A stretch of DNA of 64,000 nucleotides, taken from the NCBI RefSeq assembly GCF_029909975.1, contig NZ_CP094516.1, positions 3,720,001 to 3,784,000 on the forward strand, written 5' to 3'. This document shows positions 1-64,000 of this stretch, in pieces. Under the pieces are notes generated by a model, which saw only the letters and a list, made by a program, of their open reading frames with translations, searched no databases and had not been told where the DNA came from. The DNA comes from Bradyrhizobium sp. ISRA430. Its GTDB lineage: Bacteria > Pseudomonadota > Alphaproteobacteria > Rhizobiales > Xanthobacteraceae. A program made the position numbers and the translations under genes. Position 1 is the first letter of the stretch. Each line of letters opens with the position of its first letter.

Positions 1-96
1 GAGGCGATGGACGAGCCGATGCAGGAGCTGGGCGAGGTCGGTATCCTGCTCAACAGGGCGCACGCCGCTCCGGCGGCGTATCCGGCCGGAAACTGA
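1..96 (+). CDS. C-terminal end of an unidentified gene, cut by the window edge
   Basis: An open frame enters from the left edge and ends at TGA 94-96, giving 31 residues ending AAYPAGN. It is too short to identify. It faces the minus-strand flagellar operon and is followed by a strong hairpin, which fits a real gene end. As I recall, the lateral flagellar locus of Bradyrhizobium diazoefficiens has its regulator gene lafR at the edge in opposite orientation, so this could be its tail. That is inference from position only. Confidence 0.4.
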   Translation, partial: EAMDEPMQELGEVGILLNRAHAAPAAYPAGN

Positions 97-127
97 CGCC
101 GCAAGGCATCGACACGACAGCGACACC

Positions 128-157
128 GGCCTCTGCGGCAAGACAGCCGCAGAGGCC
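128..157. terminator. Hairpin between convergent transcription units
   Basis: A perfect 12-bp inverted repeat (128-139 and 146-157, arms GGCCTCTGCGGC and GCCGCAGAGGCC) with a 6-nt loop lies between the plus-strand gene end at 96 and the minus-strand operon end at 217. No T-run follows on either strand, so it may be a Rho-assisted or processing end rather than a classical intrinsic terminator. Confidence 0.5.
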
Positions 158-216
158 GATGCACTTTAAGCTACAGCCTGGACGCGATGCCGGCACGTCT
201 CGGCCGAGGCGTCACG

Positions 217-675
217 TCACGGCTTCTGCTGGAATTCGTCCTTCGAGACGTAGTTGAAATCGTCGACCAGGACGTCCTGGACGACGTCGGCCTGCATGCG
301 CTCATTGACGCGCTGCTTGATCGCGGCCGTGAGAACGGACAGGTCGTAGCGGGCGAGCTTCCTGAAATCCAGGCGGTCGTCCGCATAGATCCTGCGAAAA
401 GCCTCGTCCACGACGAACGGCTCGGGCGGAACGGTGAGCTGGTGCATGGTCCGCGCCTCCACGGTGTAGACGAACCGTGCGACGATGTAGCCCTGCACGC
501 CGCCATTCTCGACCATGGGCACGCTCAGCGCCCTCGTCTTCTGGTATTGCAGCCCGTCGAGATATTCGTCCTTGGCGGACAACAGGCTGCCGTTCTCCTT
601 CCAGTAGGCCACGGCATAGCTCGTGCCCGCAGTGAGGATGCACACCCAAAGTCCGGCCAGCACCAGCCTGATCAT
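217..675 (-). CDS. Membrane-anchored protein of the flagellar locus, FliL-like in outline
   Basis: 152 residues. One N-terminal membrane segment (about residues 3-24) is followed by a soluble domain rich in beta-type sequence (VQGYIVARFVYTVEA) and an amphipathic C-terminal region (IKQRVNERMQADVVQDVLVDDF). This outline resembles FliL, a single-pass periplasmic protein near the stator, but the similarity is remote and a clear FliL is encoded at 20425-20868. It is the last gene of a minus-strand flagellar operon and its start overlaps the end of the upstream gene by 4 nt, implying translational coupling. A flagellar role is inferred from context. Confidence 0.7.
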   Translation of the reverse strand: MIRLVLAGLWVCILTAGTSYAVAYWKENGSLLSAKDEYLDGLQYQKTRALSVPMVENGGVQGYIVARFVYTVEARTMHQLTVPPEPFVVDEAFRRIYADDRLDFRKLARYDLSVLTAAIKQRVNERMQADVVQDVLVDDFNYVSKDEFQQKP

Positions 676-1178
676 TTGCGGTCCTGCGCTGCGCGACCGC
701 TATAGGTGCCGTCCGACTCGGAATCCCTGATCGCCTTGATGATGATGGTCGCGACTTCCCGCACTGCGTCGTAGTGCATCTCGAGCAACGCACGATTTCG
801 CTCGAGCTTCTGGCGCAGCCGCTGAATCTCCTCGGTGATCTCGGCCTCGCCGCCGGGAGGAATCCGCGCCCGCATCAGGCGGACGAACTCCAGCATGCTC
901 CGGCTCTTGCGTGTGCTGAAGTCGTCGAAGTCGACCTTCTTTCCTGCGGCGAGTGCAACCGTCTCCTCCTCCACGATGCTCTCGAGGCGCCGGATCGCCG
1001 CCAAGAGGCCGCTGACCTGATCCGACTTCACGGCATCGGCCGCGCTGACCGCTACCTCGCCGCCGGCATTCGGCACATGCACGGGCAGCAAGGCCTCGTC
1101 AGCCACCGCGTCGGCCATAGCCTCGGCCTGTGCCGCCAGCGATTCCATCAGTTCCGTCGCGCCGTCATCTGCCTGCAT
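672..1178 (-). CDS. FlgN-like protein, putative export chaperone
   Basis: 168 residues, predominantly helical. The region from about residue 55 (LLAAIRRLESIVEEETVALAAG followed by a K-rich turn and a second long helix) matches the FlgN pattern, a cytosolic chaperone that delivers the hook-junction proteins FlgK and FlgL to the export apparatus. Both clients are encoded in this locus (6526-9050). The first 50 residues are acidic and low-complexity. Coupled to the next gene by a 4-nt overlap. Assignment rests on pattern and context, so a different coiled-coil flagellar protein is possible. Confidence 0.65.
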   Translation of the reverse strand: MQADDGATELMESLAAQAEAMADAVADEALLPVHVPNAGGEVAVSAADAVKSDQVSGLLAAIRRLESIVEEETVALAAGKKVDFDDFSTRKSRSMLEFVRLMRARIPPGGEAEITEEIQRLRQKLERNRALLEMHYDAVREVATIIIKAIRDSESDGTYSGRAAQDRK

Positions 1179-1221
1179 GAGAAGTCCACCCCTCGACTGT
1201 CGTCACCCGTTCCAAAATCCG

Positions 1222-1689
1222 TCATCCGGCCTTGCCCACCTCGTCGCGAACCGCCGGGTGCGCAGCGGCGAGCTGCTTGGCAATGCCGATCCCCTTGCCC
1301 GCCGCGAGCTGATTGCCGAGCTGCTCCGCCAGCATCGACTTCCAGACGCTGCCGGCGGTTCCCTTGCCGAATACCTCCTCCGAGTCCTTCGGCAGCATCG
1401 TCTCGACGAAGGTCTGGAGGATGAAGGCCTCGAACTTGCGATACACGTCGCCCGACGCCGGCGCCTTGATTACCTGTACCGGCGCGGCATTCGGCGTCTG
1501 CACTTCCGTCGCCTTTGCCGCCGCTTGCCCGCCGGCCGCAGCCTTGCCGACCTCGGCTTCCATCGTGGCGGCAAAGTCGACATTTGACGATTTCAGAGCG
1601 TCCAGCTTCGCAGTCGCAGAGCGCTGCGTCACGGGATCGGCTGCCTCCAGGACGTCGAGCACGAGGTCGGGTGTCGCTGTCACGATCAT
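1222..1689 (-). CDS. flgJ: Rod-binding protein, FlgJ N-terminal-domain type (CheL)
   Basis: About 155 residues. The C-terminal half carries the rod-binding signature: FEAFILQTFVETMLP, then FGKGTAG, WKSMLAEQLG and GIGIAKQLA. FlgJ caps the growing rod in the periplasm. The muramidase domain found in enterobacterial FlgJ is absent, as usual in alphaproteobacteria; a separate lytic transglycosylase is encoded at 10422-11003. I prefer the ATG at 1689 because it forms an ATGA overlap with the stop of the upstream gene; an in-frame start at 1722 would add 11 residues and overlap by 37 nt. Confidence 0.85.
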   Translation of the reverse strand: MIVTATPDLVLDVLEAADPVTQRSATAKLDALKSSNVDFAATMEAEVGKAAAGGQAAAKATEVQTPNAAPVQVIKAPASGDVYRKFEAFILQTFVETMLPKDSEEVFGKGTAGSVWKSMLAEQLGNQLAAGKGIGIAKQLAAAHPAVRDEVGKAG

Positions 1690-2105
1690 GTTCGAATCCG
1701 GCTGGTTGGCATGGACGTCCAATCAGGCGCGGCGGGGCGTGTGCCGGCCATGTCCTCGAGCGAGCGCTTCTCGGTCTCGCGACGCTTGTCCGCGAGCGCC
1801 GCCCTCGCGACCTGCTCGAGCTGCTTGACACGCCGGCTCTCGGACCGGACCTGATCGAGCTGGCGCGAGGCCTGCGCCTGTACGGCGCGAGCGCCAATGC
1901 TCGTATTCGTCAGGCGCCGCGCGATCGACTCGCTCGATGACCCCGCCGGCAGCTCCGCACGATTGAGCGCCGCGACCAGCCAGGCCTGCTCGTCCTGCAT
2001 GCTCTTCTCCTGCTGCCGAATCTGCGCGAGCCGCCATTCGGCCAGCCGGAGCTGAAGCTTGACCAGCGAGACCATGCGACCGAGTTTTTCCGCGCGCGAC
2101 GTCAT
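1686..2105 (-). CDS. Coiled-coil protein, probable FliJ-like export component
   Basis: 139 residues, almost entirely charged helix (for example RLAEWRLAQIRQQEKSMQDE and ESRRVKQLEQVARAALADKR). Size and coiled-coil character match FliJ, the stalk-like partner of the export ATPase FliI. FliJ diverges very fast, so sequence alone is weak; position between fliR and flgJ in an export-rich operon supports it. The gene starts 6 nt after the fliR stop. Confidence 0.6.
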   Translation of the reverse strand: MTSRAEKLGRMVSLVKLQLRLAEWRLAQIRQQEKSMQDEQAWLVAALNRAELPAGSSSESIARRLTNTSIGARAVQAQASRQLDQVRSESRRVKQLEQVARAALADKRRETEKRSLEDMAGTRPAAPDWTSMPTSRIRT

Positions 2106-2111
2106 GGCCGA

Positions 2112-2864
2112 TCATTCCGCCAGCCAGGACGAGACGCCGAGCATGAACTGTGTCAGCAGCTCGTCGCTGGTGAGGTAGAGCAGCAGAAAGCCACCGAACA
2201 GCACGAAGGGCACCGAGATGAAATAGACGGGAATCGCCGGCGTCAGCTTGTTGATGAGGCCGACCGACAGATTGACGATGACGGAATAGACGATGAAGGG
2301 GCTGGTGATCCTGAGCGTCAGCACGAACGCTTCCGATAGGCGGCTGGCGAGCTGATCCAGCGCCATGCTGCCGCCGAGCCGGTCGCCGGGATGCCAGACG
2401 TCGTAGGAGTTCATCAACCCGCGCAGCACCTGCCAGTGCTGGTCAGTCATGAAGAACAGCGTGGTGACGGCGGCCATGATCAGCGGCACAAGAGCCGGCG
2501 CCGGATCGGTGTCGGCGACCGGTGTGCCCGGGATGTTGCTGAGCCCGATCGCGCTCGCCATCACGGTGGCCATGGTTTGCAGCGCCAGAAAGAACACGCG
2601 CCCGCCGAGCCCGATGACGCTGCCGATCACGAGCTCGGAGCAGATCAGGAGCGCAAGGGTCAGCGGCGGCGCATTTTCCAACAGCGGCTTCAGGACCGCG
2701 ATCAGGATCGGCGTCAGCGCAAACGTGGTGACGAGCGCGACGAACAGGCGAACCTGGGCCGGAACGTTGACGCTGGAATAGCCGGGCACCAGCATCAGGC
2801 AGGCGCCGATGCGGCAGAACACGATGAAGGTCACGAGCACGCTGTCGGTGAGACCGCCGATCAC
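2112..2864 (-). CDS. fliR: Flagellar export gate protein FliR
   Basis: 250 residues with about six membrane segments. The N-terminus ([16 protein letters not shown] followed by [11 protein letters not shown]) and the C-terminal half ([22 protein letters not shown]) are typical of FliR. It forms the core of the inner-membrane export gate with FliP and FliQ, both present here. The start overlaps the flhA stop by 4 nt, so FliR and FlhA are probably translationally coupled. Confidence 0.96.
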
Positions 2865-4942
2865 GACACGGCTCCGAGCGGCCTGATCTCGGCGCTGCGC
2901 GCGACTTCGACATGCGACAGGATCGGCAGGGTCGGAAACACCCTTTCCAGGATCATACGGACATAGGGGCGCGCCTCAGGAGTCACCGCGAGCACGACGC
3001 TGGTGCCGTTCTCCGTGAACTTCCGGACTGCGGCGCTGGCTTCGGTCGCGAACTGCTCGATCAGGCGCGGATCGGCATCGAACTCGACGACGTCGCCCTT
3101 GGCGTCGCGCTTCAGGCTCTGATGGAACGCGAGGTCCCAGCGATTGCCGAGGCGCACGACATTGAGCACGCCGTTGTCGGAGAGATCGCCGCAGATCTGC
3201 TGGGCGAGACGCATCCGCACGTGCTCGGCGACCTGCTCCGAGCGCCGCACGTGGGGCGCGATTTCGGCGATCGCCTCCAGGATGAGATGAAGATTGCGAA
3301 TCGAGACCCGCTCGCCGAGCAGGATCTTCAGGATCGCGAGCAGGCCCGAATAGGAGATCTGCGACGGACAGAGATCATCGACCAGGCGCTTGTATTCCGG
3401 ATCCAGCCGGTCGAGCAGTCCTCTCATGTCCTTGTAGGACAGGAGCTGGGCCAGGTTCGCCCTGATCACCTCGCTCAGATGCGTCAGCAGCACCGAGAGA
3501 TTGTCGACCGGCCTGCAGCCCTGCCGCTTGACCTCCTCGGTGAAGGCTTCGGTCACCCACAGCGCCTTCATCCCGAAGGCCGGTTCGATCACCTCGTCGC
3601 CGGGCACGTCGGGCTTGCCGTCCTTGTCGACGAGCACCATCACCTCGCCGAGCCGCAGCTCGCCATGGGCGACACGGGTGTCGTGGATCCGGATCTGATA
3701 GCCCTTGGGATCGATCGAGAGGTTGTCGGAGAGCTTGATCTCGGGGATCACGAAGCCGTACTGTTTGGCAAACTTCTTGCGGATCTTGCTGACGCGATGG
3801 GCGAGCTCGTTGCGCGAGCCCAGCAGGTGAACGGCGAGCTGGCCGCCGAGTTGCAGCTCAATCTCCGCAGTCTTGAGCTGCTCCTTCACGGATTCCTTGG
3901 CCTCTGTCTGCGCCCGCTCGTCAGCCTTGCGCGCCTCCTCCTTCTGCTTCGCCTCCGCCTGCCGTTTCGGCAGCGAGTAGCCGACGAAGGCCATGACACC
4001 GCCGAGCAGCACGAACGGCGCCATCGGCAGTCCCGGCATCAGCGCAAGCACGAACATCATCAGCGCCGCCGCCGATACGGCGCGCGGATAGCCACCGAGC
4101 TGGCGGAGCACGGCCTGCTCCGCCGAGCCTCTGGTGCCGCCCTTGGAGACCAGGAGGCCCGCCGAGAGGGACACGATCAGTGCCGGCATCTGCGAGACCA
4201 GTCCATCGCCGACGGAGAGTTTCGTGTAGACGTCGGCGGCGCGCGCCAGCGTCAGCCCATGGTGGGTGACGCCGATGACGATGCCGCCGAAAATGTTGAT
4301 CGCGGTGATGATCAGGCCGGCGATGGCGTCGCCGCGCACGAATTTCGAGGCACCGTCCATCGCTCCGAAGAACGCGCTCTCCTCTTCGAGCTCACGGCGC
4401 CGGCGCTGTGCCTCCTTGTCGTCGATCAGGCCCGCGGACAGGTCGGCATCGATCGCCATCTGCTTGCCGGGGATGGCGTCCAGGGTGAAGCGGGCGCCGA
4501 CCTCGGCGATGCGGGTCGCGCCCTTGGTGATCACGACGAAATTCACCGTGACCAGGATCGCGAAGATGATCAGGCCGATGACGAAGTCGCCGCCCATGAC
4601 GAATTTGGAGAAGCCGGCGACGACGTAGCCGGCGGCCTGCTCCCCCTCCCCGCCGCGCGACAGGATCAGGCGAGTGGTCGCGATGTTGAGCGCGAGCCGC
4701 AGGATCGTTGCGATCAGCAGCACGGTCGGGAAAGCCGAGAAGTCGAGCGGCCGTTGGATCCACAGCGCGACCATCAGGATCAGCGCCGACAGCGCGATCG
4801 AGACAGCGAGGCCGAGGTCGATCAGGATCGGTGGAATCGGCAGGAACAGGATCGTGAGCATGACCACGATTCCGCCCGCGAAGAACGCGTCCGCCCCCAG
4901 TCGTCGCGGGGTCGGCAGGCTAGCAGCTAACGTATCGGCCAT
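2861..4942 (-). CDS. flhA: Flagellar export gate protein FlhA
   Basis: 693 residues, the normal FlhA length. The N-terminal half has about eight membrane segments and contains the FHIPEP signature ([20 protein letters not shown], around residues 145-165). A charged linker rich in K and E follows (around 330-370), then the cytoplasmic C-domain that docks chaperone-substrate complexes. FlhA couples proton flow to export. It sits between fliQ and fliR on the minus strand. Confidence 0.98.
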
Positions 4943-5020
4943 GGTTCACCGGCAGCAGATTCCGGCCTGCAATCTGCCGCGCAAAGCTTACGCGGGGATG
5001 GTGGCCGGACGCTTTGCGGA

Positions 5021-5287
5021 TCAGAAGCCGTGCTCGATCCGGGAATAGACCATCTCGGTGAAGGTGGAGAGATGCGCGCCGATGAAGGAGCCGGAGATGG
5101 CGACAACCAGGAGGATGACGATGATCTTCGGCACGAAGGTCAGCGTCACTTCCTGGACCTGCGTGAGCGCCTGAATCAGCGCGATGATGGTGCCGACCAG
5201 CATCGCCGCGCCGACGGCGGGCCCGGAGGCGACGATGATGGTCCAGATCGCCGCCTGGACGATGTCGAGGGCGTCCCTCTCGTTCAT
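5021..5287 (-). CDS. fliQ: Flagellar export gate protein FliQ
   Basis: 88 residues with two membrane helices (IVASGPAVGAAMLVGTIIAL and IIVILLVVAISGSFIG), the invariable FliQ layout. The motif IALIQALTQVQEVTLTFVPK is characteristic. It belongs to the FliP-FliQ-FliR gate. It starts one base after flgD ends, and 78 nt of spacer separates it from flhA. Confidence 0.97.
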   Translation of the reverse strand: MNERDALDIVQAAIWTIIVASGPAVGAAMLVGTIIALIQALTQVQEVTLTFVPKIIVILLVVAISGSFIGAHLSTFTEMVYSRIEHGF

Positions 5288-5288
5288 G

Positions 5289-5702
5289 CTAGCTGATCGT
5301 GAGCCCGGGCCCGACCGCGACCTTCGTCCCGTCCTCGAGGGTCGCGATGGAGCCGTCGCTGTTGATCGAGATCGACGCGACCTTGCCGGTGAATCTCGCC
5401 CCGATCGAGTCGGTGAAGCTGACGGTCTTTCCGATCAGCCCGTCGGCCTGCGACAGCGCCTGCGAGGACAGCAGCGCATCGAGCTTCGTGTTGGTCTGCA
5501 TGGCCTGCTCGACGGTGGAGAGCTGCGCGAACTGGCTCATATATTGCGAGGTATCCATCGGATTGGTCGGATCCTGGTTCTTCATCTCGGCGACGAGAAG
5601 CTGAAGAAAGGTGTTGTAGTCGACGCTGTTGCTGGCCGTGGTGGTGGATTGGGTCGAGCTGGATGTCCTGCTGGTCGCGTCGGTCGCGCTGGTGACGTTC
5701 AT
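5289..5702 (-). CDS. flgD: Hook-capping protein FlgD
   Basis: 137 residues, the short alphaproteobacterial form. The conserved FlgD core is visible: YNTFLQLLVAEMKNQDPTNP followed by SQFAQLSTVEQAMQTN; then a small beta domain (IGKTVSFTDSIGARF). FlgD scaffolds hook assembly and is lost when the hook is finished. The ATG at 5702 is chosen because GGAGAG precedes it at good spacing; the frame is open further upstream but that stretch lies in flbT and does not look like FlgD. Confidence 0.93.
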   Translation of the reverse strand: MNVTSATDATSRTSSSTQSTTTASNSVDYNTFLQLLVAEMKNQDPTNPMDTSQYMSQFAQLSTVEQAMQTNTKLDALLSSQALSQADGLIGKTVSFTDSIGARFTGKVASISINSDGSIATLEDGTKVAVGPGLTIS

Positions 5703-5716
5703 GTGTCTCTCCGCTG

Positions 5717-6127
5717 TCAGGCAGCCTCGAATGGAAATTCGGTCGTCGTGCCGGCCAGGATTGCCTGCTCGACCGGGAACAGCGCCCGGATCCGCTTGAG
5801 CGCCTCGTAGTAGCGGCTCGCCCCGACCAGCTCGTCGATCGCGGCGAGGCCCTCCAGCATCTGCTTGTTCTCGCACACCGCAGACAGAGCCGCATGGTGC
5901 TGCCCGTAGAGCGCGGATGCGTCGCGGATATCCGTCGGATTCATCAGCATGAGCTGCACGATGAAATAGAGCTGGCGCATCGCCGTGGTGGCGTCGGACG
6001 CCTGCATGACCTGGCCTTCGAGCAGGAACATCACGTCGTTGACGAGCTCGACGGAAACCTTGCGGTCCACGCGCAGCACCGCGCCGTTGACGTAGATCCG
6101 CTCGCCGGCGCGCAGGGATATCCTCAT
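5717..6127 (-). CDS. flbT: Flagellin post-transcriptional regulator FlbT
   Basis: 136 residues, full length for FlbT (starts MRISLRAGERIYVNGAVLRV). FlbT acts on flagellin mRNA: in Caulobacter it binds the 5' untranslated leader of a flagellin transcript and limits its translation, while in Brucella and, as I recall, in the lateral system of Bradyrhizobium it is needed for flagellin production. It is encoded next to flaF with a 4-nt overlap, the usual pairing. The flagellin leaders at 18260-18324 and 19444-19507 carry a conserved pairing element that makes them plausible targets. Confidence 0.95.
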   Translation of the reverse strand: MRISLRAGERIYVNGAVLRVDRKVSVELVNDVMFLLEGQVMQASDATTAMRQLYFIVQLMLMNPTDIRDASALYGQHHAALSAVCENKQMLEGLAAIDELVGASRYYEALKRIRALFPVEQAILAGTTTEFPFEAA

Positions 6128-6489
6128 TGCAGCGCGTCTCGGATCAGGCGGTTGATTTCGATGAGCTGCATCACGTCGTTCGATTTCTCTTCACGAAGAC
6201 GGTCGGCTTCCTTCACGACCCATATCCCGATCGAGATGATGTCGGCACGCAGCTTGTCGGGGAGTCCGTTGTCCGGATGGGAGAGATCCTCGATGAAGAT
6301 CGTCCACAGTCGCCGCACATAGAGCAGGCTCTGGACCAGCTCTTCGATACTGAAGCGACCCTTCTGGATCCGCTCCAGGCGGTCGATGCCGAGGCTGAGG
6401 GCCTGGCGCTCGCGCCCGCGCGCCTCGTGGCCGCTGTCTTCGACGACCGCTTCATAGGCTTCAAAAGTCATCAGAACCACTCTGCGCAC
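6124..6489 (-). CDS. flaF: Flagellar biosynthesis regulator FlaF
   Basis: 121 residues from a GTG start at 6489. An in-frame ATG at 6471 gives MTFEAYEAV and 115 residues, closer to the usual N-terminus. Family features include a repeated helical pattern and the LWTIFIEDLSHPDNGLPDKLRADIISIGIWV core. FlaF works with FlbT to balance flagellin synthesis and secretion and probably binds flagellin. Overlaps flbT by 4 nt. Confidence 0.93.
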   Translation of the reverse strand: MRRVVLMTFEAYEAVVEDSGHEARGRERQALSLGIDRLERIQKGRFSIEELVQSLLYVRRLWTIFIEDLSHPDNGLPDKLRADIISIGIWVVKEADRLREEKSNDVMQLIEINRLIRDALQ

Positions 6490-6525
6490 GAGACCGGATA
6501 ACGAAGCAAGGCTTGCGAGCCCGAC

Positions 6526-7572
6526 TCAGAGATAGTTGATCAAGCTGATCTTCTGGAGCTGCGAGGTGAGCGCGAGCGCCGTCTGGATCTGGGTCTGCAA
6601 GGTATTGACGCGAACGGAGGCCTCGGTCGGATCGACCTGCTCCATCTTGACGATCTGCTCGTTGAGAATGTCGTGCTGGATCTTCAGCTTGTCCGTCGCG
6701 GCGATGACCCGCTGCTGGGTCGAGCCGACGCTGCCCCCGAGCACGGCGAGATCGTTGATCGCACCGCTGACGAGGCTGATCGCCTTATCGACGACGACCT
6801 GGAACGTATCCCTGCTCAGGCTCGTGTTTCCGAGATCGGTCATCATGGTGTAGGCCTCGGCGAGCTTGCGGAAGCCGGGTTGGTTGGCGCTGACTGAGCT
6901 GTCGACGATCTCGGTCGTGGAGATGCGGCTCGACAATGTCTGGTCGGTGGCGGACGACCAGTTGGCGTTCCAGGCCGGACTGGCGAATTCCGCATCGAAG
7001 CTCGTGTTGAGGAAGGTCTGCATCTGGGCCGGGGTGATGCTGTTCACGCCCGCCGAGGACTGCGTGACGCCGAAGGCGGCCAGGAAGTCCGCATCGACCT
7101 GATTCTTGCTGGCAGAGCCGGTGGCGTAATTCGTGACCGGCGCATTCTGCGTGTTGAGGCCGGCGAACAGGTATGAGCCGTTGTAGGAGACGTTGAGCGC
7201 GCCAATCAGGTCCTGGAGATTGGCGGATGCGCTCGGCAGGATGATTCGCGCGCCGCTGTCGGCATCGCGCGCAGCGATCAGGTTCTTGAGGAAGTCCTGG
7301 GCGGTGGTGCCGAGCTGGGTGATCCGGTTCTGAGTCACGTCGAGGCGTCCCGCGACGAGCTCGTTGGTATCGACGAGTTGATCGGCGAAACTCATGTCGG
7401 CCCGCAGGCCGACGTCGCTCCCCGTTGCGGTGCCGAGCTCGAGGCCGACATCGGCGAATCGGCCGGTGGTCGCCTCCTTCGAGGCCTTGCTCAGGGCGCT
7501 CTGGTTGTTCGTGATCGAGTATCTCAACGATGATGACAGCATCAGGGTCGAGATGTAGTTCGCGCTCATCAT
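6526..7572 (-). CDS. flgL: Hook-filament junction protein FlgL
   Basis: 348 residues with flagellin-like terminal helices: an N-terminal coiled coil (residues about 8-70, SLRYSITNNQSALSKASKEATTG) and a C-terminal one (NEQIVKMEQVDPTEASVRVNTLQTQIQTALAL). FlgL (HAP3) links FlgK to the filament. The start codon abuts the flgK stop at 7572, so the two are coupled. It is much more divergent than the two filament flagellins at 17345-19443. Confidence 0.93.
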   Translation of the reverse strand: MMSANYISTLMLSSSLRYSITNNQSALSKASKEATTGRFADVGLELGTATGSDVGLRADMSFADQLVDTNELVAGRLDVTQNRITQLGTTAQDFLKNLIAARDADSGARIILPSASANLQDLIGALNVSYNGSYLFAGLNTQNAPVTNYATGSASKNQVDADFLAAFGVTQSSAGVNSITPAQMQTFLNTSFDAEFASPAWNANWSSATDQTLSSRISTTEIVDSSVSANQPGFRKLAEAYTMMTDLGNTSLSRDTFQVVVDKAISLVSGAINDLAVLGGSVGSTQQRVIAATDKLKIQHDILNEQIVKMEQVDPTEASVRVNTLQTQIQTALALTSQLQKISLINYL

Positions 7573-9050
7573 TACGATGCTCCCACTGCGGCTAGCAGGC
7601 TTTTCAACATATCGTCGACCGTCGAGATCAGCTTCGACGACGCCGAGTAGGTGCGCTCGACTTGGAGCATCAAAGACATCTCGTCGTCCATGTTGACGCC
7701 GTTGACGTTCGACAGCGCCGAATTACTGCGGTCGAGCAGCGTGTTCTGGTATTGGGCGTTGTCGTCGGCGGCTTTGCGCTGGCTCTCGATCCAGCTCGCC
7801 GAGGACGAGGCGAAATCGATCACGCTGCCGCTCGGCTTGCCCTGTGCGGCAGTATCGAACGGCTGCGACGCATCCATGTTGCCGATCAATTGCTGGAGCC
7901 GGGTCGAGAAGCCGGCATTGCCGGCGGTGTTGTAGTTGTAGGCCGCATTGCCGCTGATTGCGCCGTCCCGCAACAGGTTCGGGTTGCCGCCTGCGGCTGG
8001 ATCGACGGACGCCGCAACCATGATCGTGCCGGCGAGACCGACCGACACGGTCGCGCTCGCAGGCATGGCCGTCGCGCCAGGATAGGTGAAGAGGCCGGGT
8101 ACGTCCGGCAGCGCCGCAGCGGACTGATCGCTCTCCTTGAAGGCGCTGATCAGGCCGCGCGCGACTTCGTCGAGCTGGCTCTGATACGTGACCGCGGCAT
8201 TGTCGCGCAGCTCGGCAAGGCCCGCGAGCTTGCCCGACTTGAGCGGCATTACCGAATTGGCGCCGGTCACCGGTACGCCGTCGATATAAACCGCATTTCC
8301 GGTCGTGCCGGGCGTATAGATGTTGGTTGGTGCAAAGCTCACGGACCGTGCCGTCTTGTCGAACAGCACGACACCGCTGTCGGTGTAGAGCGCCGCATCG
8401 CCGTTGGTGCGGATCGACATGGTGACGCCGACCTCCTGCGACAGCTTCGAGACGATGCTGTCGCGCTGATCGAGATAGTCGGTGACGTCGTCGCCGGCGA
8501 TCGTTCCCTTCACGATCGCCGTGTTGACGGTGTCGAATTGGGCGAGGAGCTTGTTGATATTGGCGACCGAGGTCGCCATGTCGGCATCGGCGCCTTCGCG
8601 GATCGACTGCACGGTCTTGGTCGCCTGATTGAGCGAGGCCGCCATGTCCTTGGCAGAGGAGACGGCCGCCTGCGCCAGCGTGGCGTTGTCGGGCGCGTTG
8701 GCGTATTGCTGCAACGCCTGCTTCAGCTTGTTGAGCTGCGCGGTCGGTGACTGGTCGAGCTCGGGATCGTCCACCGTGGCGGCCGCGATCTTCTGGAGAC
8801 CGTCATAGATCGCGCTTTGCTTGGCGGATCCCGACGTCGCGGTCAGCACGTTGCTGAACAGGCCCGAGCTTGCGGCGCGCTGGATCGCCGCGACGTAGAC
8901 GCCGGCGCCGGGGAGATTGTCCAGCACGGTGATCTTGCGCGAATAGCCGGCTTGGCTGGCGCCGGCGATGTTGCGCGAGATGACCGACGACTGGACACCC
9001 GACGCCATGAGCGAGGAGCGGGCGTTGTCGAGAGTGGCAGTGAGGGACAT
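7572..9050 (-). CDS. flgK: Hook-associated protein FlgK
   Basis: 492 residues. The N-terminus has the rod/hook signature (MASGVQSSVISRNIAGASQAGYSRK) and the C-terminus the matching helix (GVNMDDEMSLMLQVERTYSASSKLISTVDDMLKSLL). FlgK (HAP1) is the first junction protein above the hook. It lies between flgE and flgL in the order flgE-flgK-flgL. The FlgN-like protein at 672-1178 may be its chaperone. Confidence 0.96.
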   Translation of the reverse strand: MSLTATLDNARSSLMASGVQSSVISRNIAGASQAGYSRKITVLDNLPGAGVYVAAIQRAASSGLFSNVLTATSGSAKQSAIYDGLQKIAAATVDDPELDQSPTAQLNKLKQALQQYANAPDNATLAQAAVSSAKDMAASLNQATKTVQSIREGADADMATSVANINKLLAQFDTVNTAIVKGTIAGDDVTDYLDQRDSIVSKLSQEVGVTMSIRTNGDAALYTDSGVVLFDKTARSVSFAPTNIYTPGTTGNAVYIDGVPVTGANSVMPLKSGKLAGLAELRDNAAVTYQSQLDEVARGLISAFKESDQSAAALPDVPGLFTYPGATAMPASATVSVGLAGTIMVAASVDPAAGGNPNLLRDGAISGNAAYNYNTAGNAGFSTRLQQLIGNMDASQPFDTAAQGKPSGSVIDFASSSASWIESQRKAADDNAQYQNTLLDRSNSALSNVNGVNMDDEMSLMLQVERTYSASSKLISTVDDMLKSLLAAVGAS

Positions 9051-9081
9051 GAGGTGCTCTTCGGCGTGCTCTCGGCAGGTA

Positions 9082-10326
9082 TCAGCGCTTCAGGTTGACG
9101 ACGACGTCCAAAAGGTCCGCGCCGGTCTGGAACGATTTTGAGTTCGCGGTGAAGCCACGCTGCGCCTCGATCATCGAGGTCAGTTCGTCCGCGAGATCGA
9201 CGTTGGATTCCTCAAGCGCGCCGGACTGGATGGTGCCGAGCCCGCCAGAGCCGGCACTCCCGATCTGCAGGTTTCCGGAGTTGAGGCTCACCGAATAGAC
9301 GTTTCCGACTTCGGGAGTGAGGTTGTCCGGGCTGGGGACATCGGCGAGCGCTACCGTGTAGATCTGTATCTGCGTCCCATTCTGAAGGATCGCGTTCACC
9401 GCACCCTTGCTATCGATATCCACCTTCTCAATGGAAGACGGAGCGTTGCCGTTGACGGTGGCCTTGAAGTTGAAGCTCGAGGCCACCTGCGTCATGGCCG
9501 ACAGGTCAACGTTGAGGGACGAGCCGTTGGGAACGGTCACCGAGAAATTCGGTTGCGGCGCCGGTGGCGCCGACGTGATGATCGCACCCTTTCCGGCCGC
9601 AGTTGTATCGAAATTCAAAGTGGTACCACCAAGCGCGTTATTCGCCGGATCGTAGACTTCGACCTGCCAGGTATCCTGGCCGGGAGCCGTTGCGGTCCTG
9701 GTCATGTAGACGTCGAGCGTCACAGCCCTACCGATATTGTCGTAGGCCACGATCGAGCTCTTCGCCGAGTATGACGTCGGACCTGGAACCGGAATCGGAG
9801 CTGCAGGGATCGTCGCGCTGGGGTCCAGATTGCCGGTGACGGTCGCCGTGGTCGAAGGCGTGGCCTGAAGCTTTGCCTGATTGACATTGACGATCTGCAT
9901 CCCCGCGGTGCTGTTCGAGGAGATATTCGATACGGCGCCAGGGTAACCCATGAGATAGAAGCCGGCCGCATTGACCAGATTGCCCTGGCTGTCCGGCACG
10001 AACGAGCCGGCTCGTGTCAGGAACTGCTGTGTGCCCGTGGCATCCGACACGACAAAGAAGCCATTGCCCTGAACGGCGAGGTCAGTCGTCGACGTCGTGA
10101 ACTGCATATGTCCGGCATCCGTGATCGCGTATCGGACATGCGTCTCGACGGCGCCGGAGTCGTAATTGCCCGAGCCGCTCTTCAGGATCAGCGACGAGAA
10201 TTCGGTCGAAGCCCGCTTGTAGCCGGTGGTGTTGACGTTCGCGATGTTGTCCGAGACCGTCGACAGCTTGTTGGACTGCGCGCTCATGCCGGACACACCG
10301 GTGCGCATAACACCATACAGGCTCAT
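9082..10326 (-). CDS. flgE: Flagellar hook protein FlgE
   Basis: 414 residues, usual FlgE length. The N-terminal rod/hook motif (GVSGMSAQSNKLSTVSDNIANVNTTGYKRA), the NGFFVVSDATG segment and the C-terminal helix (ALEESNVDLADELTSMIEAQRGFTANSKSFQT) are all present. It polymerises into the hook under FlgD. A good ribosome site (AAAGGAG) precedes the ATG, and about 95 nt separate it from the upstream transglycosylase gene. Confidence 0.97.
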   Translation of the reverse strand: MSLYGVMRTGVSGMSAQSNKLSTVSDNIANVNTTGYKRASTEFSSLILKSGSGNYDSGAVETHVRYAITDAGHMQFTTSTTDLAVQGNGFFVVSDATGTQQFLTRAGSFVPDSQGNLVNAAGFYLMGYPGAVSNISSNSTAGMQIVNVNQAKLQATPSTTATVTGNLDPSATIPAAPIPVPGPTSYSAKSSIVAYDNIGRAVTLDVYMTRTATAPGQDTWQVEVYDPANNALGGTTLNFDTTAAGKGAIITSAPPAPQPNFSVTVPNGSSLNVDLSAMTQVASSFNFKATVNGNAPSSIEKVDIDSKGAVNAILQNGTQIQIYTVALADVPSPDNLTPEVGNVYSVSLNSGNLQIGSAGSGGLGTIQSGALEESNVDLADELTSMIEAQRGFTANSKSFQTGADLLDVVVNLKR

Positions 10327-10421
10327 GGATTGGGCTCCTTTGGTAGGTTGGAACTACAATGAGGGGTCTTGCTTGTGCGGGGCTGATGGTGAGTGCCGAT
10401 CCACAACTTCACGTCGTCGCT

Positions 10422-11003
10422 TCACGTCGTCCTGGGCTGACAGAAGGAGCGCGCCTTGTCGGTCCACGCGCCGAAGCCGCTGGAGACGAGATGCGCGACG
10501 ATGTGGCAGACGTAACGCTTCTGCGCCGGCTGGTTGTTGGGCCCGGCATTGTAGCGCGCCACCGCCATGGTCCAGCTTCCCTCGCGCTGCTTCAGTTCTT
10601 TGAGGAAGCGCGCGGCGTAGTCGACGTTCTTGGCTGGGTCGAACATTGCCCGCACCGAGGCGAACTTGTCGCCGTGGTAATAGTGGTTGATCTGCATGCA
10701 GCCGAGATCGATCAGCTTGATGCCCTTGTGCCGCATCGCCTCGAAATTCGCGATGGCGTCGTTCATGTCCTTGGCGAAAACCGTCTGTCCTTCGGCGCCG
10801 AGCGCATAAGGATAAAGCGCGCCGCGACGACCGGTCTCGGTCAGGCCGACCGCATAGAGAATGCCGAGCGGAATGCCGTGCTGCTGGGCCGCGCGTGCCA
10901 TCTCGCGCTCGCAAGGGCGCGCGCTGTCGGCCGCCGCGTGCGCTGCGGCCGCGCTACAGATAAACAGGGCCGCGACGAATATGCGGCGCCACGTCCTGAT
11001 CAT
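10422..11003 (-). CDS. Secreted lytic transglycosylase (SLT domain) of the flagellar locus
   Basis: 193 residues: signal peptide (residues 1-24, IFVAALFICSAAAAHA), then an SLT lysozyme-like domain with candidate catalytic Glu56 in AVGLTETGRRG, plus CMQINHYYHG and YNAGPNNQP motifs. It probably opens peptidoglycan for the rod, a job done by SltF in Rhodobacter, since the FlgJ here lacks a muramidase domain. The ATG at 11003 is chosen because it gives the signal peptide; the first 50 nt then overlap the end of fliK. A tandem CTTCACGTCGT repeat straddles its stop codon. Confidence 0.88.
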   Translation of the reverse strand: MIRTWRRIFVAALFICSAAAAHAAADSARPCEREMARAAQQHGIPLGILYAVGLTETGRRGALYPYALGAEGQTVFAKDMNDAIANFEAMRHKGIKLIDLGCMQINHYYHGDKFASVRAMFDPAKNVDYAARFLKELKQREGSWTMAVARYNAGPNNQPAQKRYVCHIVAHLVSSGFGAWTDKARSFCQPRTT

Positions 11004-12249
11004 GACGCGTCTCCTGATTGGGCTGCCGATCCTGCCGGTCCTGTTTCGCTCCGCCCTCCGATTGACCGGACGACGTGCTGGAGCCGTTGAAGGCGCCCTG
11101 CGATTGCGACGAGTGCTGTTGTTGTCCTGGGAGCTGCGGCTGCGACTGACCGGAGCCGGCCTGGAAACCATCGAGCGAGCCGTGCTGGACCGGCGCGACA
11201 TCCGCGATGTAACCCGCCGACTGCATGAGTTCGCGGATCGAGTCGCGCTGCTGATCCAGCATCTGGCTCGTGTCCTTGCGTTCTGCGGCGAGATGGACGG
11301 AGACCTCCGCGCCGACGAGACGAAGCCGTACCGTGACGTTGCCGAGCGCCGGCGGCTCGAGATTGATGGTCAGGATCTTGAGCGGCTGGTCGGGCGCGCT
11401 GCCCAGCGACGATGCGAGATCGGGCGCGGCCGATGACGCCGGAGCGCCCTTCAGCTCCGACACGACCGCATCGGCAACTTGCTGGGTCGCGCTGAACTGC
11501 GGGACCGGCGGAAGATGGGTTTCCTGCTGAACCACAGTGACTTTGGTCGCCTCGGGTAGCGCCTCGCGCACCGCAACTTTTGCTGCACGCTCGACATTGG
11601 CGGTGACGGCTTCGAATCCGGATGCCGCGGATGTGGTTCTTGGCGGAGCCGCGCTGCTTTGCGGGGCCGTGCTCGGCGAGTTCGCCTGCGGAGCAAGTGC
11701 CCGCGCGTGCGGCCCGGATGGATCGACATCTGCCATCGTCGCCTTCGCAGCACTCGTGCCTTGGATCTCGCGCTTCGCAAGTGACCGCTCCTCGCGCGCG
11801 GACGCATCGCTCTTGTCGTTGGCCGGCGGCTGTAGCTGCGGGGTCACAGTCGGCACGGCTGCGAGCTCCTGTCCGACGATCGCGGAAAGGTTCACCCTGG
11901 CCACCACGTCCGTCTTCGCCGCAAGATCGAGCGGCACTTGCTTGTCCTGCGATTTCGGCTCCTCGCCGGCCCTGCCGTCTTCGTGAACAGTCTCGTCGCC
12001 GGGCTCGTCGCGTTCGGCCAGGTTCGCCAGATGCATCCGCAGCGTGCCCGCCTTCACCGTCGCGTCGCTGTCATGGTCGTTCAGGGCCCGTTTTGCCAGG
12101 TTCGAGACGGTGTGGAGCAGGTCGTGAAACGAGGCATCCTCGGCCGACTTCGCCCCCGTGGTCTTTGCGGAGCGGGATGCGCCGCGCGTGTTGAGGCTCT
12201 CAGCGAGGCCAGCAAAGAGCTGCCCGGATGTTCCGTCGAGCTTGGTCAT
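10954..12249 (-). CDS. fliK: Hook-length control protein FliK (MotD)
   Basis: 431 residues. A long low-complexity N-terminal part rich in A, S, E and P is followed by the FliK C-terminal domain, recognised by LTINLEPPALGNVTVRLRLVGAEVSVHLAAER, and ends in a Q/S-rich tail. FliK measures the hook and switches export specificity. Rhizobial homologues were first named MotD; position directly after motC fits that. It overlaps motC by 4 nt. Confidence 0.9.
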   Translation of the reverse strand: MTKLDGTSGQLFAGLAESLNTRGASRSAKTTGAKSAEDASFHDLLHTVSNLAKRALNDHDSDATVKAGTLRMHLANLAERDEPGDETVHEDGRAGEEPKSQDKQVPLDLAAKTDVVARVNLSAIVGQELAAVPTVTPQLQPPANDKSDASAREERSLAKREIQGTSAAKATMADVDPSGPHARALAPQANSPSTAPQSSAAPPRTTSAASGFEAVTANVERAAKVAVREALPEATKVTVVQQETHLPPVPQFSATQQVADAVVSELKGAPASSAAPDLASSLGSAPDQPLKILTINLEPPALGNVTVRLRLVGAEVSVHLAAERKDTSQMLDQQRDSIRELMQSAGYIADVAPVQHGSLDGFQAGSGQSQPQLPGQQQHSSQSQGAFNGSSTSSGQSEGGAKQDRQDRQPNQETRHDQDVAPHIRRGPVYL

Positions 12250-13433
12250 GGGCGGCGATCCTTGGTAAGGAGTTCCAATTCGCCGAGCTGCTTCTGGGCG
12301 CGCGCAAGGGTGGCGGTCGACGATGCGAGATCGAGGCGCGCCGGCGCCGGCGGAGGCTTGTCGGCGGCAATCTCAGCGGCCGGAGCTGCGGTCGGCTTGC
12401 GGACATCGAGTGCGAGCTGAAGCGTTGCGTTCAGGAGCAAGCCATCGCGCTCCGGCAGCTTGGTTCTGTCGAGCGCCTTCAACTCGGCGAGACCGCCGTC
12501 ATATTCGTCGGTCAGCACGCGTGCCGCGCCGCGGAAGAGGTGCGCGCGCTCGCGATCCGAACCGACATCAGAGCTCAGCGCGAGCGCCCGCTCGCCGGCA
12601 AGCCGGGCAACTGTGAGCCGGCCGCGAACCAGTCCGGCGCGCGCGATCACCAGATAGAGCTTGAGGCGACTGGTGCGATCGATCTGCTCCAGCAGGGCGA
12701 CGATCCGCGCAAAGCGGCGCTCGTCCAGCGCGAGGCTCGACTGCGTCAGGCCGGAGGAAAAGCGCTGCCAGAAATCGCCGGCATAGATGGAGTTGCGATA
12801 GTGGCGGATATAGGCCAGCGTCAGGAACTCGAACTTGTCGAAATCCTCCGCCTGCCCGACCAGGAGGATCTCGCGCCGCAGCGCCGCCTCCTCGACCAGC
12901 GTGCCCGGCAGCAAAAGGCGCGCATCGTCGAGCCGCTCGATCGCCACCGACGCATCGGAGTGCGCGAGCAGTGCGCCCTGCACCAGCGCGACCTGCCCGG
13001 CCATGCTCGACGGAATCGCGCGCGGCCTGAAATCCTTGAGCAGCTCCCGCGCCTCGTCCTGTCGTCCTTCGACATAGGCGAGCGCGCCGTTGAACAGCCG
13101 CTCGTCGACATTGAGCTTGTCGCGCGGCAGCTTGCGCACGACCTGCGGCGCGCCGCCGCTGAGCAGATAGACGACGATCGCCTGGCCGTTCTGCGGACTG
13201 CTCCAGACGCTCGCATCGGCGGCGAGGAATTTTTCGCCGATCTGCCGGATCAGCGCGAGGTGGTTGCCATGTGCGGCAGTGTCGCCGTTGGCGATGCCGT
13301 CCTGAACCGCCTGCAACGACCGGACGAGCTCGTACGGCTCGCCCGACGATAGTGGCGCCGGCTCGGCAAGTGCGCCCACTGCGACGAACGTTTGCAGCAA
13401 TACGAGCGCGGTCAGGAATCGCGACCTGATCAA
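12246..13433 (-). CDS. motC: Periplasmic motility protein MotC
   Basis: 395 residues with an N-terminal signal peptide (LTALVLLQTFVAVGALA). The rest is helical and TPR-like. The rhizobial MotC pattern is visible (SSGEPYELVRSLQAVQDGIANGDTAA and FLTLAYIRHYRNSIYAGDFW). MotC binds the periplasmic part of MotB and is needed for rotation; its chaperone MotE is encoded at 21603-22406. Overlaps motB by 4 nt and fliK by 4 nt, giving the rhizobial order motB-motC-motD(fliK). Confidence 0.93.
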   Translation of the reverse strand: MIRSRFLTALVLLQTFVAVGALAEPAPLSSGEPYELVRSLQAVQDGIANGDTAAHGNHLALIRQIGEKFLAADASVWSSPQNGQAIVVYLLSGGAPQVVRKLPRDKLNVDERLFNGALAYVEGRQDEARELLKDFRPRAIPSSMAGQVALVQGALLAHSDASVAIERLDDARLLLPGTLVEEAALRREILLVGQAEDFDKFEFLTLAYIRHYRNSIYAGDFWQRFSSGLTQSSLALDERRFARIVALLEQIDRTSRLKLYLVIARAGLVRGRLTVARLAGERALALSSDVGSDRERAHLFRGAARVLTDEYDGGLAELKALDRTKLPERDGLLLNATLQLALDVRKPTAAPAAEIAADKPPPAPARLDLASSTATLARAQKQLGELELLTKDRRP

Positions 13434-14743
13434 GGGCGCTTCTCCCGGATCAGGATCTCGATCCGGCGATTCTGCGCGGCCGCCGGATCGTTCTGGAGCT
13501 TTGGCCGCCGGTCGGCATAGCCTTCGACATGCTCGATGCGCTGCGCGTCGACGCCGGAGCGCACCAGCATGTAGTAGGCCATCTGCGCGCGCGCCGTCGA
13601 CAGCCGCCAGTTATCGTAGGTGTCCGACTTGTACGGACGGTTGTCGGTGTGGCCGCGGACGATGATCGTGCCGGGGCGCTTGCTCAGCAGCGGTCCGATC
13701 TTATCGATCACGCGGATCAGCTCGGGACGCGGCTCGGCGGAGCCGACCGCGAACATGCCGAAGCTCGCATCATCGGTCAGGCTGACCAGCAGGCCCTCTT
13801 CGACCTGGCGCACCTCCGCGACAGGTCCGGCGCCGGCCTTGATGTCCGAGAGCGCATCCGCGATCGCGGCCTGGAGCTGCTTGGCCGTCGGCTGCTGGGT
13901 CTCGGCCGGGTTGCGCGGGTCGGTGTCCTTTGCGGCATCGGCCGGGCGCGGCTGCGCCGTGGCACTCGTTTGAGCGTTTGCCTGTGCACTGCCCTCGCGC
14001 GCCGGCGATGTGGGCGCCGGCCCCGGCGGCAGCAGCGGTGACATGCTGGCGGACGGGGCCTGTGCATCGATCGCGACGCTTCCGCCGGCATCATCGGATT
14101 TGGCGCGGCGCGCTGCTTGCGGCTCGCCCCGATTTGTGCCGGACGGATTTTCGCGCGCGTCAGCGATCGGCTTGGGTTCGCTCTCGATGATCCGGTCCGC
14201 GTCCTTCGCTTGCGGAGCCAGCTTCCAGTAGCCGGGGTCGAACGGATCGCGATAGGCGTCGCCGCCCTTGAGGCCGTCCTCTTCCGCCGAGGTCAATGCG
14301 CCGGCGCGCCGCTGGCCCGAGGCCTGGTTCGAGCTAGCTGCGATCTCCGCCAGCGTGACGAAGGGATCACGAAACAGGACTTTCTCTTCATAGAACGGCG
14401 GCTTTTCGGCGGTCGGCGAGTCGCCGCGGCGCTCTTCGCTCGGCCCCGCCGGCTGGCGCTTGCCGTCCTGGCCGTCATGCGGTGTCGGCTCTTTCTTCGA
14501 CAGATCCTTGAGGCCCTTGGGCGCCGGCGCGTTCTCGGCGAGCTTGATCGGGTTGAAGTAGCTCGCGACGACCTGCTTTTGATCCTGGTTGAGTGCATTG
14601 AGCAGCCACATCACCAGGAAGAACGCCATCATCGCCGTCATGAAGTCCGCATAAGCGATCTTCCAGACGCCGCCCTTGTGCGGCGCATCGTCGAACGCGC
14701 TGCGCCGCCGGATGATCACGAGCTCTGGCTTGACCTCATTCAT
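13430..14743 (-). CDS. motB: Stator protein MotB
   Basis: 437 residues, longer than enterobacterial MotB (about 310). The single membrane helix holds the proton-pathway Asp in KIAYADFMTAMMAFFLVMWL (around residues 28-47). A long proline- and glutamate-rich linker of about 230 residues follows, then the OmpA-type peptidoglycan-binding domain (IVRGHTDNRPYKS, NWRLSTARA, GYADRRP, NRRIEILI). The extended linker is a rhizobial feature thought to serve MotC binding. motA is about 15 kb away, so the stator genes are split. Confidence 0.96.
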   Translation of the reverse strand: MNEVKPELVIIRRRSAFDDAPHKGGVWKIAYADFMTAMMAFFLVMWLLNALNQDQKQVVASYFNPIKLAENAPAPKGLKDLSKKEPTPHDGQDGKRQPAGPSEERRGDSPTAEKPPFYEEKVLFRDPFVTLAEIAASSNQASGQRRAGALTSAEEDGLKGGDAYRDPFDPGYWKLAPQAKDADRIIESEPKPIADARENPSGTNRGEPQAARRAKSDDAGGSVAIDAQAPSASMSPLLPPGPAPTSPAREGSAQANAQTSATAQPRPADAAKDTDPRNPAETQQPTAKQLQAAIADALSDIKAGAGPVAEVRQVEEGLLVSLTDDASFGMFAVGSAEPRPELIRVIDKIGPLLSKRPGTIIVRGHTDNRPYKSDTYDNWRLSTARAQMAYYMLVRSGVDAQRIEHVEGYADRRPKLQNDPAAAQNRRIEILIREKRP

Positions 14744-14749
14744 CTGACG

Positions 14750-15418
14750 TTACCGGCGCGCTTCCTTCAGACGCTCGGCCCAGGTCGAGATCTGGGTCTC
14801 GATCACGGTCTGGTCGGCGACGACACGGATTTCGAGGGTGTCGGCGGCCTGGTACTCGATACCGGTACGGCGGGCCGCTTCGAGCTGTGTCCTGACCAGG
14901 TCGAGCAGCTCGCCTGGACCTGTGATCCTGAACACCGGCGCCGGCGAGTTGGAGGTCAGCGCGGTGATCTGCTCGACCAGCGCGGCGACCGCCTTGTCGC
15001 GAACCGCATCGGTCAGGAACGGCAGCAGAATGCGCGCGACGGAACTGGCGATGTTGGTCTCGATCTCGCGGCAGGCCGCAGCAAAGCCGTTCACGATCGC
15101 AATCGCCTGCTGGTCCGACCACTTGGCCCGCTCTTCGCCGAGCCTGATCGCGCTGCGGACCCGCTCTTCGGCAAGCTTGGCATCGCCTTCGGCGAGACCA
15201 GCGGCATAGCCGCGCCGATAGGCGTCATCCAGGAGATTGACCGGCGGAGCCTCGGCCTTCGGCGCAGGGAGCGGAGATTGCGGCTGCGATTGGGGCTGCG
15301 GCTCGCGCCGGACCTCCTTCGGCCGCGCCACCGGCTCCTGAACGCGCGGCATCTCGGGCGGCTTGGCCCGGCCGTTCGCGTCGAACTGTGTGAGGAGTTT
15401 TCCGATTGCCGCGTTCAT
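14750..15418 (-). CDS. fliH: FliH-like regulator of the export ATPase
   Basis: 222 residues. After a proline/glutamine-rich N-terminus (20-60) comes the FliH-type RRGYAAGLAEGDAKLAEER helix with small-residue spacing, and near the C-terminus LEIRVVADQTVIETQISTWAERLKEA, like the end of FliH. FliH holds FliI in check and ties it to the C-ring. The gene sits just after fliF with a 4-nt overlap, where fliH often lies. Similarity is distant; many annotations would call it hypothetical. Confidence 0.7.
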   Translation of the reverse strand: MNAAIGKLLTQFDANGRAKPPEMPRVQEPVARPKEVRREPQPQSQPQSPLPAPKAEAPPVNLLDDAYRRGYAAGLAEGDAKLAEERVRSAIRLGEERAKWSDQQAIAIVNGFAAACREIETNIASSVARILLPFLTDAVRDKAVAALVEQITALTSNSPAPVFRITGPGELLDLVRTQLEAARRTGIEYQAADTLEIRVVADQTVIETQISTWAERLKEARR

Positions 15419-17040
15419 GCCGCCTCCTCACGCCGCATCCAGTCTTTAAGAATCGCCGCTGCCTGCATCTGATCGAGACGCACGATCTGCTCCAGCCGCT
15501 TCTGCGGCGTGCGCTGCATCTTGCCCTCGAGGTCTTCGACGAGGTTGAGCTCGGCCTCCTCGTTCTCCGGCAGCGCGAGGGCAGCAGCGGCCTCGAGCTG
15601 GGCGATCTCTGCGGCCTCGGCCTGCTCCTGCTGTGCACGGTGGGTCAGGATGCCGTTCACGGCGGGCCTGAGGCCAAACCAGACCAGCATCGTTGCAACG
15701 GCCAGAATGGTCGCAGCGTTGATGAAACTTCCCATCTGCCGGTTGAGCATCTCGACGAAGCCGATCGGCGGCACCGGCACCATCTCGCGCGAGCCCTCGA
15801 TGAAATCGACCGCGGTCACCTGGATCTGGTCGCCACGCTGCTTGTCCAATCCGCCGGCCGTCGCCGCAAGCTGGCTAATCTCGGCGATCTTGCTGTCGAT
15901 GATGGCCTGGTTGGTCTTGTCGCCGAGATCGGCGGCAAGGCGCGCGCGATTGATCAAGACCGCGATGAAGAGCTTCTTGACGGAGTAGCCGTCGCTCACC
16001 GTGGTCGTGGTCTTGGACGAGACCTCGAAATTGGTGACGTCCTCGCGGCGCTGCTTCTCCTCGTTGGAACTCTTGCCGCCGCCGGCATTCACCTGCTGGT
16101 CCGGAAGATTCTGCTGCACCGTGGTCGGCGTCGAGCGATCGGCGTTCTGCGAGGATTCCTTCTCCCGAACGTTCCGGACCGAGCGCTCGGCCCGCGTCTC
16201 CGGATCATAGACGGTCTCGTTGATCTGCCTTTTGTCGGTGGAGAGCTGCGGAGCGACGCTGACCTCGAAATTGTCGAGGCCCAGATACGGCGTCAGCGCC
16301 TTGCGGATGTTCTCCTGCACCATCGCGCCGACCATCTTCTGCAGGCTCGCCATCTTGGTCGGCGCCGCGCTCGCCTCATCCTCCTCGGCAAGCAGCATGG
16401 AGCCGTCGGCATCGAGCACCGTCACCTTGTCGCGGCTCATGCCGGGAATCGCCGCCGCCACGAGGTGACGGATCGACTGCGCCGTGCGCGCCTCGATCGC
16501 GCCGTCGGTGCGCAGCACCACCGAAGCCGATGGCGGCTGCTGGGTCGCACGAAACGAGCCGCGCACCGGCAGCACGATGTGAACCCGCGCGGCCTTGACG
16601 CCCTTCATCAATTGAACGGTGCGCGCGATCTCGCCTTCGAGCGCCCGAAGCTTCGTGACCTCCTGCATGAACGAGGTCAGGCCGAGCGAACCGATCTTGT
16701 CGAACAGCTCGTAGCCGGAATTGGCGCTGGTCGGCAGCCCCTTCTCGGCTAGCAGCATGCGCGCCTGCATGGTCTGGCTCGGACGCACGGAGACGGCATC
16801 GCCGGCCGCGTTGACGTCGAATGTGATGTTCTGCTCGCGCAGCGCGGCGCCGATGCGGGTCACGTCTTCGCGGGTCAGCCCCGTATAAAGGGTCTCGAAT
16901 TCGGGTCGGCTTAGATAGTAGGCGCCGCCGACGACGGTGACGAGAACGGCGAAGCCAATCAGCCCCAAGGCCATCAAGCGTCGCGGCCCAAGCTCCAGCA
17001 GATTGTTGAGCAGTTGCTGTACCTGCGCGCGACTGAGCAT
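15415..17040 (-). CDS. fliF: MS-ring protein FliF
   Basis: 541 residues from ATG 17040, which has GAGG at good spacing; a GTG at 17073 would add 11 residues. The first membrane helix (LMALGLIGFAVLVTVVGGAYYL) precedes ring-building motifs (YTGLTREDVTRIGAALREQNITF and GYELFDKIGSLGLTSFMQEVTKLRALEGEIARTV read in parts). The second helix lies near residue 445 and the C-terminal FliG-binding tail ends LDQMQAAAILKDWMRR. FliF is the base on which the C-ring and export gate assemble. First gene of the fliF-fliH-motB-motC-fliK series. Confidence 0.97.
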   Translation of the reverse strand: MLSRAQVQQLLNNLLELGPRRLMALGLIGFAVLVTVVGGAYYLSRPEFETLYTGLTREDVTRIGAALREQNITFDVNAAGDAVSVRPSQTMQARMLLAEKGLPTSANSGYELFDKIGSLGLTSFMQEVTKLRALEGEIARTVQLMKGVKAARVHIVLPVRGSFRATQQPPSASVVLRTDGAIEARTAQSIRHLVAAAIPGMSRDKVTVLDADGSMLLAEEDEASAAPTKMASLQKMVGAMVQENIRKALTPYLGLDNFEVSVAPQLSTDKRQINETVYDPETRAERSVRNVREKESSQNADRSTPTTVQQNLPDQQVNAGGGKSSNEEKQRREDVTNFEVSSKTTTTVSDGYSVKKLFIAVLINRARLAADLGDKTNQAIIDSKIAEISQLAATAGGLDKQRGDQIQVTAVDFIEGSREMVPVPPIGFVEMLNRQMGSFINAATILAVATMLVWFGLRPAVNGILTHRAQQEQAEAAEIAQLEAAAALALPENEEAELNLVEDLEGKMQRTPQKRLEQIVRLDQMQAAAILKDWMRREEAA

Positions 17041-17344
17041 GAGACCTCGTACCAATGCGAATACCGAGGACACTCCGCTGCGAACCTTGTCTGAAGGTTG
17101 CGCAAAAACACCAGCGCGTCATGTCGCGCGTGCCGCGTTGCAATTTTGCAAGGAGATCGGGGGGAGAGTCACGGCCGCACCAGCGGCAGTCGCGCACGAT
17201 CGGCAAATGCCGACGCGTCATGATGCGCCGGCGACGGATCGGGAGACGCTCTGAGCAAATCGAGCGATGCGAGACGTCGCCTGGTCGCCGCTTACGGCGG
17301 AGACCGTGCTCCCGGGGGAGCACGGCCGCTTTCGATGTTTCCGC
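17041..17344. promoter_or_regulatory. Intergenic leader of the fliF operon with a palindrome
   Basis: No gene is visible in these 304 bases between the flagellin stop and fliF. On the minus strand it must hold the fliF promoter unless transcription reads through from the flagellin genes. A perfect inverted repeat AACCTT-N5-AAGGTT at 17083-17099, with flanking GCG bases, lies 43-59 nt upstream of the fliF start, and a second hairpin lies at 17304-17325. I cannot assign a sigma factor. Confidence 0.4.
17304..17325 (-). terminator. Hairpin downstream of the distal flagellin gene
   Basis: A perfect 9-bp inverted repeat (CCGTGCTCC and GGAGCACGG) with a 4-nt loop starts about 20 nt after the flagellin stop on the minus strand. 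There is no T-run after it, so it may act as an mRNA 3' stabiliser or a weak terminator. The same position after the paralogous flagellin has a better terminator at 18487-18518. Confidence 0.5.
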
Positions 17345-18259
17345 TTAGCCGCCGCGGAACAGCGACAGGATGCTCTGGCTGTTCTGGTTGGCGATCGAGA
17401 GCGCCTGAACGCCGAGCTGCTGCTGGGTCTGGAGCGCCTGGAGGCGGGTGGATTCCGCGTTCATGTCGGCGTCGACGAGCTGGCCGATACCGCGGGTCAC
17501 CGAGTCCATCAGGGACTTCACGAAGTCCGTGTTGTTCGAGATGCGGTTCTTGATGGCGCCGAGGTTGGCGGCGGACTGGCTGACCGTGTTGATCGCGGCC
17601 GTAACCTGGGTGATGTAGCCATCAAGCGTGGTTTGGTCAGCCGCCGAGTCGGTCAGCGCGGCGATGTTGATAGTGTCGACCGACGCACCGCCGCTCACCG
17701 TGTCCAGGAAGCCGGTCTGCGTGCTGGTGTAGAGCGAGTAGTTTGCCACAGTCACCTGGATCGTGTTGATCGTGGGCGTACCGCCAACGCGCGAGAACGA
17801 CGACACCAGGTTGACGGTGGTCGGCGTCGTGGCGGTCGTGCTCAGCCAGTTCACGCCATTGAACGTCGCCGAGTTGGCGGTGTTCTTCATGTCCTGCTGG
17901 ATCTGGGTGATTTCGGACTGGATCTTGGTCCGATCGATACCAGCGGTCTTGGCTTCGACCAGCAGCGACTGGAGCTTGGTCAGGCCGGAGTTGCCATCGC
18001 TGCCCAGAACGGAGGTCAGCGCGGTGTATTCCGTGTCGACGGTCGCAGCCGACAGACCGAGCGAGTCGGAGACGGCGGAGAGCGCGGCGTTGTCGGCGCG
18101 CATCGAGGTCGCAATCGACCAATAGGCGGAGTTGTCCGAAGCGGTCGCGACGCGCTGGCCGGTCGAGATGCGATTTTCGGTGGTCTGCAAATTGGAGCTG
18201 ACAGACCGGAGGGTCTGGAGCGCAGTCATCGCAGCCGAGTTCGTGAGCAGGCTTGACAT
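17345..18259 (-). CDS. lafA: Flagellin (thin/lateral filament type), downstream copy
   Basis: 304 residues from ATG 18259 (MSSLLTNSAAMTALQTL). The N-terminal D0/D1 helices (SSNLQTTENRISTGQRVATASDNSAYWSIATSMRADN) and C-terminal ones (NRISNNTDFVKSLMDSVTRGIGQLVDADMNAESTRLQALQ, read in parts) flank a short central region, so the surface D2/D3 domains are nearly missing. That fits a thin filament of about 30 kDa subunits. It is nearly identical to the copy at 18535-19443. The frame is open 20 codons further upstream but that part is the leader. Named by analogy with Bradyrhizobium lateral flagellins. Confidence 0.95.
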   Translation of the reverse strand: MSSLLTNSAAMTALQTLRSVSSNLQTTENRISTGQRVATASDNSAYWSIATSMRADNAALSAVSDSLGLSAATVDTEYTALTSVLGSDGNSGLTKLQSLLVEAKTAGIDRTKIQSEITQIQQDMKNTANSATFNGVNWLSTTATTPTTVNLVSSFSRVGGTPTINTIQVTVANYSLYTSTQTGFLDTVSGGASVDTINIAALTDSAADQTTLDGYITQVTAAINTVSQSAANLGAIKNRISNNTDFVKSLMDSVTRGIGQLVDADMNAESTRLQALQTQQQLGVQALSIANQNSQSILSLFRGG

Positions 18260-18345
18260 TGAGAATGTCCCTTTGAAAGCAGATTGAGTTTTTGTCTGGG
18301 GGACATACCGGGCTTGCACCGGTACGAAAGGGCGGCGTCATGCCT
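18260..18345 (-). promoter_or_regulatory. Flagellin promoter and leader with Shine-Dalgarno pairing element
   Basis: On the minus strand, TAAAG (about 18340-18344) lies 15 nt before TTCGTACC, a fair sigma-28-like layout. Then come an inverted repeat TACCGG-N7-CCGGTA (18306-18324), the element ATGTCCC (18300-18306) and, next to the start, AAAGGGACAT, whose GGGACAT (18265-18271) is the exact reverse complement of that element and contains the ribosome site. The same arrangement precedes the paralogous gene. The pairing could hide the ribosome site. If transcription starts just after the -10 element, the TACCGG repeat would only partly be in the RNA. Confidence 0.6.
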
Positions 18346-18486
18346 TTAGGCCAAGGAGCTGCCCTGGGCCCAACCTGTCGTAACGGCAAGGATAGCGCCT
18401 GAAGCTTGTGCGAGGCTTGTGGCCAGTTGGCCGGAGGGCAACACGGCGGGCTCGGATCCGACTCCGAGGAGCGCGACGCCCAACAG

Positions 18487-18518
18487 AAAGGGCCACGCTC
18501 GCGAGAGCGCGGCCCTTT
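18487..18518 (-). terminator. Terminator of the upstream flagellin gene
   Basis: Arms AAAGGGCC (18487-18494) and GGCCCTTT (18511-18518) enclose a further ACGCTC/GAGCGC stem. Read on the minus strand, the hairpin begins 17 nt after the flagellin stop at 18535 and is followed by TTTCTGTT, so it fits an intrinsic terminator. It implies that the two flagellin genes are at least partly separate transcripts. Confidence 0.75.
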
Positions 18519-18534
18519 CCCGATGGTGCGAAGC

Positions 18535-19443
18535 TTAGCGGAACAGCGACAGCAGGCTCTGGCTGTTCTGGTTGGCGATCGAGAGCGCCTGAACACCGAG
18601 CTGCTGCTGCGTCTGAAGGGCCGCCAGACGGGTCGATTCCGCGTTCATGTCGGCATCGACGAGCTGACCGATACCGCGTGTCACCGAGTCCATCAGCGAC
18701 TTCACGAAGTCCGTGTTGTTCGAGATGCGGTTCTTGATGGCGCCGAGATTGGCGGCGGCCGAGCTGACCGAGTTGATCGCACCGGTGACCTGGGTGATGT
18801 AGCCATCGAGCGTGGTTTGGTCAGCCGCCGAGTCGGTCAGCGCGGCGATGTTGATGGTGTCGACCGACGCACCGCCGCTCACCGTGTCCAGGAAGCCGGT
18901 CTGCGTGCTGGTGTAGAGCGAGTAGTTGGCGACGGTCACCGAGATCGAATTGATTGTCGGGGTGCCGCCGGTGCGCGAGAAGGACGACACCAGATTGACG
19001 GTCGTCGGCGTGGTGGCGGTCGTGCTCAGCCAGTTGACGCTGTTGAACGTCGCCGAGTTGGCGGTGTTCTTCATGTCCTGCTGGATCTGGGTGATTTCCG
19101 ACTGGATCTTGGTGCGATCGATACCAGCGGTCTTGGCTTCGACCAGCAGCGACTGGAGCTTGGTCAGGCCGGAGTTGCCGTCGCTGCCCAGAACCGTGTT
19201 CAGAGCGGTGTACTGCGTATCGACGGTCGCAGCCGACAGACCGAGCGAGTCGGAGACGGCGGAGAGCGCGGCGTTGTCGGCGCGCATCGAGGTGGCGATC
19301 GACCAATAGGCGGCGTTGTCCGAAGCCGTCGCCACGCGCTGGCCGGTGGAAATCCGGCTCTGCGTGGTGGAGAGGCTCTGGCTCACAGACCGCAGGGTCT
19401 GGAGCGCAGTCATGGCGGACGAGTTCGTGAGCAGGCTTGACAT
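18535..19443 (-). CDS. lafA: Flagellin (thin/lateral filament type), upstream copy
   Basis: 302 residues (MSSLLTNSSAMTALQTL), a close paralogue of the downstream copy; the visible differences cluster near residues 20-30 (SQSLSTTQSR against SSNLQTTENR), in a few central positions and at the last residues. Only the D0/D1 core is present. Flagellins of this length build the thin lateral filament in Bradyrhizobium; the subpolar thick filament uses larger subunits. It has its own promoter-leader and terminator. The in-frame start has AAAGGGA upstream at about 8-nt spacing. Confidence 0.95.
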   Translation of the reverse strand: MSSLLTNSSAMTALQTLRSVSQSLSTTQSRISTGQRVATASDNAAYWSIATSMRADNAALSAVSDSLGLSAATVDTQYTALNTVLGSDGNSGLTKLQSLLVEAKTAGIDRTKIQSEITQIQQDMKNTANSATFNSVNWLSTTATTPTTVNLVSSFSRTGGTPTINSISVTVANYSLYTSTQTGFLDTVSGGASVDTINIAALTDSAADQTTLDGYITQVTGAINSVSSAAANLGAIKNRISNNTDFVKSLMDSVTRGIGQLVDADMNAESTRLAALQTQQQLGVQALSIANQNSQSLLSLFR

Positions 19444-19545
19444 TGCGAATGTCCCTTTATGTACGCGTTACATTTTCATGAGGGGACATACCGGGCTTTC
19501 ACCGGTACGGCAGGGCGGCATCATGCCTTTGGACTGATGTGGGTG
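19444..19545 (-). promoter_or_regulatory. Flagellin promoter and leader with Shine-Dalgarno pairing element
   Basis: Read on the minus strand: CAAAG, 15 nt, GCCGTACC (sigma-28-like; consensus TAAAG-N15-GCCGATAA), the inverted repeat TACCGG-N7-CCGGTA (19489-19507), ATGTCCC (19483-19489), then AAAGGGACAT before the ATG with GGGACAT at 19449-19455. ATGTCCC and GGGACAT are exact complements and recur in the other flagellin leader although the sequence between them differs, which suggests selection for pairing. FlbT, encoded at 5717-6127, is a candidate ligand. Confidence 0.62.
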
Positions 19546-19629
19546 AGGTCCAACCGGCCGTGACGCCTTGCTAGCACGCCGAACCTTGCTTCCAGATTAA
19601 GGCCGACCTGAATTTCGCAGTAATATCAT

Positions 19630-19657
19630 ATGGTTAATATTACTTTCCGCTAACCAT
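19630..19657. promoter_or_regulatory. AT-rich patch with two TTAACCAT-like half-sites
   Basis: ATGGTTAA (19630-19637, reverse complement TTAACCAT) and TAACCAT (19651-19657) lie in a short AT-rich stretch between fliP and the flagellin promoter, about 90-130 nt upstream of the predicted -35. TTAACCAT resembles the half-site of the alphaproteobacterial cell-cycle regulator CtrA, but the orientation and spacing differ from the TTAA-N7-TTAA consensus. Tentative. Confidence 0.3.
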
Positions 19658-19687
19658 AACCAACCGGTCGGCCGACGATCGCGGCCC

Positions 19688-20428
19688 TTACGAGAACGAC
19701 CGCACCAGTCCGGAGGCGAGCAGATTCCAGCCGTCGATCAGCACGAAGAACAGCATCTTGAACGGAAGCGCGAGGATCGTCGGCGGCATCATCATCATGC
19801 CCATCGACATTGTCAGCGTCGCGACGATCATGTCGATCACGAGGAACGGCAGGATGATGAGGAATCCGATCTCGAACGAGCGCCGCAGCTCGGAGATCAT
19901 GAACGCCGGAATGATGACGCGCATGTCGATGCGCTTGTCGTCGAACTTCCTGCGGAAGCTCTCCGCGGCGAGCGCCTCGAAGGTCTGAAGATCCTTTTCG
20001 CGGACATGGGCCAGCATGAATTCGCGAAACGGATCGGTGATTCGCAAATAGGCCTGCTCCTCCGAGATCTCGTTCTTCATCAGCGGCTGAACGCCGGTCT
20101 CCCAGGCCCGGTCGAAGGTCGGCGCCATGACGTAGAAGGTCATGAACAGTGCGAGGCTGATCAGCACGAGATTGGCCGGCGTGGTCTGGAGGCCGAGACC
20201 GGCGCGCAGGAACGACAGCGCGACGGCAAATCGCGTGAAGCTCGTCACCATGATCAGCAACCCAGGCGCCACCGACAGCACCGTGATCAGCGCCATGAGC
20301 TGGATGATGCGGCCGCTGGTCGAGCCGTTGCCCGGCGGCAGCAGTGAGTTGAGGTCCGGAATCTGGGCGAACGCCACCTCGGGCAGGACGACCAGCAGCA
20401 ACGCCAGCAGCAGGACTCTCACTCTCAC
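19688..20428 (-). CDS. fliP: Flagellar export gate protein FliP
   Basis: 246 residues with a cleavable signal peptide (VLLLALLLVVLPEVAFAQ), usual for FliP. Four membrane segments and the family motifs SFTRFAVALSFLRAGLGLQTTPANLVLISLALFMTF (read in parts) and DMIVATLTMSMGMMMMPP are present. It is the central component of the export gate. It is the last gene of the flgB-to-fliP series and overlaps fliL by 4 nt. Confidence 0.97.
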   Translation of the reverse strand: MRVRVLLLALLLVVLPEVAFAQIPDLNSLLPPGNGSTSGRIIQLMALITVLSVAPGLLIMVTSFTRFAVALSFLRAGLGLQTTPANLVLISLALFMTFYVMAPTFDRAWETGVQPLMKNEISEEQAYLRITDPFREFMLAHVREKDLQTFEALAAESFRRKFDDKRIDMRVIIPAFMISELRRSFEIGFLIILPFLVIDMIVATLTMSMGMMMMPPTILALPFKMLFFVLIDGWNLLASGLVRSFS

Positions 20429-20868
20429 TGGATCACCAATGTCTCAATGATCAATTCGCGCACCTTGCCGGACGACCTGATATTGGCGCGCTCGGCGAGA
20501 TCGTCGCGCAGATGCTGAAGCCCGCGCGCGCCCTCGAACTGCGCAACCGAGGCGGATCTGAGATAGATGACGATGTCCTCGCTGATATGGGCGGCCAGGA
20601 TGCCGGCGTCCTCGTCACTCATGCTGTCGGTCACCATGGAGGCCTCCACGCGCGCCCAGTTGTTGGCCGGCGCCGCGAGATTGGTCACGATCGGCGAGAG
20701 CTTTCTGAGCCGCGCGCTGCCGGCGTAGCTCGCAGCAATCGGCGGCGGGGTCGCACTTTTCTTCGCGTCGGCCACGCGCTCGGCGGCTGCCAGCAGATGC
20801 AGGCCCGCGATCGCGCCGGCGCCGATCGCGATCAGGGTCAGGGCCACAATGGCTCCAATCAGGCGCAT
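20425..20868 (-). CDS. fliL: Flagellar basal-body protein FliL
   Basis: 147 residues. One N-terminal membrane helix (IGAIVALTLIAIGAGAIAGLHLL) is followed by the periplasmic domain with NWARVEASMV, ISEDIVIYLRSASVAQFEG, LQHLRDDL and the typical FliL ending VRELIIETLVIQ. FliL surrounds the stator and helps torque under load. Position directly before fliP is common. Compare the FliL-like protein at 217-675. Confidence 0.92.
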   Translation of the reverse strand: MRLIGAIVALTLIAIGAGAIAGLHLLAAAERVADAKKSATPPPIAASYAGSARLRKLSPIVTNLAAPANNWARVEASMVTDSMSDEDAGILAAHISEDIVIYLRSASVAQFEGARGLQHLRDDLAERANIRSSGKVRELIIETLVIQ

Positions 20869-20910
20869 GATACCCCTTGTCCCTGCGGCGCGGCCCGGCT
20901 TGCCTGCGCG

Positions 20911-21606
20911 TCAGAACGGCGCGACGGCGTCATAGATGCGATGCCCCCATCCAGGCTGCTGCACGTCCGACAGATTTCCGCGGCCGCCATAGGACACGCG
21001 CGCCTCAGCGATCTTGTCATAGGTGATCGTGTTGCCACGCGAGATGTCCCGTGGGCGCACGATGCCGCCGACGTTGAGCACGCGCATCTCCGTGTTGACG
21101 CGGAATTCCTGCGAACCGCTGATCATCATATTGCCGTTCGGCAATACGTCGGTGACGATCGCGGCGATCGAGAGCTTGATGTCCTCGGCGCGGTCGATCT
21201 GGCCGTTGCCCTTGATCTGGGTGTTGGTGCTGAGATTGGCGTTGGCCTGGCCTTTGTCGTTCCATCCCGCAACATCCATCAGCCAATCGAGGCCGAACTT
21301 GATCTGCGAATCGCGCGAGCGACCGGTCTTGTTGTCGAGCTTGGCTTTGTCCTGCATCGAGATGATCACCGTCATCACGTCGCCGACGCGCCGGGCACGC
21401 GGGTCGCGGTAGAGATCGGTGCCGTCGTCCCAGGTCGAACGATAGCTGACGGGCGTGCGCAAGCGGGGCGTCACCGGGATAGGATCGGCCGATGTCCTCA
21501 GGCCGCTGCCGACGGGCGACATTTGCGGGCCGGTCAGCAGCTCGGCCGGATCGTGGGAGCATCCAGCCAGGAATACGACCGACAGGATGAGGATCGGCTT
21601 CTTCAT
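20911..21606 (-). CDS. flgH: L-ring lipoprotein FlgH
   Basis: 231 residues with a lipoprotein signal: lipobox LAGC with Cys16 (MKKPILILSVVFLAGC). Family motifs are LYRDPRARRVGDVMTVII, the central SNI-type beta region, GNMMISGSQEFRVNTEMRVLNVGGIVRPRDIS (read in parts) and ARVSYGGRG. It forms the outer-membrane ring around the rod. Overlaps motE by 4 nt. Confidence 0.97.
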   Translation of the reverse strand: MKKPILILSVVFLAGCSHDPAELLTGPQMSPVGSGLRTSADPIPVTPRLRTPVSYRSTWDDGTDLYRDPRARRVGDVMTVIISMQDKAKLDNKTGRSRDSQIKFGLDWLMDVAGWNDKGQANANLSTNTQIKGNGQIDRAEDIKLSIAAIVTDVLPNGNMMISGSQEFRVNTEMRVLNVGGIVRPRDISRGNTITYDKIAEARVSYGGRGNLSDVQQPGWGHRIYDAVAPF

Positions 21607-22406
21607 TTACTGCTCTTTCCGTCATCCACGCGACGCATTCCGCCAAGCAGATCGGCGAGATGCGCTGCGCGTGCCGAATCCATCTCATTGAAGATTGCGC
21701 TCGAGCTCCTGGGGCTGAGCTTGGCGAGAACGGCTGCGGCCGTCTCGTCCGCCATGCCCGCGATCTGGGTGGCTGCCGCTTCCGGCTTCATGCGCGAATA
21801 GATCTCGATCACGCTCGCTTCGGCCTTCTTGAGGAACTCGTCACGCAGCTCCATCCACTTCTCGTATTCGGCCCGCTTGGCCTCGACCTCGGCGATCCGC
21901 TCGCGGAGCTGGTTCTCGGCTTTCTCCAGCTCCTTCAATTGCCAGGCGAGCCTGGCATCGACGGCCGAGTCGGCGACGTTGCTGCAAAACAGCGCGACCT
22001 CGTTGTCCGGTGTTGCGGATGCCGCGGGCGGCGCCGGCTTCGGCGGCGCGGTGACGCTGCCGGGCTTTGCCGTCCGAACCGGCGTGGGCGTGGGTGCCGG
22101 CGGTGGAGTTTCAGGAGCTGGCACCGCACCGGTGATCGCAGGTCCAGTGTCTTCCGCCGCCCAGGCGGTCGCCCTGGCCGAACCGGCGTCGCTCACTAAC
22201 GATGTGGCTGGCGGCTTCTGGGCGCCCGGAGCACGTGCGCGCGCGAAGGAGAGCAGGTTGAGCGGCTTCGACGGCTTCGCCTCATCCAGCGCCAGCACGG
22301 GCGAAGCGCTCGCCAGCGCGGACACCGCGACCAGGAGGAGGACTTGCGCTTTGTGATCCATCTTCAGCATCGGGCCGCGTGCGATTCTCGGTCGAGATGA
22401 GAGCAT
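21603..22406 (-). CDS. motE: MotC chaperone MotE
   Basis: Up to 267 residues from ATG 22406; in-frame ATGs at 22370 and 22361 give shorter forms that start closer to the signal peptide (AQVLLLVAVSALASASPVLA). A long P/A/T-rich segment (about 60-135) precedes a coiled coil (KELEKAENQLRERIAEVEAKRAEYEKWMELR in parts) and the conserved C-terminus YSRMKPEAAATQIAGMADETAAAVLAKLSPR. In Sinorhizobium, MotE is a periplasmic chaperone that stabilises MotC, here at 12246-13433. Start uncertain. Confidence 0.88.
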   Translation of the reverse strand: MLSSRPRIARGPMLKMDHKAQVLLLVAVSALASASPVLALDEAKPSKPLNLLSFARARAPGAQKPPATSLVSDAGSARATAWAAEDTGPAITGAVPAPETPPPAPTPTPVRTAKPGSVTAPPKPAPPAASATPDNEVALFCSNVADSAVDARLAWQLKELEKAENQLRERIAEVEAKRAEYEKWMELRDEFLKKAEASVIEIYSRMKPEAAATQIAGMADETAAAVLAKLSPRSSSAIFNEMDSARAAHLADLLGGMRRVDDGKSSK

Positions 22407-22437
22407 TGGGTGACCAAGCTTGCACGACGCTTATGCA

Positions 22438-23568
22438 TCATTGGACGATGACATCGGCCTGGAGCGCGCCGGCCGTCTTGATCGCCTGGAGAATGGCGAT
22501 GATGCCGGACGGCTTCAGTCCGATCTGATTCAGCCCGCGCACCAGGCGCTGCAGATCGACACCGCTGAGGATCGCAACCTGCGCGCCAGCCTCGTTGGCC
22601 TCGACGACGGTCTGGGGAACGACGACTGTCTGCCCCCGCGAGAACGGCGCCGGCTGCGACACCACCGGCATCTCCGTGACACGAACCGTCAGATTGCCGT
22701 GCGTCACCGCCACCGTCGAGATCCGCACGTCGCGCCCAATCACCACCGTGCCGGTGCGCTCGTTGATCACCACCCGCGCCGGAGTATCCGGCTCGACCGT
22801 CAACTCGCCGATTTCGGCGAGGAAGCGGACCGGGCCGATATAGCGCGGCTTGGACAGCACGATGGTCCGGTAGTCACGCTCGAAGGCGATCTGCGCGCGG
22901 TAGCGCCCGCCGGCGTAGCGGTTGATGGCATCGAGGATTCGCGTCGCGGTGACGAAATCGGGGTTTTTCAGCTCGAGCACCAGGAATTCCATCTCATGGA
23001 GACTCCCCTGCACTTCCCGCTCGACCAGCGCGCCGTTCGGAATCCGCCCGGCGGTCGGCGTGCCCTGGCTGACGTTCTGCGCCTGGCCTCCCACGCTGTA
23101 GCCCGCGACGGTGACGGCACCCTGCGCCACTGCATAGACGGCACCATCGGCGGCCCGCAACGACGTCATTACCAGCGTGCCGCCGAGCAGTGATGTCGCG
23201 TCGCCGAGCGACGACACCGTCACGTCCATGCGTTCGCCCGCCGCGATCGAAGGCGGCAGGTCCGCGGTCACCATGACGGCGGCGACGTTGCGCGTGCGCA
23301 GCGTCGTGGGCCGCGCGGTGTTGTTCGTGCTGGTTGTGTCGTTCCTGACGTTGATGCCCATGTTTTCGAGCATCGACTGGAGCGACTGCTCCGTGAACGG
23401 CGCATTGCGTAGCGTGTCGCCGGTGCCGTTCAGGCCGATGACGAGGCCGTAGCCGACGATCTGGTTTTCGCGCAATCCCTTGATGTCCGCGATGTCCTTG
23501 ATGCGGACCGCGGCCTGGGCATCGGCCGTGGAGACGACGAGAATCAGCGCGAGCAGAAATCTGATCAT
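22438..23568 (-). CDS. flgI: P-ring protein FlgI
   Basis: 376 residues with a signal peptide (FLLALILVVSTADAQA). Conserved FlgI stretches include IKDIADIKGLRENQIVGYGLVIGLNGTGD (in parts), NVAAVMVTADLPP, GGTLVMTSLRAADG and the C-terminal GVDLQRLVRGLNQIGLKPSGIIAILQAIKTAGALQA (in parts). It forms the periplasmic ring with FlgA as chaperone; flgA is directly upstream with a 4-nt overlap. Confidence 0.97.
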   Translation of the reverse strand: MIRFLLALILVVSTADAQAAVRIKDIADIKGLRENQIVGYGLVIGLNGTGDTLRNAPFTEQSLQSMLENMGINVRNDTTSTNNTARPTTLRTRNVAAVMVTADLPPSIAAGERMDVTVSSLGDATSLLGGTLVMTSLRAADGAVYAVAQGAVTVAGYSVGGQAQNVSQGTPTAGRIPNGALVEREVQGSLHEMEFLVLELKNPDFVTATRILDAINRYAGGRYRAQIAFERDYRTIVLSKPRYIGPVRFLAEIGELTVEPDTPARVVINERTGTVVIGRDVRISTVAVTHGNLTVRVTEMPVVSQPAPFSRGQTVVVPQTVVEANEAGAQVAILSGVDLQRLVRGLNQIGLKPSGIIAILQAIKTAGALQADVIVQ

Positions 23569-24041
23569 GACCCGTCCACGACCTTGACGGTGCCGTCCGG
23601 CTGGACGATGCCTCGGATGACCACGCCGGTGTCGGTGTTTCGTACCGGGATGAGCGCCCCAGCCGCGCCCGATTGCATCGCCGAGCCATACGTCACGATC
23701 GACAGGCCGCTGTCTTCGACGACGACCTTGACCATGGCGCCGCGGGCGACGGTCCAGGGATCCTCCACCGCGTTCGTGGGTATGGGCTGGCCGGGCAGCA
23801 GCGTGCGCCGCGCCATGCGTCCCACCAGGACCTGGCGTCCCTCGATGAACATGGCGACCCCAAGCAGGTTCGACGCGAAGGCCCGCTCGGTGATCATGTC
23901 GTCCTTGATCACCTCGCCGGCGCGGATCGACACGGCCGGCACCGGAAGCCGCCGCTCCTCGGCCAAAGCGACCCGCGCAGAGAAGAGAAGGAGGAGCGCG
24001 GCGGCCAACCCACGCGCGATCAGGCCCACCCTGTTCAACAT
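23565..24041 (-). CDS. flgA: P-ring assembly chaperone FlgA
   Basis: 158 residues, the short alphaproteobacterial form. Signal peptide (AALLLLFSARVALA) then the SAF-like domain: VSIRAGEVIKDDMITER, LVGRMARRTLLPGQPI and the C-terminal AGALIPVRNTDTGVVIRGIV, VKVVDGS. It assists FlgI polymerisation. It sits between flgG and flgI. Confidence 0.92.
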   Translation of the reverse strand: MLNRVGLIARGLAAALLLLFSARVALAEERRLPVPAVSIRAGEVIKDDMITERAFASNLLGVAMFIEGRQVLVGRMARRTLLPGQPIPTNAVEDPWTVARGAMVKVVVEDSGLSIVTYGSAMQSGAAGALIPVRNTDTGVVIRGIVQPDGTVKVVDGS

Positions 24042-24054
24042 GGATACACCGAAA

Positions 24055-24843
24055 CTAGCGAAGGCCCTTCGACACCGTCGAAGCCATCTCGTCCGAGGCC
24101 TGGATGACCTTGGAATTCATCTCGTAGGCGCGCTGGGCGGAGATCAGTTCGGTGATTTCCTTGACCGGATCGACGTTCGAGGCCTCGAGATAATGCTGAT
24201 TGATCTTGCCGTAGCCGGAATCACCGGGCAGCCCGACCACCGGCGTACCCGACGCAGTGGTCTCACGATAGAGATTGCCGCCCAGGGGCTCTAGCCCCGC
24301 CTCGTTGGCGAAGTTCGCGAGGTTGAGCTGGCCGATCTGGCGCGGATTGATTTCCGTGTCCAGTTTGGCGAAGACCTGGCCGGTCTGGTTGACCGTGACC
24401 TCGACAGTTCCTTGCGGCACCGTGATTGCGGGATCGATCAGGTAACCGTCGAGCGTGACGAGCTGACCGTTTGGATTGGTGTTGAACGATCCGGCGCGGG
24501 TGTAGAGCACCTCGTTGTTCGGACCGAGCACCTGGAACCAGCCGCGGCCGTTGATCGCCATGTCGTAGGTGTTGCCGGTCTGCGTGAGCGCGCCCTGGAT
24601 GTGCAACTTGCGGATCGCCGCCGACTTGACGCCGAGACCGAGATTGGCGCCTTCCGGAATCGGCGATGCGCCCGAGACGTTCGAGACACCCTGCATGCGG
24701 TCCATCTGGTAGAACAGATCTGTGAATTCCGCGCGCGCCCGCTTGAACGACGTGGTGTTGATGTTGGCGATGTTGTTCGCGATGACCTCGACATTGGTCT
24801 GTTGCGCGTTCATACCCGTGGCCGCGATGGCGAGCGATTTCAC
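24055..24843 (-). CDS. flgG: Distal rod protein FlgG
   Basis: 262 residues, exactly the usual length. It begins [20 protein letters not shown] with the rod signature [17 protein letters not shown], has [11 protein letters not shown] in the centre and ends [27 protein letters not shown] (in parts). FlgG builds the distal rod. It follows fliE in the order flgB-flgC-fliE-flgG-flgA-flgI-motE-flgH-fliL-fliP. Confidence 0.97.
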
Positions 24844-24860
24844 AACTTCACTCCTTCAGA

Positions 24861-25187
24861 TCAAATCGACATCCGAACGACTTCTTGGTAGGCCTGCACG
24901 ACCTTGTCGCGAACCGCGACCGCCGTCTGCAGGGCCTGCTCGGCCGACATCAGCGCCTCGACGACGCGCCGCGTCGATTCCTTGCCCTGCATTGCCGAGA
25001 TCGACGCCGCTTCGCCCGCCTTCATCGTTCCGATTGCGTCCGTCGTCACCTGCTTGAGCACGGAATCGAAGCCGAGGTCGTCGCCCGATTGAATCGCGGT
25101 TGCCGCGGGCGAGATCGCCTGCGTCTCGGTCGCGCGAGTCGCCGCCTGGCCTGCGGAAATCGCCGTGGATGAAATCGCCTCAAGCAT
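24861..25187 (-). CDS. fliE: Basal-body protein FliE
   Basis: 108 residues. After a variable N-terminus, the C-terminal half has the FliE pattern: FDSVLKQVTTDAIGTMKAGEAASIS, VVEALMSAEQALQTAVAVRDKVVQAYQEVVRMSI (in parts). FliE joins the MS ring to the rod and is the first exported rod component. It starts 2 nt after flgC. Confidence 0.95.
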   Translation of the reverse strand: MLEAISSTAISAGQAATRATETQAISPAATAIQSGDDLGFDSVLKQVTTDAIGTMKAGEAASISAMQGKESTRRVVEALMSAEQALQTAVAVRDKVVQAYQEVVRMSI

Positions 25188-25189
25188 TG

Positions 25190-25606
25190 TCAGCTCCTCA
25201 GGAGATCGATGGTCATGCCCAGCATCGACCTCACCTGTTTCACGACCTGGAGATTGGCCTCGTACGACCGGTTGACTTCCCGCATATCGGCCATCTCGAT
25301 CATCATGTTGACGTTGGGAAGCTTGACGTAGCCGGCCTTGTCGGCGGCGGGATGCCCCGGGTCGTATTCCACACGGTACGGCGTGGTATCGACCCCGATT
25401 TCCTTGACCTTCGCAAGCTGCGCGCCCGAGGCACGGTCCATTGCGGCATCGAAGGTGATCGTCTTGCGCTGATACGGATCAGCGCCGGCGGTGCGCCCCG
25501 TCGAACTCGCATTCGCAAGGTTCTCCGAGACGATGCGCATGCGCGTCGACTGCGCTTCGAGCCCGGAGCTTGCGACCGTCAGTGAGGCGCTCAGTGAGTC
25601 CAGCAT
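25190..25606 (-). CDS. flgC: Proximal rod protein FlgC
   Basis: 138 residues, family length. The rod motif is [22 protein letters not shown], then YQRKTITF, and the C-terminus is [31 protein letters not shown] (in parts). It forms the proximal rod with FlgB, encoded 11 nt upstream. Confidence 0.97.
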
Positions 25607-25617
25607 GTCAGTTCACC

Positions 25618-25998
25618 TCAGGTCTTCGCGCTCGACAGCAGCATGCGGTGAAACGACCGCACGATCGCGGAGTTCATCGAGTAGTCGCGATTGACGTCGC
25701 TGCCCTTGATCATCTCCTGCTCGAGACTCACCGAGTTGCCGGAGTGAACCACCTCCCAGCTATCCTTCTTCGCGATCGCACGCGTATCGGTCTCGGCTGC
25801 GGAAAGCTGCATGTGCGAGGGCGACGTCATTGCGAGCCGCACCGGCGTTCCGTCGAGCACCTTGTTGAACGGCTCGACGTCGCGGGCCTTGAAGCCGGGC
25901 GTATTGGCGTTGGCGACGTTGGTGGCGATCGTCGACTGACGGAGTTCGAGCCAGCGCGCCTGCGACGATGCGAGTTCGAAGAGATAAAGCGGTCCCAC
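25618..25998 (-). CDS. flgB: Proximal rod protein FlgB
   Basis: 126 residues. N-terminal rod signature RQSTIATNVANANTPGFKARD and C-terminal SVSLEQEMIKGSDVNRDYSMNSAIVRSFHRMLL (in parts) mark FlgB. It is the first gene of the rod operon; 85 nt separate it from flhB, so a promoter for the rod genes may lie there, though I see no clear consensus. Confidence 0.96.
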   Translation of the reverse strand: MGPLYLFELASSQARWLELRQSTIATNVANANTPGFKARDVEPFNKVLDGTPVRLAMTSPSHMQLSAAETDTRAIAKKDSWEVVHSGNSVSLEQEMIKGSDVNRDYSMNSAIVRSFHRMLLSSAKT

Positions 25999-26083
25999 GA
26001 CAGTCCCATTCTGGTCTATTCGGGAGAATGTTAGAATCGTAAGCTTTCCTCAGGCTGATGGGCGGGGCGTTATCCGCACAAAT

Positions 26084-27169
26084 TCACTGAACCTTTTCGG
26101 CGCGCGGTGACTGCTTCGACTGCAGGAAGTAGATGATCTCTGCTACGGGTCGGAAGAATTCGGGCGGAATCACCCGATCGACCTGAACCGCCTCGTAGAG
26201 CGCGCGCGCCAGCGCCTTGTTCTCGATCACCGGAATTCTGTTTTCCTCGGCGACCTCGCGAATCTTGAGAGCGATCGCGTCCATGCCCTTGGCGAGCACG
26301 AGCGGCGCCGGATTCTCTTCGCGCTTGTAGCGCAGCGCTATGGCAAAATGCGTTGGATTCGCGATCACCAGCGTTGCGCGCGACGCCGAGGCGATCATGC
26401 GCTGACGCGAGCGGTCGCGCGCCAGCGAGCGCAAGCGCGCCTTGACCAGCGGATCGCCCTCCGCCTGCTTGTGCTCGTCCTTGATCTCCTGCCGCGTCAT
26501 GCGCAACTCGCGCCGCCAGTGGAAGCGCGCCCAGGCGAGATCGATCGCGACCAGCACGATCGTCGCGATGCAGATCGCCGAGACGATCCGCATTGCGATG
26601 GTCAGAATCATCTCCGGCAGCGCCACGGGATCGGTGTACATCGCCTCGAAGGCCTTCGCTTCGGATGAGCGCAGCACGAAGCCGACGACGAAGCTCACCG
26701 AGACGAGCTTGAACAGCGACTTTGCGAACTCGACGAGCCCCTGCGTTCCGAATATCCGGTTCCAGCCCTTGGCCGGAGAGATCCGGGACAAGTCCGGCTG
26801 GATACGCTCCAGCACCAGGCGCGGTGCGTTTTGCAGCAGCGACGCTGCCAGCCCGAACACAGCCAGGATCGCCACCAGCGGAATCAGGAAGCGCATCGCC
26901 TGCAGGCCGACCACGGTGAGGAGGTTCTGCGCGTCGGCCGCGGTGCTCAGCGGGAAACCCTCGGGATCGTCCAGGAAGCTCTTAAGGGTCGGCGTGAGCT
27001 GCTGCACGCCCTGACCGATCAGGAATGCCTGGATCACCATCAGCGCCGCCATGGAGGCGAAGATGGATGCCTCCCGAGAGACCGGAATTTTGCCCTGTTC
27101 GAGCGCATCGCGGACTTTCTTCTCGGTCGGCTCTTCTGTCTTGCTCTCCTGGTCGGATGTTTCTGCCAT
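26084..27169 (-). CDS. flhB: Export specificity switch protein FlhB
   Basis: 361 residues. Charged N-terminus, four membrane segments (about 37-57, 90-112, 150-168, 190-213) and a cytoplasmic domain with the self-cleavage motif Asn271-Pro-Thr-His (VIANPTHFAIALRY). Cleavage between N and P switches export from hook to filament proteins, together with FliK. Downstream of fliG with 13 nt of spacer. Confidence 0.97.
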   Translation of the reverse strand: MAETSDQESKTEEPTEKKVRDALEQGKIPVSREASIFASMAALMVIQAFLIGQGVQQLTPTLKSFLDDPEGFPLSTAADAQNLLTVVGLQAMRFLIPLVAILAVFGLAASLLQNAPRLVLERIQPDLSRISPAKGWNRIFGTQGLVEFAKSLFKLVSVSFVVGFVLRSSEAKAFEAMYTDPVALPEMILTIAMRIVSAICIATIVLVAIDLAWARFHWRRELRMTRQEIKDEHKQAEGDPLVKARLRSLARDRSRQRMIASASRATLVIANPTHFAIALRYKREENPAPLVLAKGMDAIALKIREVAEENRIPVIENKALARALYEAVQVDRVIPPEFFRPVAEIIYFLQSKQSPRAEKVQ

Positions 27170-27182
27170 GCCTGCTCAGCGG

Positions 27183-28223
27183 TCAGCGGAAGACCAGCTC
27201 ATCCTCCTGCTCGGGGTTGAGCTCGATTTCGCCCTTCTCCGCGAGGTCAAGCGCGAGGTCGGTGATGACGCGCCGCGCCTCCAGGACATCGCGCTGGTTC
27301 GACGGCTCGCCGATGGCAAGCTCGTGCTCGACGACGCGGCGCACGCGCGAGGCGACCGAGGACAGGATCAGCTCGCGGAAGCTCTTGTCGGTTCCCTTCA
27401 GGGCGACGACGATGCGGTCGGTCGGCACCTGATCGAAGATCATGGTGCGCGCCTTCGGCGTCAGGTTGACGACGTCGTCGAAGGTGAACAGCAGCTCCTT
27501 CAGCACCTCAGCCGATTTAGGCCGCTTCTCCGACAGGCTCTTCAGCATGTCCTCGATATGGCCGCGCTCCATCTTGTTGATGATGTCGGCGACGCGCGCA
27601 TAGGTATCGGCGCCGAGATTGCGGGCGAAATTCAGGGTGAGGTCCTCATGCATCGTCTTCTCGATGATGCGCATCGCGTCGTCGACGATCGGCTTGAGGC
27701 TGAGCACGCGCCGCATCAGCTCGTTGCGCAGGCTCGAGGGAAGCTGGCTCATGACCTTCGCGGCGCACGCGGGCTTGACCTTGGACAATATCAGCGCTGC
27801 GGTCTGCGGATGCTCCTTGGTGAGGTAGCTCGCGAGCGAGTTCTCCGACACCGACGACACGCGGTCCCAGACCGAGCGGCTCGAATTGCCGAGCAGGTCC
27901 GACATGATCTGGGAGACCTGATCGGCCGGAAGGACGTCGCCGAGCACGGCCTCCAGGCCGCCGAGCGTGCCGAGGATGTTGGCGCCCATCGAGAACTGCT
28001 GGGCGAACTCCTCGACAATCCCCTCGAGCTCCTGCGCCGTGATCGGCCGCAGCTCCGCCGCGGCCTTGGTGACGATGCGGATCTCTTGCGGCTCGAATTG
28101 CTGAAGCACGCTCGCGGCCGCCTGCCGACCCATGGCCAGCAGGAGCGCCGCGACCTTTTCCGTTCCGCCCAGCGTGGCAACGCCTCGCTGCTTGACGGGA
28201 GCGATGCCGACCGGTGCCGCCAT
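27183..28223 (-). CDS. fliG: C-ring switch protein FliG
   Basis: 346 residues. The N-domain that binds FliF, the EHPQTAALILSKVKPACAAKVM middle domain and the C-terminal torque domain (SVASRVRRVVEHELAIGEPSNQRDVLEARRVITDLALDLAEKGEI, in parts) with its alternating charged residues are all recognisable. FliG contacts MotA. It lies 2 nt after fliN and before flhB in the order motA-fliM-x-fliN-fliG-flhB. Confidence 0.97.
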   Translation of the reverse strand: MAAPVGIAPVKQRGVATLGGTEKVAALLLAMGRQAAASVLQQFEPQEIRIVTKAAAELRPITAQELEGIVEEFAQQFSMGANILGTLGGLEAVLGDVLPADQVSQIMSDLLGNSSRSVWDRVSSVSENSLASYLTKEHPQTAALILSKVKPACAAKVMSQLPSSLRNELMRRVLSLKPIVDDAMRIIEKTMHEDLTLNFARNLGADTYARVADIINKMERGHIEDMLKSLSEKRPKSAEVLKELLFTFDDVVNLTPKARTMIFDQVPTDRIVVALKGTDKSFRELILSSVASRVRRVVEHELAIGEPSNQRDVLEARRVITDLALDLAEKGEIELNPEQEDELVFR

Positions 28224-28225
28224 GA

Positions 28226-28612
28226 TCAGGTATCACCTTGCCCCAGCGGTCCAACGATCTCCGTCAGCGACACGCCGAAACGAGAATTATCCTCTTCGAC
28301 CACCACCACCTCGCCACGGGCGACGATGCGGCCGTTGACCACGACGTCGACGGGCTCGCCGACCCGGTGATCCAGCGGTACCACGGCGCCGCGACCGAGT
28401 TTCATCAGGTTCGCCACGGGAATTGTCGCCGAGCCGAGCACTACCTGCATGGTGACGGGAATGCGCAGGATCGCGTCGACATTGGCGAACTTTCCGGTCT
28501 CTTCCGCCGTGCGCGCGGCGATCTCCGCCAATCTCTCCAGCGGAGAGGTGTCGGCATGCCCCTCGGGCGCCGATGCTCGATTGGAAGACTCGTAGTCGAA
28601 AGATTGCGCCAT
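28226..28612 (-). CDS. fliN: C-ring switch protein FliN
   Basis: 128 residues. A variable acidic N-terminus precedes the SpoA/FliN core: VDAILRIPVTMQVVLGSATIPVANLMKLGRGAVVPLDH (in parts), GEPVDVVVNGRIVARGEVVVVEEDNSRFGVSLTEIV (in parts). FliN forms the base of the C-ring with FliM. A strong AAGAGGCG ribosome site precedes the ATG. Confidence 0.96.
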   Translation of the reverse strand: MAQSFDYESSNRASAPEGHADTSPLERLAEIAARTAEETGKFANVDAILRIPVTMQVVLGSATIPVANLMKLGRGAVVPLDHRVGEPVDVVVNGRIVARGEVVVVEEDNSRFGVSLTEIVGPLGQGDT

Positions 28613-28725
28613 CGTGTATCGCCTCTTGGTAATCCGCTCCCGGAGCGCGGCTCCGGAATCATTCCCCTGCTTGCGCGTCGACGTCGGCTGACGTTCCCGT
28701 CATCCGCGCCTGACCGGCCCCCGCC

Positions 28726-29037
28726 TCAATGCCTGTCCGTATCGCCGCCCGTGGTCGCCGCCGGCATAAGTCCGCGCCGCGCGTCCAACGCCGCGATCGC
28801 CTCATGCGCCTGATCGATCTTCGCCGTCAGAACGTTCGCGAGCCGCCCGAGATTGGCCGTGGAATCGTGCGCAGCGGTAATGACCGTGTCGAACGCGCCC
28901 GCGGTCTCGTGTACGATCGTCGTGAACTCGCCCTGGTAGCTGCGCAGCCGCGCCAATTCGCGGTGCATCCTGGTCACCCGCATGCTGGTGAAGGCGAGTG
29001 CGACGAGCAGCACGGCGTCAACGAGATAGGATATCAT
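28726..29037 (-). CDS. Small membrane-anchored coiled-coil protein next to fliM
   Basis: 103 residues from ATG 29037: one N-terminal membrane segment ([16 protein letters not shown]), a basic turn (RVTRMHRELARLRSYQ) and a helical region with coiled-coil spacing. The start lies 20 nt inside the end of fliM. The frame is open further upstream but only as the shadow of fliM. It resembles short proteins found beside fliM in other alphaproteobacterial flagellar loci, as I recall the DUF6468 family; function unknown. Confidence 0.7.
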   Translation of the reverse strand: MISYLVDAVLLVALAFTSMRVTRMHRELARLRSYQGEFTTIVHETAGAFDTVITAAHDSTANLGRLANVLTAKIDQAHEAIAALDARRGLMPAATTGGDTDRH

Positions 29038-29959
29038 CGACAAACTCCCGCTTCTGATCGACGGGATCCGCCACCTGCATGGCATAGTAGCCGTCAAGCT
29101 GGCCGATCTGGCACCAGAACAGCACCTGGTTGTTGCTCTCGAGCCGGGCCAGCGTACGCGGCGTGGCTTCGAGCTCGAGCACTTGCCCGACATGAAACTT
29201 CACGACGTCGCCGAGGGGCAGTATCCTCTCGTCCAGCACTGCGCTCAGCGTTATCTCAGTCCGATGGACCTCGCTCTCCATCTGCTCTCGCCAGTGCGGA
29301 TCGGCCGCGCGGCCGTCGCTGACGACGACATGGGCGAGTTTCTGCCGCAGCGGATTGAGCGCCGAGTGCGGAATGATGAGGAACATCTGGCCGCCGCGGT
29401 AGAGCGCCTGCAGCATGATGTTCGCACAGATCGACATGTTGCCGCTCCGCCCGATCGCGAGCGAGGCCATGGCAGTCTCGACCCGCTCCAGCCTGAACGT
29501 GACTTCCGAGGTGCCGGCGAAGGCGGATTGCAGCGACTTGGCGAAGCGCTCGAACAGCGCCTGCACCAGGCGGAGCTCGATGTTGGAGAAGGATCGCTCG
29601 ACATCGATCGGCGGTTCAGCGCCGTCGGATCCGAACATCGCCTCGACCATGGTGAACACGAAGTCGCGGTCGAGCATGATGATGACGCGGGAATCCCACT
29701 GCTCGGCATAGAGCACGGCGGCGACCGCGTTGGCCTCGTAGTCCTTGATAATGTCACCGACGCGATCATTGGTGATGCCATTGACCGAGAAATAGCAGGG
29801 CGTCCCCGCCATCGGCTGCAGGCTGTCCGTGCACGATGCCGCCATGCGATCGAAAATCACATTGAGCATCGGCATCCGCTCGATCGAGATGCCGGCGGCA
29901 TCGAGCAGGTAGTTCGGCAGCCGCTTCTGCTGGTCGACGTCGAGACCATCCATCATCAT
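29018..29959 (-). CDS. fliM: C-ring switch protein FliM
   Basis: 313 residues. The CheC-like middle domain ([37 protein letters not shown]) and C-terminal SpoA domain ([41 protein letters not shown], in parts) identify FliM. The N-terminal LSQxEID-type CheY-P binding motif is not obvious, in line with divergent rhizobial FliM. Overlaps motA by 4 nt. Confidence 0.93.
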
Positions 29960-30852
29960 GCGCGGGCAGCCTTCGGTTCGGCATCGGCAACCACCACCTT
30001 CGGCCCGGCGATGGTCTCATTCTCGACGACATCGATCGAGGGCCGCTCGGTGCTCGCGATCATCTTGCGGCCATGCTCCACCGCGATCTGCGGCATGGCG
30101 CCGTTCATGAAGGCGAGCAGGGTCTGCTTGACGATGATATAGGGCCGGCACCGCTTCTCGCGCGTCAGCTTGATCTTCAGCGCGAAGGGCGAAATGATGC
30201 CATAGGACAGAAAAATGCCGGCGAATGTGCCGACCAGGGCGGCGCCGATGAAGCCGCCCAGCAGCTTCGGCGACTGGTCGAGCGCGCCCATGGCCTTGAT
30301 GACGCCGAGTACCGCAGCAACGATACCGAGCGCCGGCAACGCCTCGGACACCACGACCAGCGCGTTGTAGGGCGTGAGCTTGCTCTTCACGATGGTGTGA
30401 ATCTCCTCGTCCATCAGTGCCTCGATCTCGTGCGTGCGCGCGTTACCCATGATGATGAGGCGCACGTAGTCGCAGATGAACTGGAGCAGCGCCGCATCCC
30501 CCAGCACGCTCGGGAACGCCTTGAAGATTTCCGAGGACGAGGGATCGTCGATATGGGCTTCCACCTCGTTGCGACCCTTGCCCCGCAGCTCGCGCATCAG
30601 GGCATGGAGCGCTCCGAGCAGGTCGAGATAGTAGCGTTCACCTGGCACCGCGCCAGTGACGGCCTGCATGGTCGCGAGACCCGTATCCACGACCACCTTC
30701 CACGGATTGGCCACGATGAAGGTGCCGATCGCGGTGCCCATGATGATCACGAACTCCCACGGCTGCATCAGCACGGCCAGATGCCCGCCCATCGCGGCAA
30801 ATCCGCCGAGCAGTGCCGCGACCGTGATGATGATCCCTACGAAACTGCCCAA
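29956..30852 (-). CDS. motA: Stator protein MotA
   Basis: 298 residues from TTG 30852 ([24 protein letters not shown]), which has GGAG 8 nt upstream; no ATG exists near the conserved N-terminus. Four membrane segments, the cytoplasmic loop with the charged [16 protein letters not shown] and the C-terminal [30 protein letters not shown] (in parts) match rhizobial MotA. It conducts protons with MotB. First gene of the motA-fliM-fliN-fliG-flhB unit, divergent from the DUF1217 gene. The much longer open frame upstream is not real coding. Confidence 0.94.
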
Positions 30853-30899
30853 CGCGCCGCTCCATCGCCGATCCCATCGGCAACATCTATGCGCCGACG

Positions 30900-30940
30900 C
30901 TTGCGCGAGGCTGGCTTGCCCGCCGTCAGCCCCGCGCAAG
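30900..30940. promoter_or_regulatory. Palindrome between divergent motA and DUF1217-flgF-fliI operons
   Basis: Two nested stems form a 41-bp near-symmetric element: CTTGCGCG (30900-30907) with CGCGCAAG (30933-30940), and GGCTG (30909-30913) with CAGCC (30927-30931). It sits centrally in the 138-bp divergent gap, where a shared operator for a flagellar master regulator would be expected. It could instead be a hairpin in the motA leader. Confidence 0.5.
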
Positions 30941-30990
30941 CAATCCGCGGCAGCTTGAGATCCTGTCGCAACTGCGGCCGGAGAGGTGCC

Positions 30991-31779
30991 ATGCTGTCCA
31001 CGATCGCGGACTACACGAGAATAACCAAGGACATGGGCAAGTCGCTGACGCTCGTCGCGAAGGAGCCGGATGTCAGCCGTGAGACCGACTATTACCTTGC
31101 CAACATCGGCAAGGTGAAGACCATCGACGATTTCCTGAAGGACTATCGGCTCTACTCCTATGCGATGAAGGCCTATGGCCTCAGCGACATGACCTATGCC
31201 AAGGCGTTCATGCGCAAGGTGCTGACCGAGGGTGTCGCGAACAAGAACACCTTCGCCAACAAGCTGACCGACACCCGCTACCGCGAATTCGCCACCGCTT
31301 TCAACTTCGCCGCCCTCGGCAGCAACGCGACCCAGACCACCCAGGCCACGACCGGCACGGCGACCCAATATGTCACGCAGACGATGGAGCAGAAAGCCGG
31401 CGACCAGAACGAGGGTCTTCGGCTGGCGCTCTATTTCACGCGCAAGGCCTCCACGATCACCAACGCCTACCAGATCCTCGCGGACAAGGCGCTGACGCAG
31501 GTGGTTCAGACGGCGCTCGGCCTGTCGTCGACCGTCAGCTCGGCCGACATCGACGCCCAAGCCAAGATGATCACGAGCAAGATCAAGCTCACCGATTTCC
31601 AGGACCCGACCAAGGTGAACAAGTTCGTGCAGCGCTTTGCCGCAATGTGGGATGCGACCCAGGCCCAGACCGACAACTCGACCAACCCCGCGCTGGTCCT
31701 GATCGGCGGCGCGTCGTCGATGACCAGCATGGATACCGACATGCTCTCGAAGCTCCAGTCCATCCGGTTCGGGAAGTAA
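30991..31779 (+). CDS. DUF1217 protein of the flagellar locus
   Basis: 262 residues from ATG 30991, which has GGAGAGG upstream. The sequence is helical throughout ([34 protein letters not shown], in parts; repeated Y/F-rich stretches), with no signal peptide or membrane segment. Proteins of this type occur just upstream of flgF in rhizobia and are often exported or rod-associated, but the role is unproven. The C-terminal [20 protein letters not shown] runs to 3 nt before flgF. Confidence 0.85.
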
Positions 31780-31782
31780 GTC

Positions 31783-32511
31783 ATGCAATCGGCTCTTTAT
31801 GTGGGACTGTCGGCGCAGGTCGCGCTGGAGAAGCGCCTGCAGACGATCGCCAACAACGTCGCCAACGTGAACACGGCGGCCTTCCGCACCGACGTGGTGA
31901 AGTTCGAGACGGTGCTGTCGAAAGCGGGCGCCAATCCCGTCGCCTTCTCCTCGCCCGGCGACAACATCATCTCGCGCGAAGCAGGCAATATCACCGAGAG
32001 CGGCAACCCGCTCGACGTCGCCGTGGTCGGACAGGGTTGGCTCGCCTTCGCCGGTCCGAACGGCACGGTCTATACGCGCGACGGCCGCCTCCAGATCGCC
32101 CCGAACGGCGACCTTCAAACGGTGAGCGGTTTCCCCATCATCGATGCGGGCGGTGCACAGCTCACGCTCGACCCGAATGGCGGACCGGTCGCGATCTCGC
32201 GCAGCGGTGCGATCACCCAGGACAACAACGAGATCGGCACGATCGGCCTGTTCAACATTCCCGCGGACGCCAATCTCGACCGCTACGGCAATTCGGGCGT
32301 CGTCCCCGACCGGCCTGCGACCGCCATCTCCGATTTCACCCGGGACGGCTTCAAGCAAGGCTATGTCGAAGGCTCCGGCGCCAATCCGATGCTCGAATTG
32401 ACCCGGCTGATCTCGGCCTCGCGCGCCTTCGACGGCACCAATTCGCTGCTCGAGGGCACCGAGAGCTCGTTGCAGAACGCGATCCGAACGCTGGGCGAGC
32501 CCGGAAAGTAG
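31783..32511 (+). CDS. flgF: Proximal rod protein FlgF
   Basis: 242 residues. The rod motif [23 protein letters not shown], the central [14 protein letters not shown] and the C-terminal [29 protein letters not shown] (in parts) fit FlgF. It joins FlgB/FlgC to FlgG. First part of the only plus-strand flagellar operon, DUF1217-flgF-fliI. Confidence 0.96.
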
Positions 32512-32547
32512 ACTGCACCTCGCGCGCCATGATTGTGGACAATTTCC

Positions 32548-33873
32548 TTGAACGCTCTCCGGCAACTTGAGTGGGCACTGCTGGAGCTTCAGCAGAGCAC
32601 CCCCCTTGCAAGCGTCAGCGGCGCGATCTCCGAGATCGCGCCGACGCATTTCCGCGTCTCCGGCCTGTCGCGCTTCGTCAGGCTCGGCGAGTTGATCGGC
32701 GTCAATTCGGCGGGCAAGCCCCAGATCGGCGAGGTTGTCCGGATCGATAGCGACGGCATCATCGCCAAGCCGTTCGACCGGCAGTTCGCAGGCGGCCTCG
32801 GATCGATCGCATACCGGATGCCGCCATTGTCCTTCGCGCCCGATCCGAGCTGGAAGGGCCGCGTCATCAACGCGCTCGGCGCGCCGCTGGACGGACAGGG
32901 TCCTCTCACGCCGGGATCGCGGGCCGTGTCGGCGGAGACGGAGGCACCGCCGGCGATGAAGCGGGCGCGCGTCCACAAACCCTTGCGTACCGGCGTGCGG
33001 GTCATCGACCTGTTTGCGCCGATCTGCGCCGGCCAGCGCGTCGGCATTTTTGCCGGATCCGGAGTCGGCAAATCCACGCTGCTGGCGATGCTCGCCCGCA
33101 GCGAAGGCTTCGACACCGTCGTGCTGGCGCTCGTCGGCGAGCGCGGCCGCGAGGTGCGCGAATTCATCGAGGACGTGCTGGGCAATGACCGCGCGCGCGC
33201 CGTCACCATCGTATCGACGGGAGATGAAAGCCCGATGATGCGGCGGCTGGCGCCGAAGACGGCGATGGCGGTCGCCGAATATTTTCGCGACCGGGGCGAA
33301 TCCGTCCTGCTCGTGATCGATTCGATCACGCGCTTCGCTCATGCCGCCCGCGAGGTCGCGCTCGCCGCCGGCGAGCCCGCGGTCGCGCGCGGCTACGCGC
33401 CGACCGTCTTCACCGATCTGCCGCGTCTCCTGGAACGGGCTGGCCCCGGCGAGGAGGGGTCCGGGAGCATCACCGGCATCTTCTCCGTGCTGGTCGATGG
33501 CGACGATCACAACGAGCCGATCGCCGACACCATCCGCAGCACGCTCGATGGGCACATCGTGCTCAGCCGGCACATTGCCGACCAGGCACGCTATCCGGCC
33601 GTGGACATGCTGGCATCCGTCTCCCGTCTCGCCCATAACGTCTGGGATCCCGAGGAGCGCGAACTCGTCAGCAAACTGCGCGCCATGATCGCCAAATACG
33701 AGGACACGCGCGACCTCCGCCTGATGGGCGGATATCAGTCCGGACGCGATTCGAGCCTTGATCAGGCGGTCGACATGGTCCCGAGGATCTACAGCGCAAT
33801 GCGGCAAGACGCTTCGGCTCCACCAAGTGCCGATCCGTTCCGCGAACTGCGCGACATGCTCAAGGGCGACTAG
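32548..33873 (+). CDS. fliI: Flagellar export ATPase FliI
   Basis: 441 residues from TTG 32548 ([16 protein letters not shown]); a TTG at 32533 would add 5 residues. GGA lies about 8 nt before the chosen TTG. F1-ATPase beta-like fold: Walker A GSGVGKST (about residues 170-177), the [11 protein letters not shown] motif, Walker [26 protein letters not shown] (in parts) and [23 protein letters not shown] (in parts). It releases export substrates from chaperones. No ATG start exists in frame. Confidence 0.96.
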
Positions 33874-34538
33874 CGGCCAATTCCGCCGCGCGGCGAGGCC
33901 ATGCATGCGCTTCGGCGTTAATCGCAGAAGAGCTGCGGCTTGGCTGCAGCGGAACACAGCCTGCAAATGCGGCACTGTTTCCCTCGCAGCAGCGTTAACC
34001 GTTCGGATGACTACCCTTAGCGGGACGCGAACAACCTCTGCGTGCAATCCATACACATTCCCTCGCTGATTCTGCAGAACCGATTGCGCAAGTTGTGGAT
34101 GACGCGAGGACGTACATCTTCGTCATGCACAAACTCTGATCAACTTGCATCGAACGGAGCCAGCAACATGCGTGCAAGTAAACCGTCGTATACTTTACCG
34201 CAGCTCGCTTGATACATAGAGCACACCGTTCGCCATCATGTCTTCTCCGTAGCGAGATCGAGTTGAATGTCGTGAACGTCTGCAACGACATTCCGTCTCC
34301 GAGGGCGTCTCTACTTGATTTTATTGAGAAGCTCATTCATCGTTTCGGCGGAATATAAGAAACGTGCTTGTGACTTGAACTCAGGGGCTTCGGTTGACCA
34401 ATTCCGATCCATCGTCCGGTCGTGACGGCAACCCATCGGATGTCGCCGGCTATCCAGCTTCTCGCGAAGGATTCGTGCGCCAAGGCGGAAAGCGGCTTCG
34501 GGGCGCCGCAGGCGAATTTCCCGGGGCGAGGTAGACCC
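33874..34538. other. Intergenic region between fliI and the MarR gene
   Basis: 665 bases with no convincing gene. It is less GC-rich than its surroundings. The clearest structure is a perfect inverted repeat GAATGTCGT (34265-34273) and ACGACATTC (34285-34293) with an 11-nt spacer, about 245 nt upstream of the MarR start; it could be a regulator site or a hairpin. The promoter of the MarR gene must lie here but I cannot place it. Confidence 0.4.
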
Positions 34539-35174
34539 ATGCCGTTGGCACGCGAAGCGGTCGAGCTGCTGATTCAGGCGGCGAGGGCTTGGTATTTCGA
34601 AGGCGATCAACACGGATTGCGCGACCGGGAATGGATGGCACTGCGCTTCCTCGGCCGCGCCAACCGCTTCTCGCGCACGCCGTCTGCGCTCGCCGGCTTC
34701 ATCGGCGCCACCAGGGCGACGGCATCGCAGATCGTCAAGACGCTCGAGAGTAGATCCTTCCTGGTGCGAAAGCCGTCGCACGAAGACAAGCGCTCCGTCG
34801 TGCTCCACGTCACCGCGCAGGGCGAGAAGTGCCTGAACCAGCACGATCCGATCAATCACGTGCTGAACGCTGTCGCCGCGCTCGGCGCCGATGAGTGCAT
34901 GAGGCTGCGTGACTCGCTGACGAAGATTCTCAATCACCTCGATGCGACGCATCAGCGGCTCGATGCCAGCATCTGCCGCGACTGCATGTTCCTCGCCGAG
35001 CGCAGCCCGGCTACCGGCAAGGCACCTGCAAACGCGGAGTTCATGTGCCGGCTGTACCGCGCGCCCATCTCGCTCGAGGAGACCGAACTCCTCTGCACGA
35101 GCTTTGAGCGCACCCGCGACCGTCCGAAAATCGAGGACCATCTCGATCGGGCCCGCGTCGCCAGCCAGGGTTGA
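34539..35174 (+). CDS. MarR-type regulator with a cysteine-rich C-terminal tail
   Basis: 211 residues from ATG 34539 (GAGG upstream). A winged-helix domain spans about 25-110: WMALRFLGRANRFSRTPSALAGFIGATRATASQIVKTLE (in parts), wing VRKPSHEDKRSVVLHVTAQG. The tail after residue 140 holds C146-x2-C149, C170 and C186 (SICRDCMFLAE, EFMCRLYRAPISLEETELLC), a spacing that could bind a metal or iron-sulfur cluster or sense redox state. It lies between the flagellar locus and a repeat-rich region; no obvious target gene is adjacent. DNA-binding role is family knowledge, the sensing role is inference. Confidence 0.85.
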   Translation: MPLAREAVELLIQAARAWYFEGDQHGLRDREWMALRFLGRANRFSRTPSALAGFIGATRATASQIVKTLESRSFLVRKPSHEDKRSVVLHVTAQGEKCLNQHDPINHVLNAVAALGADECMRLRDSLTKILNHLDATHQRLDASICRDCMFLAERSPATGKAPANAEFMCRLYRAPISLEETELLCTSFERTRDRPKIEDHLDRARVASQG

Positions 35175-35262
35175 CGCGAGGGACTTGGGCTTGATGCGTC
35201 GTCGGCGTGTGCAATTTCCGAGTGAATGTTGCAGACATCGTGCACACCGTCTCTACGGACTC

Positions 35263-35340
35263 GTCATTGCGAGCGCAGCGAAGCAATCCAGGCTGCTGCC
35301 GCGGAGGGATTCTGGATTGCTTCGCTGCGCTCGCAATGAC
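35263..35340. repeat. Dispersed palindromic repeat, copy 1
   Basis: Two perfect 29-bp inverted arms (35263-35291 and 35312-35340; core GAGCGCAGCGAAGCAATCC) flank a 20-bp loop. The arms are identical to those of the copy at 41646-41725, while the loops differ. This is a short interspersed palindrome with no coding capacity; such elements are frequent in Bradyrhizobium and relatives, from memory. It would form a long hairpin in RNA from either strand. Confidence 0.9.
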
Positions 35341-35358
35341 GGAGTGTGGGCGGCAGTT

Positions 35359-35460
35359 CCTCATCCCGAGGAGCGCGGCACGCGCATCTCGAAGGATGAA
35401 GACCCCGCTGTGGCCTCGCCCTTCAAGACGCGCGCAAGAGGCGCACTCCTCAGGGTGAGG
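35359..35460. repeat. Second family of dispersed palindromic repeat
   Basis: Outer arms CCTCATCCCGAGGAG (35359-35373) and CTCCTCAGGGTGAGG (35446-35460) enclose inner GC-rich inverted stretches with CGCG cores. Related elements lie at 41573-41612 and 41830-41875. It directly follows the first repeat type, and the two families also occur together near 41600. Confidence 0.75.
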
Positions 35461-35559
35461 GTCGCCAATTTTGACCGCCGCAGCATCTGATTTCCATTTC
35501 GACAAAGACACACCTTCGCCTTCTCGCGGCGGATTTTCGCCCGAGCTTTGCTTCATCTC

Positions 35560-36240
35560 GTCACCCCCTTCTAGCCAAGAGGGCGCAGGGAAGGCCGGGT
35601 GCCGGCTGGCACCCGCAGGTCCGCTGTGCGCATGTAGCGCAAAAAGAACTGCACAGCGGCAGACAGGTGAAGCCCAACACACGGCCTTCCCTGCGCAGTG
35701 GTTTGACGGCTTATGCCGCGCTCTCCCGGGAGCCGATTTCCCTCTGGCCTCCCTCGCCCTGCGAATTGACGGTGCCGTCCACCCGGTTGGGCTCGCGTGC
35801 ACCTTCGCGACAGGCTTGACCGTAGCAACGACGGCCAGGACCACACGGTTTTGCCGTACGCGCGTTCGCTGATCGCCACAAGTCACCGGCAGTGTGCACA
35901 CGCGCCGGAGAGTGTTGGCGAGACGAATCTTGCAGCGCCGCTCGTCTGCACGTGGCCTCGGGCTCACAGGGACGACCCGCCCTGCCCGCGCCTCTCGTGC
36001 CGACGCTGCCGCGTCCACCGCAACCCGGTCCGCGAAATCGTGACGACGTACGATCGCCCCTCTTGGTGGACCGGGATGGGAGACCATACGACAAATCCGA
36101 ATTTCGGTAAAGCAGAATATTTTAGGCGTCCGTTCTTGACAAGTTTTGCGAACGGCGCAGGTGTTTTGCCCGTCGGGTAACATGGGACCTCGTAGCCCGG
36201 ACGGCAGCAAACGCGAACGAAGCGGGAATGCGCACCAACC
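35560..36240. repeat. Long Bradyrhizobium-type interspersed repeat (approximate limits)
   Basis: From memory, the stretch beginning near the text for CCTCTAGCCAAGAGGGCGCAGG and running past the GTTGGCGAGACGAATC region recurs in many Bradyrhizobium intergenic regions and yields many spurious protein predictions on both strands. Only one copy is visible here, so the repeat status rests on recall. The limits are approximate. No gene is called in it. Confidence 0.5.
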
Positions 36241-36352
36241 TTGTATGCATTATACCAGTTGCCATCGTGACGGACTTCGCTTTACATGCCGCCCCAATCC
36301 GTCCCGGACCACGGCCGGGCCAAATACGGCGTGATTTGTCGGAGGAAAGAGC

Positions 36353-37417
36353 ATGGCGCGCAACATTCTGATCTTGGGGGCTTCTTACGGCTCGCTGCTG
36401 GGCTCGAAGCTGTTGATGGCGGGGCACAACGTGACCCTGGTCTGCCGCGCCAAGACCGCCGAGCTCATCAACCGCGACGGTACCGAGGTGCGCATCAAGC
36501 TGCGCGACGAGGCGGTGCACCGCGCGATCTTCTCGCGAGACCTGCCCGGCAAGCTGGATGCGGTGACGCCCGCCAATGTCGACGTCTCGCGTTACGACAT
36601 GGTCGGCCTCGCGATGCAGGAGCCGCAATACACCAACCACACCGTCCGGACTCTCATGGTCAAGATTGCCGCGGCGAAGCTGCCGTGCCTCTCGATCATG
36701 AACATGCCGCCGCTGCCCTACCTCAAGCGGATTCCAGCACTCGCAGACATGGACCTCGAGGAGGCCTACACCAATGCACAGGTGTGGGAGCGGTTCGAGC
36801 CGGGCCTGGTGACGCTGTGCTCACCCGATCCGCAGGCATTCCGTCCGCCGGAAGAAGCGGCGAACGTGCTGCATGTCGGCCTGCCGACGAACTTCAAGGC
36901 CTCGGTGTTTGCGGACGAGAAGCACAACAAGGTGCTGCGCGAGCTTGAAGCCGACATCGATGCGGTCACGCTCGACGGTCACGACGTGCCGGTGAAGCTG
37001 AAAGTGTTCTCTTCGCTGTTCGTGCCGCTGGCGAAATGGTCGATGCTGCTCACCGGCAACTATCGCTGCATCACGCCGCACGATCCGCAGTCGATCCGCG
37101 ACGCCGTGCACGGCGATCTCGCACGCTCGCAGACGATCTACGATCATGTCGACGCGATCGCCCGGCGCCTCGGTGCCGACCCGCAGGACCAGGTGCCGTT
37201 CGCAAAATACGCCAAGGCCGCCGAGAGCCTGCTCAAGCCGTCATCGGCGGCGCGGGCGGTGGCGGGCGGCGCCCCCTTCATCGAACGCGTCGACCTCCTG
37301 GTGAAGCTGATCTCGCATCAACTTGGCACGCCCAATGCCGAGATCGATCGCACGGTCGAGATCGTGGATCAGAAGCTGAACGAGAAGATCGTGCAGGGCG
37401 GATCCGGCGCGCAATGA
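36353..37417 (+). CDS. Ketopantoate reductase-like NAD(P)-binding protein
   Basis: 354 residues. The N-terminus has a Rossmann-type start of the PanE/ApbA kind (ARNILILGASYGSLLGSKLLMAGHNVTLVCR), with GASYGSLLG in place of the usual GxGxxG. A helical C-terminal domain follows (KWSMLLTGNYRCI, FAKYAKAAESLLKPSSAARA). Real PanE makes pantoate for coenzyme A; the altered glycine motif and extra length suggest a different dehydrogenase or reductase. Preceded by GGAGGAAAGAGC. It stands alone with a hairpin after it. Confidence 0.8.
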   Translation: MARNILILGASYGSLLGSKLLMAGHNVTLVCRAKTAELINRDGTEVRIKLRDEAVHRAIFSRDLPGKLDAVTPANVDVSRYDMVGLAMQEPQYTNHTVRTLMVKIAAAKLPCLSIMNMPPLPYLKRIPALADMDLEEAYTNAQVWERFEPGLVTLCSPDPQAFRPPEEAANVLHVGLPTNFKASVFADEKHNKVLRELEADIDAVTLDGHDVPVKLKVFSSLFVPLAKWSMLLTGNYRCITPHDPQSIRDAVHGDLARSQTIYDHVDAIARRLGADPQDQVPFAKYAKAAESLLKPSSAARAVAGGAPFIERVDLLVKLISHQLGTPNAEIDRTVEIVDQKLNEKIVQGGSGAQ

Positions 37418-37423
37418 TCAAGG

Positions 37424-37450
37424 TCGGCGCGGTAGGCTTGGCCGCGCCGA
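37424..37450. terminator. Hairpin between convergent genes
   Basis: Perfect 9-bp arms TCGGCGCGG (37424-37432) and CCGCGCCGA (37442-37450) lie just after the reductase-like gene stop and before the end of the minus-strand small gene. No T-run follows. Position suggests a shared transcription end. Confidence 0.5.
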
Positions 37451-37463
37451 AGCTAACTGGACC

Positions 37464-37667
37464 TCATCGGCCCGGCTTCTTGATGCAGACCGGGTCGCCC
37501 TTGGGCACGGCCTTGCAGTCCCAGTCCGGGCCGAAACCTGTTGCCTGATGGAAGTTCGGAAAGCCGACGACGACAAAGACGAAGATGCACGTCACGGCGA
37601 GCGCGATCGAAATTCCGATGATGTCGGCGCGCGTCGGATACCACTGAAGCCATTTCATCGGGACCAA
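37464..37667 (-). CDS. Small single-pass membrane protein
   Basis: 67 residues with one membrane helix (DIIGISIALAVTCIFVFVVVGFP) and a short C-terminal domain containing two cysteines (DWDCKAVPKGDPVCIKKPG), which could form a disulfide outside the membrane. ATGs at 37667 and 37658 are both possible. I do not recognise a family. Hydropathy and codon use look real for so short a frame. Confidence 0.6.
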   Translation of the reverse strand: MVPMKWLQWYPTRADIIGISIALAVTCIFVFVVVGFPNFHQATGFGPDWDCKAVPKGDPVCIKKPGR

Positions 37668-37944
37668 TCCAGGTCGCAGTCCTTCGCGTATTTCTTCATC
37701 TCAAGCATAATCGCGCCGGGCCGGGCGCGAAAGCGCCCGGAAAATCGACCCTTCCCATCGTGATTTGGCCCGAACCGGACCATTCCCGTGGCCCCCATTT
37801 GCGCAAACATCGCATACATGCGACTTGTAGCCGTACGCAGGTTGCCTATCACGGGCTGCGACGGGCTGGATGCCGGTTTCCCCGGCCTCGGTTCCGGGTC
37901 CGCCGCGACAGCCGGTTAGAAAGCGGAAGAACAAGTAGAAGACG

Positions 37945-38769
37945 ATGGATCAGGCGACGTTGCAGGTCGTTCGCGCGGTGGAGGCGGGCGCGACGACGAT
38001 GAAGGGGATCCTTGACGCGACCGGATTGTCCCGCCTCAAGGTCGAGCGCGCGCTGAACGCCCTGGAGAAGCAGAAGCTTCTCGTTCGCGATGGCCAGGGC
38101 TTCAAGCCCGTCGGTCGACAGGCACCGCCGCCGCCTTCCCGACAATGCGGATCGTGCAATGCCTGCTGCGACATTCTCGAGGTTGCTGCCGTCGACAAAC
38201 CGGTGAACCAGTTGTGCAAACATTGGCAGACGGGAACGGGATGCACCATCTATGACCGCCGTCCGCAGATGTGCCGTTCATTTGTCTGCGCCTGGCTGCA
38301 AGGCCATCTCGACGATGACTGGTTTCCCGAAAAGGCGGGGCTCGTGGTGCATTTCAGCCAGGACGCCGTCAACGTGACGGTTGATGACCATTGTCCCGAT
38401 CGCTGGCGCGAAGAGCCCTACTTCAGCAAATTGTCCGAGTGGTCACTGAACGGGATCAGGCGGATCGGAAACCGCGGCTATGCGACCCTCGTCGTCTCCG
38501 GGCCCGACAGATTCCTGCTGCTCGGCCGCACCATCGTCCCCGATCCCACGCTGTTCGGCACCGCGTTCCTGCCCCTGACGTCGGACACGTTCCGTTTCTG
38601 GAGAGCGAAGTCGCCCGAGCATTTGCAGCGGCTGCACGAGCGCGTCGCCGAGATCGAGCGCATCCGGCAGGAATTCGGCTCCTGCGCCATCCCTGAAAAT
38701 GAGGATGACGATCCTCACCCGCCCTACCGGCCCGCCCTGCTCCGATTGTCGAATCTGGCGGGCGCCTGA
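37945..38769 (+). CDS. Winged-helix plus YkgJ-type cysteine-cluster fusion protein
   Basis: 274 residues. Residues 1-55 look like a helix-turn-helix (QVVRAVEAGATTMKGILDATGLSRLKVERALNALEKQKLLV, in parts). Residues 65-120 carry a cysteine cluster of the YkgJ type: C68-x2-C71-x2-CC75, C91, C100, C110 and C115 (CGSCNACCDILEV, CTIYDRRPQMCRSFVCAW), which should bind zinc or an iron-sulfur cluster. The remaining 150 residues are unassigned. A regulator or metal-binding processing protein is possible; the fusion is the notable point. Confidence 0.8.
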   Translation: MDQATLQVVRAVEAGATTMKGILDATGLSRLKVERALNALEKQKLLVRDGQGFKPVGRQAPPPPSRQCGSCNACCDILEVAAVDKPVNQLCKHWQTGTGCTIYDRRPQMCRSFVCAWLQGHLDDDWFPEKAGLVVHFSQDAVNVTVDDHCPDRWREEPYFSKLSEWSLNGIRRIGNRGYATLVVSGPDRFLLLGRTIVPDPTLFGTAFLPLTSDTFRFWRAKSPEHLQRLHERVAEIERIRQEFGSCAIPENEDDDPHPPYRPALLRLSNLAGA

Positions 38770-38912
38770 GCGGCGCGGCCAGCCTGAGCATGCATCGACG
38801 TGTTCCCTGAACGCCACCGTGGGCAACGCAGCGTGATTCGCCATGCACCGCTCGACGGGCCGCGATCGGATTGATAAGCCGCTTGCCGCGAAGGAAGGCT
38901 TTGAGTCGGGAC

Positions 38913-40424
38913 ATGACGGTTGCGATCGAGATGGGGCAGACCACGGCGGGCGCCGCGGCAGCCATGGACCTCGAGGAGCTGCTCGCCACCCGCCTCCTGG
39001 TGCAGGGCAATTCCGGCTCCGGCAAATCGCATCTCTTGCGGCGCCTCCTGGAGCAGAGCGCGCCCTGGGTACAGCAGGCCATCATCGATCCCGAAGGCGA
39101 TTTCGTCACGCTGGCCGAGCACTTCGGCCACCTCGTGATCGACGCAGAGGATCATACCGAGCGCGGGCTTCAGGTCGCCGGCGAGCGCGCGCGGCTGCAC
39201 CGCGTTTCCACCGTGCTCAATCTCGAAGGGTTGGATGCCGAGAACCAGATGCGGCGCGCGGCGGCGTTTCTCGGCGGCCTGTTCGACATCGATCGCGACC
39301 ACTGGTATCCGATGCTCGTGGTTGTGGACGAGGCGCAGCTATTCGCGCCGGCGGTTGCGGGCGAAGTATCGGACGAGGCGCGCAAGCTTTCATTGGGTGC
39401 CATGACCAACCTGATGTGCCGCGGCCGCAAGCGCGGACTTGCCGGCATCATCGCGACCCAGCGGCTGGCGAAGCTCGCCAAGAACGTCGCGGCGGAAGCC
39501 TCGAATTTCCTGATGGGCCGCACCTTCCTCGACATCGACATGGCGCGCGCCGCCGACCTCCTCGGCATGGAGCGGCGGCAGGCGGAAACCTTTCGCGATC
39601 TCGAGCGCGGACAGTTCATGGCGCTGGGACCGGCACTGTCGCGCCGGCCCTTGCGCCTCAATATCGGTCCGACCGACACTAAGCCGCGCAATGCCACGCC
39701 ACGGCTATTGCCGCTGCCCGAGGCGACGCTGGAGGATGCACGCGCGGTGATCCTCGCCGCGCCGCCGCCGGAGGCGAACCGCCCACAGCGCCGGCCCGCG
39801 CCGGATCTGCTGGAGCAGCTCAGGGCGGCGAAGTCCGCTGCGACGGAAGCCCGCCCCGAGGCGATCGAGCTGCCGGTCAGCGCGGAGGAGCTCGCGGAGC
39901 GGCGCGAACGCGTCGACCGCACCTTGCGCGCCGTGCTGGCCGAACCCGACGCCGGCTTCCGCGCCATCGGCGTGCTCTATCAGGAGTTCGTGGTCCGCTG
40001 CCGCATCGAGGGGCTCGGCTCGGCCGTGCCCGACCTCAACGAATTCCGCCGCATGCTGACGCATGCGCGCGCCGGGCTCGGCACCGAGCTCGCCGAGGAC
40101 GACGCATGGCAGGAAGTTACGCTGCGCGCCTCGATCCTGCCTGACGACATGCAGGGCGTGTTCATGATGATCGCCCGCGCGGCCAAGGAAGGCTGGCCCT
40201 GCCCGGGCGATGCCGCGATCGCACGCGCCTATGGCTCGCATTCGCTGCGCCGCGCGCAGCGGCTGCTCGGCTACATGGAGGAGCAGGGCCTGATCGTCTG
40301 CCAGCTCGACGGCGGTGGACGCAGGATCGTGACTCTGGTGGAGCTCGCCTGGGCGACCGCGCCGGGCGATCCCAACGGCGATGACTTGCCGGTAGAGCAG
40401 GCTCAGAGCGCAGCGTCTGCTTGA
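38913..40424 (+). CDS. HerA-like ATPase (DUF87 type)
   Basis: 503 residues from ATG 38913 (GGGAC upstream); an earlier ATG at 38871 lacks support. Walker A GNSGSGKS at 32-39, Walker B MLVVVDE near 134-140 followed by AQLFAP, and a sensor-like IIATQRLAKLAKN mark a HerA/FtsK-family hexameric ATPase. The C-terminal half has helical segments (SYGSHSLRRAQRLLGYMEEQGLIV) that look like a winged helix. No NurA nuclease or defence partner is adjacent. The end overlaps the convergent permease gene by 22 nt. Confidence 0.85.
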   Translation: MTVAIEMGQTTAGAAAAMDLEELLATRLLVQGNSGSGKSHLLRRLLEQSAPWVQQAIIDPEGDFVTLAEHFGHLVIDAEDHTERGLQVAGERARLHRVSTVLNLEGLDAENQMRRAAAFLGGLFDIDRDHWYPMLVVVDEAQLFAPAVAGEVSDEARKLSLGAMTNLMCRGRKRGLAGIIATQRLAKLAKNVAAEASNFLMGRTFLDIDMARAADLLGMERRQAETFRDLERGQFMALGPALSRRPLRLNIGPTDTKPRNATPRLLPLPEATLEDARAVILAAPPPEANRPQRRPAPDLLEQLRAAKSAATEARPEAIELPVSAEELAERRERVDRTLRAVLAEPDAGFRAIGVLYQEFVVRCRIEGLGSAVPDLNEFRRMLTHARAGLGTELAEDDAWQEVTLRASILPDDMQGVFMMIARAAKEGWPCPGDAAIARAYGSHSLRRAQRLLGYMEEQGLIVCQLDGGGRRIVTLVELAWATAPGDPNGDDLPVEQAQSAASA

Positions 40425-41449
40425 GCTTGGTTGTCCGTAAAGACTCGGCGATAGAGCACGATCGAGACCAGCCAGGCGATTGCGAACAGCGCGATCACTG
40501 CGAAGCCGACATTCGCAAGTGACTGATTGAGGCCGTCGATCAGCGACCACACCCCGCCGGAGCGATCAAGGCGGTCGCCGATCAGGCCAAGCGCCTCGAT
40601 GCCGCCGATGAACAGGGCAACCGCGACGGAGGCGCCGGTGATGGTGAGGTTGTACCAGAGCTTTCGCAAGGGATCGACGAAGGCCCAGCGATAAGCGCTC
40701 ACCATCAGCGCCGAGTCGGCGGTGTCGACCAGCGCCATGCCGGCGGTGAACAGAGCGGGGAATACCAGGACATGCGCAAGCGAAACGCCGCGCGCGGCCT
40801 CGGTGGCGGAGATGCCGAGCAGCCCGATCTCAGTCGCGGTGTCGAAGCCGAGCCCGAACAACAGTCCGAGCGGATACATGTGGCAGGGTTTCGTCACCAG
40901 ACGGAACATCGGGCCGAGCAACCGCGCCAGAAATCCGCGATTGGCGAGCAGCGCATCGAGCCCTTCGGCGTCATGAATCCCATGCGTGCGCGCCGCGCGA
41001 AACGTCCGCCACAGGCCGATGAAGATGACGAGATTGAGGATCGCGATCACGAGCAGGAAGATCGCGGAGACCGAGCTGCCGATCAGGCCGCCGATGGATT
41101 TGAGCAGACTGTCACCGCCAAGACCGACCACGCCGAGCGCAAGCAGCATGGTCGCGACCACCACGACCGTGGAATGGCCGAGCGCGAAATACAGTCCCGC
41201 GGATCGCGGCACCTCGCCCACATGCATCAGCTTGCGCACGACATTGTCGATGGCGGCGATGTGGTCGGCGTCCACGGCGTGGCGGAGGCCGAACACCCAA
41301 GCAAGCAGCGCGGTCGCCATTACCGCGGGCCGGTCGGCGAACAGCGCGAAGGCCCAGACCCATGCGGCGATATTGGCGATGACGAGCCCGCCGAACAGCA
41401 GCACCGCTTTGGGCTCGACCACCCGCAAAGACCACTTCGTCACGAACAC
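40403..41449 (-). CDS. NiCoT-family nickel/cobalt permease
   Basis: 348 residues from GTG 41449, with GGCGGGA upstream. About eight membrane segments. The family signature H57-x4-D62-H63 lies in GLRHAVDADHIAAIDN, and LGFDTATEIGLL is the second conserved motif. NiCoT permeases import Ni or Co for urease, hydrogenase or cobalamin. A NikR-like operator just upstream (41471-41498) argues for nickel. The frame is open another 112 codons upstream but runs through a dispersed repeat, so that part is not coding. Confidence 0.93.
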   Translation of the reverse strand: MFVTKWSLRVVEPKAVLLFGGLVIANIAAWVWAFALFADRPAVMATALLAWVFGLRHAVDADHIAAIDNVVRKLMHVGEVPRSAGLYFALGHSTVVVVATMLLALGVVGLGGDSLLKSIGGLIGSSVSAIFLLVIAILNLVIFIGLWRTFRAARTHGIHDAEGLDALLANRGFLARLLGPMFRLVTKPCHMYPLGLLFGLGFDTATEIGLLGISATEAARGVSLAHVLVFPALFTAGMALVDTADSALMVSAYRWAFVDPLRKLWYNLTITGASVAVALFIGGIEALGLIGDRLDRSGGVWSLIDGLNQSLANVGFAVIALFAIAWLVSIVLYRRVFTDNQAQADAAL

Positions 41450-41470
41450 ATTCCCGCCAATCGCACTGTA

Positions 41471-41498
41471 GTATGATATTTCTATAGAATGATCACAC
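41471..41498. promoter_or_regulatory. NikR-like operator
   Basis: GTATGA (41471-41476), 16 nt, TCACAC (41493-41498). The known E. coli NikR site is GTATGA-N16-TCATAC, so 11 of 12 half-site bases match with exact spacing. It lies 22-49 nt before the permease start in a short AT-rich patch, a position fit for repression when nickel is plentiful. No nikR gene is in the window. Confidence 0.7.
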
Positions 41499-41572
41499 CG
41501 GCTAGCGCAATCCCGGACTACCGAGATGGATCCCGTAGCAAGACCGCGAGTTGAAGTGCCTTCGTTGCGGCC

Positions 41573-41612
41573 CATCCTTCGAGGCGCCCGCTTGAGCGGG
41601 CTCCTCAGGATG
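41573..41612. repeat. Short dispersed palindrome, copy of the second family
   Basis: CATCCT/AGGATG outer arms and GCCCGCT/AGCGGGC inner arms make a nearly complete stem over 40 bp. It is related to 35359-35460 and 41830-41875. It lies just upstream of the 29-bp-arm repeat. Confidence 0.7.
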
Positions 41613-41645
41613 AGGTCTTGGTTTGCGGTCGCTGCTCCCAGCAGC

Positions 41646-41725
41646 GTCATTGCGAGCGCAGCGAAGCAATCCAGGAGCCTGTCCGCGGATGCATTTCTGG
41701 ATTGCTTCGCTGCGCTCGCAATGAC
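41646..41725. repeat. Dispersed palindromic repeat, copy 2
   Basis: Perfect 29-bp inverted arms (41646-41674 and 41697-41725) with a 22-bp loop; arms identical to those at 35263-35340. About 150 nt upstream of the permease operator on one side and downstream of the livF operon on the other. Confidence 0.9.
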
Positions 41726-41829
41726 GGAGTTTGGGCGGCGACGTAGCTCTTTCAATTCAGGTCTGAAGCGGCAATCAAAGTTCACATCCTCCCCAGGATG
41801 AGGTCTTGTTTCGTGGCAAATTCGTCGAC

Positions 41830-41875
41830 CCTCATGATGAGGAGCCCGCGCGTGCGGGCGTCTCGAACCATGAGG
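41830..41875. repeat. Dispersed palindrome at the end of the livF operon
   Basis: Outer arms CCTCATG and CATGAGG, inner arms AGCCCGC and GCGGGCG. It ends 4 nt before the livF stop on the minus strand and may serve as its transcription end, although no T-run is present. Related copies lie at 35359 and 41573. Confidence 0.7.
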
Positions 41876-41878
41876 CCG

Positions 41879-42612
41879 TTATGCGGCCTCAGAGCCGCCC
41901 AGATAGGCGTCGCGCACGCGGGGATCGTCCTTCAGCGTCCGCGCCGGGCCGGAGAGCACGATCTTGCCGGTCTGCAGGACATAGGCTTCATGCGCGATCT
42001 CGAGCGCGAGGCTGGCGTTCTGCTCGACCATGAAGACCGACACGCCTTCCTGGTTGATGGTCCTGATCAGCTCCAGCACGCGGTCGACATAGAGCGGCGA
42101 CAGGCCCATGGTCGGCTCGTCCATCACGATCATCCGCGGGCGGCTCATCAGCGCGCGGGCCATGGCGACCATCTGCTGCTCGCCGCCCGACAACGAGCCG
42201 GCGCGCTGCGACAGCCGCCGGCCGAGTTTTGGAAACAGCGTCAGCATCCGCTCGAGGTCCTGCGCCACCGCGGCTCGGTCGTTGCGCACGAACGCACCCA
42301 TCAGGATATTCTCCCTGGCGCTCATTTCCGAAAACAGCCGCCGCGCCTCCGGCACCGAGGCGATGCCGCGGCGGACGATCTGCGGCGTGGAAAGTCCGAG
42401 CAGCGGGGCGCCGTCGAAGGTCACCTCGCCCGAGCGCGGCTTCACCAGACCAAGGATGATCTTCATCGTGGTCGATTTGCCGCTGGCGTTACCGCCGAGC
42501 AGACAGACGATGTGGCCGCGCGCGACGCTGATCGACAGGTCGAAATGCACCTGCGCCTGGCCGTAGAAGGTGTTGACGCCCGACAGCGCCAGCAACGGAT
42601 CGGCGGTGCTCG

Positions 42613-42616
<4 letters not shown>
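41879..42616 (-). CDS. livF: LIV-type ABC transporter ATPase LivF
   Basis: 245 residues. Walker A GGNASGKS at 41-48 (the usual GA is AS), signature GSLSGGEQQMVAMARAL, Walker B RMIVMDEPTMGLSP. The length and GLSPLYVDRVLELI ending class it with LivF of the branched-chain amino acid family, whose members also carry amides, urea and aromatic acids. It overlaps livG by 4 nt and ends the operon. Confidence 0.92.
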
Positions 42617-43475
<859 letters not shown>

Positions 43476-43476
<1 letters not shown>

Positions 43477-45299
43477 CAGATCGTCCCCAACAGGCCCTGC
43501 GGCCTGAACCGCACCAGCAGCAGGAGCACGATGCCGTAGATCAGGATGCGGTATTCCGCCGCGATCCGGAACACCTCGGGCAAGCCGACCAGCGCCACCG
43601 ATCCGACGACGGCGCCGACCACATTGCCAAGGCCGCCGAGGATCACGACCGTCAACGCCAGGATGGATTGCTGCGTGTTGAAGGTCTCGTGATTGATGTA
43701 GGAATAAAGATGCGCGGCGATGGCGCCGCTGACGCCTGCAGCGAAGCCGCCGAAGATGAAGGCCAGCGACTTGTAGCGGTTCAGGCTGAGGCCGTAGGCG
43801 CGTGCAGCGATGTCGTCGTCGCGAATGGCGCGGAAGCTGCGGCCAAGATGCGAGGTGAGCAACCGCCCCTGCAGCAGTGCCAGCACGATCATGACGGCAA
43901 GGCTGAACCAGTAGACCGACGACGCGCTGATCAGGTCATAGCCGAACAGCGACAAGGGCGGAATCCCGGAAATGCCGATGGGACCGCGCGTCACGCCCTC
44001 CCAGTTCAGGATCACCAGCGACACGATCTCGCCGATGGCGAGCGTCGCGATCGACACGTAATGCCCGCGCAGGCGGAATGACGGCGAGATCAGCGTCGTG
44101 CCGAGCGCGGCGCTCATCAGGCCGCCGGCGATGACGGCAAGACCGACAGGAACGGACAGGCTCAGCGACAGCAACGCCGACGTATAGGCGCCGATCGCCA
44201 GCAGCGCCGCGTGTCCGAGCGAGACCTGGCCGATCGTGCCCGCAACCAGCGTCAGGCTGAGCGCGAGCATGCCGAGCAGCCAGGCGTTGATCAGGGTCTG
44301 CAGCACGTAGAACGACACCGGAAACAGCGGCAGGATCGCAAAGCCGCCGACGGCGACAGCCAAGGCCCAACGGGGAATGCGAACGGGACGGCTCGGTGCA
44401 ATGAAAGTGCCGGTGAGCGGCTCGGGCGGCGCCTGCCGAGCACTTGCGAACAGGCCGTTCGGCCGCAACACGAGCACCAGCACCAGCAGCAGGAATGCAA
44501 ACAGGTTGCGATAGCTGGTGCCGAATACGGCGACGCCGTAGCTTTCGACAAGTCCGAGCAGCAGACTGCCGACCACGGCGCCGGGGACGTTGCCGGCACC
44601 GCCGACCACCTCGGCGACGACGCCTTTCAGCGTCGCCTGCAGGCTCATCGCCGTGTCGATCTGGTTGTAGTACATGCCGACCAGCATGCCGGAGACGCCG
44701 CCGAGCGCGGCGGCGATGCCGAACACGGCCTGGTTCACGCGGTTGACGTCGACGCCCATCTGCATGGCCGCGTCGCGGTCCTGCGCGGTGGCACGCACCG
44801 CCCAGCCGAGCTTGCTGTAGCGCAGGAACACGAACAGCAGCAGCGCACTGGTGATGCCGACGCCGGCGATCAAGAGGTCGAGCGGGCCGATCGTTCCATT
44901 GCCTACCTGGAAGCGGACGTCGGGGAGCTGGCTCGGCAGCGCGCGCGGGTTGGGCGAAAAGGTGAGCATAACGATCTGGTCGAGCACGAAGCTGATGCCG
45001 ATCGTCGCGAGCAGCGGCGCGATGCGCGCCGAATTCTGCAGGGGACGCAGGCCGAATCGCTCGATGATCAGTCCGACGAGCGCGGCGGCGACCGCGACCA
45101 CGATGATGGTGAGGGGAAGCGGCGTGTGGAGCTGCACCACCGCCACCCAGCCGATATAGGCGCCGACGAGATAGATCGAGCCCTGGGCGAAATTGATCAG
45201 GCGGCTGACGCCGAAGATCAGCGCGAGCCCGACCGCAACGAGGGCATACACATTGCCGACGATCAGCCCATTGATCGTGTAGTCGAGCCAGGAGGACAC
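43476..45299 (-). CDS. Fused LivH-LivM permease
   Basis: 607 residues, about twice a single permease. The N-terminal half is LivH-like ([42 protein letters not shown], in parts, to about residue 285). A proline-rich linker ([23 protein letters not shown]) leads to a LivM-like half ([33 protein letters not shown], in parts; [32 protein letters not shown], in parts). Both halves form the channel. Fusion of the pair is known but less common than two genes. The start abuts the binding-protein gene by 54 nt. Confidence 0.93.
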
Positions 45300-45353
45300 G
45301 CGGGGTTCCTAGTGAAGGGAAAACGGGCCGGAGTGACCACTCCGGCCATGATG

Positions 45354-46511
45354 TCAGGTCGGCTTGCCATCCCAAAGCGCGAACTGCCCCTTGCGGACGA
45401 CGAGCTCGGCGTTCATGGCGCCTTTGACGCGGCGGGTCTCGACGTCGAACGTCGCGGCCCCGAAGATGACGCTCGAGACATCGCGGACCTTGGTGAAGGC
45501 GTCGCGGATGGCGCGGCGATCGGTGCCGCCGATCCGCACGACGGCAGCCGCCATGTTCATTGCATCATAGGCATAGGCGTTGAAGGCGTCGGGCTCCTGC
45601 CCGCTGTATTTCGCCTTGAAGCCCGCGATGAATTTCTTCACCTCCGGCCGCGGATCCTCGGGGAAATAGCGGGTGCCGAGATGGACGTCCTCGACCGCCT
45701 CGCCGCCGAGCTCCAAAAATTTCGGCGAGTAGACCGAGCTAGCGGCGCAGATCGTCTGCTTCAGCCCGACCTGGCGGGCCTGACGCGCGATCAGCGCGCC
45801 ATCGGAATAGTAGGAGATCAGGATCAGCCCGTCGGGACTGGCGTCGCGGACGCGCACCAGGGTGGAGCGGAAATCGCGCTCCTCCGCAATATAGCCCTCG
45901 GTGATCGCGACCTCAGCACCATACTCCTTGGCCGCCTTGACGAAATAGTCGCGGCTGGTGCGGCCCCAATCGGTGTTGAGGTGCAGCACGGCGAGCTTCT
46001 TGAGGCCCAAGCGCTTCACGGCATATTGCGCCAGCAGCGGCTGCTCGTCGGCCTGGCTGACGGAGGTGCTCCACATGAAATCGCCGCCCTTGGTGAAGTC
46101 GGGATGCGAGTTGGTGAAGCCGAACTGCACCAGCCCTCCCCGCTGATAGATTGGAGATGCCGCCATCGACGCCGGGCTGGAGAAGTCACCGAGCTCCATG
46201 ACGATCCTGGAATCGGAGACGAACTTCTGGGCGATCGCCACCGACTGGCGCGGATCGCTCTGGCTGTCCTCGAAATTGTAGGCAAGCTTGCGGCCGTTGA
46301 TGCCGCCGGCCGCGTGGATCTCATCCAGCGCGAGATCGAAGCCTTGCTTCCACTGCGTGCCGTATTGCGCGTTCGGCCCGGTCAGGGGACCGCTGACACC
46401 GAGCAAGATCGGCTCGGACGATTGCGCGAAGGCCGTGCGCGAGAAGGCCGCTCCCGCCATCATGGTGGCAAGAGAGCCCTTGACCAGGGTACGACGATCG
46501 ATGTTGCTCAT
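45354..46511 (-). CDS. LIV-type ABC transporter substrate-binding protein with Tat signal
   Basis: 385 residues from ATG 46511, preceded by GGAG at 6-nt spacing; a GTG at 46523 is also in frame. The N-terminus has a twin-arginine motif (IDRRTLVKGSLATMMAGAAF) and cleavage near AFAQ. The mature part is a type I periplasmic binding protein (ILLGVSGPLTGPNAQYGTQWKQGFDLALDEIHAAGGINGRKL, in parts). Substrate unknown. It precedes the permease and follows the CMD genes, so it may feed the same pathway. Confidence 0.9.
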   Translation of the reverse strand: MSNIDRRTLVKGSLATMMAGAAFSRTAFAQSSEPILLGVSGPLTGPNAQYGTQWKQGFDLALDEIHAAGGINGRKLAYNFEDSQSDPRQSVAIAQKFVSDSRIVMELGDFSSPASMAASPIYQRGGLVQFGFTNSHPDFTKGGDFMWSTSVSQADEQPLLAQYAVKRLGLKKLAVLHLNTDWGRTSRDYFVKAAKEYGAEVAITEGYIAEERDFRSTLVRVRDASPDGLILISYYSDGALIARQARQVGLKQTICAASSVYSPKFLELGGEAVEDVHLGTRYFPEDPRPEVKKFIAGFKAKYSGQEPDAFNAYAYDAMNMAAAVVRIGGTDRRAIRDAFTKVRDVSSVIFGAATFDVETRRVKGAMNAELVVRKGQFALWDGKPT

Positions 46512-46584
46512 ACTCGGCTCCACCCGTTCACATATTGGAGATTGGTCGCAAGTTCTGTGCCAAAGAATCGATCAAGCAAGATGC

Positions 46585-47169
46585 CTATTTTGTCGGCTCG
46601 CCGAGCGAAAGCATTAGCCTGTTGGCCCAGTTGAAGAACGACGCGCCGTTGATGACGTCGACGATTTCAGCATCGTCGAGACCAGCGCTGCGCAGCTCTT
46701 CGATGTTGTCTTTTCCGAATGCGATCGGCGTCGTCGCCAGCGCGACGGAAGTCTTCACCACCGCATTCCAGCGCTCGCCGAGATCGGCCTTGATGCCCTC
46801 GTCGAGCAGGCGCTGCACGTCGTCGCGGCGCTTCGAGTAGGTGCTGGCAAAGCGCGCATGCACGGCGGCGCAATAGATGCAGCCGTTGTAGCGCGAGGTC
46901 GCTGCCGCCGCGAGCTCGCGCTCGGCGCGCGGCAAGCCGTCCGCCACGTTGTAGAAAATATCCTTGTCGGTCTTGGTGCGGGCTTCCAACACTTCGGGAT
47001 CGCGCACCAGGAGACGGAAATATTCGGACTTGGCGCGGGCGCGATCGACGAGGCCCGCGAAGTGCCGCTCAGTCAGCTCAGCCTCGGGCAGCGGATCGAT
47101 CCATGCCACCCAGCCGAGCTCATCCTGGGTGAACACGACCGGTGGATTGACTGTGTTTGCAGCGCTCAT
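46585..47169 (-). CDS. AhpD/CMD-type peroxidase-like protein (Avi_7169 type)
   Basis: 194 residues, helical. The AhpD catalytic pattern is intact: C97-x2-C100-x3-H104 in SRYNGCIYCAAVHARF. I recall a named family (alkylhydroperoxidase domain protein, Avi_7169 type) that is regularly paired with a second CMD protein and a luciferase-like monooxygenase, exactly as seen here. The pair may reduce or detoxify a peroxide or act on the oxygenase product. It starts 12 nt after the next CMD gene. Confidence 0.85.
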   Translation of the reverse strand: MSAANTVNPPVVFTQDELGWVAWIDPLPEAELTERHFAGLVDRARAKSEYFRLLVRDPEVLEARTKTDKDIFYNVADGLPRAERELAAAATSRYNGCIYCAAVHARFASTYSKRRDDVQRLLDEGIKADLGERWNAVVKTSVALATTPIAFGKDNIEELRSAGLDDAEIVDVINGASFFNWANRLMLSLGEPTK

Positions 47170-47180
47170 GATACAGCCTC

Positions 47181-47780
47181 CTACGCGCTCGCCGCGGCAA
47201 GCGTGCGCAGGCCGCTTACGACGCGCACCTGAAACGACAGGAACGCGACGAGTTGGGACAAAGTAACGATGCCGGTGTTCGACCAGCCGGCGCCGAGCAG
47301 CGCCTTCATGTCGGCAGACGCGGCATCGCGCGGCCGGAACACCAGGAGATGCGCATGTTCGAGCGCCGCGGCGAGCCGGGCGCCGAGGACCGGCTTGCGA
47401 TCCGCGCTCACACGGTAGATCAAGCCGGCCTTGTTCTCGATCGACAGCGGGCCGGCCGGAAAGGCGCCATACGGCCCCGAGGTCTTGCCGTGGGCGACTT
47501 CCGCCTCGATCGCTTCGACAAGGCCCGCTCCGTCGGTTGCCGCAAGCTTTGCGCGATAGAAGGCGGTCACATTGGGCTCACCGTGGAGGCCGATCACGAA
47601 GAGCGCGACCGCCGCGCGCTCCGCGATGGAGAAATCGCTGGCGTCAATCGGCTTGAACAGAGCGAGGTAGCTCTTCTGCGCGTTCTCGCGCGCCTGCGCC
47701 CGCCGGGCGCGGATCGCGTCCAGGCTCGATCCGGGCTCGATCCCGGCGAGCGTGTCGATGATATCCGTCGTGCTCATCAT
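47181..47780 (-). CDS. CMD-domain protein without cysteines (Avi_7170 type)
   Basis: 199 residues, helical, CMD-like (IIDTLAGIEPGSSLDAIRARRAQARENAQKSYLALF, in parts, and a C-terminal AGWSNTGIVTLSQLVAFLSFQVRVVSGL, in parts). It has no cysteine at all, so it cannot do AhpD chemistry and may be a structural partner of the 46585-47169 protein. As I recall this matches the CMD family named after Avi_7170. Start ATG at 47780 or 47777. Confidence 0.82.
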   Translation of the reverse strand: MMSTTDIIDTLAGIEPGSSLDAIRARRAQARENAQKSYLALFKPIDASDFSIAERAAVALFVIGLHGEPNVTAFYRAKLAATDGAGLVEAIEAEVAHGKTSGPYGAFPAGPLSIENKAGLIYRVSADRKPVLGARLAAALEHAHLLVFRPRDAASADMKALLGAGWSNTGIVTLSQLVAFLSFQVRVVSGLRTLAAASA

Positions 47781-47813
47781 TCAGCCTCGTGCAACGCGAT
47801 TTGTCCATTCCGG

Positions 47814-48851
47814 CTAGCCTGCCAACGCGACGTCGGCCGCAGCCGTTCGGGTCCAGCCCAGCGCCGGTGCAACCTTGTCCGCGACCAGCTCGATCGATCG
47901 GAGGATATAGGGGTGCGGTGGATCGACCGAATGCGCCTGGAAGACGAGGTCGGTCACCCGCTCCAGCGTGGCGTCGGCTCGGAGCGAGGCGACGACGTCG
48001 TCGGCCGCGCCCACATGGGTGTCGAACGCCGTAATCATCTCCTCCAGCGTCTCGCCTGGCGCGGCGTGACCGCCCTTCATGAACTGCGGGAGCGCGCGCC
48101 GCAGCCCGATATCGGCGAGGCGCATCGCTTCGCGACGGTCCTCTGCGACGAAGACGCTGCGCGATGCCATGATCCGCGGCTCGCATCCTGGCGGCAGCGC
48201 CTCAAGATAAGCATCGATGATCGGATTTTGGATCTCGGCGAGCGTGGCCTTCGGCGCCTCCTTGGTGCGGGGCTGGGTCCGCGACAGCAACAGGCCATCG
48301 CCAGCCTTGCCCGCGCGCGCGCCACCCGTCACCGAGAATGTCGCCTGCCAGACCCGGTCGCACAGTTGCGGCCGCTGCGGATAGAGCGTATCGCCGCCGG
48401 TGAGTGGCTTGCCGGCCAGCGCGCTTCGGACGACCTCGAGATTGCGGGCGAAAATCTCGTTGCGCTGGGCGCTGTCGAGGCCGAAGGCGGCAAAGGCCGA
48501 CGGGTTGCCGCCGGTGCCGACGCCGAGCTCGAACCGGCCATTGCAAAGAAGATCAAGAACCGCGGCGTCCTCCGCCACCCTCACGGCATTCTCCAGCGGC
48601 AAGGTGACGATGCCGGTGCCGAGGCGAATGCGCGAGGTCTGGGCGGTGACGTAGCCGAGCAAGGTGAAGGGCGACGGCAATCCGCCCTCGCGCTCGTGAA
48701 AATGATGCTGCGCGATCCACGCGGAATCGAGGCCTGCCTTTTCCGCGTGCACGATCTGCTCCGCCGCGAAGCGGTATCGCTCGGCCGGCGGTGCCTCATC
48801 GAGAAGGCGCGTGAAGAACCCCAGTCGTTTCAGGTTTGCAAAGCGTTTCAT
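47814..48851 (-). CDS. Luciferase-like FMN-dependent monooxygenase (KPN_01858 type)
   Basis: 345 residues from ATG 48851. TIM-barrel luciferase-like features: LGFFTRLLDE, WIAQHHFHEREGGLPSPFTLLGYVTAQTSRIRLGTGIVTLPLENAVRVAEDAAVLDLLCNGRFELGVGTG (in parts). Such enzymes oxidise or cleave C-S, C-N or C-H bonds using reduced flavin. The tie to two CMD proteins fits, from memory, the KPN_01858 subgroup; substrate unknown. An open stretch upstream of 48851 is not needed. Confidence 0.88.
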   Translation of the reverse strand: MKRFANLKRLGFFTRLLDEAPPAERYRFAAEQIVHAEKAGLDSAWIAQHHFHEREGGLPSPFTLLGYVTAQTSRIRLGTGIVTLPLENAVRVAEDAAVLDLLCNGRFELGVGTGGNPSAFAAFGLDSAQRNEIFARNLEVVRSALAGKPLTGGDTLYPQRPQLCDRVWQATFSVTGGARAGKAGDGLLLSRTQPRTKEAPKATLAEIQNPIIDAYLEALPPGCEPRIMASRSVFVAEDRREAMRLADIGLRRALPQFMKGGHAAPGETLEEMITAFDTHVGAADDVVASLRADATLERVTDLVFQAHSVDPPHPYILRSIELVADKVAPALGWTRTAAADVALAG

Positions 48852-48984
48852 ACGACCCCTGTCGGGCGAGGATTGCCACGGCTCCGATGATGTCGGTTGC
48901 CGCGGCCGGAGACAAGCGGGCATTGCGCAAGGCTGCCACGTCGCCCCGATCGCGCCTCCGCCGGAGTTTGGCTGGGCAGTCTGC

Positions 48985-49767
48985 CTACCAGCTCGGCAGC
49001 ACCGCGCCCTTGAACTTGGTCAGGACAAACTCCTTGACCTCCGGCGTGTGATAGCTGTCCACGAGGATCTTGACCCAGGGCTTGTCCTTGTCGGCGGTGC
49101 GGACCGCGATCAGGTTGACGTAGGGGCCCTTCGGATCTTCGCGCAGGATCGGATCCTTGACGGGATCGAGGCCAGCCTGGGTCGCGTAGTTGGTGTTGAT
49201 CGCGGCGGCATCAACATCGTCGAGCGCGCGGGGCGCCTGCGCCGCGTCGACCTCGACGAACTTCAGCTTCTTGGGGTTTTCGGCGATGTCCAGTACCGAC
49301 GGCTTGAAGCCGACGCCGTCCTTCAGCTTGATGACGCCCTTGTCGCGCAGGAGCAGCAGCACGCGCCCGCCATTGGTCGGATCATTCGGGATCGAAATCT
49401 TGCCGCCGTCGGGAATGTCGGCCCAGTTCTTGTGCTTCTTCGAATAGACCCCGATCGGGAAATTCACGGTGAGCCCGACCGAGTCGATCTTATAGCCACG
49501 GTCGGCCTTCTGATTGTCGAGATAAGGTTGGTTCTGGAAGGAATTGGCCTGGATGTCGCCGGCATCGAGCGCGGCGTTCGGCACGACATAGTCGGAGAAC
49601 TCGATGAGCTGGATATCGAGCCCGTTCTTCGCCGCGATCGGCTTCACCGCTTCGAGGATCTGCGCGTGCGGCCCCGGCGTCACGCCGATCTTGATGGTCT
49701 CGGCCATGGCACCCGCGGACCAGACGGCGAGCAAGGTTGAAAGGATCAGGGGGAGGCGAAACGACAT
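48985..49767 (-). CDS. MetQ/NlpA-family substrate-binding protein
   Basis: 260 residues from ATG 49767, which has GGAG 7 nt upstream; the ATG at 49779 is also in frame. Signal peptide LILSTLLAVWSAGAMA then ETIKIGVTPGPHAQILEAVKPIAAKNGLDIQLIEFSDY (in parts), typical of the MetQ family. There is no lipobox cysteine, so unlike MetQ it would be a soluble periplasmic protein. No metN or metI lies in the window. It precedes the monooxygenase gene and may bring in its substrate or a related amino acid-like compound. Confidence 0.88.
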   Translation of the reverse strand: MSFRLPLILSTLLAVWSAGAMAETIKIGVTPGPHAQILEAVKPIAAKNGLDIQLIEFSDYVVPNAALDAGDIQANSFQNQPYLDNQKADRGYKIDSVGLTVNFPIGVYSKKHKNWADIPDGGKISIPNDPTNGGRVLLLLRDKGVIKLKDGVGFKPSVLDIAENPKKLKFVEVDAAQAPRALDDVDAAAINTNYATQAGLDPVKDPILREDPKGPYVNLIAVRTADKDKPWVKILVDSYHTPEVKEFVLTKFKGAVLPSW

Positions 49768-49950
49768 CTTGGTCTCCATGGAACCGGCAATAGCTTGTGT
49801 CGTCTTGTCCCGTGTGCAGCACGAAATCAATGAAATGGAAATTCAAATTTGGCCCCGTGGAGGCACGCTGCTTCTCTCTGCGTGGCCAATCGGGAAATGG
49901 AACGCGTGGCACGGCCTGAGCATGTGCGCGAGACGAGCCCGCAGCCCCGA

Positions 49951-51393
49951 TCACTCGGGACGCCAGGTCGATGGCGACAGCATGATCAGGGCGCAGATCA
50001 CGGCATAGGTTAGGAGCGAAACGGTAACCATGCCGGCAACCCCCGCCATTCCCGCGCCAAAGCTGGCGACGGCGATCCAGCCTCCGCCGGCCGCGATCAG
50101 GATCCGCGCGACGGATGAGGCGAGCGGGCCCATCGCGCGGCCGGTGCCCTGGGCAGCGAAGGACGCGACGAAGCCGAAGCCGAGTGCGGCATAGGCCGGG
50201 GCTACGATGCGCAGATAGACCGTGCCCGCGCGCACCACCTCGGCTTCATGGCTGAAGAGATGCAGCCAGCCCGTTGGAAAGATCGCAACCGTGATGCCGA
50301 TCGTGCCGGTCATGATCATGCCGAGGACACCGCTGATCCAGCCGATCTTTCGCGCCCGCGCCGTCTGCCCTGCACCCATGTTGACGCCGACCATGGTCAA
50401 GGTCGCGGTGCTGATGCCGAACAGGAGCGGGATCATGATGTAGTCGAGCCTCGAGGAGATGCCGTAGCCCGCGAGCGCGGAGGTCCCGAACAGGCCGACC
50501 GCGCCGGTGACGAGGATGACGGTCAGATTGGTCAGCACCGCGTTGAGCGCGGTGGGAATACCGACCTTCAGCATGTCGGCGAAGATCGCGGCCCGCAGGC
50601 GCACGATGCGCAAGGTGAGACCCGATTGCCCGGAGGCCATGTAGCGCAGCAGGACCAGCATCGCCGCCCCGTAATAGAGGCCGAAAGCGACGCCGGCGCC
50701 GCCGATGCCGAGCCGCGGAAACGGACCGAAGCCGAAGATCAGCACCGGCGAGACCGGGATGGTCACGATCGCGCCGATCAAAGTGACCAGCGCGGGCACC
50801 TTCACGTTGCCGGAGCCGCGCAGCGCCGCCGCCTGGAGATTGACGATCCAGACTGGAATGGCACCGGCAAAGAGATAGTCGGAATAGGTGATGGCGGCAG
50901 CGAGCGCCCCGTCCTGGCCGCCGAGTAGGCTATACAGACGCGGACCGCCGACGATCGCGCCGAACGTGAAGAGCGCGCCCGCGACGACAGCAAGCACCAC
51001 GGCATGAAACAGCGCCGCATCGGCGTCATCGCGGCGGCCGGCACCGACCGCACGTGCCACCGAGGACGCCACGCCGCTGCCGAACCCGCCGTTCGACATC
51101 ATGGTCATCAGCATGAAGATCGGGAACACCAGCGCGGCGCCTGCCAGTGCGTCCGTGCCGAGGAAGCCGACATAGTAGGCCTCGGCGATGTTGACCGCCG
51201 TCTGCGCCACCAGAACGGCCACGGTCGGCAGCGCGAGCTTGATCAGGGTGGGCAGGATCGGCGCGGCCAGCAGCGCGGCCCGCCTCCGCGCGCTCGCGCT
51301 CTGGGCGGGCGGCGCCTCGCGAAGCGGCGCCGTGGCCCGGACCGGGCTTTGCGCTGCTGACAAAGCCGGCGCCGCGGCGTCCTCGACTGACAT
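49951..51393 (-). CDS. MATE-family efflux transporter
   Basis: 480 residues with about 12 membrane segments. MATE features are LALPTVAVLVAQTAVNIAEAYYVGFLGTDALAGAAL (in parts) and a second repeat from about residue 275. MATE proteins export cationic drugs or metabolites with Na or H ions. A TetR-type gene diverges from it across tandem palindromes, so it is probably a regulated efflux pump. It may be separate from the uptake genes downstream. Confidence 0.93.
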   Translation of the reverse strand: MSVEDAAAPALSAAQSPVRATAPLREAPPAQSASARRRAALLAAPILPTLIKLALPTVAVLVAQTAVNIAEAYYVGFLGTDALAGAALVFPIFMLMTMMSNGGFGSGVASSVARAVGAGRRDDADAALFHAVVLAVVAGALFTFGAIVGGPRLYSLLGGQDGALAAAITYSDYLFAGAIPVWIVNLQAAALRGSGNVKVPALVTLIGAIVTIPVSPVLIFGFGPFPRLGIGGAGVAFGLYYGAAMLVLLRYMASGQSGLTLRIVRLRAAIFADMLKVGIPTALNAVLTNLTVILVTGAVGLFGTSALAGYGISSRLDYIMIPLLFGISTATLTMVGVNMGAGQTARARKIGWISGVLGMIMTGTIGITVAIFPTGWLHLFSHEAEVVRAGTVYLRIVAPAYAALGFGFVASFAAQGTGRAMGPLASSVARILIAAGGGWIAVASFGAGMAGVAGMVTVSLLTYAVICALIMLSPSTWRPE

Positions 51394-51448
51394 GCGTTCG
51401 ATCCTGTGTGCCCCTCATGGACCGCCGCCTATCGGCCGCCCCTATTGT

Positions 51449-51481
51449 ATTATGGCCATAATGTCTTATTATGAGCGTAAT
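51449..51481. promoter_or_regulatory. Two tandem 14-bp palindromes between MATE and TetR genes
   Basis: ATTATGGCCATAAT (51449-51462, a perfect palindrome) and ATTATGAGCGTAAT (51468-51481, 12 of 14 bases matching the first). Starts are 19 bp apart, near two helical turns. A larger inverted pair CCTATTG (51441-51447) and CAATAGG (51483-51489) encloses both. This is the classic layout of an operator for a divergently encoded TetR protein that controls itself and the efflux gene. Confidence 0.7.
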
Positions 51482-51540
51482 GCAATAGGTCCATCCTCAC
51501 GATTTTGTGGCCGGGTCCGGTCTGTACGCAGGAGGCAGTA

Positions 51541-52137
51541 TTGGCGCGCTACGACAAGGGACAGAGGGATGCGACACGCCGGCATATTCTCGACGTCGCC
51601 TCCGCGCAGTTTCGCGAGAGCGGCATCGCCGCAGTCGGCCTTGCCGGGATCATGTCGGAGGCGGGCCTCACCAACGGCGCCTTCTACACCCACTTCGCCT
51701 CCAAGGAAGAGCTGGTGCGCGAGGTGCTGCTCGACGCGCTGTCCCGGAGTGAGCAACGGCACGAGGACAATCTCGAGAACGGTATCGCGCTCGAGACGAC
51801 GATCCGCGACTATCTCTCCCCGCATCATCGCGACCGCGCCGGCACCGGCTGCCCGACCGCCGCCCTCGTTGCCGAGGTCGCGCGGCATCCGAAGGCGACC
51901 CGCGACGCCTTCACCCGGAAATTTTCGGACATCATCGCGCTGATGGCGGCGCAAATCCGGCAGGGTTCGCCGGACGAGCGGCGGCGCAGGGTGATCGCGA
52001 TCTACGCCACCATGGTCGGCGCTCTGCAATTGTCGCGCGCGATCAACGACAGGCAGTTGTCGGAGGAGATCCTGAAAGATGCAGCGGAGGCGGCGGTCAA
52101 TCTCGCAGGCCCGAAGAGGGCTACAGGAACCGATTGA
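51541..52137 (+). CDS. TetR-family repressor
   Basis: 198 residues from TTG 51541, preceded by AGGAGG at ideal spacing, which decides the start over an upstream GTG. N-terminal helix-turn-helix: LDVASAQFRESGIAAVGLAGIMSEAGLTNGAFYTHFASKEELVREVL (in parts). The C-domain senses an unknown ligand. It diverges from the MATE gene and probably controls both genes through the 51449-51481 palindromes. Confidence 0.93.
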   Translation: MARYDKGQRDATRRHILDVASAQFRESGIAAVGLAGIMSEAGLTNGAFYTHFASKEELVREVLLDALSRSEQRHEDNLENGIALETTIRDYLSPHHRDRAGTGCPTAALVAEVARHPKATRDAFTRKFSDIIALMAAQIRQGSPDERRRRVIAIYATMVGALQLSRAINDRQLSEEILKDAAEAAVNLAGPKRATGTD

Positions 52138-52283
52138 GTGGCGAAACCTACAGTCGAGGGGATTGCCATCTTAGCTGGCAAAAGGTTCAGCACGCTACGC
52201 GGGCGACCTGTTTTCATCCACCGCCAGCCTCGGTCGCCGTCACTGGCGGCAACGCCGATCCAACACCGCTTTCCGCCAGCGCA

Positions 52284-52457
52284 CTATCCACGAGCACAGC
52301 AATCAACCAGCAGATCCCAAATCCGTTGAGTCTCTGCGCTCTTGTGCATCTCCAATCGTTCTTCTGTGTTCGGCTCCGAATAGCTGGCAACCGGAATAAT
52401 TTCACGCGGCACAAACCATCGCTGCGTGATCGGATCGTACCATTTTCCGATGTTCAT
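52284..52457 (-). CDS. Small hypothetical protein
   Basis: 57 residues from ATG 52457 (MNIGKWYDPITQRWFVP); a GTG at 52466 would add three. The sequence has natural composition and a compact aromatic-rich start, unlike random GC-rich frames around it. No family recognised. A start at GTG or ATG cannot be decided from the weak ribosome site. Confidence 0.45.
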   Translation of the reverse strand: MNIGKWYDPITQRWFVPREIIPVASYSEPNTEERLEMHKSAETQRIWDLLVDCCARG

Positions 52458-52663
52458 GTCGCTCACGTCGATCAGTCCACATCGTTGAACCCGTTAAGCC
52501 TGGGGCTTGAAGCTCCAGGCAGTTTGCCAACCAAGTGCTTTCGCAAACGTTCCCGATTCCGCACAATTCGTCGTGCGGTATCACGCTCCGTCTATGATGT
52601 TCGGAAGCGGCAATCTGCAGTCAGGATGACGGCACTATGGCAACAATGTGCCTGTGGTCGCGA

Positions 52664-52858
52664 CTAGCGCGCCCTCGCCGGATGCAGCGTGCGCGGATGA
52701 CGCTCGTGCAGCGGCCGCGCGAGGTCTTCGCGCTGGGTGTCGCGCCCCTTCATCGCGGCCTCGAACAGCGCTTCCTGGATATCGCGAGGCATGTCGCCCC
52801 AAACCTGCATGGCCGCACGTCCCAGCAGCTTAGCGAAATAGTCCGCTCCATCGCTCAT
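52664..52858 (-). CDS. Small hypothetical protein
   Basis: 64 residues from ATG 52858, preceded by GGGAG at 7-nt spacing. A helical N-terminal part (DYFAKLLGRAAMQVWGDMPRDIQEALFEAAM) and a basic tail (PLHERHPRTLHPARAR). I think small proteins of this form recur in Bradyrhizobium but cannot confirm it. Function unknown. Confidence 0.6.
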   Translation of the reverse strand: MSDGADYFAKLLGRAAMQVWGDMPRDIQEALFEAAMKGRDTQREDLARPLHERHPRTLHPARAR

Positions 52859-53138
52859 TCGATTCTCCCGATCCATCGCTTTCCCGGCCGGGAACAGGCG
52901 CGCATCAAGCCAAGGCAACGCCCATTACTTGGCAACTTTCCCCGGACACGCGCATTAACGGGTAGAAATGGAACAGGACGCGCTCTCACACTCGTGAGCA
53001 GCCGGATTTATTTCCCAGCCATGCCGCATGCGGAACACGCGGCGCTTGCGCGCATAATCGTCGCGTTTGCGCGCCGGACACTTTTCGGGGCGCAGAACCC
53101 AAGCACCTCTCCCGCGCGAGCCGGTAGAGCCCCGCCGG
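52859..53138. other. Intergenic region with no visible gene
   Basis: About 280 bases between a small minus-strand gene and the end of the cyclase gene. I see no convincing frame, terminator or repeat. Overlapping short frames on both strands look like GC-rich noise. Confidence 0.4.
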
Positions 53139-56100
53139 TCAGCCCCGCGCGAACTGGCTACCGCCGCTCCGGAGCAACATTTGCGCTTGTTCGATTTCGG
53201 GAAGAGATCGCTCTGCATCAAATTCGGCGATGATGCCAGCGAGCACCTCGAGTGCCGCTCTGCCTTTCGTATTGCGCATGCGTGTAAGTCCAAGTGCGCT
53301 GCGGAGCTCGAATGTTCTCGTCTGTTGATGTCGGGCGATTTCCAGAGCTCGGTTGAAGGCATCTTCCGCACCGGAAAGGTCCGGCGGCTCGTGACGCAAT
53401 AGAAGTTCGCCCCGCACGCGATGCAGTTCGGCATCGAGCCAACGCTGACCGGAACGCTCGGTCCATCCAATCAGCTCGCTCAACATGTCCAAGCCGGCCT
53501 GGAGTTGGCCCGCCTCTGCCCCTGCCACGGCAACATGCATGACCCAAAACGGCTCACAAAGGTAGCAGTCATTCTCGTGCAGCGCGGTCAGCCCGAGGCG
53601 CATGTCTGTGAGCCCCGCCATTCGGTCATCGGCCCGCCACTTCGCCAGACCGTTCAGGTAGGTTCCGGCGGCCACATACAAGGGCATCGTGTGGTCGCGA
53701 GCCAACCCCAGTGCCAGGATCGTCTCTGTTTGCTGCAACATACCCCCGCATAGTCCGTCGAAAACGGCCCTGTGAACGAGCGCATTGGCCTGGGAAAGCG
53801 CCCGCTTCTCTCCTTGCGCACTCACCGCTTCTGCGGCGAGCCGGCGCGCGCGGTCTATCTTTCCAAGCGGCCATAGCACGAGCGCAAGGAATCTCATGAT
53901 GACGAACGGAAGATCCAGCGCCGACATCCTGAACGTCGCGGGATCCGGCTCGGCATCATAGATCGCAAGTGCCTGCTCGAGATGCGTTCTCGCGTTCAAG
54001 TAATCGCCCCCGAACCAGCAGGTCACCCCACTCGTCCAATGCGCGACAACGGCGGCCACCGGCGATTCCGGCCGTCGCTCGGCGGCACTCATGACGGCAT
54101 TCGCCAGCTCCCGCATCGGAGCGATCTCGCCATGCGTCAGGCAGGCATTGAAGAGGCCCGAATGGATCGGCGCAAGTTCGACCGGATCATTGATGTCGGC
54201 CGCGAGCTGGCGGGCGCGCGTCCATGCGGCCACCGTTTCGGGCGCGCTGTGCCCGAGGCTGCCCCGCAATGCACGGCCATATGCGATCTGAAGGTGGAGC
54301 CTGCTCATCATGCGGCCGGGCTCATCGGGCAGCTCATCGGCGATGGCAATCGCTTTGCGAAGATGCGCAATCGCTTCGGAATAGGCCGAGCGCTTCAGCG
54401 CCTCTTGGCCCGCCTTGCGCCACCATTCGAGGGCGACCTCGCTCAGTCCCGCCTCACTGAAGTGGTGTGCAAGTATCTCCGGCTCAGTCGCGGCGACGAC
54501 TGGAAACTTGTCACGCAGAACGTCGCCAATCTGCTTGTGGAGCACCTGCCGTCTGCTCCTGAGCATACTCTCGTAAGCCGCTTCCTGAACGAGTGCATGC
54601 TTGAAGCTATAGTTCGCTTCCGGCGGGACGCCGCGGCACACCAGCAATTCCGCCTCTTCGAGCTGCCGTAGTGCGGCGCTCAGCGTCAAGTCATCGCGCC
54701 CCGCCACATACCTCAGCAATCCGTAAGAGAAGTCGCGGCCGATCGCGGCGCCGATCTGCGCCACCTCCTTGACTGGAGCCAGCCTGTCGAGCCGTGCCAT
54801 GAGGGAGTCCTGCAGCGTCGCGGGAATGGCGAGCGGCGGAAGCGGACTATCGAGGCGATAGCGCCCGGCGTCTTCGACGAGCAGTCCGGACTCCAGCACC
54901 ATCTTGGTCAATTCCTCGACGAAGAGCGGGATTCCGTCGGTCTTGTCGATGATCTGCTTCATCATCTCGCGCGGAAGCTGGCGGCCGACGGTCACCTGCT
55001 CGACCAGAGCGCGCGTATCCTGCCGGTCAAGCCGGTCGAGCCGCAACAGGCTGACATTGGCGAGCCCCGCCCAGGACGGTTCGAACTCGGGCCGCGACGT
55101 CATGAGGACGAGTATCGGCAGACCCCTGATCCGGTCGACCGCGAGATCCAGCAGTTCGAGCGTCGTGGCATCGGCCCAATGCGTGTCCTCGCAGATAATC
55201 AGCACAGGCTGCTGCCGTGCCAGCCCCTCGAGCTGATCGAGAAGGGCGGCGAACGTCTGTCGCCGCTGCTGCGCCGGGCTCAGGCCGAGCGGCGGATAAC
55301 GGTCGCCGGTGGGAATCGAAAGGAGCGCCGCGATGAGCGGCGTCGCTTGAGCCACCGACGCTGTTCCAAGTGCCAGCATTGCCTCAAGCTTGTCGAGTTT
55401 CTGCGCAGGCGTGTCGTGCGACCGGATGTCGGCGGCGCGCTCGAGCTGCGCGACGAAGGGATGAAGCGCGCTGTTGGTGTGGTAGGGCGAGCATTGATAC
55501 CGCACCCGGCGGTGCGGACCCAAAGTGGGGCTTTCCGCGAGCGTTGCAACCATGCGCGATTTGCCGATGCCTGCTTCGCCGCAGATCAGCATCATCTGGC
55601 CTTGCCCCTGCCACGCCAGGCGCTGGCGCGAGAGCGCGAACTCGATCTCCTCCTTGCGACCGACAAAGCCGATCGAGCGCGCCGCGCGGACCGCCTCGAA
55701 GCGGCTCTCCGACGCGGACGCACCTTCGACCGCCCAGGCCGCGATGGGCTCGGAGATGCCCTTGACCTCGCGGCGGCCGAGATTGCGAAACGCGAAGAGA
55801 TCACCGAGCAGCCGCCGCGTCGACGCGGCAACGACGACCGCGCCAGGCTCGGCCAGCCCCTGGAGCCGGGCGGCGAGGTTCAACGCATCACCGACCGTCG
55901 CCTGCTCCTCCGACGCAGTTCCGCTGACGAGATCACCGACCACCACAAGTCCGGTCGCAATCGCAATCCGCATTTCGACCTGCTCGCGTGTCTTGAGCTG
56001 CCTGACAGCGGCTATGACGTCGAGTCCCGCGCGTACTGCGCGCTCCGCATCATCCTCGTGAGCGCGGGGATAGCCGAAATAGATCAGTATTCCATCGCCC

Positions 56101-56486
56101 ACGAACCGGGCGACCATGCCGTCATAGGCGGCGACGACGTTGGCGCAGGCGGCGCGATAGGCCCGGATCACTTCCCACATGTCCTCGGGATCAAGGCGCG
56201 CGGAGAGCGCAGTCGAGCCGACCAGATCGCAAAACATGACGGTGAGATGGCGGCGCTCAGCGCCGTGCAGAGGGGCCTGCGACGGGATCAATGCGGCCGG
56301 GTCGAGTTCGGCGATGGCGCGCAGCATTTTGCGACGATGGCCAAGCAGAACTCCGAGCTTGTCGAAATCCTCGTCCCTCAATTCGGGAAGGACGCCTATG
56401 TCGATCCCATTCTGAGCAAAGCGCTGTGCGTATTGCCCAAGCCCCAGGTTCTCGAGCCACTCCGCAATCTGCTGCATAGGCTCCAC
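53139..56486 (-). CDS. SAM / class III cyclase / AAA ATPase / TPR signalling protein
   Basis: 1115 residues (or 1112 from the ATG at 56477). A SAM domain comes first (AEWLENLGLGQYAQRFAQNGID, 8-30). A class III nucleotide cyclase domain follows with metal-binding D87 (VMFCDLVGST) and D131 (RFVGDGILIYFGYP). A large STAND-type ATPase comes next: Walker A GEAGIGKS at 303-310, Walker B IICEDTHWAD near 425. The C-terminal 400 residues are helical TPR-like repeats. Proteins of this kind are common in Bradyrhizobium; the input signal is unknown. Nothing adjacent is an obvious partner. Confidence 0.93.
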   Translation of the reverse strand: MEPMQQIAEWLENLGLGQYAQRFAQNGIDIGVLPELRDEDFDKLGVLLGHRRKMLRAIAELDPAALIPSQAPLHGAERRHLTVMFCDLVGSTALSARLDPEDMWEVIRAYRAACANVVAAYDGMVARFVGDGILIYFGYPRAHEDDAERAVRAGLDVIAAVRQLKTREQVEMRIAIATGLVVVGDLVSGTASEEQATVGDALNLAARLQGLAEPGAVVVAASTRRLLGDLFAFRNLGRREVKGISEPIAAWAVEGASASESRFEAVRAARSIGFVGRKEEIEFALSRQRLAWQGQGQMMLICGEAGIGKSRMVATLAESPTLGPHRRVRYQCSPYHTNSALHPFVAQLERAADIRSHDTPAQKLDKLEAMLALGTASVAQATPLIAALLSIPTGDRYPPLGLSPAQQRRQTFAALLDQLEGLARQQPVLIICEDTHWADATTLELLDLAVDRIRGLPILVLMTSRPEFEPSWAGLANVSLLRLDRLDRQDTRALVEQVTVGRQLPREMMKQIIDKTDGIPLFVEELTKMVLESGLLVEDAGRYRLDSPLPPLAIPATLQDSLMARLDRLAPVKEVAQIGAAIGRDFSYGLLRYVAGRDDLTLSAALRQLEEAELLVCRGVPPEANYSFKHALVQEAAYESMLRSRRQVLHKQIGDVLRDKFPVVAATEPEILAHHFSEAGLSEVALEWWRKAGQEALKRSAYSEAIAHLRKAIAIADELPDEPGRMMSRLHLQIAYGRALRGSLGHSAPETVAAWTRARQLAADINDPVELAPIHSGLFNACLTHGEIAPMRELANAVMSAAERRPESPVAAVVAHWTSGVTCWFGGDYLNARTHLEQALAIYDAEPDPATFRMSALDLPFVIMRFLALVLWPLGKIDRARRLAAEAVSAQGEKRALSQANALVHRAVFDGLCGGMLQQTETILALGLARDHTMPLYVAAGTYLNGLAKWRADDRMAGLTDMRLGLTALHENDCYLCEPFWVMHVAVAGAEAGQLQAGLDMLSELIGWTERSGQRWLDAELHRVRGELLLRHEPPDLSGAEDAFNRALEIARHQQTRTFELRSALGLTRMRNTKGRAALEVLAGIIAEFDAERSLPEIEQAQMLLRSGGSQFARG

Positions 56487-56728
56487 CGATACTCTGGTTG
56501 GCGGTTAGCAGAATCTTGGATCACGGCGTGCGGGGACGATATCCCAACATCAATGCGATGGCACGCCTTGTCTACGACCATAACGACATAGGTTGCTCAG
56601 TACCGATGCCGCTTTGAAGCCACCGAGGTTGAATGATTCACGAGTTCTCGCTTTCTAACCGAGATGCGACCTCAGCGAGGTGACCTTCGCATTCACGCTA
56701 CGGAAGTCTTTTGCGAACGCGGCTTTCA

Positions 56729-57241
56729 TCAGCTCTTCTCCGCAATGTCGTTGTTGCGAGCCAAGGTGCCTGCGATAACTTGAAGTGAAGAGCCCGCGAA
56801 CCAGCAGCCAGCGACAACGGCGATCCCTCCGCTGGGGACATTTTGGTCAAGGACAATGATGCTGACGGACAGAGCCGCAGCAATCGCGGCGCCAAACGTT
56901 CCGGCTGCGCTGATGATCTCGGGTGCATCGGAGGCATCCCATTCTTCGGAGATGCCCGAATTCGATTTTCGCGCTTTATTGCCGGCCAAATCGATCCCGA
57001 CATAGTAGCTCAGGGCTCCGTAGAGCATCGCCAGCAGCACGATCCAGCCGCTCTCGAACAATCCGCTTTCCTGACGCAACAGGATTGCACCCACGTAAAG
57101 ACCGCAAGAGCCCCCAACGGCAGCGAGGCCGACCCTTTCGAGCAGATGGGCCAATTTGATCAGACTGGAACGGGCGATCCGGACACTGCCGCTGCGCCTT
57201 GTCACCAACGAACCGCGGAAGACCTCATTGCTTATTTTCAT
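56729..57241 (-). CDS. Hypothetical integral membrane protein
   Basis: 170 residues with about four membrane segments (VGLAAVGGSCGLYVGAILL, WIVLLAMLYGALSYYVGI, AAGTFGAAIAAALSVSIIVL, GGIAVVAGCWFAGSSLQV). An N-terminal basic stretch (RGSLVTRRSGSVRIARSSLIK) faces the cytosol. No family recognised. It stands alone. Confidence 0.65.
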   Translation of the reverse strand: MKISNEVFRGSLVTRRSGSVRIARSSLIKLAHLLERVGLAAVGGSCGLYVGAILLRQESGLFESGWIVLLAMLYGALSYYVGIDLAGNKARKSNSGISEEWDASDAPEIISAAGTFGAAIAAALSVSIIVLDQNVPSGGIAVVAGCWFAGSSLQVIAGTLARNNDIAEKS

Positions 57242-57685
57242 GAGATGCTCCTCTTAAAGTAAGTAGCGGCCTACCGGTCGAGCCTGAAAAAGGCTCTCGT
57301 GGCCGACGCCATTCGCAACGCGCTCTATTCCAATCTTCGAAAAGTACTGTGCGGCGGGCGAGCAGAAGGCGTCGCCGGCCTTGGCGTGCGTGTGAGCAGA
57401 GTTGCTCGGGGCACGACGATCAGGTGTGAGAATGCTTGCTCTTAAGGAGTCGATTCAAATATGAGACGGTTCACACGCGTGCTGCTTTTTCCCGTTGCTG
57501 CTACGGGCGCAAATGTGAGCACCTCTCGTTGAGCTTTTGCAAACTCTCACACCATAAGCTGCCGTGACGTTGGCGAGCGTAGGCGCACCGCGAACGTCGT
57601 GCACCCCATCACTTCATGCGGCATCTCTCGTTCGATTTGCTGCGCGCAAGTACGCGTGCATCGGCGCGCGATCGCGCCGCGTCCG
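57242..57685. other. Intergenic region with a spaced inverted repeat
   Basis: 444 bases with no good gene. GGTGTGAGA (57423-57431) and TCTCACACC (57545-57553) are exact inverted copies 113 nt apart; the space holds only a 23-codon frame. It could mark the ends of a remnant element or be chance. Confidence 0.35.
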
Positions 57686-60007
57686 TTACACCGGATCGAA
57701 CGCGCGGATCGGCGGCAGGTTGCCAGTGAAGCGCTCCACGTCGACCGTCGTGAGCTGGCCGGTGCAGCCTTGCGCAAGTGACGATGTGCCGATGTCACGG
57801 GTGAGCACGTTCGGATTGCCGTGAACGCAGAGCGGCGCCTCGTCCTCGGGATCCATCGGATCGTACCAGGCGCCGGTCGGAAGCTGGACGACACCGGGCG
57901 CGATGCCGTCGGTGACATGCACCGCGGCAAGGCAGGCGCCGCGGTCGTTGAACAGGCGGATGATGTCGCCATCCGCGATGCCGCGCGCTTCCGCATCGCG
58001 CGGGTTCATGCGCGCGACCTCGCGGCCGCGATGCTTGGACGCAAGCGAATGTCCGCCGAAGTCGAGCTGGCTGTGCAGGCGCGTCACCGGCTGATTGGCA
58101 ACGAGGAAGCACGGCGCACCTGGCTTCGGCACATCGGTCTTCTCGAGCCAGACCGGATGACCCGGACAATCCGCATCGCCATGGCCCGCGATCTTTTGCG
58201 AAAAGATCTCGATGCGTCCGCTCGGCGTCGGCAGGGCATGAGTGATCGGATCCTCGCGGAAGCGGCGCAGCCGGCCGCCGTCATCGGGCTGTTGCGGCAC
58301 GACGAGGCTGCCGCGCCGCCAAAACTCCTCGAAGCTCGGCGCCTCGATGCCGCGCGCGGCAAGCGAGGCGCGGGTCGGCTCATAGAGATGTTCCAGCCAT
58401 TGCCGCGATGTGCGGCCTTCGGTGAAGGGTTCGCGTGCGCCAAGACGCTCGGCGAGATCGGCAAAGATCTCATAGTCGTCGCGCGCAAGGCCAAACGGCT
58501 CGGCGATCCGGTGCATGGCGACCATCAGGGGATCGTTGGTGGAATAGCCGATGTCCTCGCGCTCGAGCGTCATCGTCGAGGGCAGGACGATGTCGGCATG
58601 CCGGGCCGTGGCGGTCCAGGCAAGCTCATGCACGACCAGCGTGTCGACACGCGCGAAGGCCTTGCGCAGGCGGTTGATGTCCTGGTGGTGGTGGAAGGGA
58701 TTGCCGCCGGCCCAGTAGACGAGACGGATATCCGGATAGACGCGCGTCTCGCCGTTGTAGCGATAGGTGGTGCCGGGATTGAGCAGCATGTCGGCGATGC
58801 GCGCCACCGGAATGAAATCGGCGACGCCATTGCGGCCCTGCCCCAGTGTCGGCCCCGGCACGTCGTTGACGCGGCGCCCGTAATAGCCGATCGCGCCGAG
58901 CGAATAGGCGTAGCCGCCGCCAGGCAGGCCGATCTGGCCGAGAGCTGCCGCCAGCACCATGCCCATCCACACCGGCTGCTCGCCGTGCTCGGCGCGCTGC
59001 AGCGAATGCGAGACCGTGATGAGCGCCCTTTTGCCGGCAAGGCGACGTGCCAGCTTGCGGATCATATCCGCATCGACGCCGCAGATCGCTTCGGCCCACG
59101 CGGCGCTCTTGGATTGCCCATCCGTCTCGCCGGTCAGATAGCGCAGGAAGACCGGCCAGCCTTCGGTGTAGCGATCGAGGAAAGCCTGGTCGTGCAGGCC
59201 TTCGCTCACAAGCGTGTGCACGATGCCGAGCATCAAGGCCGTGTCGGTGCCGGGCACGCACGTCATCCATTCGGCACCGGCCTCCTGAGGCAGATCGTCA
59301 CGCAACGGGCTGACCAGGATGAACTCGCAGCCGCGCCGGCGCGCCGCTTCCATGGCGCCGCGCTCGACGTGCTTGCTGATCGAACCGCCGGCCACCATGG
59401 AGTTCTTCAGCGCCATGCCGCCGAACGCCAGCACGATTTCGCTCTCGGCCGCGATCTGTTCCCAGGTGACGTTGCGCTTGGTGATGTCTTCGTAGCCCGC
59501 CAGGATCTGCGGCAGCAGCACCGAGGACGCGCCCGAAGAATAGGTGTTGACCGAACGCACATAGCCGCCCATCGCAATGTTGAGGAAGCGGTGAACCTGG
59601 CTCTGTGCGTGATGGAAGCGGCCTGCGCTCGACCAGCCATAGGAGCCGCCGAACACCGCGCCGGGGCCGCACATGTCGCGGATGCGCGCCAGCTCGCCGC
59701 CTAAGAGGTCGAGCGCCTTCTCCCAGCTCACGGAGACGAATTCGTCGCGGCCGCGACGGTCATCGGGGCCGGGACCGCGCTCGAGCCAGCCGCGACGGAT
59801 CGCCGGCTGGGCGATGCGCGCCTGGTGGCGCAACGCGCCAGGAAAATTGTCGATGATGCCGTTCGGATCGGGATCCCCTGCATAATGCCGAACCTCGAGC
59901 CCGGCATCGCCATGACGCGCCGAGAACACGCCCCAATGCGAGGTGTGCGGCTTGAAGCCGTCGGACAGGTCGAGGCCGGGCTCGGGGCAGCCAATTGCGT
60001 CGTCCAT
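57686..60007 (-). CDS. Cytoplasmic molybdopterin S/N-oxide reductase (BisC/TorZ type)
   Basis: 773 residues from ATG 60007 (MDDAIGCPEPG). No Tat signal, so it stays in the cytoplasm like biotin sulfoxide reductase rather than TorA or DorA. The cofactor domain has FGGSYGWSSAGRFHHAQSQVHRFLN (in parts), where the serine ligand of molybdenum is expected. Later motifs are VYWAGGNPFHHHQDINRL and VNQPVTRLHSQLDFG. Likely reactions are reduction of biotin sulfoxide, methionine sulfoxide or an N-oxide. The first ORF codons to 60058 are not needed. Confidence 0.9.
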   Translation of the reverse strand: MDDAIGCPEPGLDLSDGFKPHTSHWGVFSARHGDAGLEVRHYAGDPDPNGIIDNFPGALRHQARIAQPAIRRGWLERGPGPDDRRGRDEFVSVSWEKALDLLGGELARIRDMCGPGAVFGGSYGWSSAGRFHHAQSQVHRFLNIAMGGYVRSVNTYSSGASSVLLPQILAGYEDITKRNVTWEQIAAESEIVLAFGGMALKNSMVAGGSISKHVERGAMEAARRRGCEFILVSPLRDDLPQEAGAEWMTCVPGTDTALMLGIVHTLVSEGLHDQAFLDRYTEGWPVFLRYLTGETDGQSKSAAWAEAICGVDADMIRKLARRLAGKRALITVSHSLQRAEHGEQPVWMGMVLAAALGQIGLPGGGYAYSLGAIGYYGRRVNDVPGPTLGQGRNGVADFIPVARIADMLLNPGTTYRYNGETRVYPDIRLVYWAGGNPFHHHQDINRLRKAFARVDTLVVHELAWTATARHADIVLPSTMTLEREDIGYSTNDPLMVAMHRIAEPFGLARDDYEIFADLAERLGAREPFTEGRTSRQWLEHLYEPTRASLAARGIEAPSFEEFWRRGSLVVPQQPDDGGRLRRFREDPITHALPTPSGRIEIFSQKIAGHGDADCPGHPVWLEKTDVPKPGAPCFLVANQPVTRLHSQLDFGGHSLASKHRGREVARMNPRDAEARGIADGDIIRLFNDRGACLAAVHVTDGIAPGVVQLPTGAWYDPMDPEDEAPLCVHGNPNVLTRDIGTSSLAQGCTGQLTTVDVERFTGNLPPIRAFDPV

Positions 60008-60179
60008 TGCGTGTTCCCTATGGTGGAGTGCCGATCGCCCCGCTGCCGTCGCAATCATCGGGACGATATATTGATGCGCTGTTCCGCATTACCAGAGAAG
60101 CCCGCCCCGACAAATGACCGAGGAAGCGAGGACGTCAGATCGCAGATGAACTCTCCGGCGACGGTGCTAGAATCAAGCC

Positions 60180-60290
60180 ATGACTGAGATGATTCTCTTC
60201 ATGACAACAGCCGGCGTCGCTCTCGTGGGACTGATCATCGGCTTGTTCGAGGCCCGGGCTGCGCTAGAGCGCAGGCGTCTCAAAAGGTAA
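60180..60290 (+). CDS. Possible small single-pass membrane protein
   Basis: 36 residues (MTEMILFMTTAGVALVGLIIGLFEARAALERRRLKR) with one membrane helix and a basic C-terminus. It has a membrane-protein-like composition but no clear ribosome site, so it is uncertain. Too short for family assignment. Confidence 0.35.
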   Translation: MTEMILFMTTAGVALVGLIIGLFEARAALERRRLKR

Positions 60291-60403
60291 GGCCGCCCCG
60301 ATTGGCGCCCTGGCCGAGCGATCGAGCGGGCCCAGGACCAAGACGACCCAAGCCTCACCGGTACTGGTTCCGGACGCAGGGGGCTGTTCAGCGAATGCGC
60401 CTG

Positions 60404-60437
60404 CCGATTGCCGGTTTTCCCGGCTCCTGCCAATCGG
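60404..60437. promoter_or_regulatory. Inverted repeat upstream of the sigma-54 promoter
   Basis: CCGATTG (60404-60410) and CAATCGG (60431-60437) are exact inverted copies with CCGG pairs between them (60411-60414 and 60420-60423). The centre is about 77 nt upstream of the -24 element, a usual distance for an enhancer-binding protein. The activator is unknown; it is not a match I can assign to NifA or NtrC. Confidence 0.4.
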
Positions 60438-60497
60438 TCATCGTTAAGAGACGTTCCAATCCGCAAATCTGAAGAGATTTCGCGAGGCATTGAACCT

Positions 60498-60513
60498 TGG
60501 CACAGCTTATGCA
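60498..60513 (+). promoter_or_regulatory. Sigma-54 (RpoN) promoter
   Basis: TGGCACAGCTTATGCA matches the -24/-12 consensus TGGCACG-N4-TTGCW: GG at 60499-60500 and GC at 60511-60512 with exact 10-nt spacing. Transcription should start near 60524. No protein gene begins before the terminator at 60561-60595, so the product is probably a small RNA. Confidence 0.75.
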
Positions 60514-60523
60514 GACCAACCTT

Positions 60524-60596
60524 TACCGGGATTTTGCATTCCCTCTCGGGGCTGGAAAGCCGCCGCCTGCGGTCATTTAAGCAGGCGGCGTTTTTA
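60524..60596 (+). ncRNA. Candidate sigma-54-dependent small RNA
   Basis: Predicted from promoter and terminator alone: start about 12 nt after the -12 GC, end in the T-run. Length about 70-75 nt. The 5' part has an unpaired CCCUCUC stretch that could pair with purine-rich ribosome sites. There is no frame with a start and ribosome site. I do not recognise a known RNA family. Confidence 0.6.
60561..60596 (+). terminator. Intrinsic terminator of the plus-strand small RNA
   Basis: Perfect 10-bp stem CGCCGCCTGC (60561-60570) and GCAGGCGGCG (60581-60590), 10-nt loop, then TTTTTATTT. This is one of the clearest Rho-independent terminators in the window. Confidence 0.88.
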
Positions 60597-60607
60597 TTTC
60601 GGGAGTG

Positions 60608-60654
60608 AAAAAAGCCCCAGCTCCTTGGGGGCTATGGGGACGATGAGCTGGGGC
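60608..60654 (-). terminator. Intrinsic terminator on the minus strand, facing the plus-strand one
   Basis: Ten-pair stem of GCCCCAGCTC and GAGCTGGGGC followed on the minus strand by TTTTTT. It lies only 12 nt from the T-run of the plus-strand terminator, so the two units converge and end back to back. Confidence 0.78.
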
Positions 60655-60790
60655 CAACGAGCTGCCCTTGGGGAAGGGCACCGGGAAAACCTGGCAACAG
60701 CTCCCACGTTCCTGTCCCAATTCGATTCAGCCGACGCCCAAATCAGGACAGCACCAGCGCCTGAGTCCTGTCCCATTTCGGCGCTCTGCG
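60608..60790 (-). ncRNA. Candidate minus-strand structured small RNA
   Basis: On the minus strand a stem of GCCCCAGCTC (60614-60623) with GAGCTGGGGC (60645-60654) ends in six T (complement of A at 60608-60613), an intrinsic terminator. Upstream lie further stems: TGCCCTT/AAGGGCA (60663-60669, 60674-60680) inside GAGCTG/CAGCTC (60659-60664, 60698-60703). The 5' end is not placed; the upper limit given is a guess. There is no credible frame. The plus strand could also fold, so a leader element of the downstream transporter gene is an alternative. Confidence 0.5.
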
Positions 60791-60968
60791 CTCGAAGCTA
60801 TTTGCGCCGCAGCATTCAAAAATGAGACTACCCGTCAAACCGAACGAGGTGCCCACGCATGCACCGCATCCGACTTCGGTTAGCCTCCCGGCAAAACCAC
60901 GAGCCTCAAGAGCCACAGGCGGCGCCGGTTTGGCGCGGCGACAAATCGACGACACAGGGAGGAGCACA

Positions 60969-62219
60969 ATGTCGAAATGCAGTGTGGGACTAATCGCGCT
61001 GAGCGGCCTGTTTCTTTCAGGCGCCGCACTCGCTCAGGAAAAGATCAAGGTGGGCGTCACCGCGACCCTCGAAGGCACCTACACGGTGCTCGGCGAGGAC
61101 GGCATGCGCGGCCATCAGACGGCACTGAACGTTCTGGGCAAGAAGGTCGGCGACAAGGAGCTTGAATTCATCGTCGCCTCCACCGATGCAACGCCGGATT
61201 CGGCCGTGCGCGCCGTGCGCAAGCTGATCGAGCAGGACAAGGTGCAGATCCTGCTCTCGCCGCTCTCCGGCGATGAAGGCATCGCGGTGAAGAACTTCGC
61301 CAAGACCCACCCCGAGCTGACCTTCATCAATGCGGCATCCGGTGCGCAGGAAACCACCTATGTCGATCCCGCCCCGAACTTCTTCCGCTACAACATGGAC
61401 GGCGCGCAGTGGCAGGTGGGCCTCGGCAAATATGCCTACGAAACCAAGGGCTACCGCAAGATCGCAACCGTCGGCGAGGACTATTCCTTCATTTACACCC
61501 AGGTGTTCGGGCTGGTGCTCGAATTCTGCGGACAGGGCGGACAGGTCACGAACCGGCAATGGGTGCCGCTCGGCACCAAGGATTTTGCCTCCGTCATCGC
61601 CGCTTTGCCCGACGACGTCGATGCCATCTATCTCGGGCTCGGCGGCGCGGACGCCGTCAACTTCCTCAACCAGTACCAGCAGGCCGGCGGCAAGGCGCAT
61701 CTGATGGGCGGTTCCATCATGATCGACCAGACTATCCTCTCATCCAAGGGCAACGCGAAGAACGCGCTGATCGGCACCATCGCGGCGAGCGGCCAAGCCG
61801 ATACCTGGGAGGATCCGGGCTGGCAGAAGTTCGTGAAGGCCTATCAGGACGCCTTCCCGCCCAACAAGCGCTTCCCGAGCCCGTCGCTCCTGGCCACCAA
61901 CTATTACGGCTCGACCATGGCGCTGATCCTCGCGCTGCGCGAGGTCAATGGCGATCTCAGCGACAATCAGTCGAAGTTCAAGGCGGCCCTGGCGAAGATC
62001 GAGATCGACGCGCCGAACGGCAAGATCAAGCTGGATTCCAACCGCCAGGCGATCGGCACCAACTTCGTCACCGAAGTCGTCGACGACGGCAAGGGAGCGC
62101 TGTTCAGCAAGGTCGTGAAGGTGATCCCGAACGTAAACCAGACCCTCGGCTACGATCCGGCGGTGTTCTCGAAGATCGGGCTGCCGAGCCGCACCGTACC
62201 GGAATGTAAGAAGTACTGA
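60969..62219 (+). CDS. LIV-type ABC transporter substrate-binding protein
   Basis: 416 residues from ATG 60969, preceded by GGAGG. Signal peptide LIALSGLFLSGAALA with cleavage before QEKIKVGV. Type I periplasmic binding protein fold (GVTATLEGTYTVLGEDGMRGHQTALNVLGKK, in parts; SPLSGDEGIAVKNFAKTHPELTFINAASG, in parts). Substrates of this group include amides, urea and aromatic acids; the exact one is unknown. The permease at 63365 is probably its partner. Upstream 678 bases hold the small-RNA elements. Confidence 0.92.
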   Translation: MSKCSVGLIALSGLFLSGAALAQEKIKVGVTATLEGTYTVLGEDGMRGHQTALNVLGKKVGDKELEFIVASTDATPDSAVRAVRKLIEQDKVQILLSPLSGDEGIAVKNFAKTHPELTFINAASGAQETTYVDPAPNFFRYNMDGAQWQVGLGKYAYETKGYRKIATVGEDYSFIYTQVFGLVLEFCGQGGQVTNRQWVPLGTKDFASVIAALPDDVDAIYLGLGGADAVNFLNQYQQAGGKAHLMGGSIMIDQTILSSKGNAKNALIGTIAASGQADTWEDPGWQKFVKAYQDAFPPNKRFPSPSLLATNYYGSTMALILALREVNGDLSDNQSKFKAALAKIEIDAPNGKIKLDSNRQAIGTNFVTEVVDDGKGALFSKVVKVIPNVNQTLGYDPAVFSKIGLPSRTVPECKKY

Positions 62220-62344
62220 CGCATCACGTTTGCAACAGTGCAACCGGGGAGCGACTTGCTGACGCGGACGCTCTCCGCTCTTGCAATCTCTTCCCGGTTG
62301 TTGAACGCTGACGGAAAAGACAAGAACATTCGGGAGGGGAAGGC

Positions 62345-63172
62345 ATGAGCCGGGCGCTCGCCGTCTTCCACGGCCGGTTCGGTCGGGCGACGGTTTATCA
62401 GTTGAACCGCCCTTTCAACATCCACGCGCATCGCGAAGGTCATCTGATCTTCCATGTCGGCGGCATGCCGGCATGCATCGATGTCTCCGACGGACATTAC
62501 GATCTCACCGAGTCCTCCGTCGTCGCGGTCAACCCCTGGGAGCCGCACAATTTCCTGCCGAGCGACCTCGAGAGCGGCGCGATCTTCTTCGTGCTCTACG
62601 TCAACGCCGAATGGTTTGCGCCCGACGCATCCGGCGCCGACCGGCTGCGTTTCGGCCGCACCCAGTTCAAGCGCACGGTCGCACTCGACAAGCACATCAG
62701 GCGGACCGCCGCGCTCGTGTGCGGCGCACCATCGCTCTCCAGCCTCGATTCCGAGCTGCGGCGGCTGATCGACATCTGCTACGACGAAAGCTGGCAGCAG
62801 GCCGAGGTCACGCGCGATGCGCGGGCGAACGGCGCGGTGACCGATTTTCGCGTGCGCAAATGCATCAAGCTGATGTCGGAGAGTCCCGGGGCGGAAATGG
62901 AGCTCGATACGATCGCGCGGGAATCCGGCCTGTCGCGGCCGCATTTCTACCGGCTGTTCCGCGTCCAGACCGGCGTCACCCCGCATCTCTATCTCAACAC
63001 GCTGATCATGGAACAGGCGCTCGAAGCGCTGGTGGCCGGTGAGACGCCGATCGCCGATATCGGCTTCGATCTCGGCTTCTCCTCGCAGAGCGGCTTCACC
63101 CGCTTTTTCGCCGCCAATGTCGGGATGGCCCCGACAGATTATCGCCGCGCAGCCAAGGTTTTGCGCGCCTGA
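62345..63172 (+). CDS. AraC-family transcriptional regulator
   Basis: 275 residues from ATG 62345, preceded by GGGAGGGGAAGG. An N-terminal cupin-like sensor (FNIHAHREGHLIFHVGGMPA, VVAVNPWEPHNFLP) is followed by the two helix-turn-helices (LDTIARESGLSRPHFYRLFRVQTGVTPHLYLNTL, in parts; ETPIADIGFDLGFSSQSGFTRFFAANVGMAPTDYRR, in parts). It lies inside the transporter locus, between binding protein and permease, and probably controls it in response to the substrate. Confidence 0.93.
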   Translation: MSRALAVFHGRFGRATVYQLNRPFNIHAHREGHLIFHVGGMPACIDVSDGHYDLTESSVVAVNPWEPHNFLPSDLESGAIFFVLYVNAEWFAPDASGADRLRFGRTQFKRTVALDKHIRRTAALVCGAPSLSSLDSELRRLIDICYDESWQQAEVTRDARANGAVTDFRVRKCIKLMSESPGAEMELDTIARESGLSRPHFYRLFRVQTGVTPHLYLNTLIMEQALEALVAGETPIADIGFDLGFSSQSGFTRFFAANVGMAPTDYRRAAKVLRA

Positions 63173-63364
63173 GCTGTACGCGAAAAGATACTGACGATCA
63201 AACGCCTCCCTTGCCGCCCCGCTAGGATGTTGGCAACGCGATCCCAAGATGGTCGCGACCGACAGGGAGCGCATGTTCATGGCGAGGCTTGCAGCCGCCG
63301 CGAGGCTGTCTGACCTGCATTCGATTGGCCTTCAGCGTGCCGCCGGGACAAGCGGGCGGCTGCC

Positions 63365-64000
63365 ATGACGCGCTTTGTCGAACGCCATCCCGCCTGGGCG
63401 CTGATCGTCATCATTGCCATCGTCATCGTGCTCTGGCTGATCTTCGCGGTCTGGCCGCCAGGCCTCGAAGAGGCGATCGGCCGTAAGCGCGTCTTCCTCA
63501 ACGCCGTCTTCAACGGCATCACGCTCGGCGGCCTCTACTTCCTCGTTGCCAGCGGCTTTACGCTGATCTTCGGCCTGATGCGCAACGTCAACCTCGCTCA
63601 CGGCTCGCTCTATCTGTTCGGCGGCTATGTCGGCTACGCCATCAGCGCCTCGACCGGCTCCTGGCTCCTCAGCTTCATCGTCGCCTTCATTCTGACCGCC
63701 CTGGTCGGCGTCCTGCTCCAGGTGATCGTGTTCCGCAGGATGGAGGGACAGGATCTCAGGCAGACCATGGTGACGATCGGGCTCTCGATCGTGTTTGCCG
63801 ATCTCATGCTGTGGGCATGCGGCGGCGATTTCTATCAGATCCAAACTCCGAACTGGCTGATCGGCCCCGTGGATCTGCCGCTGATCACGGCGATCAAATC
63901 CTCGGGCGAGCCGGTCTATCTCCGATATCCGCTGGTGCGGCTCGTGATCTTCGCCGCTTCAGTGCTCATCGGTGTAGCGATGTGGCTCGCGCTGAACCGC
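63365..64000 (+). CDS. LIV-type ABC transporter permease (LivH), truncated by the window end
   Basis: 212 codons from ATG 63365 run open to the last base. A membrane segment comes first (AWALIVIIAIVIVLWLIFAVWPP), an N-terminal extension absent from plain LivH, then the LivH core FNGITLGGLYFLVASGFTLIFGLMRNVNLAHGSLYLFGGYVGYAIS (in parts) and a GQDLRQTMVTIGLSIVFADL segment. It is the third gene of the second transporter locus; the rest, probably livM, livG and livF, lies beyond the window. Confidence 0.93.
   Translation, partial: MTRFVERHPAWALIVIIAIVIVLWLIFAVWPPGLEEAIGRKRVFLNAVFNGITLGGLYFLVASGFTLIFGLMRNVNLAHGSLYLFGGYVGYAISASTGSWLLSFIVAFILTALVGVLLQVIVFRRMEGQDLRQTMVTIGLSIVFADLMLWACGGDFYQIQTPNWLIGPVDLPLITAIKSSGEPVYLRYPLVRLVIFAASVLIGVAMWLALNR

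Follow-up and report, generated by a model that had tools for sequence, protein, structure and literature searches.

Near the end of the window, i.e. the whole stretch of 64,000 nucleotides that was analyzed, a predicted small RNA of about 74 nt occupies positions 60525-60598 of the plus strand. It is preceded by a promoter region (60490-60516, plus strand), which was delimited by motif and copy comparison and contains two overlapping promoter-like pairs. Facing the RNA tail to tail lies a second, RNA-like element on the minus strand (60606-60681), here called family B, with its own promoter-like element (60684-60712, minus strand) and a degenerate TGTCC array (60713-60773) beyond it. On the other side of the RNA, a 36-aa membrane-like open reading frame (MTEMILFMTTAG...; 60181-60291, plus strand) is free of indels in the syntenic relative G215, and a molybdopterin oxidoreductase gene (57686-60058, minus strand) reads away from the RNA; its best NCBIfam match, bisC_fam, scored 905.7 bits and is below the cut-off of 1017.55.

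The sigma-54-type -24/-12 site TTGGCACAGCTTATGCAG, which had been predicted as near-perfect, is present at 60497-60514 on the plus strand. It has the form GG-N10-GC, with a -24 element TTGGCAC at 60497-60503 (GG at 60499-60500) and a -12 element ATGCA at 60509-60513 (GC at 60511-60512). Two of the 12 specified consensus bases deviate, the -12 element and position 7 being off consensus. Matches as good as this one were found 13 times in the window, compared with 11.2 expected; the promoter match by itself is at chance level and is not significant. The case for a promoter therefore rests on the comparison between copies presented below. The site is overlapped on the same strand by the second promoter-like pair, which consists of TTGAAC (60490-60495) and AGAC (60513-60516).

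With the inferred start at 60525 and the last base of the T-run as its ends, the RNA would be 71-74 nt long. Its first hairpin (60526-60549, plus strand; CCGGGA pairing with TCTCGG) has 96.6% of alignment cells paired and carries UUUUGCAUUCCC, the likely pairing loop. The 10-bp intrinsic terminator with T-run of the original prediction was located at 60561-60595 (plus strand; 99.2% of cells paired), where positions 60561-60570 pair with 60581-60590 and the T-run begins at 60591. Its folding energy is -22.6 kcal/mol (z -4.84), and that of the entire RNA is -33.9 kcal/mol (z -3.1). A simple terminator scan of the window did not list the 60561-60590 stem, probably because its loop has 10 bases and the scan is limited to 8. 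Over the complete three-helix structure 97.0% of cells pair, a value that none of 500 shuffles reached and that compares with 39-52% for slid versions; two of the five measures of this test were unremarkable or weak, namely the further pair types (152 of the 500 shuffles) and double-change pairs (9 of 500). Across the copies, three terminator pairs are changed on both sides, and hairpin 1 shows one-sided (G-U) changes only. The absence of a translatable frame had also been claimed. Between promoter and terminator the window sequence indeed has no ATG or GTG, but two mechanical TTG-started frames (60408-60608 and 60490-60825) cross the RNA unit. A conserved reading frame is unlikely, since the RNA length, 72-79 nt across family copies, varies by single bases.

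Two further elements of the original prediction, a link to the nearby transporter locus and an inverted repeat at enhancer distance, fared less well. The transporter gene encodes a periplasmic binding protein that remained below the urea and branched-chain cut-offs. Out of 195 genomes with a match, 30 orthologous transporter loci were examined; 28 of these have no RNA copy within 1.5 kb, and besides the genome under study only G215 has the RNA there. As other copies of the RNA are moreover located near unrelated genes, e.g. recA, the transporter was rejected as a partner. The inverted repeat CCGATTG/CAATCGG does exist at 60404-60410 and 60431-60437. In G215, however, an 85-base stretch containing the repeat is missing, although the RNA is identical to that of the window at 74 of 74 positions; the role as an enhancer was therefore rejected. 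The promoter and block B are each 94% identical between the two genomes, and the upstream spacer is 75% identical. Besides nifA, the genome under study encodes eight proteins with matches to the central domain of NifA, and a nitrogen response of the RNA is possible.

Membership in the BjsR5 family

The 241-base region around the RNA has matches elsewhere in its own genome and in 142 of 265 genomes of the genus, its own included. Most of them fall into two blocks, A (query positions ~9-119, plus strand) and B (~129-234). In 38 aligned A copies the conservation begins at AACCTTGGCAC in many copies and reaches GGCGGCGTTTTT in all but a few, and the flanks are unrelated. The A copies are dispersed, and their edges are sharply marked by the promoter on one side and the terminator on the other. 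The covariance model R1, built from the transcript only (37 rows that a promoter-containing query had originally found), detected A in 146 of the 265 genomes of the genus at E <=0.001, and four copies in the genome under study.

Genome G027 was taken to be a USDA 110-like genome; NifH was recognized there at 1,928,000-1,930,500, the position that PMC5082802 implies for BjsR8. For USDA 110, a start at 6,326,856 (plus strand) with a predicted RpoN promoter was published for BjsR5a, and a start at 5,605,382 (minus strand) for BjsR5b, which has no such predicted promoter (PMC5082802). On Northern blots BjsR5 was detected in culture and nodules with a probe that cannot separate BjsR5a from BjsR5b (PMC5082802). 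Base 1 of R1 coincides in G027 with both published starts and corresponds to position 60525 of the window. This indicates that the window RNA is a BjsR5 homologue with an expected start at 60525. The window copy (genome positions 3780525-3780598) scored 96.3 bits against R1 compared with 96.0 for BjsR5a, both being part of the model alignment, and a blastn comparison of the window region with the BjsR5a locus gave 80.9% identity (E 1.9e-24). Judged by these alignments, the RNA is very probably an additional member of this published sRNA family of soybean bradyrhizobia.

A draw of 391 genomes from the whole family contained 59 with R1 matches at E <=1e-4, two of them weak and outside the genus (G313, E 4e-6; G400, E 1e-4). 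R1 matches were also present in 14 plasmid records, all of them from Bradyrhizobium, which together with G027 identifies the genus searched as Bradyrhizobium; in 13 of the 14 no gene from the (incomplete) PLSDB table lies under the RNA. The phage records searched contained no match to the RNA family. Rfam yielded no small-RNA family in the window, where only sub-threshold chance matches occurred, and only one tRNA and one group II intron in 11 loci with A or B copies. An Rfam family exists for alpha-r14; at gathering score, neither the window nor the 11 loci matched alpha-r14/NfeR1. What makes the family noteworthy is this distribution over 146 genomes of the genus and 14 plasmid records without an Rfam model in the stretches scanned. 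At one locus (L134 9115-11445), three BjsR5 copies occupy 2.3 kb between recA and a glycosyltransferase gene, a stretch that includes a DUF6894 gene. tRNA genes were considered as integration sites and rejected: an ARAGORN scan of 14 loci of 20 kb and one of 1.7 kb found a tRNA in only two of the 15 loci, plus one near the L046 copy.

Promoter classes and alternative explanations

The copies compared for their promoters came from 99 of 148 loci, with duplicates, separately searched 20-kb loci and the near-identical L031 left out. From 115 matches, 100 distinct copies were obtained after 10 weak opposite-strand shadows were dropped and five identical copies merged; they represent the better-scoring part among the R1 matches listed. 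Thirty-eight were first found with a promoter-containing query and 62 without. GG-N10-GC is located at -28 to -25 in 39 of the 100 copies, a share that is inflated because the first query included the promoter (26 of the 38 copies found in this way carry it), and is absent there in 61. It starts exactly at -27 in 35 copies, and the remaining offsets between -40 and -16 account for 0-2 copies each. Among the 62 promoter-unbiased copies, the motif is at -27 in 10 and within -28 to -25 in 13, with 0-2 per offset elsewhere, and 49 lack the -24/-12. In the sequences compared, the conservation of its position exceeds chance. Conservation of promoter and stem across the genus had been proposed as a check on the prediction; the stem is retained in the family, but the promoter at its fixed spacing only in the part of the copies given above. 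The window copy shows the GG-N10-GC, the ten-base spacing and the fixed distance from the start, and it is the only one of the four copies in its genome with a -24/-12 at this distance.

After removal of near-duplicates, 34 copies of the sigma-54 class and 55 others remained. TTGGCA is found at -28 in 29 of the 34, and bases that are independent of the class definition are kept, namely TT at -28/-27 (1.6 and 1.4 bits) and CA at -24/-23 (1.4 and 1.3 bits); the spacer from -21 to -16 has only 0.3-0.9 bits. Of these copies, 12 have TGAAC at -34 and 15 have AGAC at -12. The other class instead conserves TGAACCTT, beginning at -34, and AGAC, beginning at -12. A loose TGAACCT...AGAC form, which is read as a sigma-70-family promoter, fits 42 of the 55. 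On a tree of the RNA body, the promoter class changes 16 times, compared with 31 times with shuffled labels. On supported branches there are at least nine changes at SH-aLRT 80 and at least three at SH-aLRT 90, trees from 77 bases being weak.

The locus is best explained, with a probability of about 0.77, by a free-standing BjsR5 sRNA gene at 60490-60598 that is driven by sigma-54 from 60525 and whose product probably acts in trans by loop pairing. With the help of an enhancer-binding activator, RNA polymerase carrying sigma-54 (RpoN) would form an open complex and start at 60525, and transcription would stop at the terminator, yielding an RNA of ~74 nt. This RNA is predicted to fold into two short hairpins and the terminator hairpin, and its exposed U- and C-rich loop would most likely pair with mRNAs in trans. 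The comparison of copies supports the family membership, the equivalent start site, the structure and a -24/-12 that is conserved in part of the family. Together with the published BjsR5 (PMC5082802), these results support the central claim of the original prediction, an sRNA that has a sigma-54-type promoter and a terminator of its own, and a real sigma-54-driven sRNA gene of the BjsR5 family is very probably present. There is a smaller but appreciable chance that the RNA is real and transcribed mainly from the overlapping sigma-70-family element, with TTGAAC as -35 and AGAC as -12, the -24/-12 being a relic or accessory. The window copy carries both elements, the TGAACCT...AGAC form stands at the same distance in most copies without a -24/-12, and only 13 of the 62 promoter-unbiased copies have a -24/-12. 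However, the -10 side of the element in the window (CAGACC) is weak, copies of the sigma-54 class often drop TGAAC but retain TTGGCA, and an RpoN-type promoter was predicted for BjsR5a (PMC5082802).

Explanations that dispense with an RNA gene are much less probable. A REP-like palindromic terminator repeat could mimic an RNA gene, as the element is multi-copy and dispersed, its terminator stem is the strongest part and REP elements are present in such genomes. This is very improbable, because hairpin 1 is conserved as well, as is the promoter in many copies, and because family members have published starts and Northern bands (PMC5082802). Slightly less probable still is that the stem is a mere terminator of the 36-aa gene, a conserved short open reading frame upstream on the same strand: in many other genomes, too, the stem and the RNA body occur together, and the 85 nt missing in G215 lie between this frame and the unchanged RNA.

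Neighboring elements, possible targets and known systems

Family B is multi-copy, with a hairpin CCCUUCCCCAAGGG and a terminator GGCCCCAGCUC/GAGCUGGGGC. In 16 copies the conservation begins at the promoter-like element and reaches the terminator; most of these copies have the hairpin and the terminator. The promoter-like element reads GGAAC-N16-GGTT in the window, and the spacing of GGAAC-N16-NGTT is kept in 15 of the 16 copies compared, some of which are near-identical; one of the 15 has GGATC. EcfG promoters have the form GGAAC-N16/17-CGTT. Given this resemblance, B is possibly an RNA of the general stress response. A B copy (L042 1125-1230) in the USDA 110-like genome follows the published start of BjsR7b.

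The degenerate array behind B comprises TGTCCCAATT (60713), GGACA (60746-60750) and TGTCC (60769-60773). In B-bearing loci, TGTCC arrays are positioned at the 5' side of B, and intact arrays adjoin BjsR5 copies in other genomes. Near copies of the sigma-54 class, 16 of 44 same-strand TGTCC pairs within <60 bp are spaced by 22 bp and 10 of 27 inverted pairs by 11, and the arrays can end in TGTCCYAATTRGGACA. TGTCCYRATT occurs at 1.67/kb within 300 bp of sigma-54-class copies compared with 0.25/kb for the others, lineage being a possible confounder; beyond 500 bp the values are 0.47/kb and 0.16/kb. A genome-wide search of 14 genomes for TGTCCYRATT-N11-13-TGTCCYR gave seven occurrences and none of the reversed control pattern. 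Five of the seven arrays are located 21-302 bp downstream of R1 matches in the same direction and two away from any copy. The arrays may act as a pure sigma-54 enhancer, half-sites being enriched near copies of that class, but arrays also adjoin copies without a -24/-12 (L048, L075, L012, L072, L100, L106, the second L026 copy and L149). The TGTCC palindrome is near an RNA copy in four of six places and not near one in two. The genome under study has four TGTCC-N6-GGACA palindromes, none near the window copy and one (4209112) beside another copy. That BjsR5-like copy (G000:C1:4209262-4209337, L149) has no -24/-12; a TGTCC array and the palindrome follow it downstream. NifA sites have the form TGT-N10-ACA, which the palindrome fits; with nifA in the genome, this is a lead rather than a finding.

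With regard to targets, the only exact complement of the loop in the RNA's own genome is its own antisense, and a single one-mismatch site there lies inside a gene. A DUF6894 (PF21834) gene was found within 6 kb of 24 of 60 RNA copies in 11 genomes, among the matches listed (149 of 177 for DUF6894; 60 of 68 RNA copies, six with E >1e-4 and two on second contigs being left out). Rotations gave an expectation of 0.94, and none of 2000 was as high as 24. None of the four RNA copies in the genome under study is within 6 kb of a DUF6894 gene. Pairing of the RNA with 14 DUF6894 leaders was not clearly above that of 200 mononucleotide shuffles each (lowest p 0.045, uncorrected).

More tentatively, BjsR5 copies might repeatedly swap promoters of the sigma-54 and sigma-70 families with RNA and start fixed, and a dedicated regulator might read the adjacent TGTCCYAATT arrays. 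At this locus the RNA would face a general-stress RNA tail to tail, and one RNA body would report locus-specific inputs. This proposal is doubtful. If copies truly switch sigma class with the RNA fixed, they constitute a natural experiment on the rewiring of one regulatory RNA. Sigma-54 promoters serve nitrogen and symbiosis genes, and the new signals for a rewired RNA at this locus are possibly nitrogen or symbiosis.

The window copy is like BjsR5a and BjsR5b of USDA 110 in RNA body, start and terminator, and BjsR5a also has the same kind of -24/-12 (PMC5082802). It differs from both in its neighbors, as far as examined, in the extra TTGAAC at -35 and in the facing B element. NfeR1/alpha-r14 of Sinorhizobium are likewise multi-copy rhizobial sRNAs with C-rich loops (PMC7143759), a functional analogy only, as NfeR1 has three hairpins, anti-Shine-Dalgarno loops and a sigma-70 promoter (PMC7143759). 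SmelC165 and SmelB033 are, by description, also orphan sRNAs with predicted RpoN motifs, but in contrast to the BjsR5 family they are listed as single-copy (PMC7143759).
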